50,628 nt of DNA from a virus: positions 1 to 50,628 of IMG/VR virus record IMGVR_UViG_3300028146_000013, one strand, 5' to 3'. Position numbers and translations under genes: made by a program. The first letter of the stretch is position 1; the number at the start of each line of letters is the position of its first letter. The notes beneath the pieces are model-generated. The model was not told the DNA's origin. It saw nothing but the letters and a program-made list of their open reading frames with translations, and did no database searches. Positions 1 to 50,628 of the stretch are shown piece after piece.

Positions 1-166
1 TAGCACTGGGTCGGCGGGGTGTCAAGAGGTTTCGGCGCAGCCGAAAGCGGTGCGATAGCCGTCTAGAGACGTGTGAATTGATAGCTGAGCGAACTCGCGA
101 AAAGGCATTCCGACCGCGACACCCGCGTGAGCCGTTTTCCCCCCACCCGGCCTAGTTTTTTGCATC

Positions 167-307
167 GCACCATTGCCGCATAGCACCAATTGACGCAGTG
201 CAACTAGCTGCGCTGCAACACAGTGACGTGTGATCGCAATGCACCATGCTTACGCTGCAACGCACTAGCTGCAATGCAACGTGATATATGATGGTGCTAC
301 GCACCAT
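167..307. repeat. Iteron-like GCACCA / TGCAAC array
   Basis: GCACCA occurs in direct orientation at 167, 183, 241 and 301. TGCAAC occurs at 199, 214, 256 and 275, often next to CTAGCTGC. The array ends in a perfect inverted repeat, ATGGTGC (291-297), loop TAC, GCACCAT (301-307). Short direct repeats beside DnaA boxes are typical of iteron-type replication origins or of an arrayed operator; which applies is inference. Spacing is irregular and there are no long conserved repeats, so it is not a CRISPR array. Confidence 0.5.
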
Positions 308-326
308 AGACTAGCCTAGTCGTCGG

Positions 327-342
327 TGTTCCACGTGGAACC
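327..342. promoter_or_regulatory. parS-like palindrome (ParB/Spo0J binding-site type)
   Basis: The sequence TGTTCCACGTGGAACC contains a perfect 14-bp palindrome, GTTCCACGTGGAAC. It matches the bacterial chromosomal parS consensus TGTTTCACGTGAAACA at 13 of 16 positions. Two of the differences are symmetric C/G changes that keep the palindrome and are also seen in natural parS sites of Gram-negative bacteria. No ParA or ParB gene is visible in the window, so any ParB would come from the host. It lies 4 bp from a cluster of DnaA boxes. An unrelated CACGTG-binding regulator is the alternative. Confidence 0.6.
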
Positions 343-345
343 GAG

Positions 346-419
346 TTATGCACAGCTTATCCACAGCTAGCTAGCTCAATGGAATCAATGACTTAGCCTG
401 TGGATAACCCTGTGGATAA
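346..419. promoter_or_regulatory. Cluster of four DnaA boxes (oriC-like)
   Basis: Four 9-mers match the DnaA box TTATNCACA: TTATGCACA (346-354) and TTATCCACA (357-365) on the + strand, then TGTGGATAA at 399-407 and 411-419, the same box on the - strand. The first pair repeats with an 11-bp period and the second with a 12-bp period, giving two facing pairs. Four boxes in 74 bp is far above chance. Host DnaA may bind here to open the phage origin, or the boxes may titrate DnaA or control early transcription. Confidence 0.65.
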
Positions 420-681
420 GTCAAAGTCAAAACCGAGATCTCAAGGGGGCCGCTAGGGTAGCCTAGGGTCGAGTCTGCGCCGCTCTAATGGCTTCTAATG
501 CTGTCCTGCTGTCGTCGCTCCTATCTCTCCCTCGGTACGGCGCTCGGGACATAGTTTCGTAAAGGGGGTTTAGTCTCTCTCTTATATATCATCTAACCTA
601 GCTACCTAAAAAACCCCCGTACGCTTTACCGGGTGAGGAGGAGCAGGTAGACTGCCAGGTCCACAACACGAGGAGCTAACC

Positions 682-978
682 ATGCCACGGTTTCGACGCA
701 ACAATATTCGGTCCGCCAAGCTACGGCCCGAGCAAGTCATCACACTCCGACAGGAATACGAAGCAGGCGCTACGCAAGGCGAGCTAGCGCAGCGCTATGG
801 CCTAGGCGTTGGGCAGGTTGGCCGAATCGTAAGGGGAGAAGCCTGGAACGCTCTGCCGACCGCTGCGGCGCCTACAGCCCCTATCTATAAGAGCCCCGAG
901 ACATGGCAGTCAGAGGCGGACGCTAGCATGGCGCGGCTCATGGCTGATCCCGAGCTAGCCAAGCTCATCAAGCCCTGA
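682..978 (+). CDS. Small HTH DNA-binding protein, copy 1
   Basis: A 98-aa protein with a basic N-terminus and a helix-turn-helix at about residues 15-55 (LAQRYGLGVGQVGRIVRGE), of the kind seen in resolvase HTH domains and beside HNH/NUMOD endonucleases; no nuclease domain is attached. The C-terminal 40 residues are Ala/Pro rich and acidic. The start is set by GAGGAG upstream of the ATG. It is the first gene of the left arm, next to the control region, so an early regulator role is plausible. A paralogue lies at 2670-2861, with about 16 of 24 residues identical in the HTH core. Confidence 0.75.
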   Translation: MPRFRRNNIRSAKLRPEQVITLRQEYEAGATQGELAQRYGLGVGQVGRIVRGEAWNALPTAAAPTAPIYKSPETWQSEADASMARLMADPELAKLIKP

Positions 979-984
979 ATGCTG

Positions 985-1007
985 TAGGGGATTCCCCTAA
1001 CTGATTT
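985..1007 (+). terminator. Short hairpin with T-run after the first gene
   Basis: A perfect 6-bp stem, TAGGGG (985-990) and CCCCTA (994-999), closes a 3-nt loop and is followed at a short distance by TTTT (1004-1007). It sits just after the stop of the HTH gene and before the next small gene. The stem is short and the T-run displaced, so it may attenuate rather than stop transcription. Confidence 0.4.
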
Positions 1008-1082
1008 TCAGGTCGCATTCTGCTGTCCTCTTGCTACCCTGTTCGGGTCGATTCGATTCCGTTACCAAACAAGGAGCAGACA

Positions 1083-1244
1083 ATGACCAAATCAGTACAG
1101 GTTAGCTACGGGGCCTATAAGGCATACCGGGGCGCGATTGTGGCCGCAGGCAAGATTGTAGCCATGACCGCAAAGGCTTACAGCACGCGGCACCAGGCAT
1201 CTGCTGCGGCCCGTGCGCTTCGTTTCTCAATTGGTGCCGTATGA
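1083..1244 (+). CDS. Small basic protein of unknown function
   Basis: A 53-aa Ala-rich basic protein. AAGGAG lies 7 bases before the ATG. The stop overlaps the next start as ATGA, which indicates translational coupling. I recognise no domain. Confidence 0.6.
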   Translation: MTKSVQVSYGAYKAYRGAIVAAGKIVAMTAKAYSTRHQASAAARALRFSIGAV

Positions 1245-1423
1245 GCATTCCTATCCGCCTCTCAATGTTCGAGTTGCTGCGCATCATGGGCCCTAGCCAT
1301 GTTGACGCGGGACAGTCGGCTGATGCGGCCGACCTGGCAGAGTCCCTTGATGATGACATGGTGGACTATGACAATTGCGAATGGGTAGCGCCTCCCAGGG
1401 GCTACATGGGCGACGAAGGCTAG
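1241..1423 (+). CDS. Small acidic protein of unknown function
   Basis: A 60-aa protein with a strongly acidic middle (DLAESLDDDMVDYD, about residues 31-44). Its start overlaps the stop of the upstream gene by 4 bases. A hairpin follows at 1438-1464. Small acidic early phage proteins often inhibit host DNA-binding enzymes, but nothing specific supports that here. Confidence 0.55.
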   Translation: MSIPIRLSMFELLRIMGPSHVDAGQSADAADLAESLDDDMVDYDNCEWVAPPRGYMGDEG

Positions 1424-1437
1424 CTAGGACGCTAGGT

Positions 1438-1464
1438 TATGGGGGGCCAGGGGGGTCCCCCATA
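1438..1464. other. GC-rich hairpin between early genes
   Basis: TATGGGGG (1438-1445) pairs perfectly with CCCCCATA (1457-1464) across an 11-nt loop. There is no T-run, so an mRNA stabiliser or processing site is as likely as a terminator. Confidence 0.4.
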
Positions 1465-1505
1465 GCCGAGTGACTAGAGGGCTGAGTTACCAACAGGAGG
1501 GACGA

Positions 1506-1586
1506 ATGAGATCTACATTGAATACAGCGACATTCCTACTAGTGCTGGTTGCGCTAGTGGTGCTGTCGAAGGTTGGCGGACTATGA
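1506..1586 (+). CDS. Tiny single-pass membrane peptide
   Basis: A 26-aa hydrophobic peptide with one membrane segment at about residues 8-22 (TATFLLVLVALVVL). AGGAGG lies 8 bases before the ATG. It is coupled by ATGA to the next membrane peptide. Function unknown. Confidence 0.5.
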   Translation: MRSTLNTATFLLVLVALVVLSKVGGL

Positions 1587-1726
1587 GCCAGTCTAAACCC
1601 GGTGCAGGCTTTACGATCATTGAGACAGTAGTAAGCCTGCTATTCGATGTGCTTAGGGCATTGCCGTTTGCGGCAATGGTGTTTGCGCTGGCATTTGCAG
1701 CAATCAAGATAGGAGGACAATGGTAG
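1583..1726 (+). CDS. Small membrane protein
   Basis: A 47-aa protein with an amphipathic first half and a membrane segment at about residues 27-43 (LPFAAMVFALAFAAIKIG). It starts inside the stop of the preceding peptide (ATGA) and overlaps the next start by 7 bases, so the three genes form one coupled cassette. Confidence 0.5.
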   Translation: MSQSKPGAGFTIIETVVSLLFDVLRALPFAAMVFALAFAAIKIGGQW

Positions 1727-1899
1727 TGGACAGTTACACGGCGGTCGGCATAGCCGAAGGGTTCATCGATGCAGAGTCAGATGAACAGGTTATTGAAGCT
1801 TGGCAGTACCTGCACACCAGCGGGTTGGCTTACAAGCTTCAGGGTTGGTTTGGACGCAATGCGCAGCAAATGCTGCGCGAAGGAGTGATACATGACTAA
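1720..1899 (+). CDS. Conserved small phage protein (DUF7417-like)
   Basis: A 59-aa protein with the pattern VGIAEGF.DAES...VIEAWQYLHTSGLAYKLQGWFGR. This resembles a widespread family of about 60-aa early phage proteins (DUF7417-like, from memory). AGGAGG immediately precedes the ATG. It overlaps both neighbours by several bases. Role unknown. Confidence 0.6.
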   Translation: MVVDSYTAVGIAEGFIDAESDEQVIEAWQYLHTSGLAYKLQGWFGRNAQQMLREGVIHD

Positions 1900-2161
1900 C
1901 GAAGACAAAGGCTATTTAGAGGGCATGTTGGGCGGTAGCTTTGGACCGAAACGGGCCCGAGTTCCCAGCGAGGGCGACCAAGTGAGGCTAGAGGGGCTAG
2001 TGGATGCAATCGGGCTGTACGAGACTGTGCAGCTACTCGCGACCATCGCAGGCGATAAGGCTGATCACATCCGAGCTAGCTACCAGGACGAACATCTAGC
2101 CTCGCGTTGGGACAGGGCTGCGCACGAGATCAGCGCGGCGTTTGTGCCTGCTAGTCTATGA
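1892..2161 (+). CDS. Hypothetical early protein
   Basis: An 89-aa soluble, mostly helical protein with charged segments and no recognised domain. AAGGAG lies 8 bases before the ATG, which overlaps the previous stop by 8 bases. The stop overlaps the next start (ATGA). Confidence 0.6.
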   Translation: MTNEDKGYLEGMLGGSFGPKRARVPSEGDQVRLEGLVDAIGLYETVQLLATIAGDKADHIRASYQDEHLASRWDRAAHEISAAFVPASL

Positions 2162-2277
2162 AGCTAGTCTTTCAAGGCATAGGCGTAGCCATCGGGATAG
2201 CAGCGGTCTTGCTGCTATCCTGGTTATGCTACGGGTTAGTGCAAGTTCTGAGGGCTATTTGGAGGGCCATTACATGA
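2158..2277 (+). CDS. Small single-pass membrane protein
   Basis: A 39-aa protein with a hydrophobic segment at about residues 6-30 followed by a basic amphipathic tail (LRAIWRAIT). It is ATGA-coupled at both ends. Function unknown. Confidence 0.5.
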   Translation: MKLVFQGIGVAIGIAAVLLLSWLCYGLVQVLRAIWRAIT

Positions 2278-2435
2278 CAGAGTTTACACCAGCCAAGCTT
2301 GCCAAGCTCCGTAAAGCCTACGGGGCTGCAGTTGCAAGCGGGGCCGAGCAATTCGAGTTTGAGGGCCATCCGTTGCTAGTGGCCTACGCGAAGTATCTAA
2401 TCGAATATCTGGAGGGTCGATTCAATGGAACATAA
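2274..2435 (+). CDS. Small conserved early phage protein
   Basis: A 53-aa protein: a lysine-rich N-terminal helix (PAKLAKLRKAYGAAVASG), then an FEFEG strand and an aromatic helix. The ATG at 2274 is preferred over longer in-frame starts because GGAGGG lies 5-10 bases upstream and it overlaps the previous stop as ATGA. The layout resembles small helix-strand-helix phage proteins, but I cannot assign a role. Confidence 0.6.
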   Translation: MTEFTPAKLAKLRKAYGAAVASGAEQFEFEGHPLLVAYAKYLIEYLEGRFNGT

Positions 2436-2673
2436 AACGCACAAAGGGATTTACTACTTCCCGACGTATCGGGCCGCGCATACCTTCGCGTTTCAGAATG
2501 GCTACCCGACTAACCGCATCATCAACTACTCGCGGGGCTGGGCCATTCAAGGCGGGATATCTGGCGACTACGCGGGGCCGCACGGGCTAAAGATCGGTGA
2601 TTGGTATCCACGCGGGGTAGATAAACCATTGCGGCAACGGAAACTCCCGCATGGGTTGGTACTGATCAAATGA
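2425..2673 (+). CDS. Hypothetical early protein
   Basis: An 82-aa basic, aromatic-rich protein (GIYYFPTYRAAHTFAFQNGY near the N-terminus). GGAGGG lies upstream and it overlaps the preceding gene by 11 bases. No domain recognised. Its stop overlaps the start of the second HTH paralogue. Confidence 0.6.
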   Translation: MEHKTHKGIYYFPTYRAAHTFAFQNGYPTNRIINYSRGWAIQGGISGDYAGPHGLKIGDWYPRGVDKPLRQRKLPHGLVLIK

Positions 2674-2861
2674 GACGCCCAGCCTCAAAGCTGACCGCCG
2701 CGCAAGTAGCTGAGATGCGCCAGCGCTATCGCGAGGGCTGGAGTCAATCCAAGTTAGCCAACCATTACGGGGTAGGGATTGGTCATGTCGGACGCATCGT
2801 CCGGGGCGAGGTATGGCAGACACTTGAAAGTGGTTGGAGTAGCCCCAATGAAGTTGTTTAG
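2670..2861 (+). CDS. Small HTH DNA-binding protein, copy 2
   Basis: A 63-aa protein made almost entirely of the same helix-turn-helix as the first gene (LANHYGVGIGHVGRIVRGE at about residues 28-46). It lacks the acidic C-terminal extension of the 98-aa paralogue. ATGA coupling to the gene before it. It may bind the same site with a different effect; that is inference. Confidence 0.7.
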   Translation: MRRPASKLTAAQVAEMRQRYREGWSQSKLANHYGVGIGHVGRIVRGEVWQTLESGWSSPNEVV

Positions 2862-3003
2862 GAGGTTAAAGGATCGATGCCAGGTTAGAAAGCCAATTCA
2901 GAAACTGGAGGAGGTTGACTATCAGGAAAAGACTAATGAGGCTATTAAATGGCTAGGGGCTAAGTGGCTCCTAGCCAAACCGATTAAGAGAAAGGTTACC
3001 TAA
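2848..3003 (+). CDS. Small basic protein
   Basis: A 51-aa lysine/arginine-rich protein. The start at 2848 is chosen for the GGAG 7 bases upstream; a longer in-frame start would only read through the HTH gene. Overlaps the HTH gene by 14 bases. Function unknown. Confidence 0.5.
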   Translation: MKLFRRLKDRCQVRKPIQKLEEVDYQEKTNEAIKWLGAKWLLAKPIKRKVT

Positions 3004-3016
3004 AACGGAGAAGGCA

Positions 3017-3427
3017 ATGAGCAAATTTATCAAGGGCAAAAAACTGGGCACTTGGGATGATACCAAGGATGCATTTGTGGCTATTTTAGGGGGGCTAGAT
3101 CACGAGGAACTGCATGTTCTTTGGCTTGATAGCCACGGGAATATTATAGAGGCTGAGTGCATGGCAACGGGCAATGAGCGTGAAGTTGCAGTGCCTATGC
3201 TCAAAATTCTAGAGCGAGGGCAGGAACTAGGCGCCGCCCGGTTCATTCTGTCCCACAATCATCCAGGGGAAGAGGAAAAGCCAATTCCCAGTATGAACGA
3301 CATTAAAACGACTATTGCAGCGGGCACAATGGGGTTTACCCGTGGCCTTAACTTGCTAGACCACATTGTGGTGGGTAAGCAAAAAGGCACGTCGATTGCG
3401 ATGGAAGTTCTTGGTATGTATCGCTAG
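3017..3427 (+). CDS. RadC-like JAB/MPN-domain protein
   Basis: A 136-aa protein that is essentially one RadC-type JAB domain. The metal site is visible as HNHP (80-83), Ser92 and Asp95, followed by the RadC signature LLDHIVVG (113-120). Cellular RadC is longer and carries an N-terminal HhH domain that is absent here. JAB domains coordinate zinc and resemble metalloproteases; RadC proteins are tied to mobile elements and DNA processing with no settled reaction. Good ribosome-binding site (GGAGAAGG). A GNRA-looped hairpin follows the stop. Confidence 0.85.
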   Translation: MSKFIKGKKLGTWDDTKDAFVAILGGLDHEELHVLWLDSHGNIIEAECMATGNEREVAVPMLKILERGQELGAARFILSHNHPGEEEKPIPSMNDIKTTIAAGTMGFTRGLNLLDHIVVGKQKGTSIAMEVLGMYR

Positions 3428-3441
3428 ATCGCAGCGGGTTG

Positions 3442-3464
3442 GGGACTAGGCAACTAGTCCCTTT
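3442..3464 (+). terminator. Hairpin with GCAA tetraloop after the RadC-like gene
   Basis: GGGACTAG (3442-3449) and CTAGTCCC (3454-3461) form a perfect 8-bp stem around a GNRA-type GCAA loop, followed by only TTT. It is a weak terminator or mRNA-stabilising element between the RadC-like and DUF932-like genes. Confidence 0.45.
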
Positions 3465-3509
3465 CCCGGTGCAATTTCGCACTAGGTTACCCTTTTAAGG
3501 AGCAAAGTT

Positions 3510-4583
3510 ATGAAATCAGGATTATCAATTACCGCCATGGCCGCCGAGCTAGAGCGGCAAGCCAATGCAAAGCGCGATTTCATCGCAGGGACCCAACAGG
3601 TTGCTATTCGCGAGGATAGCTCAATGGCTATTGTCCTACCGGACACGGCAGTTGAGTTTGGGACCAACGCGATATTCCGTCGCCAAATGGCCGAGCACTA
3701 CAAGATCCCTCACGAGTACATCGAACGATTGCGCACGATGGCTGCGTTCAAGCCGCTGTTCGCCCAAACGTTTAATGACCATCTGCAGAAGCAACCTTCA
3801 CGACAGATGATTAGGACCCTAGACAACACAGCGCGGGCCTTTAGGTCTGATCGATTCCGGCCCCTGGATAACATCGACCTTGCAGAGTCAGTTCTCCCGG
3901 TAGCGATGGACTCAGGGGCTGAGTTGGTGAGTTCGCAATTCACTGACTCGCGTTTCTATATGAAGTTCCTGTTCCCCAAGCTTGAGATTGAAGTTAAGAA
4001 GGGCGACGTGGTTCAACTAGGGCTTGCGCTGGCTAACAGTGAAGTAGGCATGGGGGCTCTAGTGGTTGAGCCGCTCATTTACCGTCTGGTGTGTCTCAAC
4101 GGCATGATCATGCCTGACTACGGCCATCGCCGTTATCATGTCGGGAAAAAGGCTGAGGAGTCTGAGTTAGCCTATGAGATGTACAGTAACGAGACTCGCC
4201 AGCTTGACGATGCCGCGCTATTCGCTAAGATCCGCGACACCGTTAAGGGGCTGTTGAACCGCGATGTCTTGGAGACCATCGTGGCAAAGATGCGTGACGC
4301 TGCTGATCAGCCGATTGAAGGCACCAATATCAACGGGGTAGTTGAGGTGCTGGCGAAGAAACTGAACTATGGCGAAGGTACGAAGCACGGGATTCTCAAA
4401 CATTTGATCATGGGCGGCGACTTGAGCCGCTATGGGCTGATGAACGCCATCACCCGGCAGTCGCAGGACGAAGATGACTATGATGTGGCGACCAAGATGG
4501 AGCACGATGGGGCGCGGGTGATAGAACTCCCGCGCAATGATTGGAAGCAGATAGCCAGCGCAGCGCTGGAAAAGGCTGCTTAA
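3510..4583 (+). CDS. DUF932-like phage/plasmid protein
   Basis: A 357-aa soluble protein. The central part (about 90-230) carries a beta-rich segment with RAFRSDRFRPLDN, SSQFTDSRFYMKFLFP and LVCLNGM, the pattern of the DUF932 / YfjQ-like family found on plasmids, phages and genomic islands. The C-terminal third is helical. Biochemical role unknown; family members sit beside RadC/YeeS-like genes on mobile elements, as here. AAGGAG precedes the ATG. Transcribed alone between two hairpin-bearing gaps, so it may be expressed strongly. Confidence 0.75.
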   Translation: MKSGLSITAMAAELERQANAKRDFIAGTQQVAIREDSSMAIVLPDTAVEFGTNAIFRRQMAEHYKIPHEYIERLRTMAAFKPLFAQTFNDHLQKQPSRQMIRTLDNTARAFRSDRFRPLDNIDLAESVLPVAMDSGAELVSSQFTDSRFYMKFLFPKLEIEVKKGDVVQLGLALANSEVGMGALVVEPLIYRLVCLNGMIMPDYGHRRYHVGKKAEESELAYEMYSNETRQLDDAALFAKIRDTVKGLLNRDVLETIVAKMRDAADQPIEGTNINGVVEVLAKKLNYGEGTKHGILKHLIMGGDLSRYGLMNAITRQSQDEDDYDVATKMEHDGARVIELPRNDWKQIASAALEKAA

Positions 4584-4597
4584 TGACAATACGGTAG

Positions 4598-4660
4598 CAG
4601 GAATCTCCCTTCCTGGGTAACCCGCTGAGTGGCGGCAGTGGCTATCGGAATAGCCGCCAC
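4598..4660 (+). other. Leader hairpins before 4686, with alternative pairings
   Basis: CAGGAA/TTCCTG (4598-4615) is followed by GTGGCGGC (4629-4636) pairing with GCCGCCAC (4653-4660). Inside the second hairpin GGCTAT (4640-4645) can instead pair with ATAGCC (4650-4655), which excludes the outer stem. Mutually exclusive stems followed by ATCTTT resemble an attenuator; no ligand is suggested. Confidence 0.4.
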
Positions 4661-4685
4661 ATCTTTAAGGCAAAGGAGCAAGGTA

Positions 4686-5018
4686 ATGTTGACTAATCAG
4701 GAGTATCGAGCGATTCGACGGGCCGCGAGGCATATCGAGCGCAGCAAGAAACGGTTTGATTTTTGGGGGAGCGCACGGCCCGCCGATATTAATGGGGTTG
4801 GTTGCCCGGCAGCCTGGATAGGCTTTTTCTTGGACATGCCAAATGATCTCTACGAGTTCGCTGCATTGGTAGCAAAAAGACTTGGTTTTCGGGACCTTCT
4901 ATCGTTTCTGCAGGAGCTAGATGCCATCGATAATGATTGGCACTACAACAATCGAAAGGCCGCCAAGGTTCTTAGACAATTCGCGGACAATCAAAGGAGC
5001 AAGGTAAATGTCAAGTAA
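4686..5018 (+). CDS. Hypothetical early protein
   Basis: A 110-aa protein with an arginine-rich start (YRAIRRAARHIERSKKR), an aromatic middle and a basic C-terminal helix. The ATG at 4686 follows AAGGAG; longer in-frame starts fall in the leader hairpin. It overlaps the next gene by 11 bases. No domain recognised. Confidence 0.65.
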   Translation: MLTNQEYRAIRRAARHIERSKKRFDFWGSARPADINGVGCPAAWIGFFLDMPNDLYEFAALVAKRLGFRDLLSFLQELDAIDNDWHYNNRKAAKVLRQFADNQRSKVNVK

Positions 5019-5199
5019 TGCATGCATCATAGAAAACTGCGATCAGGTTTGTAAGCCAAACTCTAGGTTTAACATCTGTGTTAGATGCCGTGGGCGGATT
5101 GGCTACGCAATCCTCAAAGGTCCGGGCTGGACGATGAGCCGCAAGCGTAAGCTAGCGCTCTACACCGACCGGATGAACTATCTGGGGTATCGCAAGTGA
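5008..5199 (+). CDS. Small zinc-finger-like protein
   Basis: A 63-aa protein with Cys6, Cys11, Cys15, Cys24 and Cys27, the last two as CVRC, suggesting one four-cysteine zinc site, followed by a basic tail. AAGGAG lies upstream. Nucleic-acid binding is plausible; target unknown. Confidence 0.6.
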   Translation: MSSNACIIENCDQVCKPNSRFNICVRCRGRIGYAILKGPGWTMSRKRKLALYTDRMNYLGYRK

Positions 5200-5504
5200 G
5201 AACGCGGCGTAAGTTCACAGATCAACAGAAACGCAAGATTCTAGCGGAAGCTGAGGCAGCAGGGCAAGCAAAGCCAGTGCTGATCAAACACAAGCTAGCC
5301 TCTAGCGTCTTTGCCCGCTGGAAACGAGACCTAGCCCCCGAGCGTGTGTTAGCTAAGCCAAACGGCAAGGTCAAGGCTGCTAAGCCGGTTTCCTTGGAGG
5401 CTATCGTCTATCTACGCCATGCCAGGAAGGCATGGGACGCCGGGAAGTCCACGCGGGGCGAGTTGCTCGCCCGGTTAGCTCTAGACGTTTTGGAGGGCAA
5501 ATGA
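5196..5504 (+). CDS. Transposase-like HTH protein (IS3 OrfA-type fold)
   Basis: A 102-aa basic protein with a GTG start that overlaps the previous stop (GTGA). The first half, with RRKFTDQQKRKILAEAEAAG and SVFARWKRDL, has the spacing of the HTH in IS3-family OrfA transposase subunits. There is no catalytic partner or terminal inverted repeat nearby, so it is more likely a domesticated or convergent regulator than part of an insertion sequence. Confidence 0.55.
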   Translation: MRTRRKFTDQQKRKILAEAEAAGQAKPVLIKHKLASSVFARWKRDLAPERVLAKPNGKVKAAKPVSLEAIVYLRHARKAWDAGKSTRGELLARLALDVLEGK

Positions 5505-5680
5505 CACTGGACGAAGCCAAAGTGATTCTAGGCGATGCTATTGACGCAGACGGCAATCTTAAGACTCTGGATCAGTATACATCTTGGGATAAAGACCATC
5601 CCGACACCGTATCGCTAGACGGGTATTTTACCGCCGATCAGCTAGAGGCCATTGTAATTTACATGAGGGAAACCAAATGA
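5501..5680 (+). CDS. Small acidic protein
   Basis: A 59-aa acidic protein with a C-terminal segment (DGYFTADQLEAIVIYM) of helix-loop-helix character. The ATG at 5501 is preceded by GGAGGG and overlaps the previous stop; longer in-frame starts lie inside the upstream gene. Confidence 0.6.
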   Translation: MTLDEAKVILGDAIDADGNLKTLDQYTSWDKDHPDTVSLDGYFTADQLEAIVIYMRETK

Positions 5681-5856
5681 AGTGGTTCGCAGGCATTGGG
5701 GGGATGCTACTCGCAGCGACAGGCGCGGGGTTCGCAGGCTTCTATCTGTGGGAAGGCACCAACCCAGTCGGGACCTTCTTGGTAGGCGTTATGCTCGGCG
5801 CGGTCGTCGGAATGCTCTGGCTCTATTACTACGGGGACCCGTTCGATGGATGCTAA
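5677..5856 (+). CDS. Two-span membrane protein
   Basis: A 59-aa protein with two hydrophobic segments (about 5-25 and 32-50) separated by WEGTNP, and a short acidic tail. The topology fits a small holin or a superinfection-exclusion type inner-membrane protein, but the gene lies in the early region, away from the likely lysis genes. ATGA-coupled to the preceding gene. Confidence 0.6.
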   Translation: MKWFAGIGGMLLAATGAGFAGFYLWEGTNPVGTFLVGVMLGAVVGMLWLYYYGDPFDGC

Positions 5857-6175
5857 ACCGTACGTCTGTAGAGACTTTCATGCCGACAAAGACGTACCGG
5901 GCTATTGCGAGGGGTGCAAGCAACCCGAGGGCGACCATTACATCAAAAAGTGGCGCTCGAAGTGCCCTGAAGGCTTTGACGAGCGGGTGACGATTGATGG
6001 GGTGGTGAACGGTTATGCTCATTGCCGCTATCATGGGACCGTTCAAGAGGGTGTTACTCCTGAAGATCTTGAACGTCTGTTCGGCCATCCGCAGTTCGGG
6101 TCCCGAGACGTGAAGATTTGGTTCCAAGAGTGCGCTAACGAGTGGCGATTCTCGATTACTAGGCATCTAGATTAG
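5846..6175 (+). CDS. Cysteine-rich hypothetical protein
   Basis: A 109-aa protein with Cys8, CEGC at 21-24, Cys40 and Cys60 plus several histidines, suggesting bound zinc. It overlaps the membrane protein gene by 11 bases. The C-terminal half is Trp/Phe rich. No family recognised. Confidence 0.6.
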   Translation: MDAKPYVCRDFHADKDVPGYCEGCKQPEGDHYIKKWRSKCPEGFDERVTIDGVVNGYAHCRYHGTVQEGVTPEDLERLFGHPQFGSRDVKIWFQECANEWRFSITRHLD

Positions 6176-6184
6176 GAGGAGGCT

Positions 6185-6454
6185 ATGATGGACCTTCAAC
6201 CAGGGGACTTGTGCGTGGTGGTGCAGAACGAGTGGAATATGGTGGACTTCGCTAGGGCCAGTCACTTGATCGGACGGCATGTGATATTGACGAGGATACT
6301 TGATATTCCTTGGGGCAAATGCCCGCCTTACTGGCATGGAACAGGGCTACCTGATTGGCTGGCGATTAGTTACAAGTCGCTGCGGAAGATCCCGCCGCCC
6401 GCGTTAGATGATGAAGAAACCGATGAACTACCAAAGGAAATTGAACATGTTTAA
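6185..6454 (+). CDS. Hypothetical protein with acidic tail
   Basis: An 89-aa protein that begins with a small beta-rich fold (DLQPGDLCVVVQN) and ends SLRKIPP followed by an acidic tail. Similar short barrel-like proteins ending in a KIPP motif recur in phage early regions; function unknown. AGGAGG precedes tandem ATG codons at 6185 and 6188. Confidence 0.6.
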   Translation: MMDLQPGDLCVVVQNEWNMVDFARASHLIGRHVILTRILDIPWGKCPPYWHGTGLPDWLAISYKSLRKIPPPALDDEETDELPKEIEHV

Positions 6455-6881
6455 GCCGTTTGATGAGTTAACGAAGAAAGAGAAGCTTGAGCGCTGGACG
6501 AACGTGGTCCGGGTGATGCAAAAGCTGACCAAGCATCAAAGGAAGCATCACTTTTTCATGGAGAACTGGGGGGAGGAAACTGACTGCGGAACCAAAGCTT
6601 GCGCCGCAGGGTTCTGCGGGATGGACCCTTGGTTTCAGGCCCAGGGCATCGAGCTACAGCAGGATGAAAGCAAGGAAGTCTATGGGTTCAGGGTTGATAA
6701 TGTACTGCTACTTGGAAGTAGCTACTCTCTTAAAATCATGCTATCGAAGTTCTTCGGCTATGAAGGCACAAGAAAGATTTTCTATGGCGAGATAAATGAA
6801 ATCGGCAGTCAGGACCTTAACAAGACCTACGCCCAAGTCATGCGCCAGATCCGCAACCACGTGAAGGAGTTGAGCAAATGA
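6447..6881 (+). CDS. Conserved phage protein with CGTxACAAGFC motif
   Basis: A 144-aa protein. Residues about 43-60 contain ETDCGTKACAAGFCGMDPWF, a cysteine-containing motif (CGTxACxxG..) that recurs in phage and plasmid proteins of unknown function. The ATG at 6447 is preferred because AAGGAA lies at the right distance, whereas a start at 6408 would embed 39 more bases in the upstream gene. Confidence 0.65.
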   Translation: MFKPFDELTKKEKLERWTNVVRVMQKLTKHQRKHHFFMENWGEETDCGTKACAAGFCGMDPWFQAQGIELQQDESKEVYGFRVDNVLLLGSSYSLKIMLSKFFGYEGTRKIFYGEINEIGSQDLNKTYAQVMRQIRNHVKELSK

Positions 6882-7072
6882 GCTTCGACACCCATTGGAA
6901 CGATCTAGTAGCGACCGGGGGAATCTGGACCGAAACTGACCGCAGAATCGCGAAGCTGTTCTATAATTTTGGCCAATTCGACACAGCAACAAAGGTGCGG
7001 GAGGCCTTGTATGATCCCGCGTTAGATGATAAAATTGCGCCTCCACCAATCCAAGGAGTTTCAGATGAATGA
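6878..7072 (+). CDS. Hypothetical early protein
   Basis: A 64-aa protein, ATGA-coupled to the gene before it and overlapping the next start by 8 bases. No motif recognised. Confidence 0.55.
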   Translation: MSFDTHWNDLVATGGIWTETDRRIAKLFYNFGQFDTATKVREALYDPALDDKIAPPPIQGVSDE

Positions 7073-7574
7073 CGTAGCACAGGAAAAGAGACAAGTAAAG
7101 CTGAGGAAGGAAGCGGTTTTTAGCGAAGATGGCAAGCTGAGCCATATCGCACTGACCTACAGCGACGGCACGCGGGGCGAGATCCAGGTTCCCGCCAGCG
7201 TAATGCAGGAGGCTGCAGCGACCGGGGCACTCTACAAGCTGGGGCAACTGGCGAATGGCGAAGGCGACCTTGACGTACTCAAAGCTGCAGTAGGCCAGTT
7301 GATCGAGCAGTGGCGCTCGGGCGAGTGGCGGCAGCGGGCCGAGGGCGGACAGGGTACCTCGATCATTATGAAGGCCATCATGGAGTTCAAGGGAGTCACG
7401 GCGAACACGGCGCGAGACTTCCTGGCATCGAAGACGATGCAACAGAAGATCGACATGAAGCGGATTAAGGGCCTGGATGCCATTGTGGCGCGATTGGAGG
7501 CCGAGGAAGAGGCGAAGTTGCGGGCCAAGGGCAAGATTGAGGAGGTAGACGAGAGCTTGCTGGAGGGGCTCTAG
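7065..7574 (+). CDS. Hypothetical protein, last of the first early unit
   Basis: A 169-aa protein with a small beta-rich N-terminus (about 20-50), then helices, ending in a charged coiled-coil-like tail rich in Glu/Lys. The ATG at 7065 follows AAGGAG; a longer in-frame start at 7026 lacks a site. A strong terminator lies 67 bases downstream. Confidence 0.7.
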   Translation: MNDVAQEKRQVKLRKEAVFSEDGKLSHIALTYSDGTRGEIQVPASVMQEAAATGALYKLGQLANGEGDLDVLKAAVGQLIEQWRSGEWRQRAEGGQGTSIIMKAIMEFKGVTANTARDFLASKTMQQKIDMKRIKGLDAIVARLEAEEEAKLRAKGKIEEVDESLLEGL

Positions 7575-7641
7575 GCGCGTAGGAGGCCCTACGGCGAGGG
7601 CAGGCTCTGCGACGCCGAGTCCGACTTTAACGGGCGGGAAC

Positions 7642-7671
7642 GGGGGGAGCGGCGACTCCCCCTTTTCTTTT
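7642..7671 (+). terminator. Strong rho-independent terminator
   Basis: GGGGGAG (7643-7649) and CTCCCCC (7656-7662) form a 7-bp GC-rich stem with loop CGGCGA, followed at once by TTTTCTTTT. It ends the first early transcription unit. Confidence 0.85.
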
Positions 7672-7681
7672 GCGCGACCCC

Positions 7682-7710
7682 TTGACAGCGGCGCAGCGCC
7701 GTGATCTACT
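7682..7710 (+). promoter_or_regulatory. Sigma70-type promoter with palindromic spacer
   Basis: A perfect -35 hexamer TTGACA (7682-7687) is followed after 17 bp by TCTACT (7705-7710), four of six matches to TATAAT. The spacer holds an 11-bp palindrome GGCGCAGCGCC (7690-7700), well placed to be an operator. It lies just beyond the terminator and about 50 bp before the next start. Confidence 0.65.
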
Positions 7711-7757
7711 CTCACGTCTCCAGGCGTCGCACGTCTGCATAATGTGAGGAAATTCAA

Positions 7758-7946
7758 TTGGTTACGCATGACGAAAAGGTTGAGCGGCTCCGCTCCGTCA
7801 AGGCCATCCACGTCTCAGGCTGGGGCCGGAAGCTGGCTAAAGACGGCAAGGCCGGTTCTACCCGCAATGTGGGAGCTACCCGACGTAAAGAGATCATCTG
7901 GGCTAACAAGCAAGCCGCGAAGCGGATTAGGAAGGAGGCTAAATGA
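7758..7946 (+). CDS. Small basic protein with TTG start
   Basis: A 62-aa lysine/arginine-rich protein. GAGGA (7746-7750) lies 7 bases before TTG at 7758, and no ATG in this frame is better placed. It is the first gene after the promoter and is ATGA-coupled to the next. A role in nucleic-acid binding is inferred from charge only. Confidence 0.6.
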   Translation: MVTHDEKVERLRSVKAIHVSGWGRKLAKDGKAGSTRNVGATRRKEIIWANKQAAKRIRKEAK

Positions 7947-8149
7947 ACATCCCGGCTCTATACGCTTTGCATGAGGAACTAGGCAAGCTACTTCAAAAGG
8001 CCCGCGACTACGATTTGTCAACAGCGATCACAGCATTAAATAACTTAGGTGCAGAAACGATTGAACGCAATGATGAACTAGTGAGTCTCCGAGAAGAAGT
8101 CCGCCAGTGGCGCATCCTGGTTAATCAAGATCCTGAGAAGCCCTTTTGA
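7943..8149 (+). CDS. Small helical protein
   Basis: A 68-aa helical, likely coiled-coil protein. GGAGG lies 5-9 bases before the ATG. No family recognised. Confidence 0.6.
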   Translation: MNIPALYALHEELGKLLQKARDYDLSTAITALNNLGAETIERNDELVSLREEVRQWRILVNQDPEKPF

Positions 8150-8244
8150 TCGCAACCCTACGACTGGTCCGCCGAACCGCGATAGCTCTAGGGATTCTAC
8201 TAGCCGCAATTGTGATATGCATCATAGCAATGGTAATTACTTGA
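8146..8244 (+). CDS. Possible tiny membrane peptide (TTG start)
   Basis: A 32-aa peptide: basic N-terminus (LRLVRR), then one hydrophobic span (about 11-32). Start TTG overlaps the previous stop (TTGA) with GAGAAG upstream. It fits the pattern of tiny membrane peptides elsewhere in this arm, but the start is weak. Confidence 0.4.
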   Translation: MIATLRLVRRTAIALGILLAAIVICIIAMVIT

Positions 8245-8252
8245 GGTAACCC

Positions 8253-8855
8253 ATGAAAACCTTACTTTGCTTGCTTTTAATCAGCGGCTCCGCGTTAGCT
8301 CAAGACCAGACCTTTTTGGTCACTGGGACAATTACCCAAAACATGTGGGGAGTTCCCGAAACGGGAATGCTACAGTTTCAGTACACAATTAACCCGTTGA
8401 TCAATCCTGAGCAAGACCCTAGTCAGCGGGGGCCGGTTACTAGCGTCGCTTTTAGTGTCAACGGAGGAGCTTTCCAGCCTGATAACGGCTGGGGCACTGT
8501 AGACATAGCTAGTGGAGGCTTTACGCTCTATCCTGGCAGCGGAGCGATGATCAGTTACGACGCAAGACAAGGCACCATGCTTGTCTATGATTACAGCCTG
8601 AATGGCGAGTTCGCCAACGTCACGAGCGTGCAGCAAGTAAGCGCTTCGCTGCCTTCGCAGGCTCCTGAGATTGACTCGAAAGGGTGGGCGAGTGGATTGA
8701 CCCTGTTGATTGGGGGATTGTTGGTCCTGAGAGGGCGACGCTCTGCTTCCGATGAACCGGCGCAGGCGTCGCCCCCGCCTCTTGTAAAAGGTTTAGGGGA
8801 GCGGTTCGATTCCGCTGCCGGTTCCACTATCGATGGAGAATCAGAGCATGGTTGA
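8253..8855 (+). CDS. Secreted protein with PEP-CTERM-like sorting tail
   Basis: A 200-aa protein with a Sec signal peptide (MKTLLCLLLISGSALA, cleavage likely before QDQ) and a beta-rich body. Residues about 137-163 have PEI, then a hydrophobic span (LTLLIGGLLVL), then RGRR, the layout of PEP-CTERM signals read by exosortase; the PEI...LTLL.GGL.VLRGRR variant is, from memory, typical of acidobacterial proteins. Normally the protein ends right after the arginines; here about 37 more residues follow, encoded across a tRNA-like sequence (8755-8824). A lost stop codon would explain this. It suggests a host with exosortase and a gene picked up from such a host. Confidence 0.7.
   Translation: MKTLLCLLLISGSALAQDQTFLVTGTITQNMWGVPETGMLQFQYTINPLINPEQDPSQRGPVTSVAFSVNGGAFQPDNGWGTVDIASGGFTLYPGSGAMISYDARQGTMLVYDYSLNGEFANVTSVQQVSASLPSQAPEIDSKGWASGLTLLIGGLLVLRGRRSASDEPAQASPPPLVKGLGERFDSAAGSTIDGESEHG
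8755..8824 (+). tRNA. tRNA-like sequence, D-arm missing or degenerate
   Basis: A perfect 7-bp acceptor pairs AACCGGC (8755-8761) with GCCGGTT (8817-8823). A canonical T-arm has stem AGCGG/CCGCT and loop TTCGATT (8800-8816). Between them lies a hairpin CGCCT..AGGT with CTTGTAA in the loop, which would place anticodon TGT (Thr), but the anticodon stem has a bulge or mismatch and no normal D-arm can be drawn. Length 70 nt to the discriminator; CCA is not encoded in register. It lies inside the 3' end of the PEP-CTERM-like gene. It could be a degenerate tRNA, a tRNA remnant or a tRNA-mimic. Confidence 0.4.
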
Positions 8856-9045
8856 CGACAAAGAGCTTGCCGCCATCATTGCCGCCGAGATATTCGCGAT
8901 TGGCGCGGATCGTTCATCAGGCGAAAAGGTAAGCCGTATTCAGTTCATGCACGGCAGGAATCCCGAGCGTGCGGGTTGCGGATACGGCGAAAAGCCGCTC
9001 GCCGACTTCATCGAACTGGTGCTGAAAAAGCACCGTAGCTACTAA
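8848..9045 (+). CDS. Hypothetical small protein
   Basis: A 65-aa protein. The ATG at 8848 is chosen over 8833 because GGAGAA sits 7 bases upstream. It overlaps the end of the PEP-CTERM-like gene by 8 bases. No domain recognised. Confidence 0.6.
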   Translation: MVDDKELAAIIAAEIFAIGADRSSGEKVSRIQFMHGRNPERAGCGYGEKPLADFIELVLKKHRSY

Positions 9046-9066
9046 CAGCGGAGAAGGTGTCAAACC

Positions 9067-9234
9067 ATGAGATATGTATATCGACGCGCGAAATGGTGGG
9101 AAGAGTTATGGGCATCGCTTGCAGCTTTGTACATCAAGGAAGAGTGCTACCACGACTGGCTAGTCGCACATCGGTTCCGAACAAGGCACTGGCTTGACGA
9201 TACTGATTCACAGTCTGATAGGGGCGCGGAATGA
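9067..9234 (+). CDS. Small tryptophan-rich protein
   Basis: A 55-aa protein with five Trp and a basic start. GGAGAAGG lies upstream. ATGA-coupled to the next gene. Function unknown. Confidence 0.55.
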   Translation: MRYVYRRAKWWEELWASLAALYIKEECYHDWLVAHRFRTRHWLDDTDSQSDRGAE

Positions 9235-9410
9235 ACGAGCTTACCAGAGAGCAACGGCAAGCTAACTCAGCGACCCACAAGACGCGCTATTCGGACTCGT
9301 CGCTCTATGATGAAGTCTGCACCGTTTGCGGCGCCCGCGACTGGACAATGGGGCCGGACGAGATCGGCGACCGCCCATGCTCTACGAATGATGCCGCAGT
9401 AAAGCCATGA
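9231..9410 (+). CDS. Small zinc-ribbon-like protein
   Basis: A 59-aa protein with CTVCG (30-34) and Cys50, plausibly a partial zinc ribbon completed by His17. ATGA coupling at both ends. Confidence 0.55.
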   Translation: MNELTREQRQANSATHKTRYSDSSLYDEVCTVCGARDWTMGPDEIGDRPCSTNDAAVKP

Positions 9411-9715
9411 ATATAGCTATCATCTTCCTTTGCCTAACCATTCTAGTACAGCTTTACAGCCTACGCATATGTCGGCGAACGATTGACAGCCTACGCTCAC
9501 AACTCAAGCCTCATAAATACTTTGCAATAAGTGATTCAGATTTTACGAACGCTAAGCTAGCTGAAGTAGTAGACGGTGCTGATGAGTCTATCTTTAAAAA
9601 ATGCCGCTTTGAAGGCTGCGATTTCTCTGGGCTAAAAGGTTACATCTGGCTAGATAACTGCATAGGCATAAACTGCACTGGACTTGACGAGTTGCTTAAA
9701 GGAGTTTCAAAATGA
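9407..9715 (+). CDS. Membrane-anchored pentapeptide-like protein
   Basis: A 102-aa protein with an N-terminal membrane segment (about 2-18) and a C-terminal stretch (about 44-95) in which F/L alternates about every five residues (CRFEGCDFSGL), as in short pentapeptide-repeat folds. Too few repeats for a firm call. ATGA-coupled to its neighbours. Confidence 0.55.
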   Translation: MNIAIIFLCLTILVQLYSLRICRRTIDSLRSQLKPHKYFAISDSDFTNAKLAEVVDGADESIFKKCRFEGCDFSGLKGYIWLDNCIGINCTGLDELLKGVSK

Positions 9716-9972
9716 ACAGTCCCTTTAGCGATCCCCCGCTTCCCACTCCCTGGTGGCTACGGGATGCCTCTGACCAAGAGCTAGTCCGACACCGGAAGCT
9801 GATGGATGAGCTAACCAAGCTAGAAACAGAGTGTAAGCACTCCCCAACACAGGGCGTAGGCGGTGTCTGGGTTTGCTTTAAGTGTGGGAGTGCTATGCCT
9901 ATGGCTCCAAGCTCTAACGGGCCCGACGACGGCCCCGACGACGAAGACGAAGATGACGCTGACGACATCTAA
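9712..9972 (+). CDS. Small zinc-binding protein with acidic tail
   Basis: An 86-aa protein: Pro-rich N-terminus, a helix, then C..H (41-43) and CFKCG (55-59) as a probable zinc ribbon, then a tail almost purely Asp/Glu (DDGPDDEDEDDADD). Acidic tails of this kind can mimic DNA; that is inference. Confidence 0.6.
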   Translation: MNSPFSDPPLPTPWWLRDASDQELVRHRKLMDELTKLETECKHSPTQGVGGVWVCFKCGSAMPMAPSSNGPDDGPDDEDEDDADDI

Positions 9973-10183
9973 CTGCACTTGCCTGAAGTGCGTCCTTACC
10001 AGAGCCTATGATGCGTGGCTAACTCGTCAAGAGGAAGAGTCAGTGTCCCAAGAGGAAGTAGTTCTTGCGTGTGTGAAGTTCTTGGGAGAGGTAGTCGGCG
10101 ACATGCCCAAGTATGAAGCCTTTAAACCTATCCGTATCATCATAGCTGGCGAACGTGAAGACATTCCATTGAGGCTTAACTGA
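9953..10183 (+). CDS. Hypothetical protein with CxC/CxxC start
   Basis: A 76-aa protein with CTCLKC near its N-terminus and a helical body. ATG at 9953 lies inside the acidic-tail codons of the previous gene, a 20-base overlap; an upstream in-frame start at 9863 has no ribosome-binding site. Confidence 0.5.
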   Translation: MTLTTSNCTCLKCVLTRAYDAWLTRQEEESVSQEEVVLACVKFLGEVVGDMPKYEAFKPIRIIIAGEREDIPLRLN

Positions 10184-10404
10184 TGTTAATAGCTGAATGC
10201 GAGTGCGAAGAGTTTACGAAGATTTACAAAGTGATAATCAGACGTGCTGGGCATCGAATCCCACTCTACGTAACACGTTTCGCTGCTAACTGGTTAACGC
10301 CTATGATGGCAATAGCACAGGCTGCTAGAGAGGCAGACCAACTTTATCCTGACTGTCAAATCATGGACGTTCCAGATTATAGCCTTGAATTGGAAGGTGG
10401 TTGA
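10183..10404 (+). CDS. Hypothetical early protein
   Basis: A 73-aa protein with CECEEF near the start and a beta-alpha pattern. Its ATG shares one base with the previous stop (TGATG). No family recognised. Confidence 0.55.
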   Translation: MLIAECECEEFTKIYKVIIRRAGHRIPLYVTRFAANWLTPMMAIAQAAREADQLYPDCQIMDVPDYSLELEGG

Positions 10405-10405
10405 A

Positions 10406-10588
10406 ATGCCTCGACATGCTGACATTAATAGACCGACGAAGCTCACGCTGATGCTGCCCGCTACCGTGCGGGCCCGGTTAGACAAACATCTCTATAGCCC
10501 TTCAATGGGAAAGGTGCCCCTGGGAGCCTATCAGGCTTTCTTTATCGAGCGCATCAATGAATACCTCGACCGCCAGCCGAGACTATGA
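10406..10588 (+). CDS. Ribbon-helix-helix-like DNA-binding protein
   Basis: A 60-aa protein with PTKLTLMLPATVRARLDKHL, a strand then helix like the RHH fold, and a second helix (GAYQAFFIERINEYL). Small proteins of this kind occur in phage early regions and likely bind DNA as dimers. GGAAGG precedes the ATG. Confidence 0.6.
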   Translation: MPRHADINRPTKLTLMLPATVRARLDKHLYSPSMGKVPLGAYQAFFIERINEYLDRQPRL

Positions 10589-10886
10589 GCGGCTGGGGAA
10601 GCTTTGCGAGGCGCGGCAAGAACTCAACCGGGCGGAGTATCTGCGCTACAGCCGACTCCTCAGCGGGATCAACATGAGTGACGAAAAAGTAGCTCTCTGG
10701 CGGCAGAAGTGCGCCGACTTCACGATTACCCGAGAGGAATACGCCGAGGCGATTGCTTACCTGCGGGCCGGGCGACTCAACGCCGCCCCTCAGCCGAAGG
10801 TGAAAAAGCCTAAAAAAGCAGGCAAAAAGAGCGACCCCCGACAGGTTGACCTAACCGACTTGATTAACGAACTAGAGAAGCTATAA
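10557..10886 (+). CDS. Helical early phage protein
   Basis: A 109-aa protein: two charged helices (EKVALWRQKCADFTITREEY, then EAIAYLRAGR), a lysine-rich linker (KVKKPKKAGKKS), and a short acidic end (DLINELEKL). This W(R)..C..G(T)(I/L)T..E....I..LR.GR pattern recurs in phage early genes of unknown role. It overlaps the RHH-like gene by 32 bases. Confidence 0.65.
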   Translation: MNTSTASRDYERLGKLCEARQELNRAEYLRYSRLLSGINMSDEKVALWRQKCADFTITREEYAEAIAYLRAGRLNAAPQPKVKKPKKAGKKSDPRQVDLTDLINELEKL

Positions 10887-10897
10887 TATGCGACATT

Positions 10898-11206
10898 ATG
10901 ACTACCTTGATGCCCGACTTCACCCGCACGTGCCGGATCTGCGGCACTACGCCGACTGTTTTGGTACCGGGGCACGTTCAGCCGCGCACCGAACTCTGCT
11001 GGGCGCACTTTAGCCCATGCGCTACCCCTTCCCAGAAGTCATCGACTCCTCAATCATGGGAGTCTACAAGTCCTGCCCCCAGAAGGTTTATAAGGAATAC
11101 ATCGCCAACTGGAAGTCTAAGGGCCCCTCCATACATCTTCACGCTGGAGGGGCCTTTGCGCGGGGCATGGAAGTCGCGAGGCTCAGCTTCTATGTCGATG
11201 GGCTAA
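10898..11206 (+). CDS. Zinc-finger-like reading frame, uncertain gene
   Basis: The first 38 codons encode CRICG...ELCWAHF (Cys12, Cys15, Cys34, His37), a plausible zinc finger, but the remaining 64 codons lie out of frame inside the nuclease gene and look like shadow sequence. No ribosome-binding site precedes the ATG. A competing 41-codon frame at 10888-11013 has AGAGAAG 7 bases before its ATG but no motif. One real gene joined by a frameshift, or a real gene disrupted by a change, would explain both. Confidence 0.3.
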   Translation: MTTLMPDFTRTCRICGTTPTVLVPGHVQPRTELCWAHFSPCATPSQKSSTPQSWESTSPAPRRFIRNTSPTGSLRAPPYIFTLEGPLRGAWKSRGSASMSMG

Positions 11207-11919
11207 GCGCTGACGCTGCAGTTGCCGCAGGCAGGGATGCCCTAGCTGAGTTCTACGGCGACTTCGACGCCGGGAGTCACGCCAAATCCCTTTCAGGGAT
11301 GATCAAGGCGTTTGACTTCTATTTCGCCAATTACCCTCTAGCTCAAGACCACCCCCCGATCATCCTTCCGGGCGGGCGCAAAGGTATTGAGTTCTCATTC
11401 GCTGAACCCCTTCCTATCCTTCATCCCGAAACCGGGAACCCGCTGATCTATTGCGGCCGGATGGACGCTATTCTGTCCGCATTTGGAGGCCAATTCATAT
11501 GCGACGAAAAGACGACAACTTCCTTGGGGCCTACCTGGGGAAAACAATGGGACCTACGGGCTCAATTCACTGGCTACGTGTGGGGCTGTGGGAAGGCTGG
11601 GATACATATCGATGGCGCTCTGATCAGAGGCGTTTCGATCTTGAAGACGAAGAACGAGACGCAGCAGGCCATCAGCTACCGCCCCGAGTTCCACGTCGAA
11701 AGGTGGTACGAGGAGTTGCTAGAGTGGGTGGAGGAGATGATCGGGTGTTGGAAGAAAGACAAGTGGAGGCATAATCTGGACCATGCGTGTGCTGACTATG
11801 GGGGCTGCGCCTTCCGCCAAGTCTGCACCTATAAAGAGGAGGCTGCAGTTAGCCATCTAGAGACATTCTTTGAGCGCCGGTTCTGGAACCCGCTGACCAG
11901 GACAGAGACACTCTTGTGA
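11017..11919 (+). CDS. PD-(D/E)XK exonuclease, Cas4/RecB-like
   Basis: A 300-aa nuclease. Motifs: GRMDAI with Asp150, CDEKTTT with Asp163, Glu164 and Lys165, and QFTGY (183-187), the Q-x-x-x-Y motif of RecB/Cas4 nucleases. Cys20 and Cys258-x5-Cys264-x5-Cys270 match the iron-sulfur cluster that staples Cas4 and AddB nuclease domains. It should cut DNA ends 5' or 3' in recombination. It lies two kilobases before a Sak4-like ATPase and SSB candidate, a typical phage recombination group. There are no Cas1/Cas2 genes, so it is not part of a CRISPR system. Confidence 0.85.
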   Translation: MRYPFPEVIDSSIMGVYKSCPQKVYKEYIANWKSKGPSIHLHAGGAFARGMEVARLSFYVDGLSADAAVAAGRDALAEFYGDFDAGSHAKSLSGMIKAFDFYFANYPLAQDHPPIILPGGRKGIEFSFAEPLPILHPETGNPLIYCGRMDAILSAFGGQFICDEKTTTSLGPTWGKQWDLRAQFTGYVWGCGKAGIHIDGALIRGVSILKTKNETQQAISYRPEFHVERWYEELLEWVEEMIGCWKKDKWRHNLDHACADYGGCAFRQVCTYKEEAAVSHLETFFERRFWNPLTRTETLL

Positions 11920-12047
11920 AGCTATTTATTATGATAGTTCTATGCGCCGCTAGTATAATAGATCAACTTATAGGGCGGAAGCTTGAAGGTACCATCGAGT
12001 CGTGTACACTGTTTATCATTTATTTCATAGACAACAAATGCCCCTAG
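11916..12047 (+). CDS. Small membrane protein with GTG start
   Basis: A 43-aa protein with a hydrophobic N-terminal segment and a second weaker one. GTG overlaps the nuclease stop (GTGA). No ribosome-binding site is clear beyond coupling. Confidence 0.4.
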   Translation: MKLFIMIVLCAASIIDQLIGRKLEGTIESCTLFIIYFIDNKCP

Positions 12048-12253
12048 CAGAGTTTGAAATCAACGAAATTTGTGTATGGCAACTCCTGTCTGGGCTTGGC
12101 GCGGCAAAGTTATGTCATCCATGGCCCCTAGAGAACACAGACAAAATGTTTGGAGATCTTGAAGTTGAGTTTGAGGCGACGGTTAAGCTATCCTCCAAGC
12201 ACTCAACCATAGCCCTCATGTCGATTAATTCCGAGGTAAAAAGGTATGAATGA
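12038..12253 (+). CDS. Hypothetical protein
   Basis: A 71-aa protein. The ATG at 12038 is chosen because it starts near the end of the previous gene; a GTG at 12002 is in frame and would add 12 residues. No domain recognised. Confidence 0.5.
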   Translation: MPLAEFEINEICVWQLLSGLGAAKLCHPWPLENTDKMFGDLEVEFEATVKLSSKHSTIALMSINSEVKRYE

Positions 12254-12443
12254 AGCTCACTTCACTTCAATGACTGACCAGCAGCGATTCAACTATACAG
12301 TAGAACTTTGGATGCTATGGCAGATGCGATATCGTATAGGAGGGCCATTAGTAGAGAACTATACTAGAATAGGAAACCCTGTTGTTGCTCGCGAGATTTG
12401 GCTAGCTGAACAGTTAGGATTTAGGCATAGCCAACAAAACTAA
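12246..12443 (+). CDS. Hypothetical protein
   Basis: A 65-aa, Trp/Tyr-rich helical protein, overlapping the previous gene by 8 bases. GGTAAAAAGG upstream is a weak ribosome-binding site. No family recognised. Confidence 0.5.
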   Translation: MNEAHFTSMTDQQRFNYTVELWMLWQMRYRIGGPLVENYTRIGNPVVAREIWLAEQLGFRHSQQN

Positions 12444-12458
12444 AGGAAATTAAGGCAA

Positions 12459-13244
12459 ATGAAACTTACATTAATGATTGCGGCTATGTTAGCCAGTGGC
12501 TCTGCCATGGCCGATGGCCTAGCGCCAGTAGCTAGGGGGTGTCCTAACTCAGGCCACATTATGGCCTATAGAGGCACTCTAGTTGACAAGGCTCTAATTC
12601 AGAAGAACTTCAACGCTGTGATCCTTTGCAACCTGCAGCAGAACCCCAACATCAACAACTGGATTGCATCGATGAAACCGTTCGATCTAGCGAGGCTATC
12701 GACCCAGCTAGACTTAACGACCAAGCAATTCGCCGGGGTACCGACAGTGACCCAGGTTCTGGCGACGTTAGCGACCCGGCTCAACGCCTCGAATCTAGTC
12801 AAGATCCGCTCAGCATTCGGGCCCCAGACCGACGCCCAGGTGGTAGCGAGGTCCTACGCGGCGGTTCAATCGGCCTACTTCACGGCCCAGCATCCGCTCC
12901 CCATGCGACTCTCCAGGGCTCAAATTCTAGCCAACGGGCTCCAGGTTAAGGCCGGAACCGTGACGGTTCAAGGCACCATCTCAGCCTCCCCCATCCTAGA
13001 CATGACTATCTATGAGGTCTATCTTGAATACTACACCGCCGGGTGGACCATGAGTGCAGCTTTAGCAGCAGCAGGGACCTATATAGGCTCAGAACTTATC
13101 ATCGCGGCGGGGGCCGGCACAGCCGTTGGCTCTGGCATCTACTGGCTCGATGACCAGCTTAGCGAGAATATCAACATATGGATTGGTGACCAAATTGGCT
13201 CTGGTAACCTTTGCATTGGGCTAGGAGGCTCAGATTGTCTATGA
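12459..13244 (+). CDS. Secreted protein with hydrophobic glycine-rich C-terminus
   Basis: A 261-aa protein with a Sec signal peptide (MKLTLMIAAMLASGSAMA, cut before DGL), a helical middle, and a C-terminal stretch (about 193-230, AALAAAGTYIGSELIIAAGAGTAVGSG) that could insert in a membrane through a glycine-zipper pattern. Four Cys (26, 57, 252, 259) could form disulfides after export. It sits between the nuclease and ATPase genes, where a secreted protein is unexpected. Moron, superinfection exclusion or envelope-modifying roles are possible; I recognise no family. Confidence 0.65.
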   Translation: MKLTLMIAAMLASGSAMADGLAPVARGCPNSGHIMAYRGTLVDKALIQKNFNAVILCNLQQNPNINNWIASMKPFDLARLSTQLDLTTKQFAGVPTVTQVLATLATRLNASNLVKIRSAFGPQTDAQVVARSYAAVQSAYFTAQHPLPMRLSRAQILANGLQVKAGTVTVQGTISASPILDMTIYEVYLEYYTAGWTMSAALAAAGTYIGSELIIAAGAGTAVGSGIYWLDDQLSENINIWIGDQIGSGNLCIGLGGSDCL

Positions 13245-13432
13245 AACTCATTATGATTGGGTGTCTTCTGGCGTTCGCTGGGGACTTGCTGGGCAGGCGA
13301 CTCTGGCTGTTGAACGTTCCCTTTAAGCGGCTTCGCGAGGAGGCGGCGAAGGGGAATCTGAGGCTCAGCGGCTTCCCTGCGGCTCTTTGGTTTACGGGGC
13401 TGGGGCTAGTGATTGTGGGGCTGTTCCTGTGA
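13241..13432 (+). CDS. Two-span small membrane protein
   Basis: A 63-aa protein with membrane segments at about 3-17 and 45-62 and a basic loop (RLREEAAKGNLR) between. The topology and length recall the DUF2905 family, but similarity by eye is weak. ATGA-coupled to the secreted protein gene, so the two may act together in the envelope. Confidence 0.6.
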   Translation: MKLIMIGCLLAFAGDLLGRRLWLLNVPFKRLREEAAKGNLRLSGFPAALWFTGLGLVIVGLFL

Positions 13433-14259
13433 GCCTTGCTGGCGTGAATGTCCTCCTTGAAGGCCCCACCGGGACCGGGAAGACCCACTCGATAGGGACC
13501 CTGGTTGACGCCGGGGTGGAGGTATTCTTTCTAGGACTGGAGTCAGGGATCGAATCGCTGATAGGCTACTATACCGACCGAGGGAAGCCCGTCCCCGATA
13601 ACCTCCACTGGCATGTTTTGAACCTTCAAGGTGACGGGTTTGGCCCCTTGCTGCAAGCAGCCGACGATATAGGATCTAAAACTCAAGACTCTCTTTACAA
13701 GATCCAAGACTTCACTAGGGCTCAGCACAATCCCTACGCCAAGGTCATCAAGACGTTGATTAATTTTGAGGATCAACGAACTGGAAAAGCGTTCGGGGCA
13801 GTAACTAATTGGGGGACTGATCGAGCGCTGGTTATCGATGGGCTAACAGGATTGGGCAACTTCGCGATGACGATGGTGGTGGGAAAGAAGCCGCTGAGAT
13901 CCCAGACCGACTGGGGGCTAGCACAGGGGCAAATTGAGAACGCTCTGCGGCTCCTGTGCGACGGCTGTGCTTGTCACTTCATCCTAATCGCGCACGTCGA
14001 GCGTGAGGTAGATGTAGTGTTTGGTGGGGCCAAGATCACCGTTAGCTCACTAGGAAAGGCTCTCCCTCCAAAGATCCCTCCGATGTTCTCGGACGTGATT
14101 CTAGCGTCCCGCGAAGGAACCAAGTGGAGTTGGTCTACCGCCAACGCAATGTGTGATCTAAAGACCAGGAATCTAGCAGTGGCTGATGGACTACCCCCAT
14201 CCTTTGGCCCGATTATTGAGCGATGGAAATCCAGGGGCGGACAATTAACACCAACCTAA
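13429..14259 (+). CDS. Sak4-like AAA ATPase (phage nucleotide-binding, AAA_24)
   Basis: A 276-aa RecA-like ATPase with Walker A GPTGTGKT (12-19), Walker B ALVIDGL (133-139) and a sensor strand ILIAHVE (185-191). This is the AAA_24 / Sak4 pattern: a minimal RecA-like core that promotes single-strand annealing with a phage SSB. Length fits the family (about 230-290 aa). GTG start at 13429 overlaps the previous stop; a longer in-frame start has no support. The SSB candidate follows directly and the nuclease is upstream, consistent with end-resection and annealing repair during replication. Confidence 0.8.
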   Translation: MSLAGVNVLLEGPTGTGKTHSIGTLVDAGVEVFFLGLESGIESLIGYYTDRGKPVPDNLHWHVLNLQGDGFGPLLQAADDIGSKTQDSLYKIQDFTRAQHNPYAKVIKTLINFEDQRTGKAFGAVTNWGTDRALVIDGLTGLGNFAMTMVVGKKPLRSQTDWGLAQGQIENALRLLCDGCACHFILIAHVEREVDVVFGGAKITVSSLGKALPPKIPPMFSDVILASREGTKWSWSTANAMCDLKTRNLAVADGLPPSFGPIIERWKSRGGQLTPT

Positions 14260-14271
14260 AAGGTAACTCTA

Positions 14272-14724
14272 ATGTCAATCTTTGATCTTGATTCTCTTTT
14301 GAATGCCACCACCACCGAGGCCCTAGAGCGCCGTCCTCCACTTCCCGCAGGTTCCACGTTCGTCGGGATCTTAGGCGAGCCGAAAGGCCGCAACGGAGAG
14401 AAGAACGGCAAGACCTGGACTGCGGTGGACTTCCCTGTGGAGGTTGACCTGACCACCGACCCTGCAGCGGTGAAAGCAGTGGGGACCGACAAGTTAGTGA
14501 TGAAGCTAGGAATCATGCTAGACCTGAACGAGGGCGGTATGATCGACTGGGGGAAGGGCAAGAATAATGGGCTACGCCGGGTCCGCGAGGCCCTTGACAT
14601 GAACCAGGCCGGGAAGCCCTTTAGCATTGGTGCTATGCAGGGCAGGCCCATCCGGGTGGTGATCTCCCATCGTGAGCACGAAGGCGAGATCTTCGATGAG
14701 ATCGGTAGCGTTTCCAAGCCTTAA
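14272..14724 (+). CDS. Single-stranded DNA-binding protein candidate
   Basis: A 150-aa protein with a predicted beta-barrel core: GKTWTAVDFPVEVD, KLVMKLGIMLDL, PIRVVISHRE. Proteins of this type (MLDL..GG.D.GKGKN.GL.R.REA) lie between Sak4-like ATPases and DNA polymerases in many podoviruses and are treated as SSB or OB-fold proteins. There is no acidic C-terminal tip as in cellular SSB. The gene order supports the call; the fold is inferred by eye. Confidence 0.6.
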   Translation: MSIFDLDSLLNATTTEALERRPPLPAGSTFVGILGEPKGRNGEKNGKTWTAVDFPVEVDLTTDPAAVKAVGTDKLVMKLGIMLDLNEGGMIDWGKGKNNGLRRVREALDMNQAGKPFSIGAMQGRPIRVVISHREHEGEIFDEIGSVSKP

Positions 14725-14733
14725 GGAACCCCC

Positions 14734-15087
14734 ATGCCTAGCATCAACGTCACTCCAATGGACTCCAATGACCTCTATCGAAGGAGGTATTACACTGACG
14801 GGAAGGCTGGGATAATCATGGAGCAAACGCCCGTTCACATAGCCGAGGATGACGGGGAAGTCATCACTGATCCGACGAGACCGGTCAAGTACGTCGGGCA
14901 GTGCTTTTTGAACGGGCAGTTGCTGGAGTGTCCTATTCCGGCTAAATCGCTGGCTGAGGCGATAGCGATCTTTGGGAAAACGTTTACTGCGTTTATCAAC
15001 GATATCCAGTCTAAGATGTTGCAGCAGCAGCTTATGAAGCCTGCGAGTGGGTTGCTGATAGACGAGGGCTTTAAGAAGAGGAATTAG
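14734..15087 (+). CDS. Hypothetical replication-region protein
   Basis: A 117-aa protein with a beta-rich start and a C-terminal helix (FGKTFTAFINDIQSKM). AAGGAA precedes the ATG. Its place between SSB candidate and polymerase suggests a link to replication; no family recognised. Confidence 0.6.
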   Translation: MPSINVTPMDSNDLYRRRYYTDGKAGIIMEQTPVHIAEDDGEVITDPTRPVKYVGQCFLNGQLLECPIPAKSLAEAIAIFGKTFTAFINDIQSKMLQQQLMKPASGLLIDEGFKKRN

Positions 15088-15089
15088 CT

Positions 15090-15425
15090 ATGAGGGAAGG
15101 TGATCTGATAGACCTTGCAGCGTTCAAGATAGACTTCAATATTCGTGATGCTGATGGCCCACCAACAGCCTATATAGGCCAGGGCGAGTACTATAAGACT
15201 TTAGTTGCTGGAGGCCTAAAAAGAGAATATGAGGATTATCCTTTTATATGTACCTCTGAACATGAAGCCATTAGCAAGTACTTTAAGTCTTTAGAAGAGT
15301 TCCTTGGCGGCAAACAGATTATTATCTGGCGAACAAGGCCGGAACTAGTTGTGTTTACTTTCAAGGCTGAATCGCCAGCCTGGAAAAGACATTATCAAGT
15401 CTACTCACGATTGATAGCTTACTAA
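15090..15425 (+). CDS. Hypothetical protein
   Basis: A 111-aa protein with many aromatic and charged residues. Its last base is the first base of the polymerase ATG (TAATG overlap). No domain recognised. Confidence 0.55.
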   Translation: MREGDLIDLAAFKIDFNIRDADGPPTAYIGQGEYYKTLVAGGLKREYEDYPFICTSEHEAISKYFKSLEEFLGGKQIIIWRTRPELVVFTFKAESPAWKRHYQVYSRLIAY

Positions 15426-17902
15426 TGAGAGGCGATGGACCGATCCCCGCCCGCATCATGTTGGTGGGGGAGGCGCCAGGGGAGGAAGAGATCCGCCAGG
15501 GAAGGCCCTTCGTGGGGGCGTCCGGTCAGGAGTTAGACCGGATGTTGGGAGAGGCCGGGATCGCAAGGAGCGAATGCTTTGTCACTAACGTCTGTCGCGT
15601 TCGCCCGCCCGGTAACGATATCAATGCTTTCATAGCGAAGTCTAAAAAGGAGATCACGGATGCACATATCGAGCATAGAGGAAAATGGGTCCTCACCCCT
15701 GTTCTGGATGGCTGTCGGTTACTCGACCAAGAAATCCAGATGGTCAAACCTAACATTATCATTGCGCTGGGCAATACGCCTTTATGGGCTCTTACAGGCG
15801 CAACAGGTATTACGAAATGGCGAGGTAGCATGCTTTATACGAGTGGAACAAGCAGTCCGCCCGCTAAACTCATCCCCACCTTCCACCCCGCCTCCGTCCT
15901 CAGGCAGTGGAGTGAAAGAGGGATCGCTGTCACCGACCTTAGAAGAGCAGCTAGCTACAGAACACTTCACGACTATCCGAAACCCGCATGGAACTTTATC
16001 GTTAGACCTACCTTCGAGCAAGTCAGAGAAGTCTGTGGACGCCTCTTGGAGCGACTGGCAACGGAGACTCTTCGACTCTCATTCGACCTCGAAACTCGAT
16101 GGGGTCACATTGCCTGCGCCGGGCTCTCTTGGAGCCTCACCGACGCCATCTGCATCCCCTTCATGTGTATCGAACGACGGGAAGGATACTGGAGTGACCG
16201 GGAAGAAGTGGAGATAGTATGGCTTTTACGTGCGATACTGACCCATCCAAATGCCCAGGTTGTGGGGCAGAACATCCTCTACGATTCTCAGTATACATGG
16301 CGCCATTGGCACTTTGTCCCCCATGTTACACAAGATTGTATGATCTCGCAACATTCTATTTTTTCAGACCTACCAAAGAGCTTAGCGTTCCAAGCATCGA
16401 TGTACTGCAACTACTACGTATACTGGAAAGACGAAGGCAAGGACTGGGGTAAGAACCAAAAAGAGGATGAACTCTGGTACTATAACTGCGAGGATTGCGT
16501 CTACACCGACGAGGCCGGGCGGGTTGAGTTAGAACTAGTCGAGAAGATGGGGCTCCAAAATGTTCATAAGTTTCAACAGTCAATGTTCTGGCCTGTTCTG
16601 CAAGCAATGCAGCGAGGCTGTCGAATCGATGTTGAGCGCCGAAAAGAGTTGGCTAGCGAGGTTAAAGTGGAGGTGGAACGTCGCAAGCTGTTCCTTCTGG
16701 ACGTACTGGGACATGCGATTAACCCAAAATCCCCGAAGCAGATGCATACTCTGTTTTACACCGATTTGAAGCAAAAGGTGGTGATGAAACGTGGCAAGAA
16801 AGGTAAAGAATCAAGGCCGACCCTTGAAGACGAAGCGCTCCAGCTTATCGCCCGCCGCGAGCCAATTCTTAGGCCGCTCGTTAACGCGATATGCGACATT
16901 CGTACCATGGGCATCTTCCTCTCGAACTTTCTCACTTCCAAGCTCGACGAAGACGAAAGGATGCGTTGTGCCTATAATATCGGGGGTTCCGAGGCCGGGA
17001 AGTCCGCTCCTAAGACATACCGTTTATCTAGTTCCGAAAATGCTTTCGGATGTGGAACTAATCTACAAAATGTCCCAAGCAAGAAATCAAAAAGCTTGGG
17101 CAAAGCTGTTGCACGAGGGGCTACTGCGGGGTTGGGAGATCCTTATTCGTATCCCAATATCCGCGCGATGTTCATTCCTGATCCAGGGTTCACTTTCTTC
17201 AATGGTGACTTGGATCGAGCGGACCTCCAAGTCGTAGTTGCGGAAGCCGACGATGCGATGCTCAAAGCAGCGTTGAAGTTAGGCGTTGATGTTCATCTGA
17301 TGAACGCCTATGTCCTACAGAACACCAAGGTCCCAGACCTGTTAGAGCTAGTCAAGACTCACCCCAAGTATGAACAGTGGGCTGAGCCTATGTTTCACCT
17401 TCGCGAATTCTCAAAGGTATTTTGCCATGGAACCAACTACGGCGGCCAGCCTAAAACTATGTCAGCAGGTACTGGATGGACTATTAGAGAAGTTGAACGC
17501 GCTCAAGGAATCTGGTTTGGCGCCCATCCTGGTATCAAGCGATGGCACGAGCGTGTTAGAGATCAGATTACTCGACGGCGGTATATCGAAAATCGTTTCG
17601 GGTTCCGCTGGTACATATTCGACCGTGTTGACGCTATCCTACCTGAGGCAATCGCTTGGGTCCCCCAGTCAACGGTCTCCGTTGTTATCAACAAGATCTG
17701 GATCAAGCTCTACAAGGAAGTCCCCGAGGCTCAAGTCCTCCTCCAAGTCCACGACTCCCTCGCAGGACAGTTCGATTCTGGACTACCAGAAACAGCTAAG
17801 AGAATTGAACAGGCAGCGAAGGTTGTTGTTCCCTACGAAGACCCGCTCGTGATACCTTTTAGCGTGGAGACTTCCACGGTATCATGGGGGGATTGCAAGT
17901 GA
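15425..17902 (+). CDS. Uracil-DNA glycosylase / DNA polymerase I fusion
   Basis: An 825-aa fusion. Residues 8-180 are a family-4-type uracil-DNA glycosylase: GEAPG (15-19), GRPFVG, TNVCRVRPPGN and FHPA with His154. The N-terminal CxxC of family 4 is absent, so the iron-sulfur cluster may be lost. Residues about 215-365 are a 3'-5' exonuclease (Asp221/Glu223, Asp287, Tyr353/Asp357). Residues about 385-825 are a family A polymerase: TNLQNVP, motif A GDLDRADLQ (Asp595), motif B Arg660/Lys664/Tyr672, motif C VHDS (776-777). Motif A has Asp600 where E. coli has Glu710, and His668 where it has Phe762. It is the phage replicase; UDG-PolA fusions are known in other phages, e.g. SPO1-type. The glycosylase may exclude or remove uracil during copying. 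Confidence 0.9.
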   Translation: MRGDGPIPARIMLVGEAPGEEEIRQGRPFVGASGQELDRMLGEAGIARSECFVTNVCRVRPPGNDINAFIAKSKKEITDAHIEHRGKWVLTPVLDGCRLLDQEIQMVKPNIIIALGNTPLWALTGATGITKWRGSMLYTSGTSSPPAKLIPTFHPASVLRQWSERGIAVTDLRRAASYRTLHDYPKPAWNFIVRPTFEQVREVCGRLLERLATETLRLSFDLETRWGHIACAGLSWSLTDAICIPFMCIERREGYWSDREEVEIVWLLRAILTHPNAQVVGQNILYDSQYTWRHWHFVPHVTQDCMISQHSIFSDLPKSLAFQASMYCNYYVYWKDEGKDWGKNQKEDELWYYNCEDCVYTDEAGRVELELVEKMGLQNVHKFQQSMFWPVLQAMQRGCRIDVERRKELASEVKVEVERRKLFLLDVLGHAINPKSPKQMHTLFYTDLKQKVVMKRGKKGKESRPTLEDEALQLIARREPILRPLVNAICDIRTMGIFLSNFLTSKLDEDERMRCAYNIGGSEAGKSAPKTYRLSSSENAFGCGTNLQNVPSKKSKSLGKAVARGATAGLGDPYSYPNIRAMFIPDPGFTFFNGDLDRADLQVVVAEADDAMLKAALKLGVDVHLMNAYVLQNTKVPDLLELVKTHPKYEQWAEPMFHLREFSKVFCHGTNYGGQPKTMSAGTGWTIREVERAQGIWFGAHPGIKRWHERVRDQITRRRYIENRFGFRWYIFDRVDAILPEAIAWVPQSTVSVVINKIWIKLYKEVPEAQVLLQVHDSLAGQFDSGLPETAKRIEQAAKVVVPYEDPLVIPFSVETSTVSWGDCK

Positions 17903-17944
17903 AGAGGTCTATCAACCCCCCGATCTAATCGGCGTCGTCTCACT

Positions 17945-18019
17945 AAGAAGGTCTTCGGGTGGGAAAATGTACGCCAGCACCAGTTCCAACGCCAGCATTC
18001 TTTTCAAGAGAAGAGAAGA
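17945..18019 (+). repeat. Intergenic two-part repeat, copy A
   Basis: AAGAAGGTCTTCGGGTG (17945-17961) then, after 44 bases, AAGAGAAGAGAAGA (18006-18019) preceded by TTCTTTT. The same two blocks, in the same order, orientation and nearly the same spacing (46), occur at 49393-49474. Copy A leads into the DUF3987-like gene, whose ribosome-binding site (GAGGAAGAG) lies within the continuing purine tract. Confidence 0.7.
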
Positions 18020-18041
18020 ATAAGAGGAAGAGAAGAGAAGA

Positions 18042-19244
18042 ATGCCGCGAATCTTTAAAGACTGGCTAACCGAATATGTAGCCTATGCCTCCTACACCGA
18101 GGCTCCGAAGAGGATGCACTTCTTCAGCGGCGTCGCGGCGATAGCGGGGGCCCTTCGACGCCATGTGTGGTTCGATCAGAAGCGCTATAAGTGGTTCCCC
18201 AACATGTACATCGTGTTCATTGCGCCGCCGGGGGTGGTGAACAAGTCAACGACCATCGAGATCGCGATGGACCTCTTGCGGCAAGTTCCAGGGATAGGTT
18301 GGGGGCCGTCGATAATGACTTGGCAAGCGCTGATGACCAAGTTCGCCGAGGCCAAGGAAAGTTTCCCGGTCGGGGACGACCTCTATACCCAGTGTGCGCT
18401 CACGCTAGAAGCAAATGAGTTCGGGCTGTTGCTCGATCCCCAAGATCGCGCCTTGGTAGACTTCATGGTCGCGCTCTGGGATTCCAAGACCGGCGTGATC
18501 GAGAAGATCACCAAGCACGTTGGGAGTGACGAGGTAGAGAACCCCTTTATCAACCTCATCGCTGGCACTACGCCCGCCTGGATCGCGGGGAACTTTCCTG
18601 ACTTCCTGATCGGCGGCGGATTCACATCCCGCTGCCTCTTCGTCTACGCCGACAAGAAAGAGAAGCTGATCGCCTATCCAGGGCTCAACGTGCGGTCCGA
18701 CGACCAGCAAGTCCGCCAAGCCCTCATTAAGGACCTCGATCACATCGCCAATACCATTCTAGGTGAATACACTTTGTCCCCTGAAGCAGTGGCTTGGGGA
18801 ATCGATTGGTATAAGCGCCATCACGAGGACCCCCCGGAGGGGCTACGCGACGACCAGTTCGGAGGCTACCTGAGCCGTAAGCAGACCCATACTCATAAGC
18901 TAGCCATGGTCTTAGAGGCTTCCCGAGGCGATTCGATGGTCATCGGGATAGATAGCTTAGTCGATGCGACCGCGATGGTGAGTGACCTGGAGGGCGAGCT
19001 ACCCAAAGTGTTCGCCAAGATCGGGATGTCGGAGGATGCTGTCGCGGCGGACCGGCTACTCACCTACATCCGCCAACGACAGGTTCTACCTTACTCCGAT
19101 GCCTATCAGTACATCCATGCCAGCTTCCCCAACGCCCGGGACTTTGAGGGGATCGTTAAAGGGCTAGTGGCTGCCGGGTTGATTCTTCTTAAGCAGATAC
19201 CAGGGGGGTTCCTGTTAGAGGTTGCTCAGCCTCCCGCCGCTTGA
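18042..19244 (+). CDS. DUF3987-like ATPase, replicative helicase candidate
   Basis: A 400-aa protein with a P-loop variant APPGVVNKST (61-70; Asn where the usual Gly precedes Lys), a Walker B-like strand TLEANEFGLLL (121-131), a sensor strand NLIAGTTP (171-178) and a possible arginine finger Arg197 (GFTSRCLF). This order fits DUF3987-type primase/helicase-related ATPases seen in phages. As no DnaB or T7-type helicase is present, it is the best candidate for the replicative helicase. The C-terminal 70 residues look like a winged helix. It is the last + strand gene; its 3' end overlaps the converging late gene by 19 bp. Confidence 0.7.
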   Translation: MPRIFKDWLTEYVAYASYTEAPKRMHFFSGVAAIAGALRRHVWFDQKRYKWFPNMYIVFIAPPGVVNKSTTIEIAMDLLRQVPGIGWGPSIMTWQALMTKFAEAKESFPVGDDLYTQCALTLEANEFGLLLDPQDRALVDFMVALWDSKTGVIEKITKHVGSDEVENPFINLIAGTTPAWIAGNFPDFLIGGGFTSRCLFVYADKKEKLIAYPGLNVRSDDQQVRQALIKDLDHIANTILGEYTLSPEAVAWGIDWYKRHHEDPPEGLRDDQFGGYLSRKQTHTHKLAMVLEASRGDSMVIGIDSLVDATAMVSDLEGELPKVFAKIGMSEDAVAADRLLTYIRQRQVLPYSDAYQYIHASFPNARDFEGIVKGLVAAGLILLKQIPGGFLLEVAQPPAA

Positions 19245-19483
19245 ATTTTCTTGATGAGGTCCTCAACCTTGCTGGTGACGAAAGCTTGAAGGGCCCCAGC
19301 TTCGGAACCGATCACCGTGGGGATCTGCATCTCTACAGTCCCTAAAAGCTTCGCGAGAGCCCCCGGAACCGTGAGCGCCCACTGAACAGGGTTAGTGCCG
19401 ATATCGACGGTGAATTGCTCGACTGCCTTGAGCGCTGCGATGAGCGAGGGGCCGGTAGCGACTAGAACGGGATTGTCTGACAT
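19226..19483 (-). CDS. Hypothetical protein, last gene of the late arm
   Basis: An 85-aa, Ala/Val-rich helical protein with alternating hydrophobic and polar residues and no clear membrane span. AAGGAG precedes its ATG. It ends 19 bases inside the converging + strand gene. Its place beside two membrane proteins suggests release or a late role, unproven. Confidence 0.65.
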   Translation of the reverse strand: MSDNPVLVATGPSLIAALKAVEQFTVDIGTNPVQWALTVPGALAKLLGTVEMQIPTVIGSEAGALQAFVTSKVEDLIKKIQAAGG

Positions 19484-19509
19484 TGTAACTCCTTGATTAG
19501 CTGTCTTAG

Positions 19510-19932
19510 TTATTTCCCCTGCTGCAGCGGGGCAGGGGGGTTTTTTGCAGGGTCGTCCGGGGCGCCTTTCATATCATAAGCTCTTCGGGTTTTGGGCAGT
19601 AGGTCCATTATGGAATTCATCCCATAGCCTACCCCGATGGCCGAGGCAAAGTTCAACTGATCGGTGAACACTAGCACAGCGAAGGCTAGCATGTTCGTAA
19701 TTAGCATTCCTATGCTCTCTGGTGCGTACCGAGTAAAATACTGCCAACAAGTCATAGAGGTTGAAGTTTGCCTGATCACTGCTATCTGTTTGAGCCCGTT
19801 TGCTATTGAAGATAGAACCATTAGCCCAAACAGTGAGAGTGGAGAGTTCAATAGTGTTTTTAGTGCCAATTCAGTCACTATACGTTCCCCTTGAGTCCTT
19901 TCAACGAATGGTAATGCCGTGTCCACTGACAT
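19510..19932 (-). CDS. Two-span membrane protein, holin candidate
   Basis: A 140-aa protein with membrane segments at about 32-50 and 80-100 and a third short hydrophobic stretch (FASAIGVGYGMNSIMDLL, about 96-113). The C-terminus is charged. The order tailspike, small membrane protein, this gene fits a lysis position in P22-like genomes. The ATG at 19932 is chosen over an in-frame start at 19968. It overlaps the preceding gene by 32 bases. A holin role is inferred from topology and place. Confidence 0.55.
   Translation of the reverse strand: MSVDTALPFVERTQGERIVTELALKTLLNSPLSLFGLMVLSSIANGLKQIAVIRQTSTSMTCWQYFTRYAPESIGMLITNMLAFAVLVFTDQLNFASAIGVGYGMNSIMDLLPKTRRAYDMKGAPDDPAKNPPAPLQQGK
19516..19546 (+). 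terminator. Rho-independent terminator for the left arm, inside an opposing gene
   Basis: CCCCTGC (19516-19522) and GCAGGGG (19532-19538) form a 7-bp stem around a 9-nt loop, followed by GG and TTTTTT (19541-19546). It works only in the + direction. It lies 272-302 bases past the last + strand stop, within the 3' coding end of the - strand membrane protein at 19510-19932, whose Pro-rich tail (PPAPLQQGK) is the by-product. Confidence 0.7.
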
Positions 19933-20083
19933 AGCTAAGGCACCATAATAACAAGATGACGCCGACAATCACATAGACCACTGTCTTGACGACCGGCGGT
20001 ATTCCAGGGATCTGACCGACCCCCCACAAGATGAGCCCGACGATACATAGAACGATGAATAGACCTAGTAGTGTGTTAATCAT
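19901..20083 (-). CDS. Small two-span membrane protein, holin/antiholin candidate
   Basis: A 60-aa protein with two membrane segments (about 3-20 and 28-49) joined by GQIPGIPPVV. AAGGAG lies 7 bases before the ATG at 20083; a longer in-frame start has no ribosome-binding site. It lies directly after the tailspike gene. Size and topology fit class II holins. With the next gene it may form a holin/antiholin pair, but no endolysin is visible nearby. Confidence 0.6.
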   Translation of the reverse strand: MINTLLGLFIVLCIVGLILWGVGQIPGIPPVVKTVVYVIVGVILLLWCLSYVSGHGITIR

Positions 20084-20094
20084 CAAGTACTCCT

Positions 20095-22257
20095 TTAGAG
20101 GTTGCCCTCTGAGATCCAATCGGTTCCAAGGATGTTTGAAGAACTGCTAGTGACCCGAGCCCAGCCTTTAGCTGTCGCCGGGGTAACGCCGAGATGGATA
20201 GCCCGGTCACCAATCGTCCAAGTCCCAGCAGTTGGGACACTAGAGAAGTTCTGTTCGATGTTGCAGCCTGTCCCGGCGTTATTGATCAAGCTCGCAGATG
20301 CCCCGGTGGTCAGGTTCATCTCTACGGTCTTGTCGATGAACGATCCAGTGCAAGTGCCTGAGCTTTGGAAGCAAGTCGTCGGGCCAAGGATCTCGCCGCC
20401 TGTGATGTTAACCCCGGTGCAGCCGTTGAGCAACAATCCTACATTGAGGTTAGAGGTAAATATCACTCCGGAGAAGCAGGCCGTGATGATGGCGTTTAGG
20501 TTGGCGCAAGCGGCAGTGCCTGAAGCAACGACTTGCTTGAACCGGGTCCCGCTCGCATTCACGTTCGTGATGTTGAACCCACCGACCTGGGCGGCTTGCC
20601 AAGCTATCCCGGTTCCCGTGATGTCGATGGTGTAGTTGCCGCCCGTGAGAGTCAGGTTCTGCAGGTTGCCACTGGTCGCCGAGGTAAAGAGTGCCGCGCC
20701 AGTCCCGTAGTGGACCACGTTGTTATCCGCTAGAAGCACGTTGTTGAGCCCGCCCGCGCCTGAGATAACGCTAATGCCCGATCCGGCCATCAAAGCTCCG
20801 CCAACCTGGGTGCCGTTGTTGCTCGAAGGCATGGTGACCGAGTTACCTATGACCGTGTAACCGCCTAGCCCTGACGTGGGCCCGCCGCTAACTTGAATGC
20901 CGTCGCCCTGACTCATGCGGCTAACAGTGTTGCCAATGATCGACACGGGCACCAAGCCCGTAGCTACTCCACCCGCGCCAATACCTGCAGGTACCAAGGT
21001 GCGGGTCCGGGTGTTGATGCAGCAGTTCTGCACAGTATTGCCGTGGACTTGCGTTCCGCCGATCCCTGCACCGACCAAGTAGATCCCCGCTCCGGTAGTC
21101 TGGGCCGGGTCGCTGATAACCCCGTCGAGTCCTCTAGCTCCTATGATGTTCTCAACTTGATTATCATAGAATCGATTGAAGGTATCTACGCTTCCAGACC
21201 CTGCGCCGGGCAGGTAGAGTAATAGCCCGTAGGTTGTGTGAGCGCCAATTCGGTTGCCCTGAACTAGATTGCGAAACGGCAGGCCGCTGCCGACCGTGGC
21301 GAATTCGTCAAGGATCTGAACTCCGTAGCCGCCACCCCCGTAGAAGTCGTTGTTGACGATGACGTTGTAGGAAGGCGCGGCGGTTCCACCACCGTTGCCG
21401 CTATAGATACTAACATCTCCCCCAGTGCCCGCCTGGAGGCCATTGAGGATCTTCTCTTGGGCCCCTGAGAACCAGTTGTTGTAGATCGTGTTGTGGTTGG
21501 CGGCTCCATTGAGCCAAACCCCCGACCAGACGAACCCATTGAACAAGCAGCGATCCACAGTGCAGTTCGAGGAGTTTAGTAGCTGAACGCAGCCGTAGGT
21601 GGAGGTACCAGTGGTGGGCGGGAGGATATTGACCTGGAAGTTCGTGAACCTCGCGCCTGTGATACCGCTGCAGAGGAAGTTGGTCATACCGCCGTTAGCC
21701 CACTGGAAGATCGTATTCCAGCCATCGCCTATGATCATCTGGTTGGTGCCGACGCTAAAGGTAACGGAGAACTTGTAGGTGCCTTGAGGACCGTAGACAA
21801 CGGAACTAGACGCCAGGGCTCCGACCATGGCGGGCGATGAGTCAAGGATGCCGGTAGGATCGGCTCCGTAACGGAGGAGATTGCCTACTCCGTACTGGAC
21901 GTGCAGAGTGCCGGTGGTGAACCCGGCCGCGATCTCGGCGGGAGTGGCGACGGGGCTCGGATTAATGGCGACCTGGGCCGCTGCAACCGCGACAGGGACG
22001 GCGGCGGCGACCGCTGCGGCTTGAGTAGTGCCGCCGAGATTCGTCAGCGCAGTGGCCGCGTCTGTGGCCGACGTGCCGCCCTGTGTGATCAGAATAGGCA
22101 GCGCCCCCGCGTTACCGAGGCCGAGCGCCGCGAGCGCTTGGGGGACCGTCTGCGCCCCATTCAGCACAAAGTTACACGTGACATCGATCCCATTCAGCCA
22201 TACCGACTTGATCGGCGGGGTCTGAAACGGCTTGAAGTTTTGTGGAGTGAAAGCCAT
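20095..22257 (-). CDS. Tailspike with right-handed beta-helix
   Basis: A 720-aa protein. An N-terminal head (1-110) with Ala-rich helix is followed by RYGADPTG, the typical start of pectate-lyase-like phage beta-helices, and then regular N/G/V-rich turns (for example NHNTIYNNWF, NLVQGNRIGAHTT, PVSIIGNTVSRM) up to about 600. The C-terminal 90 residues are a beta-rich cap. Such spikes bind and often cut host surface polysaccharide. No catalytic residues can be assigned by eye. Confidence 0.8.
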   Translation of the reverse strand: MAFTPQNFKPFQTPPIKSVWLNGIDVTCNFVLNGAQTVPQALAALGLGNAGALPILITQGGTSATDAATALTNLGGTTQAAAVAAAVPVAVAAAQVAINPSPVATPAEIAAGFTTGTLHVQYGVGNLLRYGADPTGILDSSPAMVGALASSSVVYGPQGTYKFSVTFSVGTNQMIIGDGWNTIFQWANGGMTNFLCSGITGARFTNFQVNILPPTTGTSTYGCVQLLNSSNCTVDRCLFNGFVWSGVWLNGAANHNTIYNNWFSGAQEKILNGLQAGTGGDVSIYSGNGGGTAAPSYNVIVNNDFYGGGGYGVQILDEFATVGSGLPFRNLVQGNRIGAHTTYGLLLYLPGAGSGSVDTFNRFYDNQVENIIGARGLDGVISDPAQTTGAGIYLVGAGIGGTQVHGNTVQNCCINTRTRTLVPAGIGAGGVATGLVPVSIIGNTVSRMSQGDGIQVSGGPTSGLGGYTVIGNSVTMPSSNNGTQVGGALMAGSGISVISGAGGLNNVLLADNNVVHYGTGAALFTSATSGNLQNLTLTGGNYTIDITGTGIAWQAAQVGGFNITNVNASGTRFKQVVASGTAACANLNAIITACFSGVIFTSNLNVGLLLNGCTGVNITGGEILGPTTCFQSSGTCTGSFIDKTVEMNLTTGASASLINNAGTGCNIEQNFSSVPTAGTWTIGDRAIHLGVTPATAKGWARVTSSSSNILGTDWISEGNL

Positions 22258-22260
22258 GAG

Positions 22261-22578
22261 CTATCCTAGTGCAGGCGGAGGTAGGATCGTAAAGCGATCA
22301 GGGATAGAACAGTCAGGAATAGCGTAGTCAGGGATAGCCGATGAGCCATTGAAGTCACAGAACAAGGTGTACTGATCGGTCTCCTTCTGAGCCCACGGCA
22401 CACTCATAATGTCCGGTACCGCCCGTACAAAGTCCTGGGGCTGTCTAGCCTCGTTGTGTTCGGGGCAACGGTAGAGACCTTGCCAGTTGCGGACCATGGT
22501 CGAAGCCTTGCGCTTCCGCCCGCACATAGAGCAAGCTGCGTTCCAATCACCTAGCTCAAAGTAGTCAGCCCTTCCCAT
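22261..22578 (-). CDS. Conserved zinc-ribbon phage protein
   Basis: A 105-aa protein with CSMCG (17-21) and CPEH (about 39-42) in the frame W.GL.RC.EHNEAR.PQDFVR. This is a common small protein beside head and tail genes of podoviruses, with no known role. The ATG at 22578 follows AAGGGG; it overlaps the PurD-like gene by 14 bases. Confidence 0.7.
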   Translation of the reverse strand: MGRADYFELGDWNAACSMCGRKRKASTMVRNWQGLYRCPEHNEARQPQDFVRAVPDIMSVPWAQKETDQYTLFCDFNGSSAIPDYAIPDCSIPDRFTILPPPALG

Positions 22579-23863
22579 AGCGCATCCCCTTAGCGAAGCC
22601 ATAGGCTTGAAGTAGTGGAAGCTGGTCTTTAAGTCGCTTGCCTATGTCAGTGCGGCACATCACGTTGGAGGGCCACGATATACCATTGATGACTTCGTAG
22701 GCCGCTAGTCTAGCAGCCTCTACCGTGGGTCCCGCGCCCGTAGCCACCAAGTTGTAGGTCCCAGCGGTAAGAATGCGCTTACCCTCAAGCCCAAGAGCCT
22801 TGCCCATCTTCACTTGCTGGAAGTGGACATGAGTCATGTCCTCGACTCCGCTGATCGGGTAGCCCGTCCAATCCTCTGCGGGATCGCCGGGAGTTCGGGG
22901 GAAGTCCCCGTGGGCCATAACCACCCCAACCACGATATCAGTAGAGACCTCTAGGGAGTCAGTGCCCATCAGTAGGTCAACCATCCACTCTAAAGGATCG
23001 CCTTGCAGGACCTCTTGGCGGATGCAGAAGTCGGGCCAGCCGAGGCGCATGGTGAATTCTAGGGGCCAGGGCTTACCCTTATCATCAACGATACAATTGA
23101 CATTGCAGTCACCAACAAAATTGACGAGATGAAGATAGTCCGTTAAGGGGGCTAGCAACAGGTCAAAGAGTTTGGATTCCTTGACGTGCCGGATAACCGT
23201 CCCCATCTCGCCGGTGTTCCCACCGTAGTCGTCGTTCATGAATTTCTTGTGCTCAAAGGCTTCTTCTTTCCATGACGACCAACCGCCGGGACCGAAGAAC
23301 CCGGCGATGCCAATCTCGGTGCCCTCTACGCATTCCTGCATCATCAACTGGCCCTTGAAGAGACCTTCTTTTTCCCACCGAGAGAGTGTGAAGATACCTT
23401 CCTCTGGTGTCTTAGCTACGAAAGTCATTGCCTTGTCGGCGGCTCCGCCCCAAGGTTTAAGGGCAAAGGGCTTACCGGACTTGGATAGTACGTCGATGGC
23501 TTCCTCTGCTGAGTCTACTATTTGGTAGGGAAGTGTATCGATTCCGTAATACTCAAGTACGGCTTGCCCCTCGCCGCGATCTAGTTCGAGTTCGGCTGCT
23601 TTGGGGTTAGTCCCCATGATCGGGTAGCCTTTATCAAAGCATTCTTCGAGACCCTTGGGGTAGTCGCAGTTGCCGGTTAGGATAACCAAGTCGGCCCACT
23701 CCATGGAGGGCTTCCAGTCCTTCGGCTTCTCCACTAACCCATCACCCACGGGATGCTCTTTGGCGAGCCAATAGCGAACTTGGTGGCCCGCCTCCATAGC
23801 GCGCAGCGCTATATCGAGCGCACAGCCTTCGTCCCCGCGCATGTCCATCACCAGGAGGTTCAT
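22565..23863 (-). CDS. PurD-like ATP-grasp ligase
   Basis: A 432-aa protein related to phosphoribosylamine-glycine ligase (PurD), which joins glycine to phosphoribosylamine in purine synthesis. Seen: ALKPWGG (134-140), QECVEGTEIGI (176-186), EHKKFMNDDYGGNTGEMG (204-221), LEFTMRLGWPD (268-278), and the PurD C-terminal RTDIG (404-408). The length matches PurD. Departures: the N-terminal GGREHAL loop is replaced by MRGDEGCAL, and the metal-binding Asn of EFN.R is Thr271. The gene sits among ejection and spike genes, ATGA-coupled to the ejection protein. It may boost purines late in infection or ligate an amino acid to another substrate. Confidence 0.8.
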   Translation of the reverse strand: MNLLVMDMRGDEGCALDIALRAMEAGHQVRYWLAKEHPVGDGLVEKPKDWKPSMEWADLVILTGNCDYPKGLEECFDKGYPIMGTNPKAAELELDRGEGQAVLEYYGIDTLPYQIVDSAEEAIDVLSKSGKPFALKPWGGAADKAMTFVAKTPEEGIFTLSRWEKEGLFKGQLMMQECVEGTEIGIAGFFGPGGWSSWKEEAFEHKKFMNDDYGGNTGEMGTVIRHVKESKLFDLLLAPLTDYLHLVNFVGDCNVNCIVDDKGKPWPLEFTMRLGWPDFCIRQEVLQGDPLEWMVDLLMGTDSLEVSTDIVVGVVMAHGDFPRTPGDPAEDWTGYPISGVEDMTHVHFQQVKMGKALGLEGKRILTAGTYNLVATGAGPTVEAARLAAYEVINGISWPSNVMCRTDIGKRLKDQLPLLQAYGFAKGMRYGKG

Positions 23864-26460
23864 TGCGGTCTTTTAATGTCTTGAATCTGTTCAGGTTCCA
23901 TGCCCTCTAAGATATCAGTCCGCGCTGTTCCGCTGACAATCCCGTTGATGATCTTCCGTGTCGTAGTCATGGGTAGTCCGTGTAGTACGTATTGCATGAA
24001 TGTAGGGTTGAGGGCGACATAGCGAGCGACGGCTTTGGTGGCCTGAATGTACCATCGACCTTGAGTGATATGCCCGCCCTTCCCAAGAATCGGCTTCTCA
24101 AGGATCGAACCGGCGTGCATCGAGGCCATGGTGCCTTCCTTGACGCCGGGGTAGATAAACCGGATGATCTTGTCTAGTTCGTTGATGTCTTTAGCGAGGC
24201 CCCTGGGGAACAGCAACTCCTGCTGCTTGGCGGTGAACTGCTTGAGCCCTTCGCCCATGGCGTTCTTGCCGAAGTCAGTGATGGCGCTCATCTCCGATAG
24301 CCGAGCTAGTTGCTCTAGGGCGGTTTGACGAAGCGCCTGTAACCTAACCGGGTCATTCTTTAGCAGGTTAACCGCCGCTATAGTCATCGACTCCCCAGAG
24401 AGAATCGCGTTATAGGCTTTCTCTGGTGGCATCGTGGGGTGGTTTAGCTCTGAAAGTAGGTTCTTGTGTAGGTACTCATCTAGCTTCTTCTCAGACTCCT
24501 TGACCGCCGTGAGAGCCTCCCGTACGTTACCCTTGGCAAGAGCCTCAGGAGGCAGCTTCCCGCCTCGAACCGCGAGGGTCTTCCCGAGTTCCCTCAAGTC
24601 AGCCGCCACGGCGCTTCCGTGAACCGCCTCGACCATGGGGCCTGACTTATCCTTGTCGAGCCAATTCAGAAGCTTCATCCCGTCTATGGTCATCGCGCCG
24701 CTTTCATCTCGCGACGAAACCCGCCCGAGGAGAGTCCTCAAGTCTTGAGATTGAACCTGCTTCCACGTTCCCTCGCCCACGATCTTCCTTACCTGGTTAA
24801 CCGTGGAGGCCTTGCCCGACGAAGTAATGAGCCCAACCACCTGTGCCGGGCTAGGCGGAGCGTCGGTCCGGGTTAGCTTCTGAAGCTTCTGTATCGTCGC
24901 GTCGTCGAACTTAGCCCGAGTGGCCTTGTACCAACTGTTGATGTCTCGGAAGCTCTTGACGAATGGGGCTACTGAAGGGTCGTTAGCGGCTAAGTCGATG
25001 GCGTCGTCGGTGGCCTGCGACAGATACATGTGATCGCCTTGGGTAGTGTTGCGCTGGAGGGCAGTGGCTCTACCCCGCTCCCTAAGGACCGTTCGGATAC
25101 GCTGGGCATCTTTGAGGGAGATGTTGCCCTCTACCGGCAACGAGATCCCAAACTCTTTCTCTAGCTGCGCAGCGAACTCTTGCTCCTCCGCCTCCCCCAG
25201 CTTACCCAGTTCCTTGGTGACTGGAGTGTTGGTAGACTTGGGCAGTTGACTGAGGATCTGCTGCGCGGCTTCCCTGATAGGACCCACCGGGACGATCTTG
25301 GCGCCGCCGAGTGCCCCGTGGAGCTTATCGTAGCTATCGTTCGCCGCTGACTTAAACGATGACCAAGCACCACTAGCCTTCGCCTCCACCACCGCAGCAT
25401 CAGGGCCTGACCACTGAGTTAGTTTCTTGACCTCAGCTAGGGCCGGGTCGATCAGCTTGTCTGCGACCGCTCGATTCTCAGCGACGTGGGTCTCTAGAGC
25501 TTCGCTCTGAGCCTGAATGGCTTTCTGGATCATCTCCCCGACTTCACGCCCTGAGAACGCGGAGGTAGGGTTATGGATCTCCTTCAACGTGGCGTCGATG
25601 TAAGGCTTGGGCATTCCGCCCTTCTCAAGGACCTGGGCGACCTCACTCAACACATACTTGCGGTTCGCCTCGAACTGCTTGGCGTAGCGCCCAGTGACCT
25701 TCGTGGCGTCTACCTCGATACGCGCTAGCTTCTTCAAGTCCTCGCCCGAGGTAGCCCAGTGGGGGATAGCTCCCCCTGCCTTCGCCCGGTCGAATAGCCG
25801 CTTTGACTCGTCGGTGACGCCGGTAAAGAACCGGGGGATCTCGCCTCTTAGCGCCCTACCAACCACCCGCCCACCAACCTCGCCTACGGCTCCTCCAATC
25901 GCCTGCTCTTTCATCTGGCCTTTCTCTTGCTCCCACGTCTTGGATCGAGTTCCAGCGACTTCCTTGACGCCCTCTCTAGCTTCATAGCCTGCTACTGCGC
26001 CAGCCGCCGACCCGATGATGCCGCCGATCAAGGACCCCGGCCATCCGCCCGCTCGGCCAGCCGCTGCCCCTGCTTCGCTACCCAAGATCGACCCAGCGAT
26101 CACTGGGCTATCCGCAACCGCGCCTGACAAGAACCCCATGTTCTCCTTCTGAACCTCGATTTTCTTGCCCTCTTTCATCACGAACATGCGAGGGGTGTTA
26201 CCGTCTCCCCATTCGAGCGACACACTACCCTTGCCGTAGCGCTTCTCTAGAAAGAGCTTGGTCTCGTTGGTCGTGTCGTGGGCCTGGATACCGGCTCTAT
26301 CAGCGAAGCTCAAGCCCTCGTTGACCTCACCCTCTCCGTAGGCTGCGCTTGCGCCATGGCCTGAGGAAGGGGAGACCTTGTAGCCTTGCGGAGGATCAGG
26401 GTCAGGCCCCGCTCCAACTACCTTGAAGCCAGGCGGTGGCGGAGGGCTAGCGTCCGTCAT
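23860..26460 (-). CDS. Large internal virion / DNA ejection protein
   Basis: An 866-aa protein. It begins with a Pro-rich tail (PPPPPGFKVVG, then PPQGYKV), has a hydrophobic Gly/Ala zipper (about 125-160, GSILGSEAGAAAGRAGG and GGIIGSAAGAVAGYEA), then long alpha-helical coils to the end. This is the layout of ejection proteins of P22-like and T7-like phages (gp16 / gp20 position) that enter the host with the DNA. No lytic transglycosylase motif is visible. ATG at 26460 is preferred over 26478; neither has a strong ribosome-binding site. Confidence 0.7.
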   Translation of the reverse strand: MTDASPPPPPGFKVVGAGPDPDPPQGYKVSPSSGHGASAAYGEGEVNEGLSFADRAGIQAHDTTNETKLFLEKRYGKGSVSLEWGDGNTPRMFVMKEGKKIEVQKENMGFLSGAVADSPVIAGSILGSEAGAAAGRAGGWPGSLIGGIIGSAAGAVAGYEAREGVKEVAGTRSKTWEQEKGQMKEQAIGGAVGEVGGRVVGRALRGEIPRFFTGVTDESKRLFDRAKAGGAIPHWATSGEDLKKLARIEVDATKVTGRYAKQFEANRKYVLSEVAQVLEKGGMPKPYIDATLKEIHNPTSAFSGREVGEMIQKAIQAQSEALETHVAENRAVADKLIDPALAEVKKLTQWSGPDAAVVEAKASGAWSSFKSAANDSYDKLHGALGGAKIVPVGPIREAAQQILSQLPKSTNTPVTKELGKLGEAEEQEFAAQLEKEFGISLPVEGNISLKDAQRIRTVLRERGRATALQRNTTQGDHMYLSQATDDAIDLAANDPSVAPFVKSFRDINSWYKATRAKFDDATIQKLQKLTRTDAPPSPAQVVGLITSSGKASTVNQVRKIVGEGTWKQVQSQDLRTLLGRVSSRDESGAMTIDGMKLLNWLDKDKSGPMVEAVHGSAVAADLRELGKTLAVRGGKLPPEALAKGNVREALTAVKESEKKLDEYLHKNLLSELNHPTMPPEKAYNAILSGESMTIAAVNLLKNDPVRLQALRQTALEQLARLSEMSAITDFGKNAMGEGLKQFTAKQQELLFPRGLAKDINELDKIIRFIYPGVKEGTMASMHAGSILEKPILGKGGHITQGRWYIQATKAVARYVALNPTFMQYVLHGLPMTTTRKIINGIVSGTARTDILEGMEPEQIQDIKRPQ

Positions 26461-27829
26461 AAGGAACCCACTTACCATCGATCAGAGCCATCTTATCGCC
26501 AGCATCATTAACCGCTATCTTCTCGGGCGTCTTCGCCCCAGTCAAAGTCTCCCGTAGCTTCCTCAACGATTCCCGGCTACTATCCTTGGTATCGAACGTC
26601 TTGCGACCTCTCGCAATCGTCTCAATCTCCTCCTGCTTGAGCTTGGAGAAGTACCCACCTTTATAGATGGGCTTCTGCACTAACCCTTGAAGCGTAGCCA
26701 AGTCAGACTCGAACTGGTGGGATATCTGTGCAGTATGTCTACCCAGCTTCGGGCCGACAAACTCTTCGACCTGCCGCACCTTGCCTAGACCGCCGGTTAC
26801 TTCAATGCCCGCAGCGTCTGCTTGGTCAAGGGTAGTGAGTAGCCGGTCGATCAAGTTAACCGCAGTCTCTACTTCAGCAGGAGCCTTCTTTGGGGCTGCA
26901 AGGTTTCTAAGATCCCCTCGCTCTTTCGCCTCCTTGTAAGCCTTATCAGAGGCAGCAGAGCGGCTCAAGCCTTGCTTACGATATTGAGCCGTCGATTCGG
27001 CAATCTTCTCAGCCACTGTAGCAGCGGCGGCTTTAGGAATCTTACCGCCTAGATCTGGGTCAGACTGAATACGATTGGTAGCGTCTGCTATGTCATCCTT
27101 TGAAGGGTTGAGATCATTTGCCCCGGCCTTGTCTCGATGATTCATTCGGTCCTTAATGTCTTTAGCTTCTAAAGGCATAAGGACACCGACTCTGTAATTG
27201 CGCTCTCTAGTCAAAGCCTCTTCAGCGGCTTTAGCCGCTTGAGATTGTTCGGTCAACGCCTTATCCTTCGCAGTCTGAATCCCCGACTGGAGCGCCTTCT
27301 TAAGCTCTGGCGTCCAGTGCTTCATTAGCTCGAAGATCTTCTGGATGTTGGGGTTCTTAGCTTCCTCTGGATAGAAGCTCTGGAACATCATCACCGCTTG
27401 GTCAGCCCCCTTTTGATCCTCCGCGCCGCCGAGGAGTTCCGAGGCGTGTTGGAGTTGCTGTAGCTGCACATCATTCGTGCGCTTCATAATGTTTTCATGC
27501 TGTTGAAGCATGAGGGTGGATCGCTCTAGAGTCTTGCCCCCTTCCTCGTACATTCCAGCCGCAACCTGCGCGTGACCGACTTGCTGCAAGTAGCCCGACT
27601 CCTGCACCAACCGCTCCGTGGGGTCCTGGCTACCCTTGGCGTTAATCCCGTTCATTACCTCCATCATCTTCTTCTGCTGATCTAGTAGCAGTTTGGACCT
27701 TTGAACAACGAGGTCCTTGTCCTTGATATCAAGCTGCGTCTCCTGCATCTTGAGGGGGAACATCTGCTGGCGCTGGGAATACTCCTGCCCAGCGATAGCC
27801 CCTTCGACAAAGCCGCCGAGATCAGCCAT
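26447..27829 (-). CDS. Internal virion / ejection protein
   Basis: A 460-aa, almost entirely helical and charged protein with Gln-rich coiled coils (about 15-60 and 100-140). No membrane span. It lies between the gp7-like protein and the large ejection protein, the place of P22 gp20-type ejection proteins. GGGGAG lies about 8 bases before its ATG, inside the previous gene's end. Confidence 0.65.
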   Translation of the reverse strand: MADLGGFVEGAIAGQEYSQRQQMFPLKMQETQLDIKDKDLVVQRSKLLLDQQKKMMEVMNGINAKGSQDPTERLVQESGYLQQVGHAQVAAGMYEEGGKTLERSTLMLQQHENIMKRTNDVQLQQLQHASELLGGAEDQKGADQAVMMFQSFYPEEAKNPNIQKIFELMKHWTPELKKALQSGIQTAKDKALTEQSQAAKAAEEALTRERNYRVGVLMPLEAKDIKDRMNHRDKAGANDLNPSKDDIADATNRIQSDPDLGGKIPKAAAATVAEKIAESTAQYRKQGLSRSAASDKAYKEAKERGDLRNLAAPKKAPAEVETAVNLIDRLLTTLDQADAAGIEVTGGLGKVRQVEEFVGPKLGRHTAQISHQFESDLATLQGLVQKPIYKGGYFSKLKQEEIETIARGRKTFDTKDSSRESLRKLRETLTGAKTPEKIAVNDAGDKMALIDGKWVPYDGR

Positions 27830-28424
27830 GGGCTGGCGCTCCCCAGCTAGTGAAGTCGTTAGACGGTGGAGGCGCCATATACTGTCCTGATGGCGTTATC
27901 GGGTCTAGACCATAATTGGGATCGCCGCCCGAAGGCTGATTGAACATCCCGCTACGTCCTGCAAAGGTCATACCCGCAAGCAATTGCTGTAGCGACTGGT
28001 TAGACGCCGACTGCGCCCCCGAGGCTACATTAAGGCTCTGCGTGGGGTTGACGGGGGATGTTAGCCCTGCGAACTGGCCCAGTAGCTGGGCTTGGGTCTG
28101 GTAAACGTTCGTGGCATAGTCCTGACCGTACTTGGTCAGGGCAATCGCCTCGTTGCCAGAGCCCAAGAACCCGCTTCCCGCCATCTGCCTAGCCACAGCT
28201 TGTTCGCCCTGCTGCTGGTTGAACTTGTAGCCAGGGAGGCTAGTGACCGAGCTTGGATCAGAGATCAGCTTCTGTAGCATCTGGGCGTACTGTTGCTGTT
28301 CGCCAAACACCGTTGCGGATTGACTCTGAGCCTGATGCGAGATTCCGTGTTGCTGGGACATCTGATAGGCGCTCATGCCTAGCCCAACAACCCCTACTAC
28401 TCCGGCTGTTACGGCTCCACTCAT
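27822..28424 (-). CDS. gp7-like DNA ejection protein
   Basis: A 200-aa protein with an N-terminal hydrophobic Gly/Val stretch (AGVVGVVGLGMSAYQM), then a Gln/Ser-rich helical body and a Pro-rich tail. This matches P22 gp7-type ejection proteins (about 200-230 aa), which form part of the periplasmic channel. It overlaps the next gene by 8 bases and is ATGA-coupled to the SET gene upstream. Confidence 0.7.
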   Translation of the reverse strand: MSGAVTAGVVGVVGLGMSAYQMSQQHGISHQAQSQSATVFGEQQQYAQMLQKLISDPSSVTSLPGYKFNQQQGEQAVARQMAGSGFLGSGNEAIALTKYGQDYATNVYQTQAQLLGQFAGLTSPVNPTQSLNVASGAQSASNQSLQQLLAGMTFAGRSGMFNQPSGGDPNYGLDPITPSGQYMAPPPSNDFTSWGAPAHG

Positions 28425-29215
28425 GCGGCTAACCTCCTATCGTATAGAACACGATAGTCAATGGTGATCTCGTCGCCAGCGAGAATGCGAGAAGTAGCTA
28501 CCAAGTCCATGTGATCCCGCTCGCCCACGAACTTAGCGTTGGGTACGAAGGAATGATTGGTGTAGCGACCGGCGGGAGTGCGTTTGAAGGCGCGCATCGC
28601 AGGAGCGATGAACTCTCCGGGGTAGAAGCCTTTAGAAGCTATAACCCCTTTACCGCTAATCGGAGACTCTTTAATCTCCACTCCGTAGTCTTTATCGAAC
28701 TCGATTACATCGCTATCGTTCTCAAAGAAAGGTCGAACCTTTTCCTCGTCAACCCCCCGCTCGATGAACATCTGGCGGTAATGAAGTTGCTGGCCTAGTT
28801 TCAAGACCTCCTCCGCACTCTCGAAGATGTCGGCGGTCATCCCTGCTACGTCACGGCACTCCGCCACGTTCGGGTGGATCGTCCGGGCCAGGACATCCGT
28901 GATGGTGTAGACGACCATATGGTAGCCAGGGGTGGTGTTGACCTGGAGCGGTGCGTCAAGCCTGACCTTGCCATTGGGGCTAATCAGGATCAGCGACCCG
29001 CTGACTAACTGACAAGTGTGGCCGTAGAAGTGCCCTCGACCTACGAACAGTGTCCCTGCTGGTATCCGCATCTCCCTGATATAGACCCCCGGAGCAAAAA
29101 TATGCTCGACGGGCGTCTCGTTCTGAGGCATTAGGGATACCTGATAGGCCACATAGGCAACCTTCTCCTTCCACGTTAGAACTTCCGGTACCTTATCCCA
29201 CTGTTCAACATCCAT
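28421..29215 (-). CDS. Cupin-SET fusion protein
   Basis: A 264-aa protein with two parts. Residues about 38-118 look like a cupin barrel (PGVYIREMRIPAGT, GHFYGHTCQLVSG with His62/His66). Residues about 178-256 form a SET methyltransferase core: ISGKGVIASKGFYPGE, then NHSFVPNA (220-227), the S-adenosylmethionine site, and GDEITIDY with Tyr254. The usual SET insert is short and no cysteine-rich pre- or post-SET region is present. SET proteins transfer methyl groups to lysine. It lies between neck and ejection genes, TAATG-coupled. It may methylate a virion or host protein, or be a structural reuse of the folds. Confidence 0.75.
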   Translation of the reverse strand: MDVEQWDKVPEVLTWKEKVAYVAYQVSLMPQNETPVEHIFAPGVYIREMRIPAGTLFVGRGHFYGHTCQLVSGSLILISPNGKVRLDAPLQVNTTPGYHMVVYTITDVLARTIHPNVAECRDVAGMTADIFESAEEVLKLGQQLHYRQMFIERGVDEEKVRPFFENDSDVIEFDKDYGVEIKESPISGKGVIASKGFYPGEFIAPAMRAFKRTPAGRYTNHSFVPNAKFVGERDHMDLVATSRILAGDEITIDYRVLYDRRLAA

Positions 29216-29436
29216 TATGATGCCGCCGTTTGGGCCACTACGACCCCGTTTTGAAAGGTGATAGAACCGTTAGAGCCGCCCGAGGTTAGCTTAGCGGTGG
29301 CGATTGTGCCGGTAAAGCCTTTACCTAGAAGGATGTTAATCCGGTTGAACCAACCAAACCAACCTAAGGTAAACACCCCAGCGTGGCCTTCGACCGGCGG
29401 CTGCGCTCTTGGCGGGATTGTGCTGGTCTGACTCAT
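29215..29436 (-). CDS. Small conserved neck-region protein
   Basis: A 73-aa protein with a Pro-rich start, an aromatic motif GWFGWFNRIN, and a beta-rich Gly/Ser C-terminus (GSNGSITFQNG). Small proteins with this tail are common beside P22-like neck genes; role unknown. Overlaps the gp10-like gene by 4 bases. Confidence 0.6.
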   Translation of the reverse strand: MSQTSTIPPRAQPPVEGHAGVFTLGWFGWFNRINILLGKGFTGTIATAKLTSGGSNGSITFQNGVVVAQTAAS

Positions 29437-30947
29437 AGCGAACCGATGTCCAGTTGCATCCCCGCTGTCTTGATCCTAAACCGGGTGTTGCATCGATGCC
29501 GCAGATGGTACGCCCGCTTCGTGAAGGTGCCCTCTTGGTCAATGAATGGCTTGTTGTCGTTGAGATCCACTGTACGGAAGTTCGACCAATCCTTATAGTC
29601 GTTATCCGAATACCTCGCCTGCATTTGACTACCCGGCGTTTGATCGCTGGTGAAGTATAGCGCGTTAAGCACCTTGCGGCGGTCTGTTCCTGCAGTAAAG
29701 TTCGGGGTATAGATATCGACCGGGAACAAGACCCCCATGTCGTTCGGGAACACCGTGTCGGCGTCGATCAGATAGATGCTTCCGGGGAGCGAAGTCCCAG
29801 GGAGAGCCTGAGCTATATGGAGACCCTTGCTCGTCGGCGTCGGCGCGATGTAGGAGCAATTCGACATCGGCCAGTAGTTGCCGTTGGCGTCGGTCCATTG
29901 ATACCACAGCTTCTGATCGATGTCATAGACCAGGGTGAAGTTCAGCGACGTATGGGTGATCCCATAGAAGCGATGGCCCTGGTGCTTGAACGAGAAGCTA
30001 TAGAGAGTGTTATCGTTGACCGTGGGGAACCCAATTCGATGGGGACCGCCAGGTAGAATGTTGATCTGCAGGTTGTCTAGCATCCTGTCAATCGATGGAG
30101 TCGATATGATCTTAGGCGCCAAGTTCTCCATCATAATGACCTGAGGGGAGATCGTCTGATTAGATGAGATCCAAAACAGAATCTCATCGATCTTCTGGAT
30201 CGAGTTGGCATGGAGACAGCCGTAGGGGATCTGAGCCTCTGGAACCTGACCGAGCGGTGACCCCGTTGGGTTAAAGGCGTCGTAGAAGATCTGGGTCGTC
30301 CATTGCTTGAAGGCCACCACGAAGGTTAGCTGGGTGAACAGGGCTACGCCAAGGTCGCCCTTGGACGAAGCGAAGATCAAGCTTAGTGGGTCCCAGACCG
30401 AGGCGTCGTTGAACCCTAAAGTACCATGAATACCTCCACTGAAATCCATCACATAAAGCGTGCCGTCTAGATAAGCCCAACCAGGGCAAGTGAAGTCAGG
30501 GAAGTTCGGATCGGTGATCTGGGTTAGCGTCTGCGCTGTGGGATCTAGAATCGCCGCCCCGCTGGTGTTCTTAATCACCACCGTTTGGGTCGGGCTGCTA
30601 TTGATCGTTTCAAAGAAGAACTGCGGGGTAAGCACGGTCGGAGGGACGAAGTTAACAACGGTCCCCACAAAGGAACTGTTAATATAGACATCCTGGCCTA
30701 CCACCGAGATCACTTGGTTGTTGGACGAATAGTAGTAGACTCCGCCAGCCTGCCCGTTGGGCAAGGTGAACTGAGGCGTCGGGCTAATCCCCACCCGCTT
30801 GTTGACCCAGTACTCATTCTCTGAATCTTTCTCTGCGAAGGCGTTGACTAACCGGGCATCCTTGGTTATAGGGATATCAGAGCTTCGAGTGTAGAATTGC
30901 TGCACCAACGGCCAGCGTTGGGGCATTGCGACGGTTTGAGCTGGCAT
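29433..30947 (-). CDS. gp10-like neck / packaged-DNA stabilisation protein
   Basis: A 504-aa beta-rich protein with repeated blade-like strands (GGVYYYSSNNQVISVVGQD, YSFSFKHQGHRFYGITH, VYDIDQKLWYQWTD). Its length (P22 gp10 is 472 aa) and its place right after the gp4-like gene match P22 gp10, the tail hub that plugs the portal. Shares its first base with the gp4-like stop (TAATG overlap). Confidence 0.75.
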   Translation of the reverse strand: MPAQTVAMPQRWPLVQQFYTRSSDIPITKDARLVNAFAEKDSENEYWVNKRVGISPTPQFTLPNGQAGGVYYYSSNNQVISVVGQDVYINSSFVGTVVNFVPPTVLTPQFFFETINSSPTQTVVIKNTSGAAILDPTAQTLTQITDPNFPDFTCPGWAYLDGTLYVMDFSGGIHGTLGFNDASVWDPLSLIFASSKGDLGVALFTQLTFVVAFKQWTTQIFYDAFNPTGSPLGQVPEAQIPYGCLHANSIQKIDEILFWISSNQTISPQVIMMENLAPKIISTPSIDRMLDNLQINILPGGPHRIGFPTVNDNTLYSFSFKHQGHRFYGITHTSLNFTLVYDIDQKLWYQWTDANGNYWPMSNCSYIAPTPTSKGLHIAQALPGTSLPGSIYLIDADTVFPNDMGVLFPVDIYTPNFTAGTDRRKVLNALYFTSDQTPGSQMQARYSDNDYKDWSNFRTVDLNDNKPFIDQEGTFTKRAYHLRHRCNTRFRIKTAGMQLDIGSL

Positions 30948-31663
30948 TATCTAAACCGTCCCTGGTACATCTGGCTACGGGAGTCGGGGGTGAAGGTGGT
31001 TGAGGCGTCCTCAACGTCCCAGTCCTCCAAGACCTCTAGGTGATACTCTGCCATCTGCGTACAGCGGGTCACAATCGCTTCAGGCTGTCCGGTACAGATT
31101 TGCTTGGCTAGTTCCCACATCAGCGCCAGGAACCACTCCACCGGGAAGTTCATGGTGTCAATCAGCGTAACCGTTCCAGTCACCTGCTGAGTGATGATAA
31201 GGTGGACAATCCCTGTCGCCGCTTGTGTGTCCGGGGTGAGCCATAAGTTCACGTTTAGCGTCAACTGTTGCTTATCCACAAAGAAGGATGTAATGGTTCC
31301 CTTCTGTGTCGTAGTACTTAACGAGTCCCATTCGCTGCGCCCAATCTGAATCAACGGGCGCCGGTTGGCGTTGATATCGGTATAATACCCCTCGAATCCA
31401 CGTATAGGTTTGGTCATTGGCACATTGCCAGTTGGTCCAAGCGTATACAGGCTTTGCCCAGCAATTGGAGTAATTGATAGATCCTGATTTAGCCATAGCT
31501 TCAATCCTGGTTTGACTTGAAGGAAGTTAAAGATGTAGGTGAGGGTGTTCATGTCCTCCGCGAGGGTGTCGGAGTCGGGGGTCTTGCCCCGGCCAAGGAA
31601 CCCCGCTTCCTTCCGCGCCCGAGAGATAATCTGGAACGGGGTGCCAAAGGTTGCTGGTGTCAT
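30947..31663 (-). CDS. gp4-like head-to-tail adaptor
   Basis: A 238-aa protein whose helical N-terminal third (ISRARKEAGFLG...DTLAEDMNTLTYIFN) and later aromatic helices resemble P22 gp4-type adaptor proteins (166 aa in P22, longer in relatives). A central beta section (95-150) may be an extra domain. It should bind the portal ring before gp10. Overlaps the gene before it by 4 bases. Confidence 0.7.
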   Translation of the reverse strand: MTPATFGTPFQIISRARKEAGFLGRGKTPDSDTLAEDMNTLTYIFNFLQVKPGLKLWLNQDLSITPIAGQSLYTLGPTGNVPMTKPIRGFEGYYTDINANRRPLIQIGRSEWDSLSTTTQKGTITSFFVDKQQLTLNVNLWLTPDTQAATGIVHLIITQQVTGTVTLIDTMNFPVEWFLALMWELAKQICTGQPEAIVTRCTQMAEYHLEVLEDWDVEDASTTFTPDSRSQMYQGRFR

Positions 31664-32001
31664 CGGTCAAAGTCCATTAGGAGTAGAAACGCCTTGGCTG
31701 ATTCTGTGTTGAACCCTGTCGCCCATATCTTCCCGTCCCAGCCCTCCGGGCTCTTAAGCCCCATCTCCAGCTTAAACGCCCCCCGGCTCTCCAATGGTAG
31801 GATAAGTTGCTTTCCTTCCTTATCCCACCAAAGGTAGAGCCCCGCTTTTTCTTGAATCAAGAAAAGGAAACTAGTTATCTTTAAAGGCTTGTGCATCAGA
31901 GTTACTAACTCGAACGGATCGTGTTGCCTTGGAATGAATCCACTAATCTCGACCGATACGTTGCGCGCGCCCGCAGCGGTCTCTTTTACCTTAAAGTCCA
32001 T
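31660..32001 (-). CDS. Hypothetical virion-region protein
   Basis: A 113-aa mixed alpha/beta protein rich in Leu and Phe with a basic start. No family recognised. TAATG-coupled to the gene before it. Confidence 0.6.
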   Translation of the reverse strand: MDFKVKETAAGARNVSVEISGFIPRQHDPFELVTLMHKPLKITSFLFLIQEKAGLYLWWDKEGKQLILPLESRGAFKLEMGLKSPEGWDGKIWATGFNTESAKAFLLLMDFDR

Positions 32002-32858
32002 TATCTTTCCTTCTGAACACAGTGGAAGTCCACCGTCATTGTCTTGATCGCCGCTGTGGCAGCGTTGCTGACCCCGAGGATCGGGCTCATGTTGGCGGTG
32101 CTGAGGGGCGTGGGGGTGACTGACTGTTGGAGAGCCGCCACTGCTCCATTCGCCGGTAGAATCGAAACACCTGCAGTGTTCGCCGGTCCGGTTCCTGACT
32201 GAGGCAGATAGCCTACCAACTGACTCCCTACATAGACATAGATGTTCTGTTGCCTGTCAATGGAGAACCCTAGATCGATGAAGGTTGCGTTGACTAGAGT
32301 GTAAGCCGTCGAAGGGATCGTTACCGTAGCCGCCACCGCTGAACCTGTCGGAGAGTTACCCGAAGATGCCGCGATATTGAAGGTCAACACCGTGCTTGAA
32401 GCTGCCTTAGCAAACCAGATACCATCAAGGATCGCCGTGAACGGAGTCACGTCAGCAGCACTGAGACCCGCTACAAACGTCGAAAGCGTCACATCCGACA
32501 ACTGCAATCGAGTCAGATAGAACATCTTCTTAACGCTGGTGGAGGACCCAGGCGGGGTTGCCCCTGTGGTTGGCAGAGTGAAGCTAGGCTGAGGAAGCTG
32601 AATGGACGCGAAGGTTCCCGCGCCCGCCAGAGTACTCAACAGAGCGAACCCACCATCACCCGCTGTATGCGCCGCCGAGCCAGTACCTGAGAGGGTATAG
32701 AGACCCGTAGCACTCAAAAGGTTATCGAAGTCATCTTGGAATTGGTGATAGAAAAACGGGTTTCCAAACCCGCTAGTCGCGAGAGGTTGATAAGGGGCAT
32801 CCGTCGAAGACCCGGCTGATAGTCGAGTTGGCGGAGGGCTTGGGGATTGCGCTGGCAT
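32001..32858 (-). CDS. Beta-rich head-associated protein
   Basis: A 285-aa Ser/Thr/Ala-rich protein, mostly beta-strands, with a Pro-rich N-terminus (SPSPPPTRL). The body (about 35-235) has the strand pattern of a jelly-roll or lectin-like fold. It follows the capsid gene; head fibre or decoration is likely but unproven. AAGGAG precedes its ATG. Confidence 0.6.
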   Translation of the reverse strand: MPAQSPSPPPTRLSAGSSTDAPYQPLATSGFGNPFFYHQFQDDFDNLLSATGLYTLSGTGSAAHTAGDGGFALLSTLAGAGTFASIQLPQPSFTLPTTGATPPGSSTSVKKMFYLTRLQLSDVTLSTFVAGLSAADVTPFTAILDGIWFAKAASSTVLTFNIAASSGNSPTGSAVAATVTIPSTAYTLVNATFIDLGFSIDRQQNIYVYVGSQLVGYLPQSGTGPANTAGVSILPANGAVAALQQSVTPTPLSTANMSPILGVSNAATAAIKTMTVDFHCVQKER

Positions 32859-32877
32859 TGAATACTCCTTGGATTAA

Positions 32878-32895
32878 GGGGGCACTAAGGCCCCC
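32878..32895 (-). other. Hairpin after the capsid gene
   Basis: GGGGG and CCCCC (32878-32882 and 32891-32895) form a 5-bp GC stem with an 8-nt loop just after the capsid stop. The T-run on the - strand is weak (CTTAATCC). It may partly stop transcription after the capsid gene or protect its mRNA. Confidence 0.4.
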
Positions 32896-32902
32896 CATCC
32901 GA

Positions 32903-33826
32903 TTACGGACCGTTAGAACCGAGGATCGCCCGTGGGTCAGTGTTACCCAGCGACAATCTCATATACCAAGCTGCCTTGGCGTTCTTCGTATCGAAGTCAT
33001 TATCCTGATCGAACTCTGGCTTCTCTCTCCAGAAAAGCTGCATCCCATGCAGGCAGTTGGTTCGGACGAACCATGCATGCGGGTTGGTCAAGTAATGATT
33101 CAGCTTCACGCCTTGCGGGAAGGCGTTGGTTGCCTTGATGACGTTGATGTCATTGTTGGCTGTACCGGGCTGCAAAACCGACTTGAGCAGTCGGTTGGCG
33201 TTAAACCACTCCTGACGAGGCGTGATAAGCGACTCAGGGAGAATGCTAATGAACAACGCTCGGTCAGTCTGTAGGCCCATTGCCTGAATGCAAATGTCTT
33301 CAAGACTCGCCTCCATCATGTCTGACGCCGGGGTCAGGGCATTCGAGTACGTGCCGCCGGTAGTGTTGACGTGAGTGGCCGAGCATAGAGTCTGCCCGTC
33401 CGCATTCAAGAACACCGCGCCGGTAAACGCATCGTTATAAACCGCCGCCGCAAGGTTCTCAATCGTCTGAACAGACGAGAAAGAGTTGGCGTGTGCCCGG
33501 TTCATCGATATCTTTTCGTACTGATTGTCTTTGATCTCTTCGTGGGTCACGATATAGCCTAGTGAGTAGGCGATATGCGTATACGTGGAGATTGGACCCT
33601 GGATCTCTGAGTCATAGGTAACTGAGCCGCCCTCAGGCTTCACGTTACCCAGCCCAAACCCAGTGACCTGAACGTCCTGTTCATAGGCCATCGAAGAGGG
33701 CATCTCATCGAATAGGTCTGGGTACTCCATTGCATGTTCGTTATAGACCTGGCCCCAGAAGGCATGGACCCCAGGCCATAGAGCCTTAGGGTGGGCACCA
33801 GTTGAAATTACGCCGCCGATTGCCAT
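32903..33826 (-). CDS. Major capsid protein
   Basis: A 307-aa protein with the HK97-type major head pattern of the Mu gpT-like group: an early WPGVHAFWGQVYNEH helix, then DLFDEMPSS, GYIVTHEEIKDNQY near the spine helix, and LFISILPESLITPRQE in the A-domain. Length fits the group (about 300 aa). It follows the scaffold and decoration genes and precedes the neck genes. Confidence 0.85.
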   Translation of the reverse strand: MAIGGVISTGAHPKALWPGVHAFWGQVYNEHAMEYPDLFDEMPSSMAYEQDVQVTGFGLGNVKPEGGSVTYDSEIQGPISTYTHIAYSLGYIVTHEEIKDNQYEKISMNRAHANSFSSVQTIENLAAAVYNDAFTGAVFLNADGQTLCSATHVNTTGGTYSNALTPASDMMEASLEDICIQAMGLQTDRALFISILPESLITPRQEWFNANRLLKSVLQPGTANNDINVIKATNAFPQGVKLNHYLTNPHAWFVRTNCLHGMQLFWREKPEFDQDNDFDTKNAKAAWYMRLSLGNTDPRAILGSNGP

Positions 33827-33836
33827 TTGATGCTCC

Positions 33837-34496
33837 TTACAGCGACACTATGCCAGTGCGGTAGCTGTGGTTATTGATTAACACCCACCACTTCTGACCG
33901 CCGCCGCCTGTAGCAGGCACGGTGACAAAATGGTTATCAGGCCGCTGCGCCAACGAGATTATCTTGAGATTCAACGTTGCCGTAGTGGTCGGGGCCGCTG
34001 TATCGGTCATCACGGTCTGGGACACATACACCCCAGGGTTAGCAGCGGTTGAGGCTGCGCCCAGAAGGATGTTAGCGTTTCGACCGATGACCACTGCCGT
34101 CAAGTTCGTGCCTGCGCCGCCCTCTTGAATCTCGAATATGATATTCGGGTCATCAAGCACGTAAGCGTAGTAAGGAACTGTCTTCGTCAAAGGCGCGTAG
34201 GTCTTGGACAGATCATTCGGGTTGATGTAGGGACCGCCCGTTGGGTTAGTACCTACCGCCTGAATAACTCCAACCGCCGCCGCGCCTGCTGCGGTTAGGC
34301 TGATCAGCGGCAACCCAGTGTTGGTATCGCCGCCCGCGCCACCCGCAACCAACGACACCAAATCCCCAGGGAAATAGTTGTTCGTCGTGTCCGAGGTAGG
34401 AATCGCGTACATTCTGCCCTTACCAGTCCAGTCCGAGCCGCTCAAGGTAGCAACCGGAGATAGACCAGAGGGCTTGTTTGGATTAGTAAAAGCCAT
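33837..34496 (-). CDS. Capsid decoration-like protein
   Basis: A 219-aa Gly/Thr/Ala-rich beta protein starting with AFTNPNKPSGLSPV, a pattern seen in proteins encoded just before the capsid gene in related podoviruses. Decoration or head stabilisation is inferred from position and composition. GGAGAACCTA lies before its ATG. Confidence 0.6.
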   Translation of the reverse strand: MAFTNPNKPSGLSPVATLSGSDWTGKGRMYAIPTSDTTNNYFPGDLVSLVAGGAGGDTNTGLPLISLTAAGAAAVGVIQAVGTNPTGGPYINPNDLSKTYAPLTKTVPYYAYVLDDPNIIFEIQEGGAGTNLTAVVIGRNANILLGAASTAANPGVYVSQTVMTDTAAPTTTATLNLKIISLAQRPDNHFVTVPATGGGGQKWWVLINNHSYRTGIVSL

Positions 34497-34515
34497 TAGG
34501 TTCTCCTAAGTAAGG

Positions 34516-35070
34516 TTATCGAGCCAATTTTGCCTTGCGAGTCGGACGATTAAACAGTGCCGTCCTTACGTATTCTAGCGTGCCTTTTTCTCTAGCTGTC
34601 CCATCAGGGGCAAAGATCGTCTCACCTTTAAAGATAGAACCGAGAATGCCTGCGTTCTTAGCATCAATTTCCGCTCTGTCTTCGTCCCGCCATTCCTGGC
34701 GGAGCTTCATCAAGTAAGCTCGCTCTGGACCGTTTCCGGCAGTGCCAGAGAGCGACCCAACCATCGAGACCCGAGTTCCGAGGTCGGTGTTACCCGAGAT
34801 TGACTTATCGTTAGCCAGCCCGGTTTGTACCAGACGTGCCTCCGATTGGTCAACAAACTCATAGCCACCCTGCATCATCGCCGGGATATTTGACTCCAGT
34901 GCCCAATAAAGGTACCAACCATCAATAGCGGGCACTTCCATCTTCCGGGTCGCTGTGGACATCGGGATACGCTTGCGGCGACCCGCAAGGATATCGGCAA
35001 TGTGGTCAGGGACCTTGGGATTAGCGACAGCCGCCGCATCAGGTTTCTGTTCTGGGGGTGAATTAACCAT
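34516..35070 (-). CDS. Hypothetical head-region protein
   Basis: A 184-aa protein: disordered Pro/Ala start, basic patch (GRRKRIPMSTATRK), compact middle, and basic C-terminus (NRPTRKAKLAR). The ATG at 35070 follows AGGAAG; a longer in-frame start overlaps the scaffold gene further. Its place between scaffold and decoration genes suggests a capsid-maturation part; family not recognised. Confidence 0.6.
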   Translation of the reverse strand: MVNSPPEQKPDAAAVANPKVPDHIADILAGRRKRIPMSTATRKMEVPAIDGWYLYWALESNIPAMMQGGYEFVDQSEARLVQTGLANDKSISGNTDLGTRVSMVGSLSGTAGNGPERAYLMKLRQEWRDEDRAEIDAKNAGILGSIFKGETIFAPDGTAREKGTLEYVRTALFNRPTRKAKLAR

Positions 35071-35917
35071 TGGGGTTCTTCCTAAAGTATTCTTCCGCAT
35101 AGTGTTTACGATACGCCGTTAGGTCGGGGAACTGGCCCTTTTTCTTACCTACCAGTCGATCCTCGAACCGCTTAGATGCTTCCCTTACGTCGACGGGAAG
35201 GTCGTTAAAGTTCTTCTCGCCCTCGTGCTCCCTCTCCATCCGATCTCCTCCGCCTTTTCCGCCTTCCACTCTTGATTGCTGCCTTTTCTCTTCCATTCCA
35301 AATCTTACCTTGGTTGCCTCTGCAATCTTCGCAAACCGCGCCGCATGAGAAAGATTATCAAGCTCACCGGCTGCGGCAAGCTTCTTACTGATCTCAATCG
35401 AAGCCGCCCGCATCACATCATCGTCGTTCCACCAAGGGTTGTCCTTGATGAACTCCTTCCACTCAGGAAGCTGAGTGATGTCGGGTTGCGGAGTCGGAGC
35501 CTTAACCTCTGGCTTCTTCTCTGGCTCCTTCAACGACTCCTTTGCCTCCGTTAGCTTAGACCTCAGGCTCTCTTCCTTCTCGATATCACCGTCCTCGCGG
35601 GCTTGCTTGATACCCTGAACGAGGTCCTCTTGAAGGTCCGCCACCCTTTCTTTGTTGATGGCAGTACGGAACTCTTTGAGAGCGTCGATAGTCTCGGAGG
35701 CTTCCTTGAGTGTGTTCTCCAAGGTGGAGACCTTCCCCCGGACCTCCGTTAGCTCACCTTCGAGGCGCCGCCGGTCAGCCTGTAGGAAAGGAATGAATTC
35801 CTCCCCCCGCTGCACATACTTCTCGGCGTCGATCCAGTGCTCCTTCTTGCCCCGAAACTCAGCTTCAGGGAGCCACCCCATCTTCCTCGCCTTAACTTCA
35901 ACCTCTTCAGTACTCAT
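35063..35917 (-). CDS. Scaffold protein
   Basis: A 284-aa highly charged, mostly helical protein with coiled coils (about 45-135), a KPEVKAPTPQP linker, and a basic C-terminal helix (DRLVGKKKGQF...RKHYAEEYFRK), where P22-type scaffolds bind the coat protein. Length and composition match P22 gp8 (303 aa). It lies between the GroES-like gene and the capsid gene. Confidence 0.75.
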   Translation of the reverse strand: MSTEEVEVKARKMGWLPEAEFRGKKEHWIDAEKYVQRGEEFIPFLQADRRRLEGELTEVRGKVSTLENTLKEASETIDALKEFRTAINKERVADLQEDLVQGIKQAREDGDIEKEESLRSKLTEAKESLKEPEKKPEVKAPTPQPDITQLPEWKEFIKDNPWWNDDDVMRAASIEISKKLAAAGELDNLSHAARFAKIAEATKVRFGMEEKRQQSRVEGGKGGGDRMEREHEGEKNFNDLPVDVREASKRFEDRLVGKKKGQFPDLTAYRKHYAEEYFRKNPNG

Positions 35918-36219
35918 TTGTCTACTCCGCAGAACACGTCTTCTGCATTAACTAACCTATAGAATTCACCGTCTTTGCCTGTGGTGATGTGACCGCACCA
36001 TTTAGAGACCAGAACATGGTCGCCGGGGTAGGCTCGCGGCTGTCTCTCTTCCTTCCAAGCCTCCGGGCCTACCTCAATAACCACCGCGTTGACCTCTACC
36101 ATCATAGCCCGCTCGCGGGCTGTGTCAGGGATCTTGATAATAGTGCTAGTCAATTCAGTCTCAATCGGCTTTACCAGAACCGCCCTTCCCAGAGGATGGC
36201 GGCCTGATGTATTCTTCAT
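35914..36219 (-). CDS. GroES-like co-chaperonin (Cpn10)
   Basis: A 101-aa protein with the GroES beta-barrel pattern: PLGRAVLVKPIE (N-terminal strand), VVIEVGPEA, YPGDHVLVSKWCG and the closing VNAEDVFCGV. The mobile loop region is TELTSTIIKIP. Length is that of GroES. Phage GroES-like proteins (such as T4 gp31) help the host GroEL fold the capsid protein, which fits its place beside scaffold and capsid genes. The start is uncertain: ATGs at 36219, 36222 and 36246 are in frame; the shortest is chosen by homology of the MKNTSG start. It overlaps the previous gene by 59 bases. Confidence 0.75.
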   Translation of the reverse strand: MKNTSGRHPLGRAVLVKPIETELTSTIIKIPDTARERAMMVEVNAVVIEVGPEAWKEERQPRAYPGDHVLVSKWCGHITTGKDGEFYRLVNAEDVFCGVDK

Positions 36220-36466
36220 CATCGAAACTTTGGGTAAACTGCTCATAATCTTGCTCGATTAACCTCGTTAGTTGTCTAGATTCGCCTAATGCCTGTGCGT
36301 TCGCTACTGCGCATTCTTGAGGATCTTCACGCTGGAACTGCCCCGCCGCCCATTGCTCCATTAAGTCCTTGCGCCATTCCACCAGCATCTGGTGATACAT
36401 CTGACTCACCGGATGGGCCTTCCAGTCTAGGTACATCTCCTCCGTTGGAATTACCTTTATCTCCAT
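36161..36466 (-). CDS. Small head-region protein overlapping the portal gene
   Basis: A 101-aa protein (IPTEEMYLDWKAHPVSQMYH..., then a helical EWRKDLMEQWAAGQFQRE) resembling small proteins found after portal genes in podoviruses. GGAG lies 7 bases before ATG 36466, supporting this start. The first 140 bases lie inside the 3' end of the portal gene in another frame, and its last 59 overlap the GroES-like gene, so almost two thirds of the gene is overlapped. Function unknown. Confidence 0.65.
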   Translation of the reverse strand: MEIKVIPTEEMYLDWKAHPVSQMYHQMLVEWRKDLMEQWAAGQFQREDPQECAVANAQALGESRQLTRLIEQDYEQFTQSFDDEEYIRPPSSGKGGSGKAD

Positions 36467-38456
36467 CTTTAGCTCCGCTTGTGATTGCCTTGATTCGATC
36501 ACTTATCTGCCCGTGGTAGGTCTCGAAGGCTTTGATAGCGACCTCAAAAGCTTTCAACTGCGTTGAAGCCCGGTCAGAGCCGATCTCGGCGATGAGCTTA
36601 GCCGCCTGGGCTTTGAGTAGCTCAATCTCTGCCTGGACCTTCGGGACTTCCATCAGTAGCTCGTTAGCCCACTTGACCTTCTCAGCCTCGATCTGCGCTT
36701 GCTTGCCTTGCAGCTTGACCTGTTCGACCATCATCTTCGGGTTCGGAAGCGGCTTGGCCTTCTCCTCGCCTAGATAGAGCCGATCCACGTTCTCTACCTT
36801 CATAGCCTTGAGCCATCGCCGGTTGGCTTCTTCTCGATCATAACCCGGAGAAGTGTGCGCCCTTTGCCAAACCGCTTCGGCTTGGAATATTTGCATCGTG
36901 GTTGACGTGATGTTCGGGTCGGCGACTGGGGCGATTTGATCAACATTACCGGTATAGTCCTCCCGTCGAATGAAGTCGTTCTCAGCGCCGAAGGTCTTGT
37001 GGCTCAACAGGAACTGTTTGTTGAGCTTATAGAGCTTCTTAAACTCCTCCCGCATCGACCTCCAGACCCGCTTGAAGATCATAGAGTAGACCTTCATACC
37101 TTGCTCGGTCATGGACCGGGAGGTTTCGGCGGGTGTGTTCTGCCCAGGGCTTTCGCCGACCATGGTTTCGGTGGTACCGGCGAGACGGTCGGCGTAGGTA
37201 ATCAATAGCTCGATCAACTGCAGGGTGACCGCTAAGGGTTGTCTTTCGGGAAACGGAACGAGGTTCTTCCGTAGGTCATCACCTGTTGAATCGACACGCT
37301 TCCATTCCCAGGGGGCCATGGAATAGACTCCACCTCGTATTTTGGACCCTCTACCAAGGAAACCGCCGATGGAATTTTGGAACGTTCCAGAATCCAGAAG
37401 CTGATTGATTGCCGTAGATACCGCTTCGTTGATAGGCCCGAGAAAGGCTCCGAATCCCAAGTCATAAATACCTCCATCCGGGGATGGAATAAACGAATAC
37501 TTGGTGAAGTACTCTTCAGGGGTTATCCGCCGAATCGCGTTTCGGGATCGCTCCACCCCACCCTCATCAAACCGGGCGACAAGACGTACCACACTCTGGG
37601 ATGATTCTTCGATGGTGACCGTATATGGCTCCGCGTAGCCGTCGCCGTCGAGGTCAAAGAACCTGTGCTGTTCCAGCATAGTGAAAGCACTATCATCGTC
37701 GCGAAGCGGAGGCGGCGTGGAACCCTTGCGGACATCGGCCTGTGATCGTTCAACTCCTGCGTTAGTCTGAGTTGCAGGAGTCTGAAACCATCCATCATCC
37801 CTAATGTTGGCATAAACGCCTTCCTCTATCCTTTCCCAGATATCGTTCCGGTACATGGGGATAATGTGGGTCTTTCTAGCTGCACCGGCAGTGGATTTAG
37901 CCCAATAGTCCAGTACCAAGTCCCTAGACATGACCAATTCACTAACGTTGTGGCCGAGGCTTCCGCTGAAATAGGTTTTGACGAAGGCGGAACCCACGAC
38001 AGCGAGGTTGATAAGAAGACGATCATGCTGTTCCTCCCAACTCTCGTCCTCTTCGAGGACCTGCCAACTCATATGGCGCTGAATACGCTCCGCCCGCTTC
38101 ATCACTTCGCCTTTCGGGTCGGCGCCAATCACCCGGTAGCGAACCACGTCGGTCCCCTGGATAATCGCGGGATAGGACCGGGCGCTAAATTGGAGCGCGG
38201 CGATGGTGATGAGGGGAAAGATCACATTCGCCGCCCCTTGCCAGGGGAAATTCTTGTCCTTGGCGATCTGCATAGCGAGATCCATCGCCGCCGACATCCG
38301 ACGTTCCCAGGGAGTCCGCGATTGCTTGTCGGCCAGATAGCCATTGTAGGTCTGCTTGCCGAGAATTCCAAGATCTTCCTTGCTAAACCGGTCGCAAAGG
38401 TTTGGCGCCATGATCAAATCACGGTTGATGACTAGCTTTTTAGACAGAGTGAGCAT
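36327..38456 (-). CDS. Portal protein (P22 gp1-like)
   Basis: A 709-aa portal, close to P22 gp1 (725 aa). Helical N-terminus (NPWQG-like FPWQGAANVIFPLITIAA at about 69-87), beta-rich middle, then the long helical crown (MVEQVKLQGKQAQIEAEKVKW) and a Gly-rich end. Twelve copies should form the head vertex through which DNA is packed. It directly follows the terminase stop (TAAATG). Its last 47 codons share bases with the next gene in another frame. Confidence 0.85.
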   Translation of the reverse strand: MLTLSKKLVINRDLIMAPNLCDRFSKEDLGILGKQTYNGYLADKQSRTPWERRMSAAMDLAMQIAKDKNFPWQGAANVIFPLITIAALQFSARSYPAIIQGTDVVRYRVIGADPKGEVMKRAERIQRHMSWQVLEEDESWEEQHDRLLINLAVVGSAFVKTYFSGSLGHNVSELVMSRDLVLDYWAKSTAGAARKTHIIPMYRNDIWERIEEGVYANIRDDGWFQTPATQTNAGVERSQADVRKGSTPPPLRDDDSAFTMLEQHRFFDLDGDGYAEPYTVTIEESSQSVVRLVARFDEGGVERSRNAIRRITPEEYFTKYSFIPSPDGGIYDLGFGAFLGPINEAVSTAINQLLDSGTFQNSIGGFLGRGSKIRGGVYSMAPWEWKRVDSTGDDLRKNLVPFPERQPLAVTLQLIELLITYADRLAGTTETMVGESPGQNTPAETSRSMTEQGMKVYSMIFKRVWRSMREEFKKLYKLNKQFLLSHKTFGAENDFIRREDYTGNVDQIAPVADPNITSTTMQIFQAEAVWQRAHTSPGYDREEANRRWLKAMKVENVDRLYLGEEKAKPLPNPKMMVEQVKLQGKQAQIEAEKVKWANELLMEVPKVQAEIELLKAQAAKLIAEIGSDRASTQLKAFEVAIKAFETYHGQISDRIKAITSGAKDGDKGNSNGGDVPRLEGPSGESDVSPDAGGMAQGLNGAMGGGAVPA

Positions 38457-39917
38457 TTAATAGCCTGTAGTCGAGTTACGCCCAGAGTTCTGTCGATAAA
38501 TAGCCCCTTGGCGGGCCATTTCTAGGTCACCTTCATCGATTGCGTCCTCGTCATCGACCTCAGGAGCCTTGTCAATGCCCAAAAAGAGCGTCGCGGTGGA
38601 GTCGAATTGGTCATCGAGGGTCGCTTCGGAGTCCCCAGTGAACTTCATTACCTCCTCATGGTAGCCAGCATACCACTCCGCGCCCTTGTTGAACCTGATT
38701 GCTCCTGCCCGATGGCGCTTTTGGAAGGTCCGGCCCCGAGTTTTCTTGTCTGTGATCGGCGTGAGGACCTGAAAAGAGATGAACTTGTCCCTAGCGAACA
38801 TCTCTTTCACGAGCATAGGCTCAATCGCCTTCCATATTTGACCACCCTCCACATAAAACACATCGATATTCCAGCGTTGTTGTACGCTGAATAGCTCCTC
38901 AACAATCTCCAGAGAATCCCAACGCCCGACTCGTTGGTCAATGATATTAGTGAAATTACCGAGATCCTTGCCACCGATGGTGATGGATGACCGATTCGCA
39001 GAATCCTTTTTGGAGATTGCAAAGTCCACCCCCGCGTAGAAGGTCATGAACTGCTCAAAGTGCTCCGGCTTCATCGGAAGGAAGTCTTGCTCGCGCAGGT
39101 AAGACTCAGCGTTGTCCCGAGGATCGTTGAGATACTCTTGGGAGTAGCCCGCAGCGTCGCCTTCATCGACCATCTCTTTCTGCTTAGCCCGAAGACGAGC
39201 TTCTGGGAACTTCTCAGGCCAGAGAAGGTCCTCGAACTCCGTGAAGGACTTGTGGGCCTTGTAGAGGCGCGAGTGCCAGGCGTTGTTCTTCATCAATCGA
39301 CTGAGGAGAGAGTCCTCATGGAGAATGGTTCCATGAATACGAATAAGACCTCCGTCCCTGAGGGCCTGCTTACAGGCTCTAAAGAACCACTGGCGGAACT
39401 TCTTCCTTCTATCGACATTGACCACCTGTTCATCATCTTCAAGATCGTCGCCGATAATGAGACCAGGGCGGCATCCGTTCCACTTCCTGCCTCTAATCTT
39501 CTGTTCCGCGCCTCTAGCAATGATTCTAAACTGATGACCATCGACGCACTCCACGATGATATCGGTTTTCTGGTCAACCAAAAAGCCCTTAATCTTGAAG
39601 TCTCTGATGAGATCGTCGTTCTCTCTAAGCTCATTAGCGATGTCGTTGAGATGCTCGATAGCCATCTCTTCGCTCGCCCCGACGATAATCACGTAGGTTT
39701 GGGCCCTAAAGAGCACATTGGCGAGGGTGTAGTCGTGGGTCAAGGCTGTGGACTTGGCATGGTTACGAGGAGCGGCAATCGCACAGGCTTCCCAGGGGGA
39801 GCAATAAAGCGCCCAGCATTCCCGATGGAACTCTGGGGTGGGACGGGGAGTATCGTAGCGAGGGCTCAGGTAGACCCCTGAGAGTGACTCAACCAAGTCT
39901 GAGGTAAGCTGAATCAT
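38457..39917 (-). CDS. Terminase large subunit
   Basis: A 486-aa terminase. ATPase: Walker A APRNHAKST (49-57), Walker B GLIIGDDLED (152-161). Nuclease: FYAGVDFAIS with Asp298, and later acidic residues (DDQFDSTATLFLG) as metal ligands. It cuts and pumps DNA into the head through the portal. Length is usual (about 480-500 aa). It is ATGA-coupled to the repeat protein before it. The small subunit is not adjacent but 10 kb upstream, see 50046-50606. Confidence 0.9.
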   Translation of the reverse strand: MIQLTSDLVESLSGVYLSPRYDTPRPTPEFHRECWALYCSPWEACAIAAPRNHAKSTALTHDYTLANVLFRAQTYVIIVGASEEMAIEHLNDIANELRENDDLIRDFKIKGFLVDQKTDIIVECVDGHQFRIIARGAEQKIRGRKWNGCRPGLIIGDDLEDDEQVVNVDRRKKFRQWFFRACKQALRDGGLIRIHGTILHEDSLLSRLMKNNAWHSRLYKAHKSFTEFEDLLWPEKFPEARLRAKQKEMVDEGDAAGYSQEYLNDPRDNAESYLREQDFLPMKPEHFEQFMTFYAGVDFAISKKDSANRSSITIGGKDLGNFTNIIDQRVGRWDSLEIVEELFSVQQRWNIDVFYVEGGQIWKAIEPMLVKEMFARDKFISFQVLTPITDKKTRGRTFQKRHRAGAIRFNKGAEWYAGYHEEVMKFTGDSEATLDDQFDSTATLFLGIDKAPEVDDEDAIDEGDLEMARQGAIYRQNSGRNSTTGY

Positions 39918-41230
39918 GCGAGGTCAGGGACAACCGCTAGGAAGCCAGGAAGTTCGATGGTCTGACCAAGGCTGGTGGTCGCCTTGGCGAGGATCTCGTA
40001 GATGGTGCCAAGGACACCCCCCGTGACCAACTGGCTCACGATGGTACCGGATATCAAAGAGGCCCCGCTGATGACCGCCGAGGGGCTCGGGTCGTTGCCA
40101 GTGTAGACCGTGCAAGTGCAGACCGCCGACACGATGGTTTCCCCAGCGCCTAGCTTCGAGATGAAGTCTATGGCTAGGAAGACTGTCTCGCCAAGTTTCT
40201 TTGCTGGTAGTATCACACGATCACCATATAGGCCAGGGGGCGAGGTAAGAGTCGGCGGCGGAGGCGGAGTTGTGAAGGTGCTAGGCGTCCAGACCTTCGT
40301 TCCGTTAACCGTTAGATCGACCTGCCCAGCAACGAAGGGGTTGGGGACGATGGTCCGACCGACAACAATAGGCCGGGGGACTGCAGGGTAGAACCGACTC
40401 TGTTGAGTCAAGTCAGCTAGCTGAGGAGCACTGATAATGGGGCGGATGAACGCCCCTGGAATCGGCGGTGCCTTGAGCGGCTTAGTAAGTACCGACTGCT
40501 GCGTCGGGTCGAACGCCTGTGGAGGCACAGGAACGTTCATAGTGATTGTGGGGCCTTGGATACCTGGAGACGACCGTCGAATCTGACTCTGAATCGTTAG
40601 ATCGACTTGCGGCTCGCCCACGAAGTAAGACTTCAACAGCAATGGCTGAGGGACCGTCCCCACCACACTCTTAAACGTGTTTGGCCGTAGCTGGAAGTAC
40701 TCTGTCGGATCGGGGCCTGCGCCAATCCAAGTGATCAACAAGCCAGGGAACGTTACCGATGGCTCATAGAACTGACTTTGAACCGTTGGGTCGAAAGCCT
40801 GTTGAGGCACAAAGATAAACGGACTGACCGGCGATATGACGATAGTCTGCTGTGGTGTCGCCGACCTCGTTATAACCGCCGGCAAGGTTGGATCGAACGT
40901 CTGTTGAGGCACGAACATGTGCTGAACAACAGGCGATAGCCCACCTTGAACCTGCGATTCCCAAACCTGACTTTGAAGCGTTAAATCATACTGTGGTCCA
41001 ACATTGATGAACTTGCCAAGACTATTGACGAGAGGCGGCGGGGTGATTATAGACTTGTAGATGTTAGTCTTAACCGACTCTGCGTTATAGATCGCCTCTG
41101 AATGAATACCAAACTGATAGGACGAACTAACCGCCTGCCCCGTGGGCTGAATCCCTGTAGGGGGCATCGCAAGCGCAAGCAGTGCTGCTACATGCGATGC
41201 CCCAGGACCATGGCCCACAACGGCTGGCAT
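39914..41230 (-). CDS. Repeat-containing fibre or adhesin protein
   Basis: A 438-aa protein. After an Ala-rich start, residues 79-315 hold about eight degenerate repeats of roughly 32 aa around PQxxFDPTxQSxxY (starts near 79, 108, 142, 173, 207, 237, 269, 303). Then a Pro-rich hinge (TPPPPPTLTSPPG) leads to a C-terminal beta domain (about 335-438). Fibrous phage proteins carry such repeats. The 1-base gap from the previous gene and ATGA coupling to terminase put it in the late operon. Confidence 0.65.
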   Translation of the reverse strand: MPAVVGHGPGASHVAALLALAMPPTGIQPTGQAVSSSYQFGIHSEAIYNAESVKTNIYKSIITPPPLVNSLGKFINVGPQYDLTLQSQVWESQVQGGLSPVVQHMFVPQQTFDPTLPAVITRSATPQQTIVISPVSPFIFVPQQAFDPTVQSQFYEPSVTFPGLLITWIGAGPDPTEYFQLRPNTFKSVVGTVPQPLLLKSYFVGEPQVDLTIQSQIRRSSPGIQGPTITMNVPVPPQAFDPTQQSVLTKPLKAPPIPGAFIRPIISAPQLADLTQQSRFYPAVPRPIVVGRTIVPNPFVAGQVDLTVNGTKVWTPSTFTTPPPPPTLTSPPGLYGDRVILPAKKLGETVFLAIDFISKLGAGETIVSAVCTCTVYTGNDPSPSAVISGASLISGTIVSQLVTGGVLGTIYEILAKATTSLGQTIELPGFLAVVPDLA

Positions 41231-41231
41231 T

Positions 41232-41774
41232 TCAGTTTACCGACCCAAAGGCACAAGACTGCGGGGTTACTGAACCAGCAACGGATAGCGTCCATCCAAG
41301 GAAGAACCCCTGGGTAGTACTAGTGTCGATGGTTGCGGAGGTCCCGCCAAAGGGAACAGCGAAGGAGCTACCAGCAGTAGCCGCCACACCGCCCCCATAG
41401 AAGCACCCATGAGCCATGGCGGTCGATGAGGTAGCGACACCGTTGTTGACGGTTCGCATGACGATAAACCCATCGATATACCAAGGCTCGTTGGTGAGGC
41501 TGACTGGAACGGTTTGAGCCACCGACGCCCCGAAGGTAACACCGCCCGTGGTGGTTCCCCATCGAGGCGTCAGAGTCAAGGTTCCAGAAGCGCCAGTAGA
41601 GTAGATCCCTCCCATCTTGAACCAGTACATCTTTCCGACCCTTGCGTCACTTGCTGGGACCTGAGTGAACGTAGCAACCGGAAAGAGTACTGTTTCAGTC
41701 GTCGCAACAATAGCACTCTGGTTCGCAAGGCAAGGGTCGCAATACGGTGCGTCAAGAAAGTATTGTCGCGACAT
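41232..41774 (-). CDS. Beta-rich virion protein
   Basis: A 180-aa Thr/Ser/Gly-rich beta protein with a short cysteine-containing N-terminus (YCDPC at 11-15). Composition resembles the next gene (41778-42248): both seem to be small jelly-roll-like structural proteins. Role unknown. Confidence 0.6.
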   Translation of the reverse strand: MSRQYFLDAPYCDPCLANQSAIVATTETVLFPVATFTQVPASDARVGKMYWFKMGGIYSTGASGTLTLTPRWGTTTGGVTFGASVAQTVPVSLTNEPWYIDGFIVMRTVNNGVATSSTAMAHGCFYGGGVAATAGSSFAVPFGGTSATIDTSTTQGFFLGWTLSVAGSVTPQSCAFGSVN

Positions 41775-41777
41775 GGG

Positions 41778-42248
41778 TTATTCTTCCCACTGTAGACCAT
41801 AGGAGGTCAGGTTAGCGTCAGCGCCTGTTACGTTGCCACAACCCAACTGGTTGAAGGCTGTTCCCAGAGCGCCGCCGACAATAAACCATTCACCGCCGAG
41901 CGGCAACGTGATGGTCCCGCCGCCACCTTGAACGTTCCAGTTCTGCTTATACAGGTTAACGTCTGCAGTGGCCGTTCCCACGGTCGTGTAGGTGTTGACC
42001 GAAGCCAATGCAACAGCATTGGGGCTAGTCGGCACCACGCTCAACGCCGCTGGAGTCGCCGGGGTGTTACCGATTCTTGCCCATCGAGTGATATAGCCAA
42101 CGAGCGAAGTACCGTCGCCGCCCCAGTCAAACATCTTGACCTTGGCTAGCTGACCGACCGTCAGAGTGGTGAGCACCCAACTGTTGATAGTCGTGGTGTT
42201 CGCCGTTGGAGTAAAAGTTGCAGGGGTGTGTGCAGCAAACTGAGCCAT
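41778..42248 (-). CDS. Beta-rich virion protein
   Basis: A 156-aa Thr/Gly-rich beta protein (TPATFTPTANTTTINSW start). Likely a structural relative of 41232-41774 by composition. GGAGGA lies before its ATG. No family recognised. Confidence 0.6.
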   Translation of the reverse strand: MAQFAAHTPATFTPTANTTTINSWVLTTLTVGQLAKVKMFDWGGDGTSLVGYITRWARIGNTPATPAALSVVPTSPNAVALASVNTYTTVGTATADVNLYKQNWNVQGGGGTITLPLGGEWFIVGGALGTAFNQLGCGNVTGADANLTSYGLQWEE

Positions 42249-42260
42249 GGAGGAATCCTC

Positions 42261-42566
42261 TTAAGTATGTGGAACCATTTTGAGATACTTATCTAGCTTA
42301 ATAACAGCATCAATTGCCTGGTCAATCTGCTGAGTGAAAGGCACACAGCCTAAACGAGCAGTTTGAGCGACACAAGCGGGCTGGGAACAGAGGGGCTGGG
42401 AGCATTTAGAGCACCAACCCCCTTGGACCTTCGCCCATTCCTGCATCTTAATAACCGCGCGGCAATGGCCGCAGGTTTTAACGTCAGCTTCCTGACGAGT
42501 CTTTAAGTTCTTGTCGTTGACGAAATAACCCGCCCCCCGAATGTGAGGGGTACCTATGATAATCAT
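42261..42566 (-). CDS. Zinc-finger protein in the virion region
   Basis: A 101-aa protein with CGHC (32-35), WCSKC (51-55) and two more cysteines (PLCSQPAC), a two-zinc pattern. ATGA-coupled to the previous gene. Role unknown. Confidence 0.65.
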   Translation of the reverse strand: MIIIGTPHIRGAGYFVNDKNLKTRQEADVKTCGHCRAVIKMQEWAKVQGGWCSKCSQPLCSQPACVAQTARLGCVPFTQQIDQAIDAVIKLDKYLKMVPHT

Positions 42567-42760
42567 CGTACGCGCTCCTCGTTCTGGTTATAGGGCTTAA
42601 GCCGAGGCTCCTGGGCCATGATCAAGGCGTCGTGGCGGATGACTAAGCTACGCTTAGCAGCAGCGATATCGCCTTTAGACAGCATCTCTAGCACGATAGC
42701 GATTAGCTCTAACTCTTCCTTATGCTGGCCGTATTCAAGGGTTTGAGTAGTGATAAACAT
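42563..42760 (-). CDS. Small helical protein
   Basis: A 65-aa helical charged protein coupled by ATGA to the zinc-finger gene. No family recognised. Confidence 0.6.
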   Translation of the reverse strand: MFITTQTLEYGQHKEELELIAIVLEMLSKGDIAAAKRSLVIRHDALIMAQEPRLKPYNQNEERVR

Positions 42761-42763
42761 AGG

Positions 42764-43459
42764 TTAGCCCATGATGAAGATGGTTCTGGGAATTGCTGCT
42801 GGAGGCACAACTATAGTAGGCTTGTACGTTGAAGCTGCCCAAGCGTTATGATAGGTAGCTCCGCCAGTAGCGTTGCAAGAATTGGACCCAGAAGCCGGTA
42901 AAGTATTCGAGAAGAAGAAAGTGCCAATAGCACTCTCAGTGAAGTCCTGAGTCCAGCCGTTGTTCTGAGTGAAGGTTCCTGTGGAGGTCGAACAGAAGTT
43001 AGTTAGACAGCCAAACTCGTTAGCGGCTGTCGTGTTAAAGGTAGCGTTTAAAGGGTTGGCACTAACTGCCCCAGTAGTGTTGACATCGAGAGCCCCAGTT
43101 GTTAGAGCGCCGATTAACTCATAGACACATCCTGAGATGCCAATACCAGCAGCTACACTATTGCCCACCGTGATCGTTATTACTTTAGCCCCATTAGTGA
43201 CATTCAGAACGTGCGCTGTCCCACCCGTGCCGCCAGAGAAGACATCAAAGTTGTTCTGATCTGTAATATAGATATTGCTTTTGTCGTCTGTAATCGAAGT
43301 AAGAGAAGGAGTCCCCGTTGTAGAGCTAAAGCCAAACCCGACATGGATAATGCTTCCAACGCCTACGATGCTGCCTAACGTAATAACCAAGGAAGCCGAG
43401 GTGGAGGAACCACCGCTTCTAACATTACCAACTGGGGTCTGACCCTTAGTAACAGCCAT
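42764..43459 (-). CDS. Beta-rich fibre-region protein
   Basis: A 231-aa Gly/Thr/Ser/Ala-rich protein with regular beta-strands and conserved-looking FG/GC turns; resembles virion surface proteins by composition. Start ATG 43459 overlaps the previous stop (TAATG). No family recognised. Confidence 0.6.
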   Translation of the reverse strand: MAVTKGQTPVGNVRSGGSSTSASLVITLGSIVGVGSIIHVGFGFSSTTGTPSLTSITDDKSNIYITDQNNFDVFSGGTGGTAHVLNVTNGAKVITITVGNSVAAGIGISGCVYELIGALTTGALDVNTTGAVSANPLNATFNTTAANEFGCLTNFCSTSTGTFTQNNGWTQDFTESAIGTFFFSNTLPASGSNSCNATGGATYHNAWAASTYKPTIVVPPAAIPRTIFIMG

Positions 43460-45417
43460 TAGTGATGTACCGCCCCCAGATCCCAAGTCGGGGGCCAGAG
43501 AACATTAAGCGCATCAAACCGCACCGGGACGGTGGTACCGCCGATGTAGCCACCGCTTATAGTGGGCTTGAAGTCACTAATAAGGCTAAAGTTACCTGAG
43601 CCATTAGTGAAGCCTGGATTGGTAGCTGCATTAGCTGTGTTATGGTCTACAGTGTTACCAGAGCCAGTGTTGGTAACCGCCGTGCCAGTGCTAGTACCAG
43701 CATAGAGCATGATGTTCTGAATATGGCTGTTCTGGGCAGGGGCGCCCCACGAACCGCTGGTATCGTTCTGAACAGCAACAGTGCTACCCGCACCATGGCC
43801 AGTCGGGGAGTAGACAGAAATGTTGAAGTACTCTTGGCCGTTCGGTGGGAAGAGGGGTGCGCCCGTTTCACCCGTGGTGCAGGTTCCACTTGGAGCGCTA
43901 CAGTTACCCGACAGCTGACACGCGCCCCGACTACCGACTTGCATAGCGTTTTGAACGTAGTTAGCACCAACGGTCTGTAGCTGAAAGGCAGAGTCTCGAA
44001 CCGTGATGTTCTGACCGCTCACTTGAGCGCCTTTGCCACCGCTCGTAACGGGCGGGGAGTTTCCGATCACCCGCTCCACCACAACATTCTTAATATGCTC
44101 GTCCACCGAGCCATTTTGGGGAGCTACCTCAAAGGGACCACCAGAAGTGCCAAAGCTGTTATCGGAGATCCATACAAACTGCGTGGTCTGTCCAATCCAC
44201 GGAGCGCAGGACTGATAGGTGTTACCTGAGTGGAACTTGAAGTTCGCTGCTTGGCTAATTGCGTTGTTAAAGGTGCTATTACTATAGACACTCTTACTGC
44301 CCGCGCTCACCCGGAAGGTTTCTACGTTACCCCCAGACCCGCCCGTTCCCTCGAAGTCAGAGCCTAAAACCGCTATATAGTCTGCTACGATATAATTAGG
44401 CGTTCCTCCACAGTTCAGAGCCCCAGAAGCGTTGACACAGTTATTCTCGCTAACGTTGAAATAGACTGCAATCTGGCCGCTGCCCACCTTACCATGCCAG
44501 TCAGAATCCACCACTCCAATCTGAGTGGCTTGCTGGAAGCTACCCGCGCCTGCTGTAGTGCCGTTGATCGTAGTGTTATAGAAGGTAATCTGGGTCTGCG
44601 GCACGGTGGTCGAGAGCACATTCATGTCCATTTGAATGCCGTTGCTAGCGATTCCAGCACCTGCAATGACGATATCCGAGAAGCGCCCATCAACCGCTGT
44701 ATTCGCGACCTTGACGACTGGATTACCTCCAGAGGTACTCGTAAAAGTTGGTCGGCCTGTTTGCGTGTTTACACACGTACCATAGGCACCTACGCTCCAC
44801 TTAGTACCTGAAATGGTGAAGTTACCGCCCGTGAAGTTATCCCCACACTTATAGAGAAGCCGCTTGTTGGACAGGCTAGCGTTGATAGCAGCGAAGGTTG
44901 AGGCCACGGTTTGAGTCGCGCCTGCAGGGCATCCGCTTCCAACCGTCGTGTTGAATAGACAGGTTGTTTGGGCTCCCGGCCACCCACTCGCCCCAGAAGG
45001 GTCAAACACGTGGACACTCATAGCGCATTTAACATCATTAACCCCGTCGTTGGAGTCAACGTTCACTGTGTAAAAAGTATCCCGGCCTTCCGTCACGAAG
45101 AGATGGGCAGCGTTGTTGCCAGTAGCAAAGGTGCGCTGATTGACGTTAGGGTTAGAGCCATAGCGCCACGTTGCGGTCCCAGAGCCTAGCCGGTCGCCAA
45201 AGTCCCACGAAGAGTTAACATCTTGGTAGGCGGTTGAGTTTACTAACACATTAGTTGATGCAACCCCTGAGTTGTCGAAGAAGACTAGCAAGGGGGATAC
45301 GCCAGATAGTCTAGGGCTAGTCGGCGTAGTCGTGAGTGACCCCACTGTCTGTGGACACGGGTTATTAACCGCGTGGGCGGCACTAGCAAATAGCAATAGC
45401 CAGAGTAAGTGTTTCAT
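43459..45417 (-). CDS. Secreted beta-helix protein, fibre or polysaccharide-binding
   Basis: A 652-aa protein with an N-terminal Sec signal peptide (MKHLLWLLLFASAAHA, cut before VNN), a PKD-like domain (about 25-140: PLLVFFDNSGV, SSWDFGD, DSNDGVNDVKC) and a long parallel beta-helix of N/G/V-rich turns (about 165-640). A cleavable signal peptide is unusual for a phage fibre, which normally assembles in the cytoplasm. It may be exported, may be a host-type pectate-lyase relative, or the segment may act as a membrane anchor. ATGA-coupled to the Ig-like gene upstream. Confidence 0.65.
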   Translation of the reverse strand: MKHLLWLLLFASAAHAVNNPCPQTVGSLTTTPTSPRLSGVSPLLVFFDNSGVASTNVLVNSTAYQDVNSSWDFGDRLGSGTATWRYGSNPNVNQRTFATGNNAAHLFVTEGRDTFYTVNVDSNDGVNDVKCAMSVHVFDPSGASGWPGAQTTCLFNTTVGSGCPAGATQTVASTFAAINASLSNKRLLYKCGDNFTGGNFTISGTKWSVGAYGTCVNTQTGRPTFTSTSGGNPVVKVANTAVDGRFSDIVIAGAGIASNGIQMDMNVLSTTVPQTQITFYNTTINGTTAGAGSFQQATQIGVVDSDWHGKVGSGQIAVYFNVSENNCVNASGALNCGGTPNYIVADYIAVLGSDFEGTGGSGGNVETFRVSAGSKSVYSNSTFNNAISQAANFKFHSGNTYQSCAPWIGQTTQFVWISDNSFGTSGGPFEVAPQNGSVDEHIKNVVVERVIGNSPPVTSGGKGAQVSGQNITVRDSAFQLQTVGANYVQNAMQVGSRGACQLSGNCSAPSGTCTTGETGAPLFPPNGQEYFNISVYSPTGHGAGSTVAVQNDTSGSWGAPAQNSHIQNIMLYAGTSTGTAVTNTGSGNTVDHNTANAATNPGFTNGSGNFSLISDFKPTISGGYIGGTTVPVRFDALNVLWPPTWDLGAVHH

Positions 45418-46037
45418 ATGTTTAAGGTGATCGTACCGGTGTTAGAAGTCACTGTGTCAGTCGCTTGGATCACAATAGAAATGGCCCCAGAAGTTGGGCT
45501 CGGCCAACTAAAGATCGTACGGGCGTTAGACTGATTGATGAACGAAGCTGTGATCGCTGGCGAGACAACCGACCAAGAAATAAGGTTCGTGCTATTGGTG
45601 ACTGTAATACCCAGTTCATAGGGAAGGCCGACCCCAGCCGAAGGCGCAGGAAGCGGGAAGCCATCCTGATGAAGGACAAGGGTGCCTCCACTAGAAACCA
45701 CTTGGAGGCTAAAGTTCTTCGATGCTGATTGACTTGCACTGTCAAGTACCTGTACTAAAACTGTATCGGTCTCTGCTACTCCGGGGGTACCGGTTAAGGC
45801 TCCAGTAGATGAATTGATTACCCAACCATTCGACCCTGTTTGTGAAAGGATTGACCAAACGTAAGGTAGAGTACCGCCAGAAGCCGCAATGGTCGTTGAG
45901 TACGCGCTTCCCTGAGTAGCGTTCGGCAACGGCGATGCCGTGGTGATCACGGGGGTGTTCGTGAATGGAATAATAAACTGCGCCTGAGACGTTATTCCCT
46001 GGGCGTCCATCACTTGAATAGTGAGTATGTCGCTCAT
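45414..46037 (-). CDS. Ig-like (He_PIG type) fibre protein
   Basis: A 207-aa protein with a 'putative Ig' (He_PIG) domain at about 35-115: PLPNATQGSAYSTTIAASGG, then GALTGTPGV and VQVLDSASQSA, followed by a second, divergent beta domain. These domains occur on bacterial surface proteins and fibres. Coupled by ATGA at both ends to beta-helix genes. Confidence 0.7.
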   Translation of the reverse strand: MSDILTIQVMDAQGITSQAQFIIPFTNTPVITTASPLPNATQGSAYSTTIAASGGTLPYVWSILSQTGSNGWVINSSTGALTGTPGVAETDTVLVQVLDSASQSASKNFSLQVVSSGGTLVLHQDGFPLPAPSAGVGLPYELGITVTNSTNLISWSVVSPAITASFINQSNARTIFSWPSPTSGAISIVIQATDTVTSNTGTITLNI

Positions 46038-47710
46038 CCATCGTACGTCACGGTGGCGAGATAGTTAGCGAATGTGGCAGTACGGCCAGCAGTTTCGACC
46101 AGCGCAATGGTTCTCTGGGCGTCGTTGGTCATCCAGAAGTTACACGGAGTCGCAGCGGGGTTAGCTGGAGTGGCTGCGTTAGATCCCGAGAAATTAGAGA
46201 GTACCGTGGGAGTTAGCTCACTAGACTGCATAGCAAGCCCATAAGCGCCTGCAACCGTACCGCCAAGGTTCCACCGTACCTCACGTAACACAGCGTTAAC
46301 AGGTAGCTTCCGGCTCCAAGTACCCAAGTTTACTGGCGCTTGAGTATTAGAGCCAGTGAACTGCACTGTCTTTGGGTAGGTGATACCCGAGGTCGAGAAC
46401 TGCCAGTTGAGAGTGGTCGGGAAGATCTCAGTGGGGTCGTTACCCCGGCAACTAATATCGAACTCAACAACTGGCGCACCACCTTTATTAGTGGCAAGTT
46501 CAATGAACGAACAGAAGCTCGCCGCGTTCGGGTACTGAAGGATATTACAGTTCTTGTAGGCGAAGTTCGACTGAAAATTAAAGGCGTTGGCTGCATAAGA
46601 GTACGCATGTTGACCAACAAAGCTACAATTCTGGAAGGTAGTGCAGGCACCTTGACCATTCCCAATCTCAATCAAAACGGTGTCGTTGGTCGATGGATAG
46701 GTAGTGGAATTAGTATCCTGAGTAACCATATCAAAGGCGACGTTGCCCGTGGGCCACTGAGAGTGAAGAAACAGGCAATTAGAGTTACCCATCTCCATAC
46801 GGAGCTTGTCACAGGAGAAACTAGTTACGCCGCGAGAGTGAGTAAAGCCCAAAAGATTGAATATATAAGTTGGGGTCGTCGGTAGCCACCCGGACGCATC
46901 ACCCGCCGTGATTCGCACACTACCGCCCCAATTTAAAGTGACCCAAGAGCCTGTACCTGGATTGAACTTGCAGTCATCAAACCAGAAATTTAGGAACTGA
47001 TCACCGCCACTCCCTACACCCGGCGCGACAAAGAGCCAAGAACCTGCGATAGCCCCTGACAGGGTACACTGGGAGACCATCCACTCACTATTGTTATTGG
47101 TACCAGTGAGATTGAAGATGTTGTTCCAGTTACCACCCCATTGACAGCGATAGAAGTGGTAATCTTGGATATTGCCACCACCCCCCGTGCCCTCAACGGA
47201 GGCTAGAAAGTCTGCAGTGAGGTCATGGCCAACGAAAGAGATGTCTTGGAAGACGGTACCGATGAGCCATTGGTTAGTAAGGAATGGCGTCCCCGCTACA
47301 GAAGGCGTGTAGTCAATACGGGTCGCCTGGCTACCCATCCCTTGGCATTTGATGCCAGTGGTATTATGGTTGATCTGGGTCGGGAGGAGAAGCGGGCAGG
47401 CGTTGACCAGATAGAATGTACCGGGGCCAAGCCGATAGCCGGTGTTGACCCTAAAGGTGCCGTTATAGAGAACGGCAGAGTTAGCAGCCTTTGTGGCTGC
47501 TGCATTCATATTCGCAAGGTCGGTGATACCTGAGGTATCCCCAGAGGCCGGGATAAAGAGACCTAAAGCAAAGCCAATAGCAGCAGCGATAAGTGCATTT
47601 AACGGCGTCTGCTGGGTCGAACCTGGACCGCCTGCAGCTAATTGAAGAGGAACGGCTTCAGTGCCGCCTAAAGTGCCCGCCGAAGGAAGATGGATGAAGT
47701 CGGTTGTCAT
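46034..47710 (-). CDS. Tail fibre / spike with beta-helix
   Basis: A 558-aa protein. The N-terminus (SAGTLGGTEAVPLQLAAGG) has the look of a short attachment head, followed by N/G/F-rich beta-helix turns (about 110-430; IQDYHFYRCQWGGNWNNI, LIEIGNGQGACTTFQNCSF) and a beta-rich end. Probably a receptor-binding spike; together with the 720-aa tailspike and the 652-aa secreted helix it is one of three beta-helix proteins in the genome. Confidence 0.7.
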   Translation of the reverse strand: MTTDFIHLPSAGTLGGTEAVPLQLAAGGPGSTQQTPLNALIAAAIGFALGLFIPASGDTSGITDLANMNAAATKAANSAVLYNGTFRVNTGYRLGPGTFYLVNACPLLLPTQINHNTTGIKCQGMGSQATRIDYTPSVAGTPFLTNQWLIGTVFQDISFVGHDLTADFLASVEGTGGGGNIQDYHFYRCQWGGNWNNIFNLTGTNNNSEWMVSQCTLSGAIAGSWLFVAPGVGSGGDQFLNFWFDDCKFNPGTGSWVTLNWGGSVRITAGDASGWLPTTPTYIFNLLGFTHSRGVTSFSCDKLRMEMGNSNCLFLHSQWPTGNVAFDMVTQDTNSTTYPSTNDTVLIEIGNGQGACTTFQNCSFVGQHAYSYAANAFNFQSNFAYKNCNILQYPNAASFCSFIELATNKGGAPVVEFDISCRGNDPTEIFPTTLNWQFSTSGITYPKTVQFTGSNTQAPVNLGTWSRKLPVNAVLREVRWNLGGTVAGAYGLAMQSSELTPTVLSNFSGSNAATPANPAATPCNFWMTNDAQRTIALVETAGRTATFANYLATVTYDG

Positions 47711-48258
47711 GTTGTTAGTTGAACCCCCGCATCCGTCACAATCGGCACTCCATCACCGGTCACAAGGAAGTCTGTGCCAGGGATGTTAGGCGTTCCCGTG
47801 ATGACTCCCGTCGTTGAAACGAACCAAGTATCGGGGCCCGTGGCTGAAAGGAGCGAGAATACGTAAGGAAGTACGCCGCCCGAGGCTTGACCCGAGATAT
47901 TCTGGCTATACGGAACCCCAAAGGTCGCCGGGGGTAAGGTTTCGCCCACCAACAGCAAGGAAGAGACGATAGTTAGGCTGAATATCTGTACCGGCCCTCT
48001 TCCACCGTGGACATCGGTCACCTGGATGCCTAAAGTATCGACTTCCGTGAAGACTGGGGTGCCTGAGATGACTCCCGAAAGCGATAAGGTTAGCCCAACG
48101 TCTAAAGAGCCTGAAATCAACGCAAAAGTGTACGGTGGAGTGCCGCCCCGAGGCACCAAGGTCACTGAATAAGGCTGTCCCTGAATCGCCGAAGGCAGCG
48201 GTGAGCCCGTCAGGATCGACGGGCCGTAGGGGACGGGGCGGCAGTAGAACTGTTGCAT
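47707..48258 (-). CDS. Double Ig-like (He_PIG) protein
   Basis: A 183-aa protein with two He_PIG domains: PLPSAIQGQPYSVTLVPRGG...LSGVISGTPVF, then LPPATFGVPYSQNISGQASG...TTGVITGTPNIPG. The second is close to the domain in 48863-49114 (shared LPPAT.GVPYSQ.I...ASGG and SLLSATGPD.W.VS). ATG 48258 overlaps the previous stop (TAATG). Confidence 0.7.
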   Translation of the reverse strand: MQQFYCRPVPYGPSILTGSPLPSAIQGQPYSVTLVPRGGTPPYTFALISGSLDVGLTLSLSGVISGTPVFTEVDTLGIQVTDVHGGRGPVQIFSLTIVSSLLLVGETLPPATFGVPYSQNISGQASGGVLPYVFSLLSATGPDTWFVSTTGVITGTPNIPGTDFLVTGDGVPIVTDAGVQLTT

Positions 48259-48866
48259 TAGGAGCGAGTTCCCATCCCCTGGATAACCGCCAAGCAACCC
48301 ACACCACTCGTAAAGGTCGGAATGACCAACCTAATCGCCATACAAGGGTCCTTTTGGCTACCGGCTGTCCTGGCAGCTAAGGCTGCCAAAGTAGCGTGAT
48401 TGACTACCCGAGCAGTTTTAGCGGTGGTAAAGGGGCCAGCGGTGGCTGACTGAGAGGTCGCTGAGGTCAAGGTATAGGTAGTCGCGCTAGGCACTGTAGC
48501 AACCGCGTACTCACCGTCCATCGTAGCGGTGGTGAGGTTGGGTTGAAGGTTGGAGCTTTCCAGCTTCACCCAATCACCCACCGAGAGCCCATGGCCGGGG
48601 GACACAAAGCCTGCAGGCCCGTAGCCTTGAACAAACGTTGGGCCGGTATCAGTCACCGTGATAACGGTGGTGGTTTGAGAGGCCGTTACGTAATGGCCGT
48701 CTTGAGTGATGTCGTCGTCGGTAAACTGAACCGTGCCGGTTAATGTGGCGCCCGAGCTAATCGAGAACACCAGTCCGACAGCGAAGGCGGTTTGAAGATA
48801 GTCAAGAGGAATCCAAGGGCCGAAAGAGTTAGCCGGGCCGGTCACATACTGATAAACGGGTCTCAT
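48258..48866 (-). CDS. Virion-region protein, beta-rich
   Basis: A 202-aa Thr/Gly-rich protein with several beta-strands. The ATG at 48866 overlaps the previous stop (ATGA). Its start (MRPVYQYVTGPANSFGPW) and middle (GHGLSVGDWVKL) recall phage proteins of the fibre region; function unknown. Confidence 0.6.
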   Translation of the reverse strand: MRPVYQYVTGPANSFGPWIPLDYLQTAFAVGLVFSISSGATLTGTVQFTDDDITQDGHYVTASQTTTVITVTDTGPTFVQGYGPAGFVSPGHGLSVGDWVKLESSNLQPNLTTATMDGEYAVATVPSATTYTLTSATSQSATAGPFTTAKTARVVNHATLAALAARTAGSQKDPCMAIRLVIPTFTSGVGCLAVIQGMGTRS

Positions 48867-49114
48867 AATGGGGTACCTGTAATAGTGCCAGAAGAGGAGA
48901 CCTGCCAAGAATCTGGGCCGGTCGCTGAGAGTAACGAGAAGCTATAAGGAGGCCGACCGCCCGAAGCCTCACTCGCAATGGATTGCGAATAAGGAACTCC
49001 GTGGGTCGCTGGAGGAAGAGTCCCTCCCACAAGAACAAGCTTTTGCTTCCTCCCCCTGAACAAGTCAACAGGGGCGAGGAAGATAGGCAGAACCAGAAAG
49101 GTTCGACGGTTCAT
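48863..49114 (-). CDS. Small Ig-like protein with signal-like N-terminus
   Basis: An 83-aa protein: a hydrophobic start MNRRTFLVLPIFLAPV, like a Sec or Tat signal anchor, then one He_PIG domain (LPPATHGVPYSQSIASEASG...GTITGTPL). The ATG shares a base with the previous stop (TAATG). It is nearly a copy of the second domain of 47707-48258. Confidence 0.65.
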   Translation of the reverse strand: MNRRTFLVLPIFLAPVDLFRGRKQKLVLVGGTLPPATHGVPYSQSIASEASGGRPPYSFSLLSATGPDSWQVSSSGTITGTPL

Positions 49115-49335
49115 TAGTGCCAATGTGGGATCTTGCCAGGGTTACGATTGCCCGCCATCTGCTTATGAGCATTGACTGGATGACCGTCCGTAGGTTCATC
49201 CTGATGGGGGACATCCCGAGAGGTCTCCAAGCTAGCCCCATAGCGTCCACCGCCTGCGGGTGGAGGAGAGGGAAGGATCTTCCCTTGATGACGAGATAAC
49301 TCATGGCCGTTGGACTTCTTAAACCGCAATGTCAT
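49114..49335 (-). CDS. Hypothetical protein
   Basis: A 73-aa basic, Pro/His-rich, low-complexity protein. GGAGG lies 6 bases before its ATG, better than the competing frame at 49065-49304. No family recognised. Confidence 0.5.
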   Translation of the reverse strand: MTLRFKKSNGHELSRHQGKILPSPPPAGGGRYGASLETSRDVPHQDEPTDGHPVNAHKQMAGNRNPGKIPHWH

Positions 49336-49392
49336 AGAGCCTCCAGGGTAGCAACTTCACAACGTAGTACTTTGAATCGGCGGAAGCGCAGG

Positions 49393-49474
49393 AAGAAGGT
49401 CTTCGGGTGAAAATAACCACCCGCCGAGGTATTTCATGCGTTTTGGTTCTTTTTTAAGAGAAGAGAAGAGAAGA
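49393..49474 (+). repeat. Intergenic two-part repeat, copy B
   Basis: Same blocks as copy A: AAGAAGGTCTTCGGGTG at 49393-49409 then, after 46 bases, the AAGAG purine tract at 49456-49474, preceded by TTCTTTTTT. Here it lies between - strand genes, in opposite sense to the late transcript, unlike copy A which is in line with its gene. Confidence 0.7.
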
Positions 49475-49476
49475 TC

Positions 49477-49492
49477 GGCGCTTCGCGCCTCA
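49477..49492 (-). terminator. Possible terminator after the first three late genes
   Basis: On the - strand GGCGC and GCGCC around GAA (49489-49477) overlap the stop of 49490-49711 and are followed by GATCTTCTCTTCTCTT, pyrimidine-rich but not a clean T-run. It may separate the small-terminase group from the fibre operon. Confidence 0.45.
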
Positions 49493-49711
49493 GGAAGCAT
49501 TGAAGGTCACCGCAATCGGGGCGGAATAGGTCATCGGAGGGCCTATCTCATCCGCTAGATCGCGGATCTGCCTGCTGATAAGCTCCAACCGGCCCTCAAG
49601 CTCCTCAACCTCATGGCGAAGGTGGAAGAGACCCCCGTGGATCTCCCCCAACACCCGCGACTGATGCGCCAGAACCCTCTCGATGACTTCTAGCTGCCGC
49701 TCAACGCTCAT
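49490..49711 (-). CDS. Small coiled-coil protein
   Basis: A 73-aa protein: a heptad-patterned coiled coil (about 5-55: VIERVLAHQSRVLGEIH, HLRHEVEELEGRLEL) and a short beta tail (PIAVTFNAS). The tail resembles the end of the neighbouring protein (PVSASFAAT). Could be a trimerisation or chaperone segment. ATGA-coupled to the gene before it. Confidence 0.65.
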   Translation of the reverse strand: MSVERQLEVIERVLAHQSRVLGEIHGGLFHLRHEVEELEGRLELISRQIRDLADEIGPPMTYSAPIAVTFNAS

Positions 49712-50040
49712 GTAGCGGCGAAGCTGGCGGAAACCGGGGCATTGAAGGTGCCTTCGGCCTTGGCGGCGACCGGGAAGGTCCCGGAGACCGGCGCACCAAT
49801 GGCGGCGCCATTCACGTCCATCGCCGTAGCGACGAAGGTGGCATCGCCCGCAGCAAGAGTGGCTGGGAAGGCCCAGGGAGTCGGCGCTTCAAGACCAGTG
49901 AGAGCTACTGTTGGGCTCACTGTGCCTGCAGCGTCAGTGACTACCACGGCAATCGAGGCTTGGGCGGCGCTGCCTGCGGGCAGGGGCTGGCCGGGGTTCA
50001 CTGTGAGGGTGACAACCCCAGCAACAAGTACGGTGGACAT
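49708..50040 (-). CDS. Ig-like domain protein
   Basis: A 110-aa Ala/Val/Thr-rich protein, probably one Ig-type beta-sandwich (VVVTDAAGTVSPTVALTG...VATAMDVNGAAIG). Small virion decoration proteins are often like this. ATGA-coupled to the coiled-coil gene. Confidence 0.6.
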   Translation of the reverse strand: MSTVLVAGVVTLTVNPGQPLPAGSAAQASIAVVVTDAAGTVSPTVALTGLEAPTPWAFPATLAAGDATFVATAMDVNGAAIGAPVSGTFPVAAKAEGTFNAPVSASFAAT

Positions 50041-50045
50041 CGAGA

Positions 50046-50606
50046 TTACTCCTCAGAATCGGGTTGAAGATCGAGAACTTTTGCCTTTTCTTTGTGTAGC
50101 AAGCGGGTCAGGTTCCCGGCGTGCTGTTCTAGATACAGATTGATGTTCACGGGGGCGGCGGGGGGTGCTTCGACCCTGGCCCCGTAGCCCGCTGCGCGTG
50201 AAGTGAGCCCGAGAGTCTGCAGGACCAGTTGGTCGGAGACCGCGTCGGCGGGCTTGTTGAGTTTCTCTTCGAGGATCGAGATCGACCGGGCGATGAGCGC
50301 CTCGAAACGCTGCTTGATGGTGGCCCGAATCGTGGGATCGGTCAGTTGGTCTTTGCGTTCATGGAGCCGAGCTTGGAAGGCATCCGAAGTGACTATCTGT
50401 GAGACCCACGAGGCTGTGTAACCGTAGCGGGCCGCCAGTTCGTTCTGACTAATCACCGGGTTAGCGATGATCGTATCGATCATGTCGTCGTGGGTGTAGC
50501 GGACCTGACAGATGCCTCGACCTACCCCGGAAGGCCAGAACTCCATAGGAAAGATAGGGTTAGCGGTCTGTTGGAGAGGGGGGTCGGTGGGGGTCGAATC
50601 GTCCAT
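50046..50606 (-). CDS. HTH protein, candidate small terminase
   Basis: A 186-aa protein with an HTH at about 42-75 (IIANPVISQNELAARYGYTASWVSQIVTSDAF), then a long helical section (IKQRFEALIARSISILEEKLN) and an extended tail. HTH plus oligomerising helices is the plan of small terminase subunits, which find the pac/cos site. It is the first late gene, but separated from the large subunit by 10 kb. A late regulator is the alternative. Confidence 0.6.
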   Translation of the reverse strand: MDDSTPTDPPLQQTANPIFPMEFWPSGVGRGICQVRYTHDDMIDTIIANPVISQNELAARYGYTASWVSQIVTSDAFQARLHERKDQLTDPTIRATIKQRFEALIARSISILEEKLNKPADAVSDQLVLQTLGLTSRAAGYGARVEAPPAAPVNINLYLEQHAGNLTRLLHKEKAKVLDLQPDSEE

Positions 50607-50628
50607 GGAGCTACCACCTATGGGGGTC

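Follow-up and report, generated by a model that had tools for sequence, protein, structure and literature searches.

Proteins with a SET domain are known from viruses, including giant viruses and PBCV-1, whose vSET (A612L) is a chlorella-virus H3K27 methyltransferase that takes a histone of the eukaryotic host as its substrate. In SET enzymes the SAM site is bordered by the GxG and NH motifs, catalysis depends on the last tyrosine, and in canonical members SET-I helps to form the peptide groove. To our knowledge, protein lysine methylation has been little studied in phages. The protein described here, a cupin fused to a SET domain (cupin-SET), comes from a phage. Like vSET, it is a minimal viral SET with GxG, NHSxxPN and ExxxDY-type motifs, but vSET possesses no cupin and has a longer stretch between GxG and NHS. 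The best matches of cupin-SET, by sequence profile as well as by fold, are SET domains of the KMT2/MLL type, which differ in possessing the SET-I and post-SET parts missing from cupin-SET and in their chromatin enzyme context, of which the phage protein has none. Uncharacterised SET entries for uncultured phages exist in the viral structure library, and phrog_34170, a family without an assigned function, matches nearly the whole of the fused protein (E 1.8e-31). No paper on a phage cupin-SET family was found in the open-access literature searched. As far as that literature shows, three things are new here: a phage SET family that lacks most of SET-I but has an invariant core, the coupling of its gene to ejection genes, and a cupin whose SET and GNAT partners are exchanged.

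Other known systems resemble cupin-SET in gene position or in the cupin. T7 gp13 (PF11090) and P22 gp14 (DUF2824) are small late proteins encoded, as is cupin-SET, just before the first ejection-protein gene, but they are not homologous to it and possess neither a SET domain nor a cupin. T7 gp13 (gene 13; L096, 3308-3724) is annotated as an internal virion or scaffold protein. P22 gp14 (gene 14; L097, 5912-6367) lies directly before gp7 and contains a GNAT-like stretch, LPEIRGFSKEIGLAFW. Homologous cupins are found in phrog_12032 / PHA00672, labeled 'short tail fiber protein', with members in the phages VvAW1, BA3, VPMS1 and X14 and in Bordetella phage BPP-1 (bbp23). In the first four of these phages the cupin gene precedes a DNA-ejection gene, as cupin-SET does, but proteins of this type carry no SET domain. 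In BPP-1, a gene for an amine-modifying enzyme, bbp24, is tied to the cupin gene by overlapping frames; this system differs in that the enzyme is an acetyltransferase, the two genes are separate, and the pair is located between the terminase and portal genes.

The window analyzed here is the whole stretch of 50,628 nucleotides of IMG/VR virus record IMGVR_UViG_3300028146_000013, and its source virus is a short-tailed phage. The cupin-SET gene, identified by its open reading frame, Pfam and PHROG matches and an AlphaFold2 model, encodes 264 amino acids on the minus strand at 28421..29215, while the plus strand across the same positions is interrupted by stops. It is transcribed after the head closure gene Hc3 (29433..30947, minus; P22 gp10-like, phrog_578 E 4.5e-28) and a small ORF of 73 amino acids (29215..29436, minus) that is kept in a few relatives, and before a gene for a gp7-like DNA-ejection protein of 200 amino acids (27822..28424, minus; phrog_598 E 6.6e-4), which is followed by more large ORFs. 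The portal (36327-38456) and terminase (38457-39917) genes belong to the same strand block. As read from the sequence, the stop of the 73-aa ORF and the start of cupin-SET share a TAATG overlap (29213..29217, minus), and the last cupin-SET codons (28421..28440, minus) contain both the AGGAGG ribosome-binding site of the ejection gene and a 4-nt ATGA stop/start overlap with it. The minimal SET domain comprises residues ~175-255 (28451..28693, minus), with GKG at 188-190, RTPAGRYTNHSFVPNA at 212-227 and DEITIDY at 248-254, and the cupin, a double-stranded beta-helix, residues ~31-125 (28841..29125, minus). The initial annotation, which was made from the DNA sequence, had the exact coordinates of the gene, its GKG, NHSFVPNA (220-227) and DEITIDY motifs, and its placement between neck and ejection genes. 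The fusion it described thus stands, but it overlooked the minus strand, the absence of most of SET-I, the breadth of the family and the pairing of the cupin with GNAT enzymes.

The SET half is matched by Pfam PF00856 with an E of 3.7e-9 and 37.4 bits, against a curated cut-off of 22.4, and all 58 aligned relatives match the same domain (E <= 0.01). An AlphaFold2 model of cupin-SET built on 58 aligned sequences has a mean pLDDT of 91 and a pTM of 0.73, and Foldseek supports both halves of it; in the viral library the matches are cupin-only phage proteins together with SET proteins of phages and giant viruses. Residues 172-255 of the model superpose on the SET domain of MLL1 (Z 11.6, 2.5 Å over 79 residues, 29% identity). 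For PBCV-1 vSET the superposed residues are 175-254 (Z 11.1, 1.9 Å over 80 residues, 34% identity), and EZH2 and SET7/9 are also among the SET-fold matches at Z 11-12. The SET knot and SAM pocket were judged by superposition and motifs. Structure prediction had been set as a check in the initial annotation, and the predicted fold, superposing as it does on MLL1 and vSET, makes it almost certain that the protein contains a SET fold with intact motifs. The earlier suggestion of a phage protein methyltransferase appears to be the natural reading of a predicted SET fold with intact SAM and catalytic motifs encoded in a late morphogenesis operon. The further suggestions of that annotation, a virion-borne protein and the modification of capsid, ejection or host proteins, are conjectural.

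Cupin-SET is a widespread family, with several hundred loci in IMG/VR. Searches with tblastn recovered eight phage records with one place covering most of the protein, some of them duplicates of one genome; these relatives include zth2-2, Rhodoferax phage P26218, Pseudoalteromonas phage PH1 and uncultured Manatee Spring phages. Scans of IMG/VR found at least 321 relatives by one pattern set and 385 by another, and 80 of each were taken. Among the 190 loci with a domain match, 164 were fused, 24 were cupin-only, one had separate genes and one had SET only. Several loci were re-cuts of one contig, leaving 127 distinct fused proteins for comparison. By contrast with these viral loci, ~85,000 bacterial and archaeal genomes gave only six, mostly MAG contigs and a Paraburkholderia genome. 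In a Comamonadaceae contig (L094, 7851-8417) the same mini-SET is a stand-alone gene, and no cupin was detected in that locus. A tree of the cupin mixes fused and cupin-only proteins and forces at least three changes, but it is based on few columns and gives no direction, whether gain or loss. A GDLC-like C-terminal tail present in some cupin-only and fused proteins was considered as evidence of SET loss and dropped, since the gene that follows may have its ribosome-binding site within those codons.

Across the 127 distinct fused proteins, whose SET identity has a median of 52% and a minimum of 30%, S184, G188, G190, R212, T213, R217, N220, H221, E249 and Y254 are invariant. D169, G216, P225 and N226 are nearly so, and D253 is found in 117 of the 127. 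Together with the fusion of most loci, this invariant core places the match far beyond chance. The loci had been collected by patterns that contain some of the conserved residues, and the proteins were for this reason split by search pattern: the 30 without the EITIDY-type (DY) pattern all kept E249 and Y254, and the 10 without the GRYxNH pattern all kept R217, N220 and H221. The conservation of the SET core survives this search bias. The SET half is also under purifying selection, with a dN/dS of ~0.03-0.15 that is like that of the cupin half for the pairs where it was computable (for the window against L001, dS was saturated). By homology, residues of this core can be assigned putative roles in the SAM site and as the catalytic tyrosine.

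The cupin-SET domain is an unusually small SET. The spacing from G190 to N220 is 29 residues in all 127 fused proteins, while in alignments the stretch from GxG to NHS is ~51 residues in vSET and ~63 in KMT2B, and it follows from this comparison that most of SET-I is absent from a family that keeps SET-N and SET-C. Only ~8-20 residues follow Y254, with no post-SET or C-flank part that would close the active site, and no tyrosine is conserved at +4 across the 127 fused proteins. With SET-I mostly absent and no post-SET domain, the lysine channel would have to be completed some other way, and this absence is the strongest reason for caution on activity. Since these features are lacking and the activity is putative, cupin-SET is classed here within the SET superfamily (PF00856) but kept apart from the canonical SET lysine methyltransferases. 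Even so, the conserved core makes it fairly probable that the protein is an active methyltransferase.

The N-terminal half is clearly a cupin barrel according to the model, in which residues ~31-125 superpose on many cupins with Z 10-11. Pfam gave no match to this half of the window protein, and Cupin_2 was weakly matched by five of the 58 relatives. R60, H62, H66 and G73 are spaced as in motif 1 of cupins (G-x5-H-x-H-x3-E-x6-G); positions 60, 62 and 66 read R-H-H in the window and HQH or HHH in most relatives. The set of metal ligands from motifs 1 and 2 is incomplete, and the motif-2 histidine is not conserved across the family. A complete set is a mark of metal-dependent cupin enzymes and not of the cupin fold itself, so the incomplete metal site favors binding over catalysis by the cupin. 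A role as a 2-oxoglutarate dioxygenase or demethylase was ruled out, the ligand set being both incomplete and variable.

The cupin half is also the source of the database label. By itself it matches phrog_12032 and phrog_24280 (short tail fiber and tail fiber adhesin; E 2.8e-24 and 7.2e-18), which would make cupin-SET a receptor-binding part of the virion, and the homologue in phage X14 is annotated as a 'structural gene of unknown function'. This is a very unlikely reading. The predicted fold is that of a cupin and not of a fiber, a conserved methyltransferase core would be unexpected in a fiber, and the label leaves the SET half unexplained. The short-tail-fiber label itself appears to have been propagated: the VvAW1 paper gives the homologue only as hypothetical PHA00672 (PMC3558961). 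No virion proteomics or structural data for any homologue were found in the literature searched. The label is unsupported and probably misleads.

The same cupin occurs alone, with SET and with GNAT. Cupin-only homologues precede the ejection gene in many phages, at the place taken by cupin-SET. In the T7-like phages Sphaerotilus R1 and Variovorax VAC_51, a cupin-only gene lies between the position of tail tubular protein B and the internal virion protein gene, which is the place of gene 13 in T7. A SET domain was not found elsewhere in the genome in any of 13 cupin-only phages. In a prophage-like locus of Paraburkholderia ferrariae, cupin and SET are two overlapping genes. As in BPP-1, where bbp23 overlaps the GNAT gene bbp24, the cupin gene of a Manatee Spring phage (MW202722) overlaps a GNAT gene. 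The same overlap was seen in 15 of 15 IMG/VR contigs that could be judged, in that the upstream gene was readable, and every GNAT of these contigs retains the RxxGxG/A acetyl-CoA loop; the contigs were found with the BPP-1-type cupin and represent one branch, not a random sample. The loci with this overlap, BPP-1 included, are L303 (23173-24092), L306 (3552-4462) and L308-L323. In addition, the model of T7 gp13 has a GNAT fold (pLDDT 93), with acetyltransferases as its best matches; this likeness came from the fold, the gp13 profile having no match among PDB sequences. Unrelated amine-modifying enzyme folds thus recur with this cupin and in the pre-ejection gene position, and the case for an enzymatic function guided by an adaptor is built chiefly on this recurrence.

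The same comparison bears on whether the SET fold could be a relic, in a morphogenesis factor whose two halves bind or provide structure and help the ejection proteins to fold and load without any enzymatic activity. The absence of the SET-I and post-SET parts would fit such a protein, as would the many phages that manage with cupin-only versions and T7 gp13, whose alignment lacks the RxxGxG acetyl-CoA loop in spite of its GNAT fold and equivalent gene position. A relic would be expected to drift, yet the GxG motif, N220-H221, E249, Y254 and their spacing do not vary among the 127 proteins, and the acetyl-CoA loop is retained in the GNATs with which this cupin is paired. A non-enzymatic role is for these reasons regarded as rather unlikely, though less so than the tail-fiber reading.

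With an enzymatic role preferred, the next question is the target. The start of the downstream gene overlaps the cupin-SET stop or lies within a few bases of it, and the 4-nt ATGA overlap is the most frequent arrangement (56 of 121 cases). Translation of cupin-SET is usually coupled to that of the first ejection-protein gene. With profiles from the window, gp7-like homologues were detected in 52 of 72 loci and Hc3 in 53 of 72, many of these loci being short contigs. The gp7-like neighbor has no lysine conserved family-wide. Its lysine content is lower in SET-bearing phages (2.3% against 3.6%), but this tracks the genome background and therefore gives no substrate signal. For both reasons, the gp7-like protein is rated low as a target, and the adjacent ejection protein is an improbable substrate of the putative methyltransferase.

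A target outside the phage has also to be weighed. Intracellular bacteria and giant viruses have SET enzymes that modify host proteins, and by analogy cupin-SET could be a late or injected effector that methylates a host protein of translation, transcription or defense. The gene has been retained for long in the late operon and coupled to the ejection gene, late expression being read from its position, and the cupin-GNAT versions are likewise found among head genes. Both points argue against an effector, which is considered an unlikely explanation. For a phage morphogenesis protein as the target in place of a host protein, the chances seem about even.

The function proposed here is that of a late phage SAM-dependent protein N-methyltransferase, in which a cupin adaptor brings the SET core to a phage protein of the same operon. 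The non-catalytic cupin half would dock on an assembly intermediate of the head, neck or ejection apparatus, and the SET half, stripped down but with an intact core, would methylate an amine, most likely a lysine. The first candidate would be the co-translated gp7-like protein, followed by other parts of the ejection or neck complex. This complete scheme is tentative, falling slightly short of an even chance, and the cupin-only phages without SET and the position of the BPP-1 pair away from the ejection genes count against the methyltransferase reading. Doubtful, but of wider reach, is the idea of an interchangeable module of short-tailed phages in which the cupin adaptor, joined to a methyltransferase devoid of SET-I, accompanied by a GNAT acetyltransferase or acting alone, modifies or guards amines on a head, neck or ejection protein, methylation and acetylation being alternative solutions to one assembly problem. 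The unchanged key residues of the 127 distinct relatives suggest that many phages may chemically modify a protein during particle building, and this opens the question of post-translational modification as part of building the ejection machine. For such work the cupin-SET family, which occurs in hundreds of short-tailed phages from the environment, would supply one defined enzyme, a small number of substrates to try and two phages in culture, P26218 and PH1. Its SET scaffold, smaller than vSET, would be useful for asking what SET-I does, and a cupin that switches between SET and GNAT partners is a natural experiment.

Three other genes of the window may be mentioned. Directly after the ejection genes lies a gene for a PurD-like ATP-grasp protein of 432 amino acids (22565-23863, minus), an odd metabolic gene for a late operon; the protein matches PF01071 and PF02843 above cut-off and TIGR00877 with an E of 6.5e-26, but under the equivalog cut-off. 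A protein of 720 amino acids (20095-22257, minus) matches a right-handed beta-helix and is a probable tailspike. A protein of 357 amino acids encoded at 3510-4583 on the plus strand has a match to DUF932.
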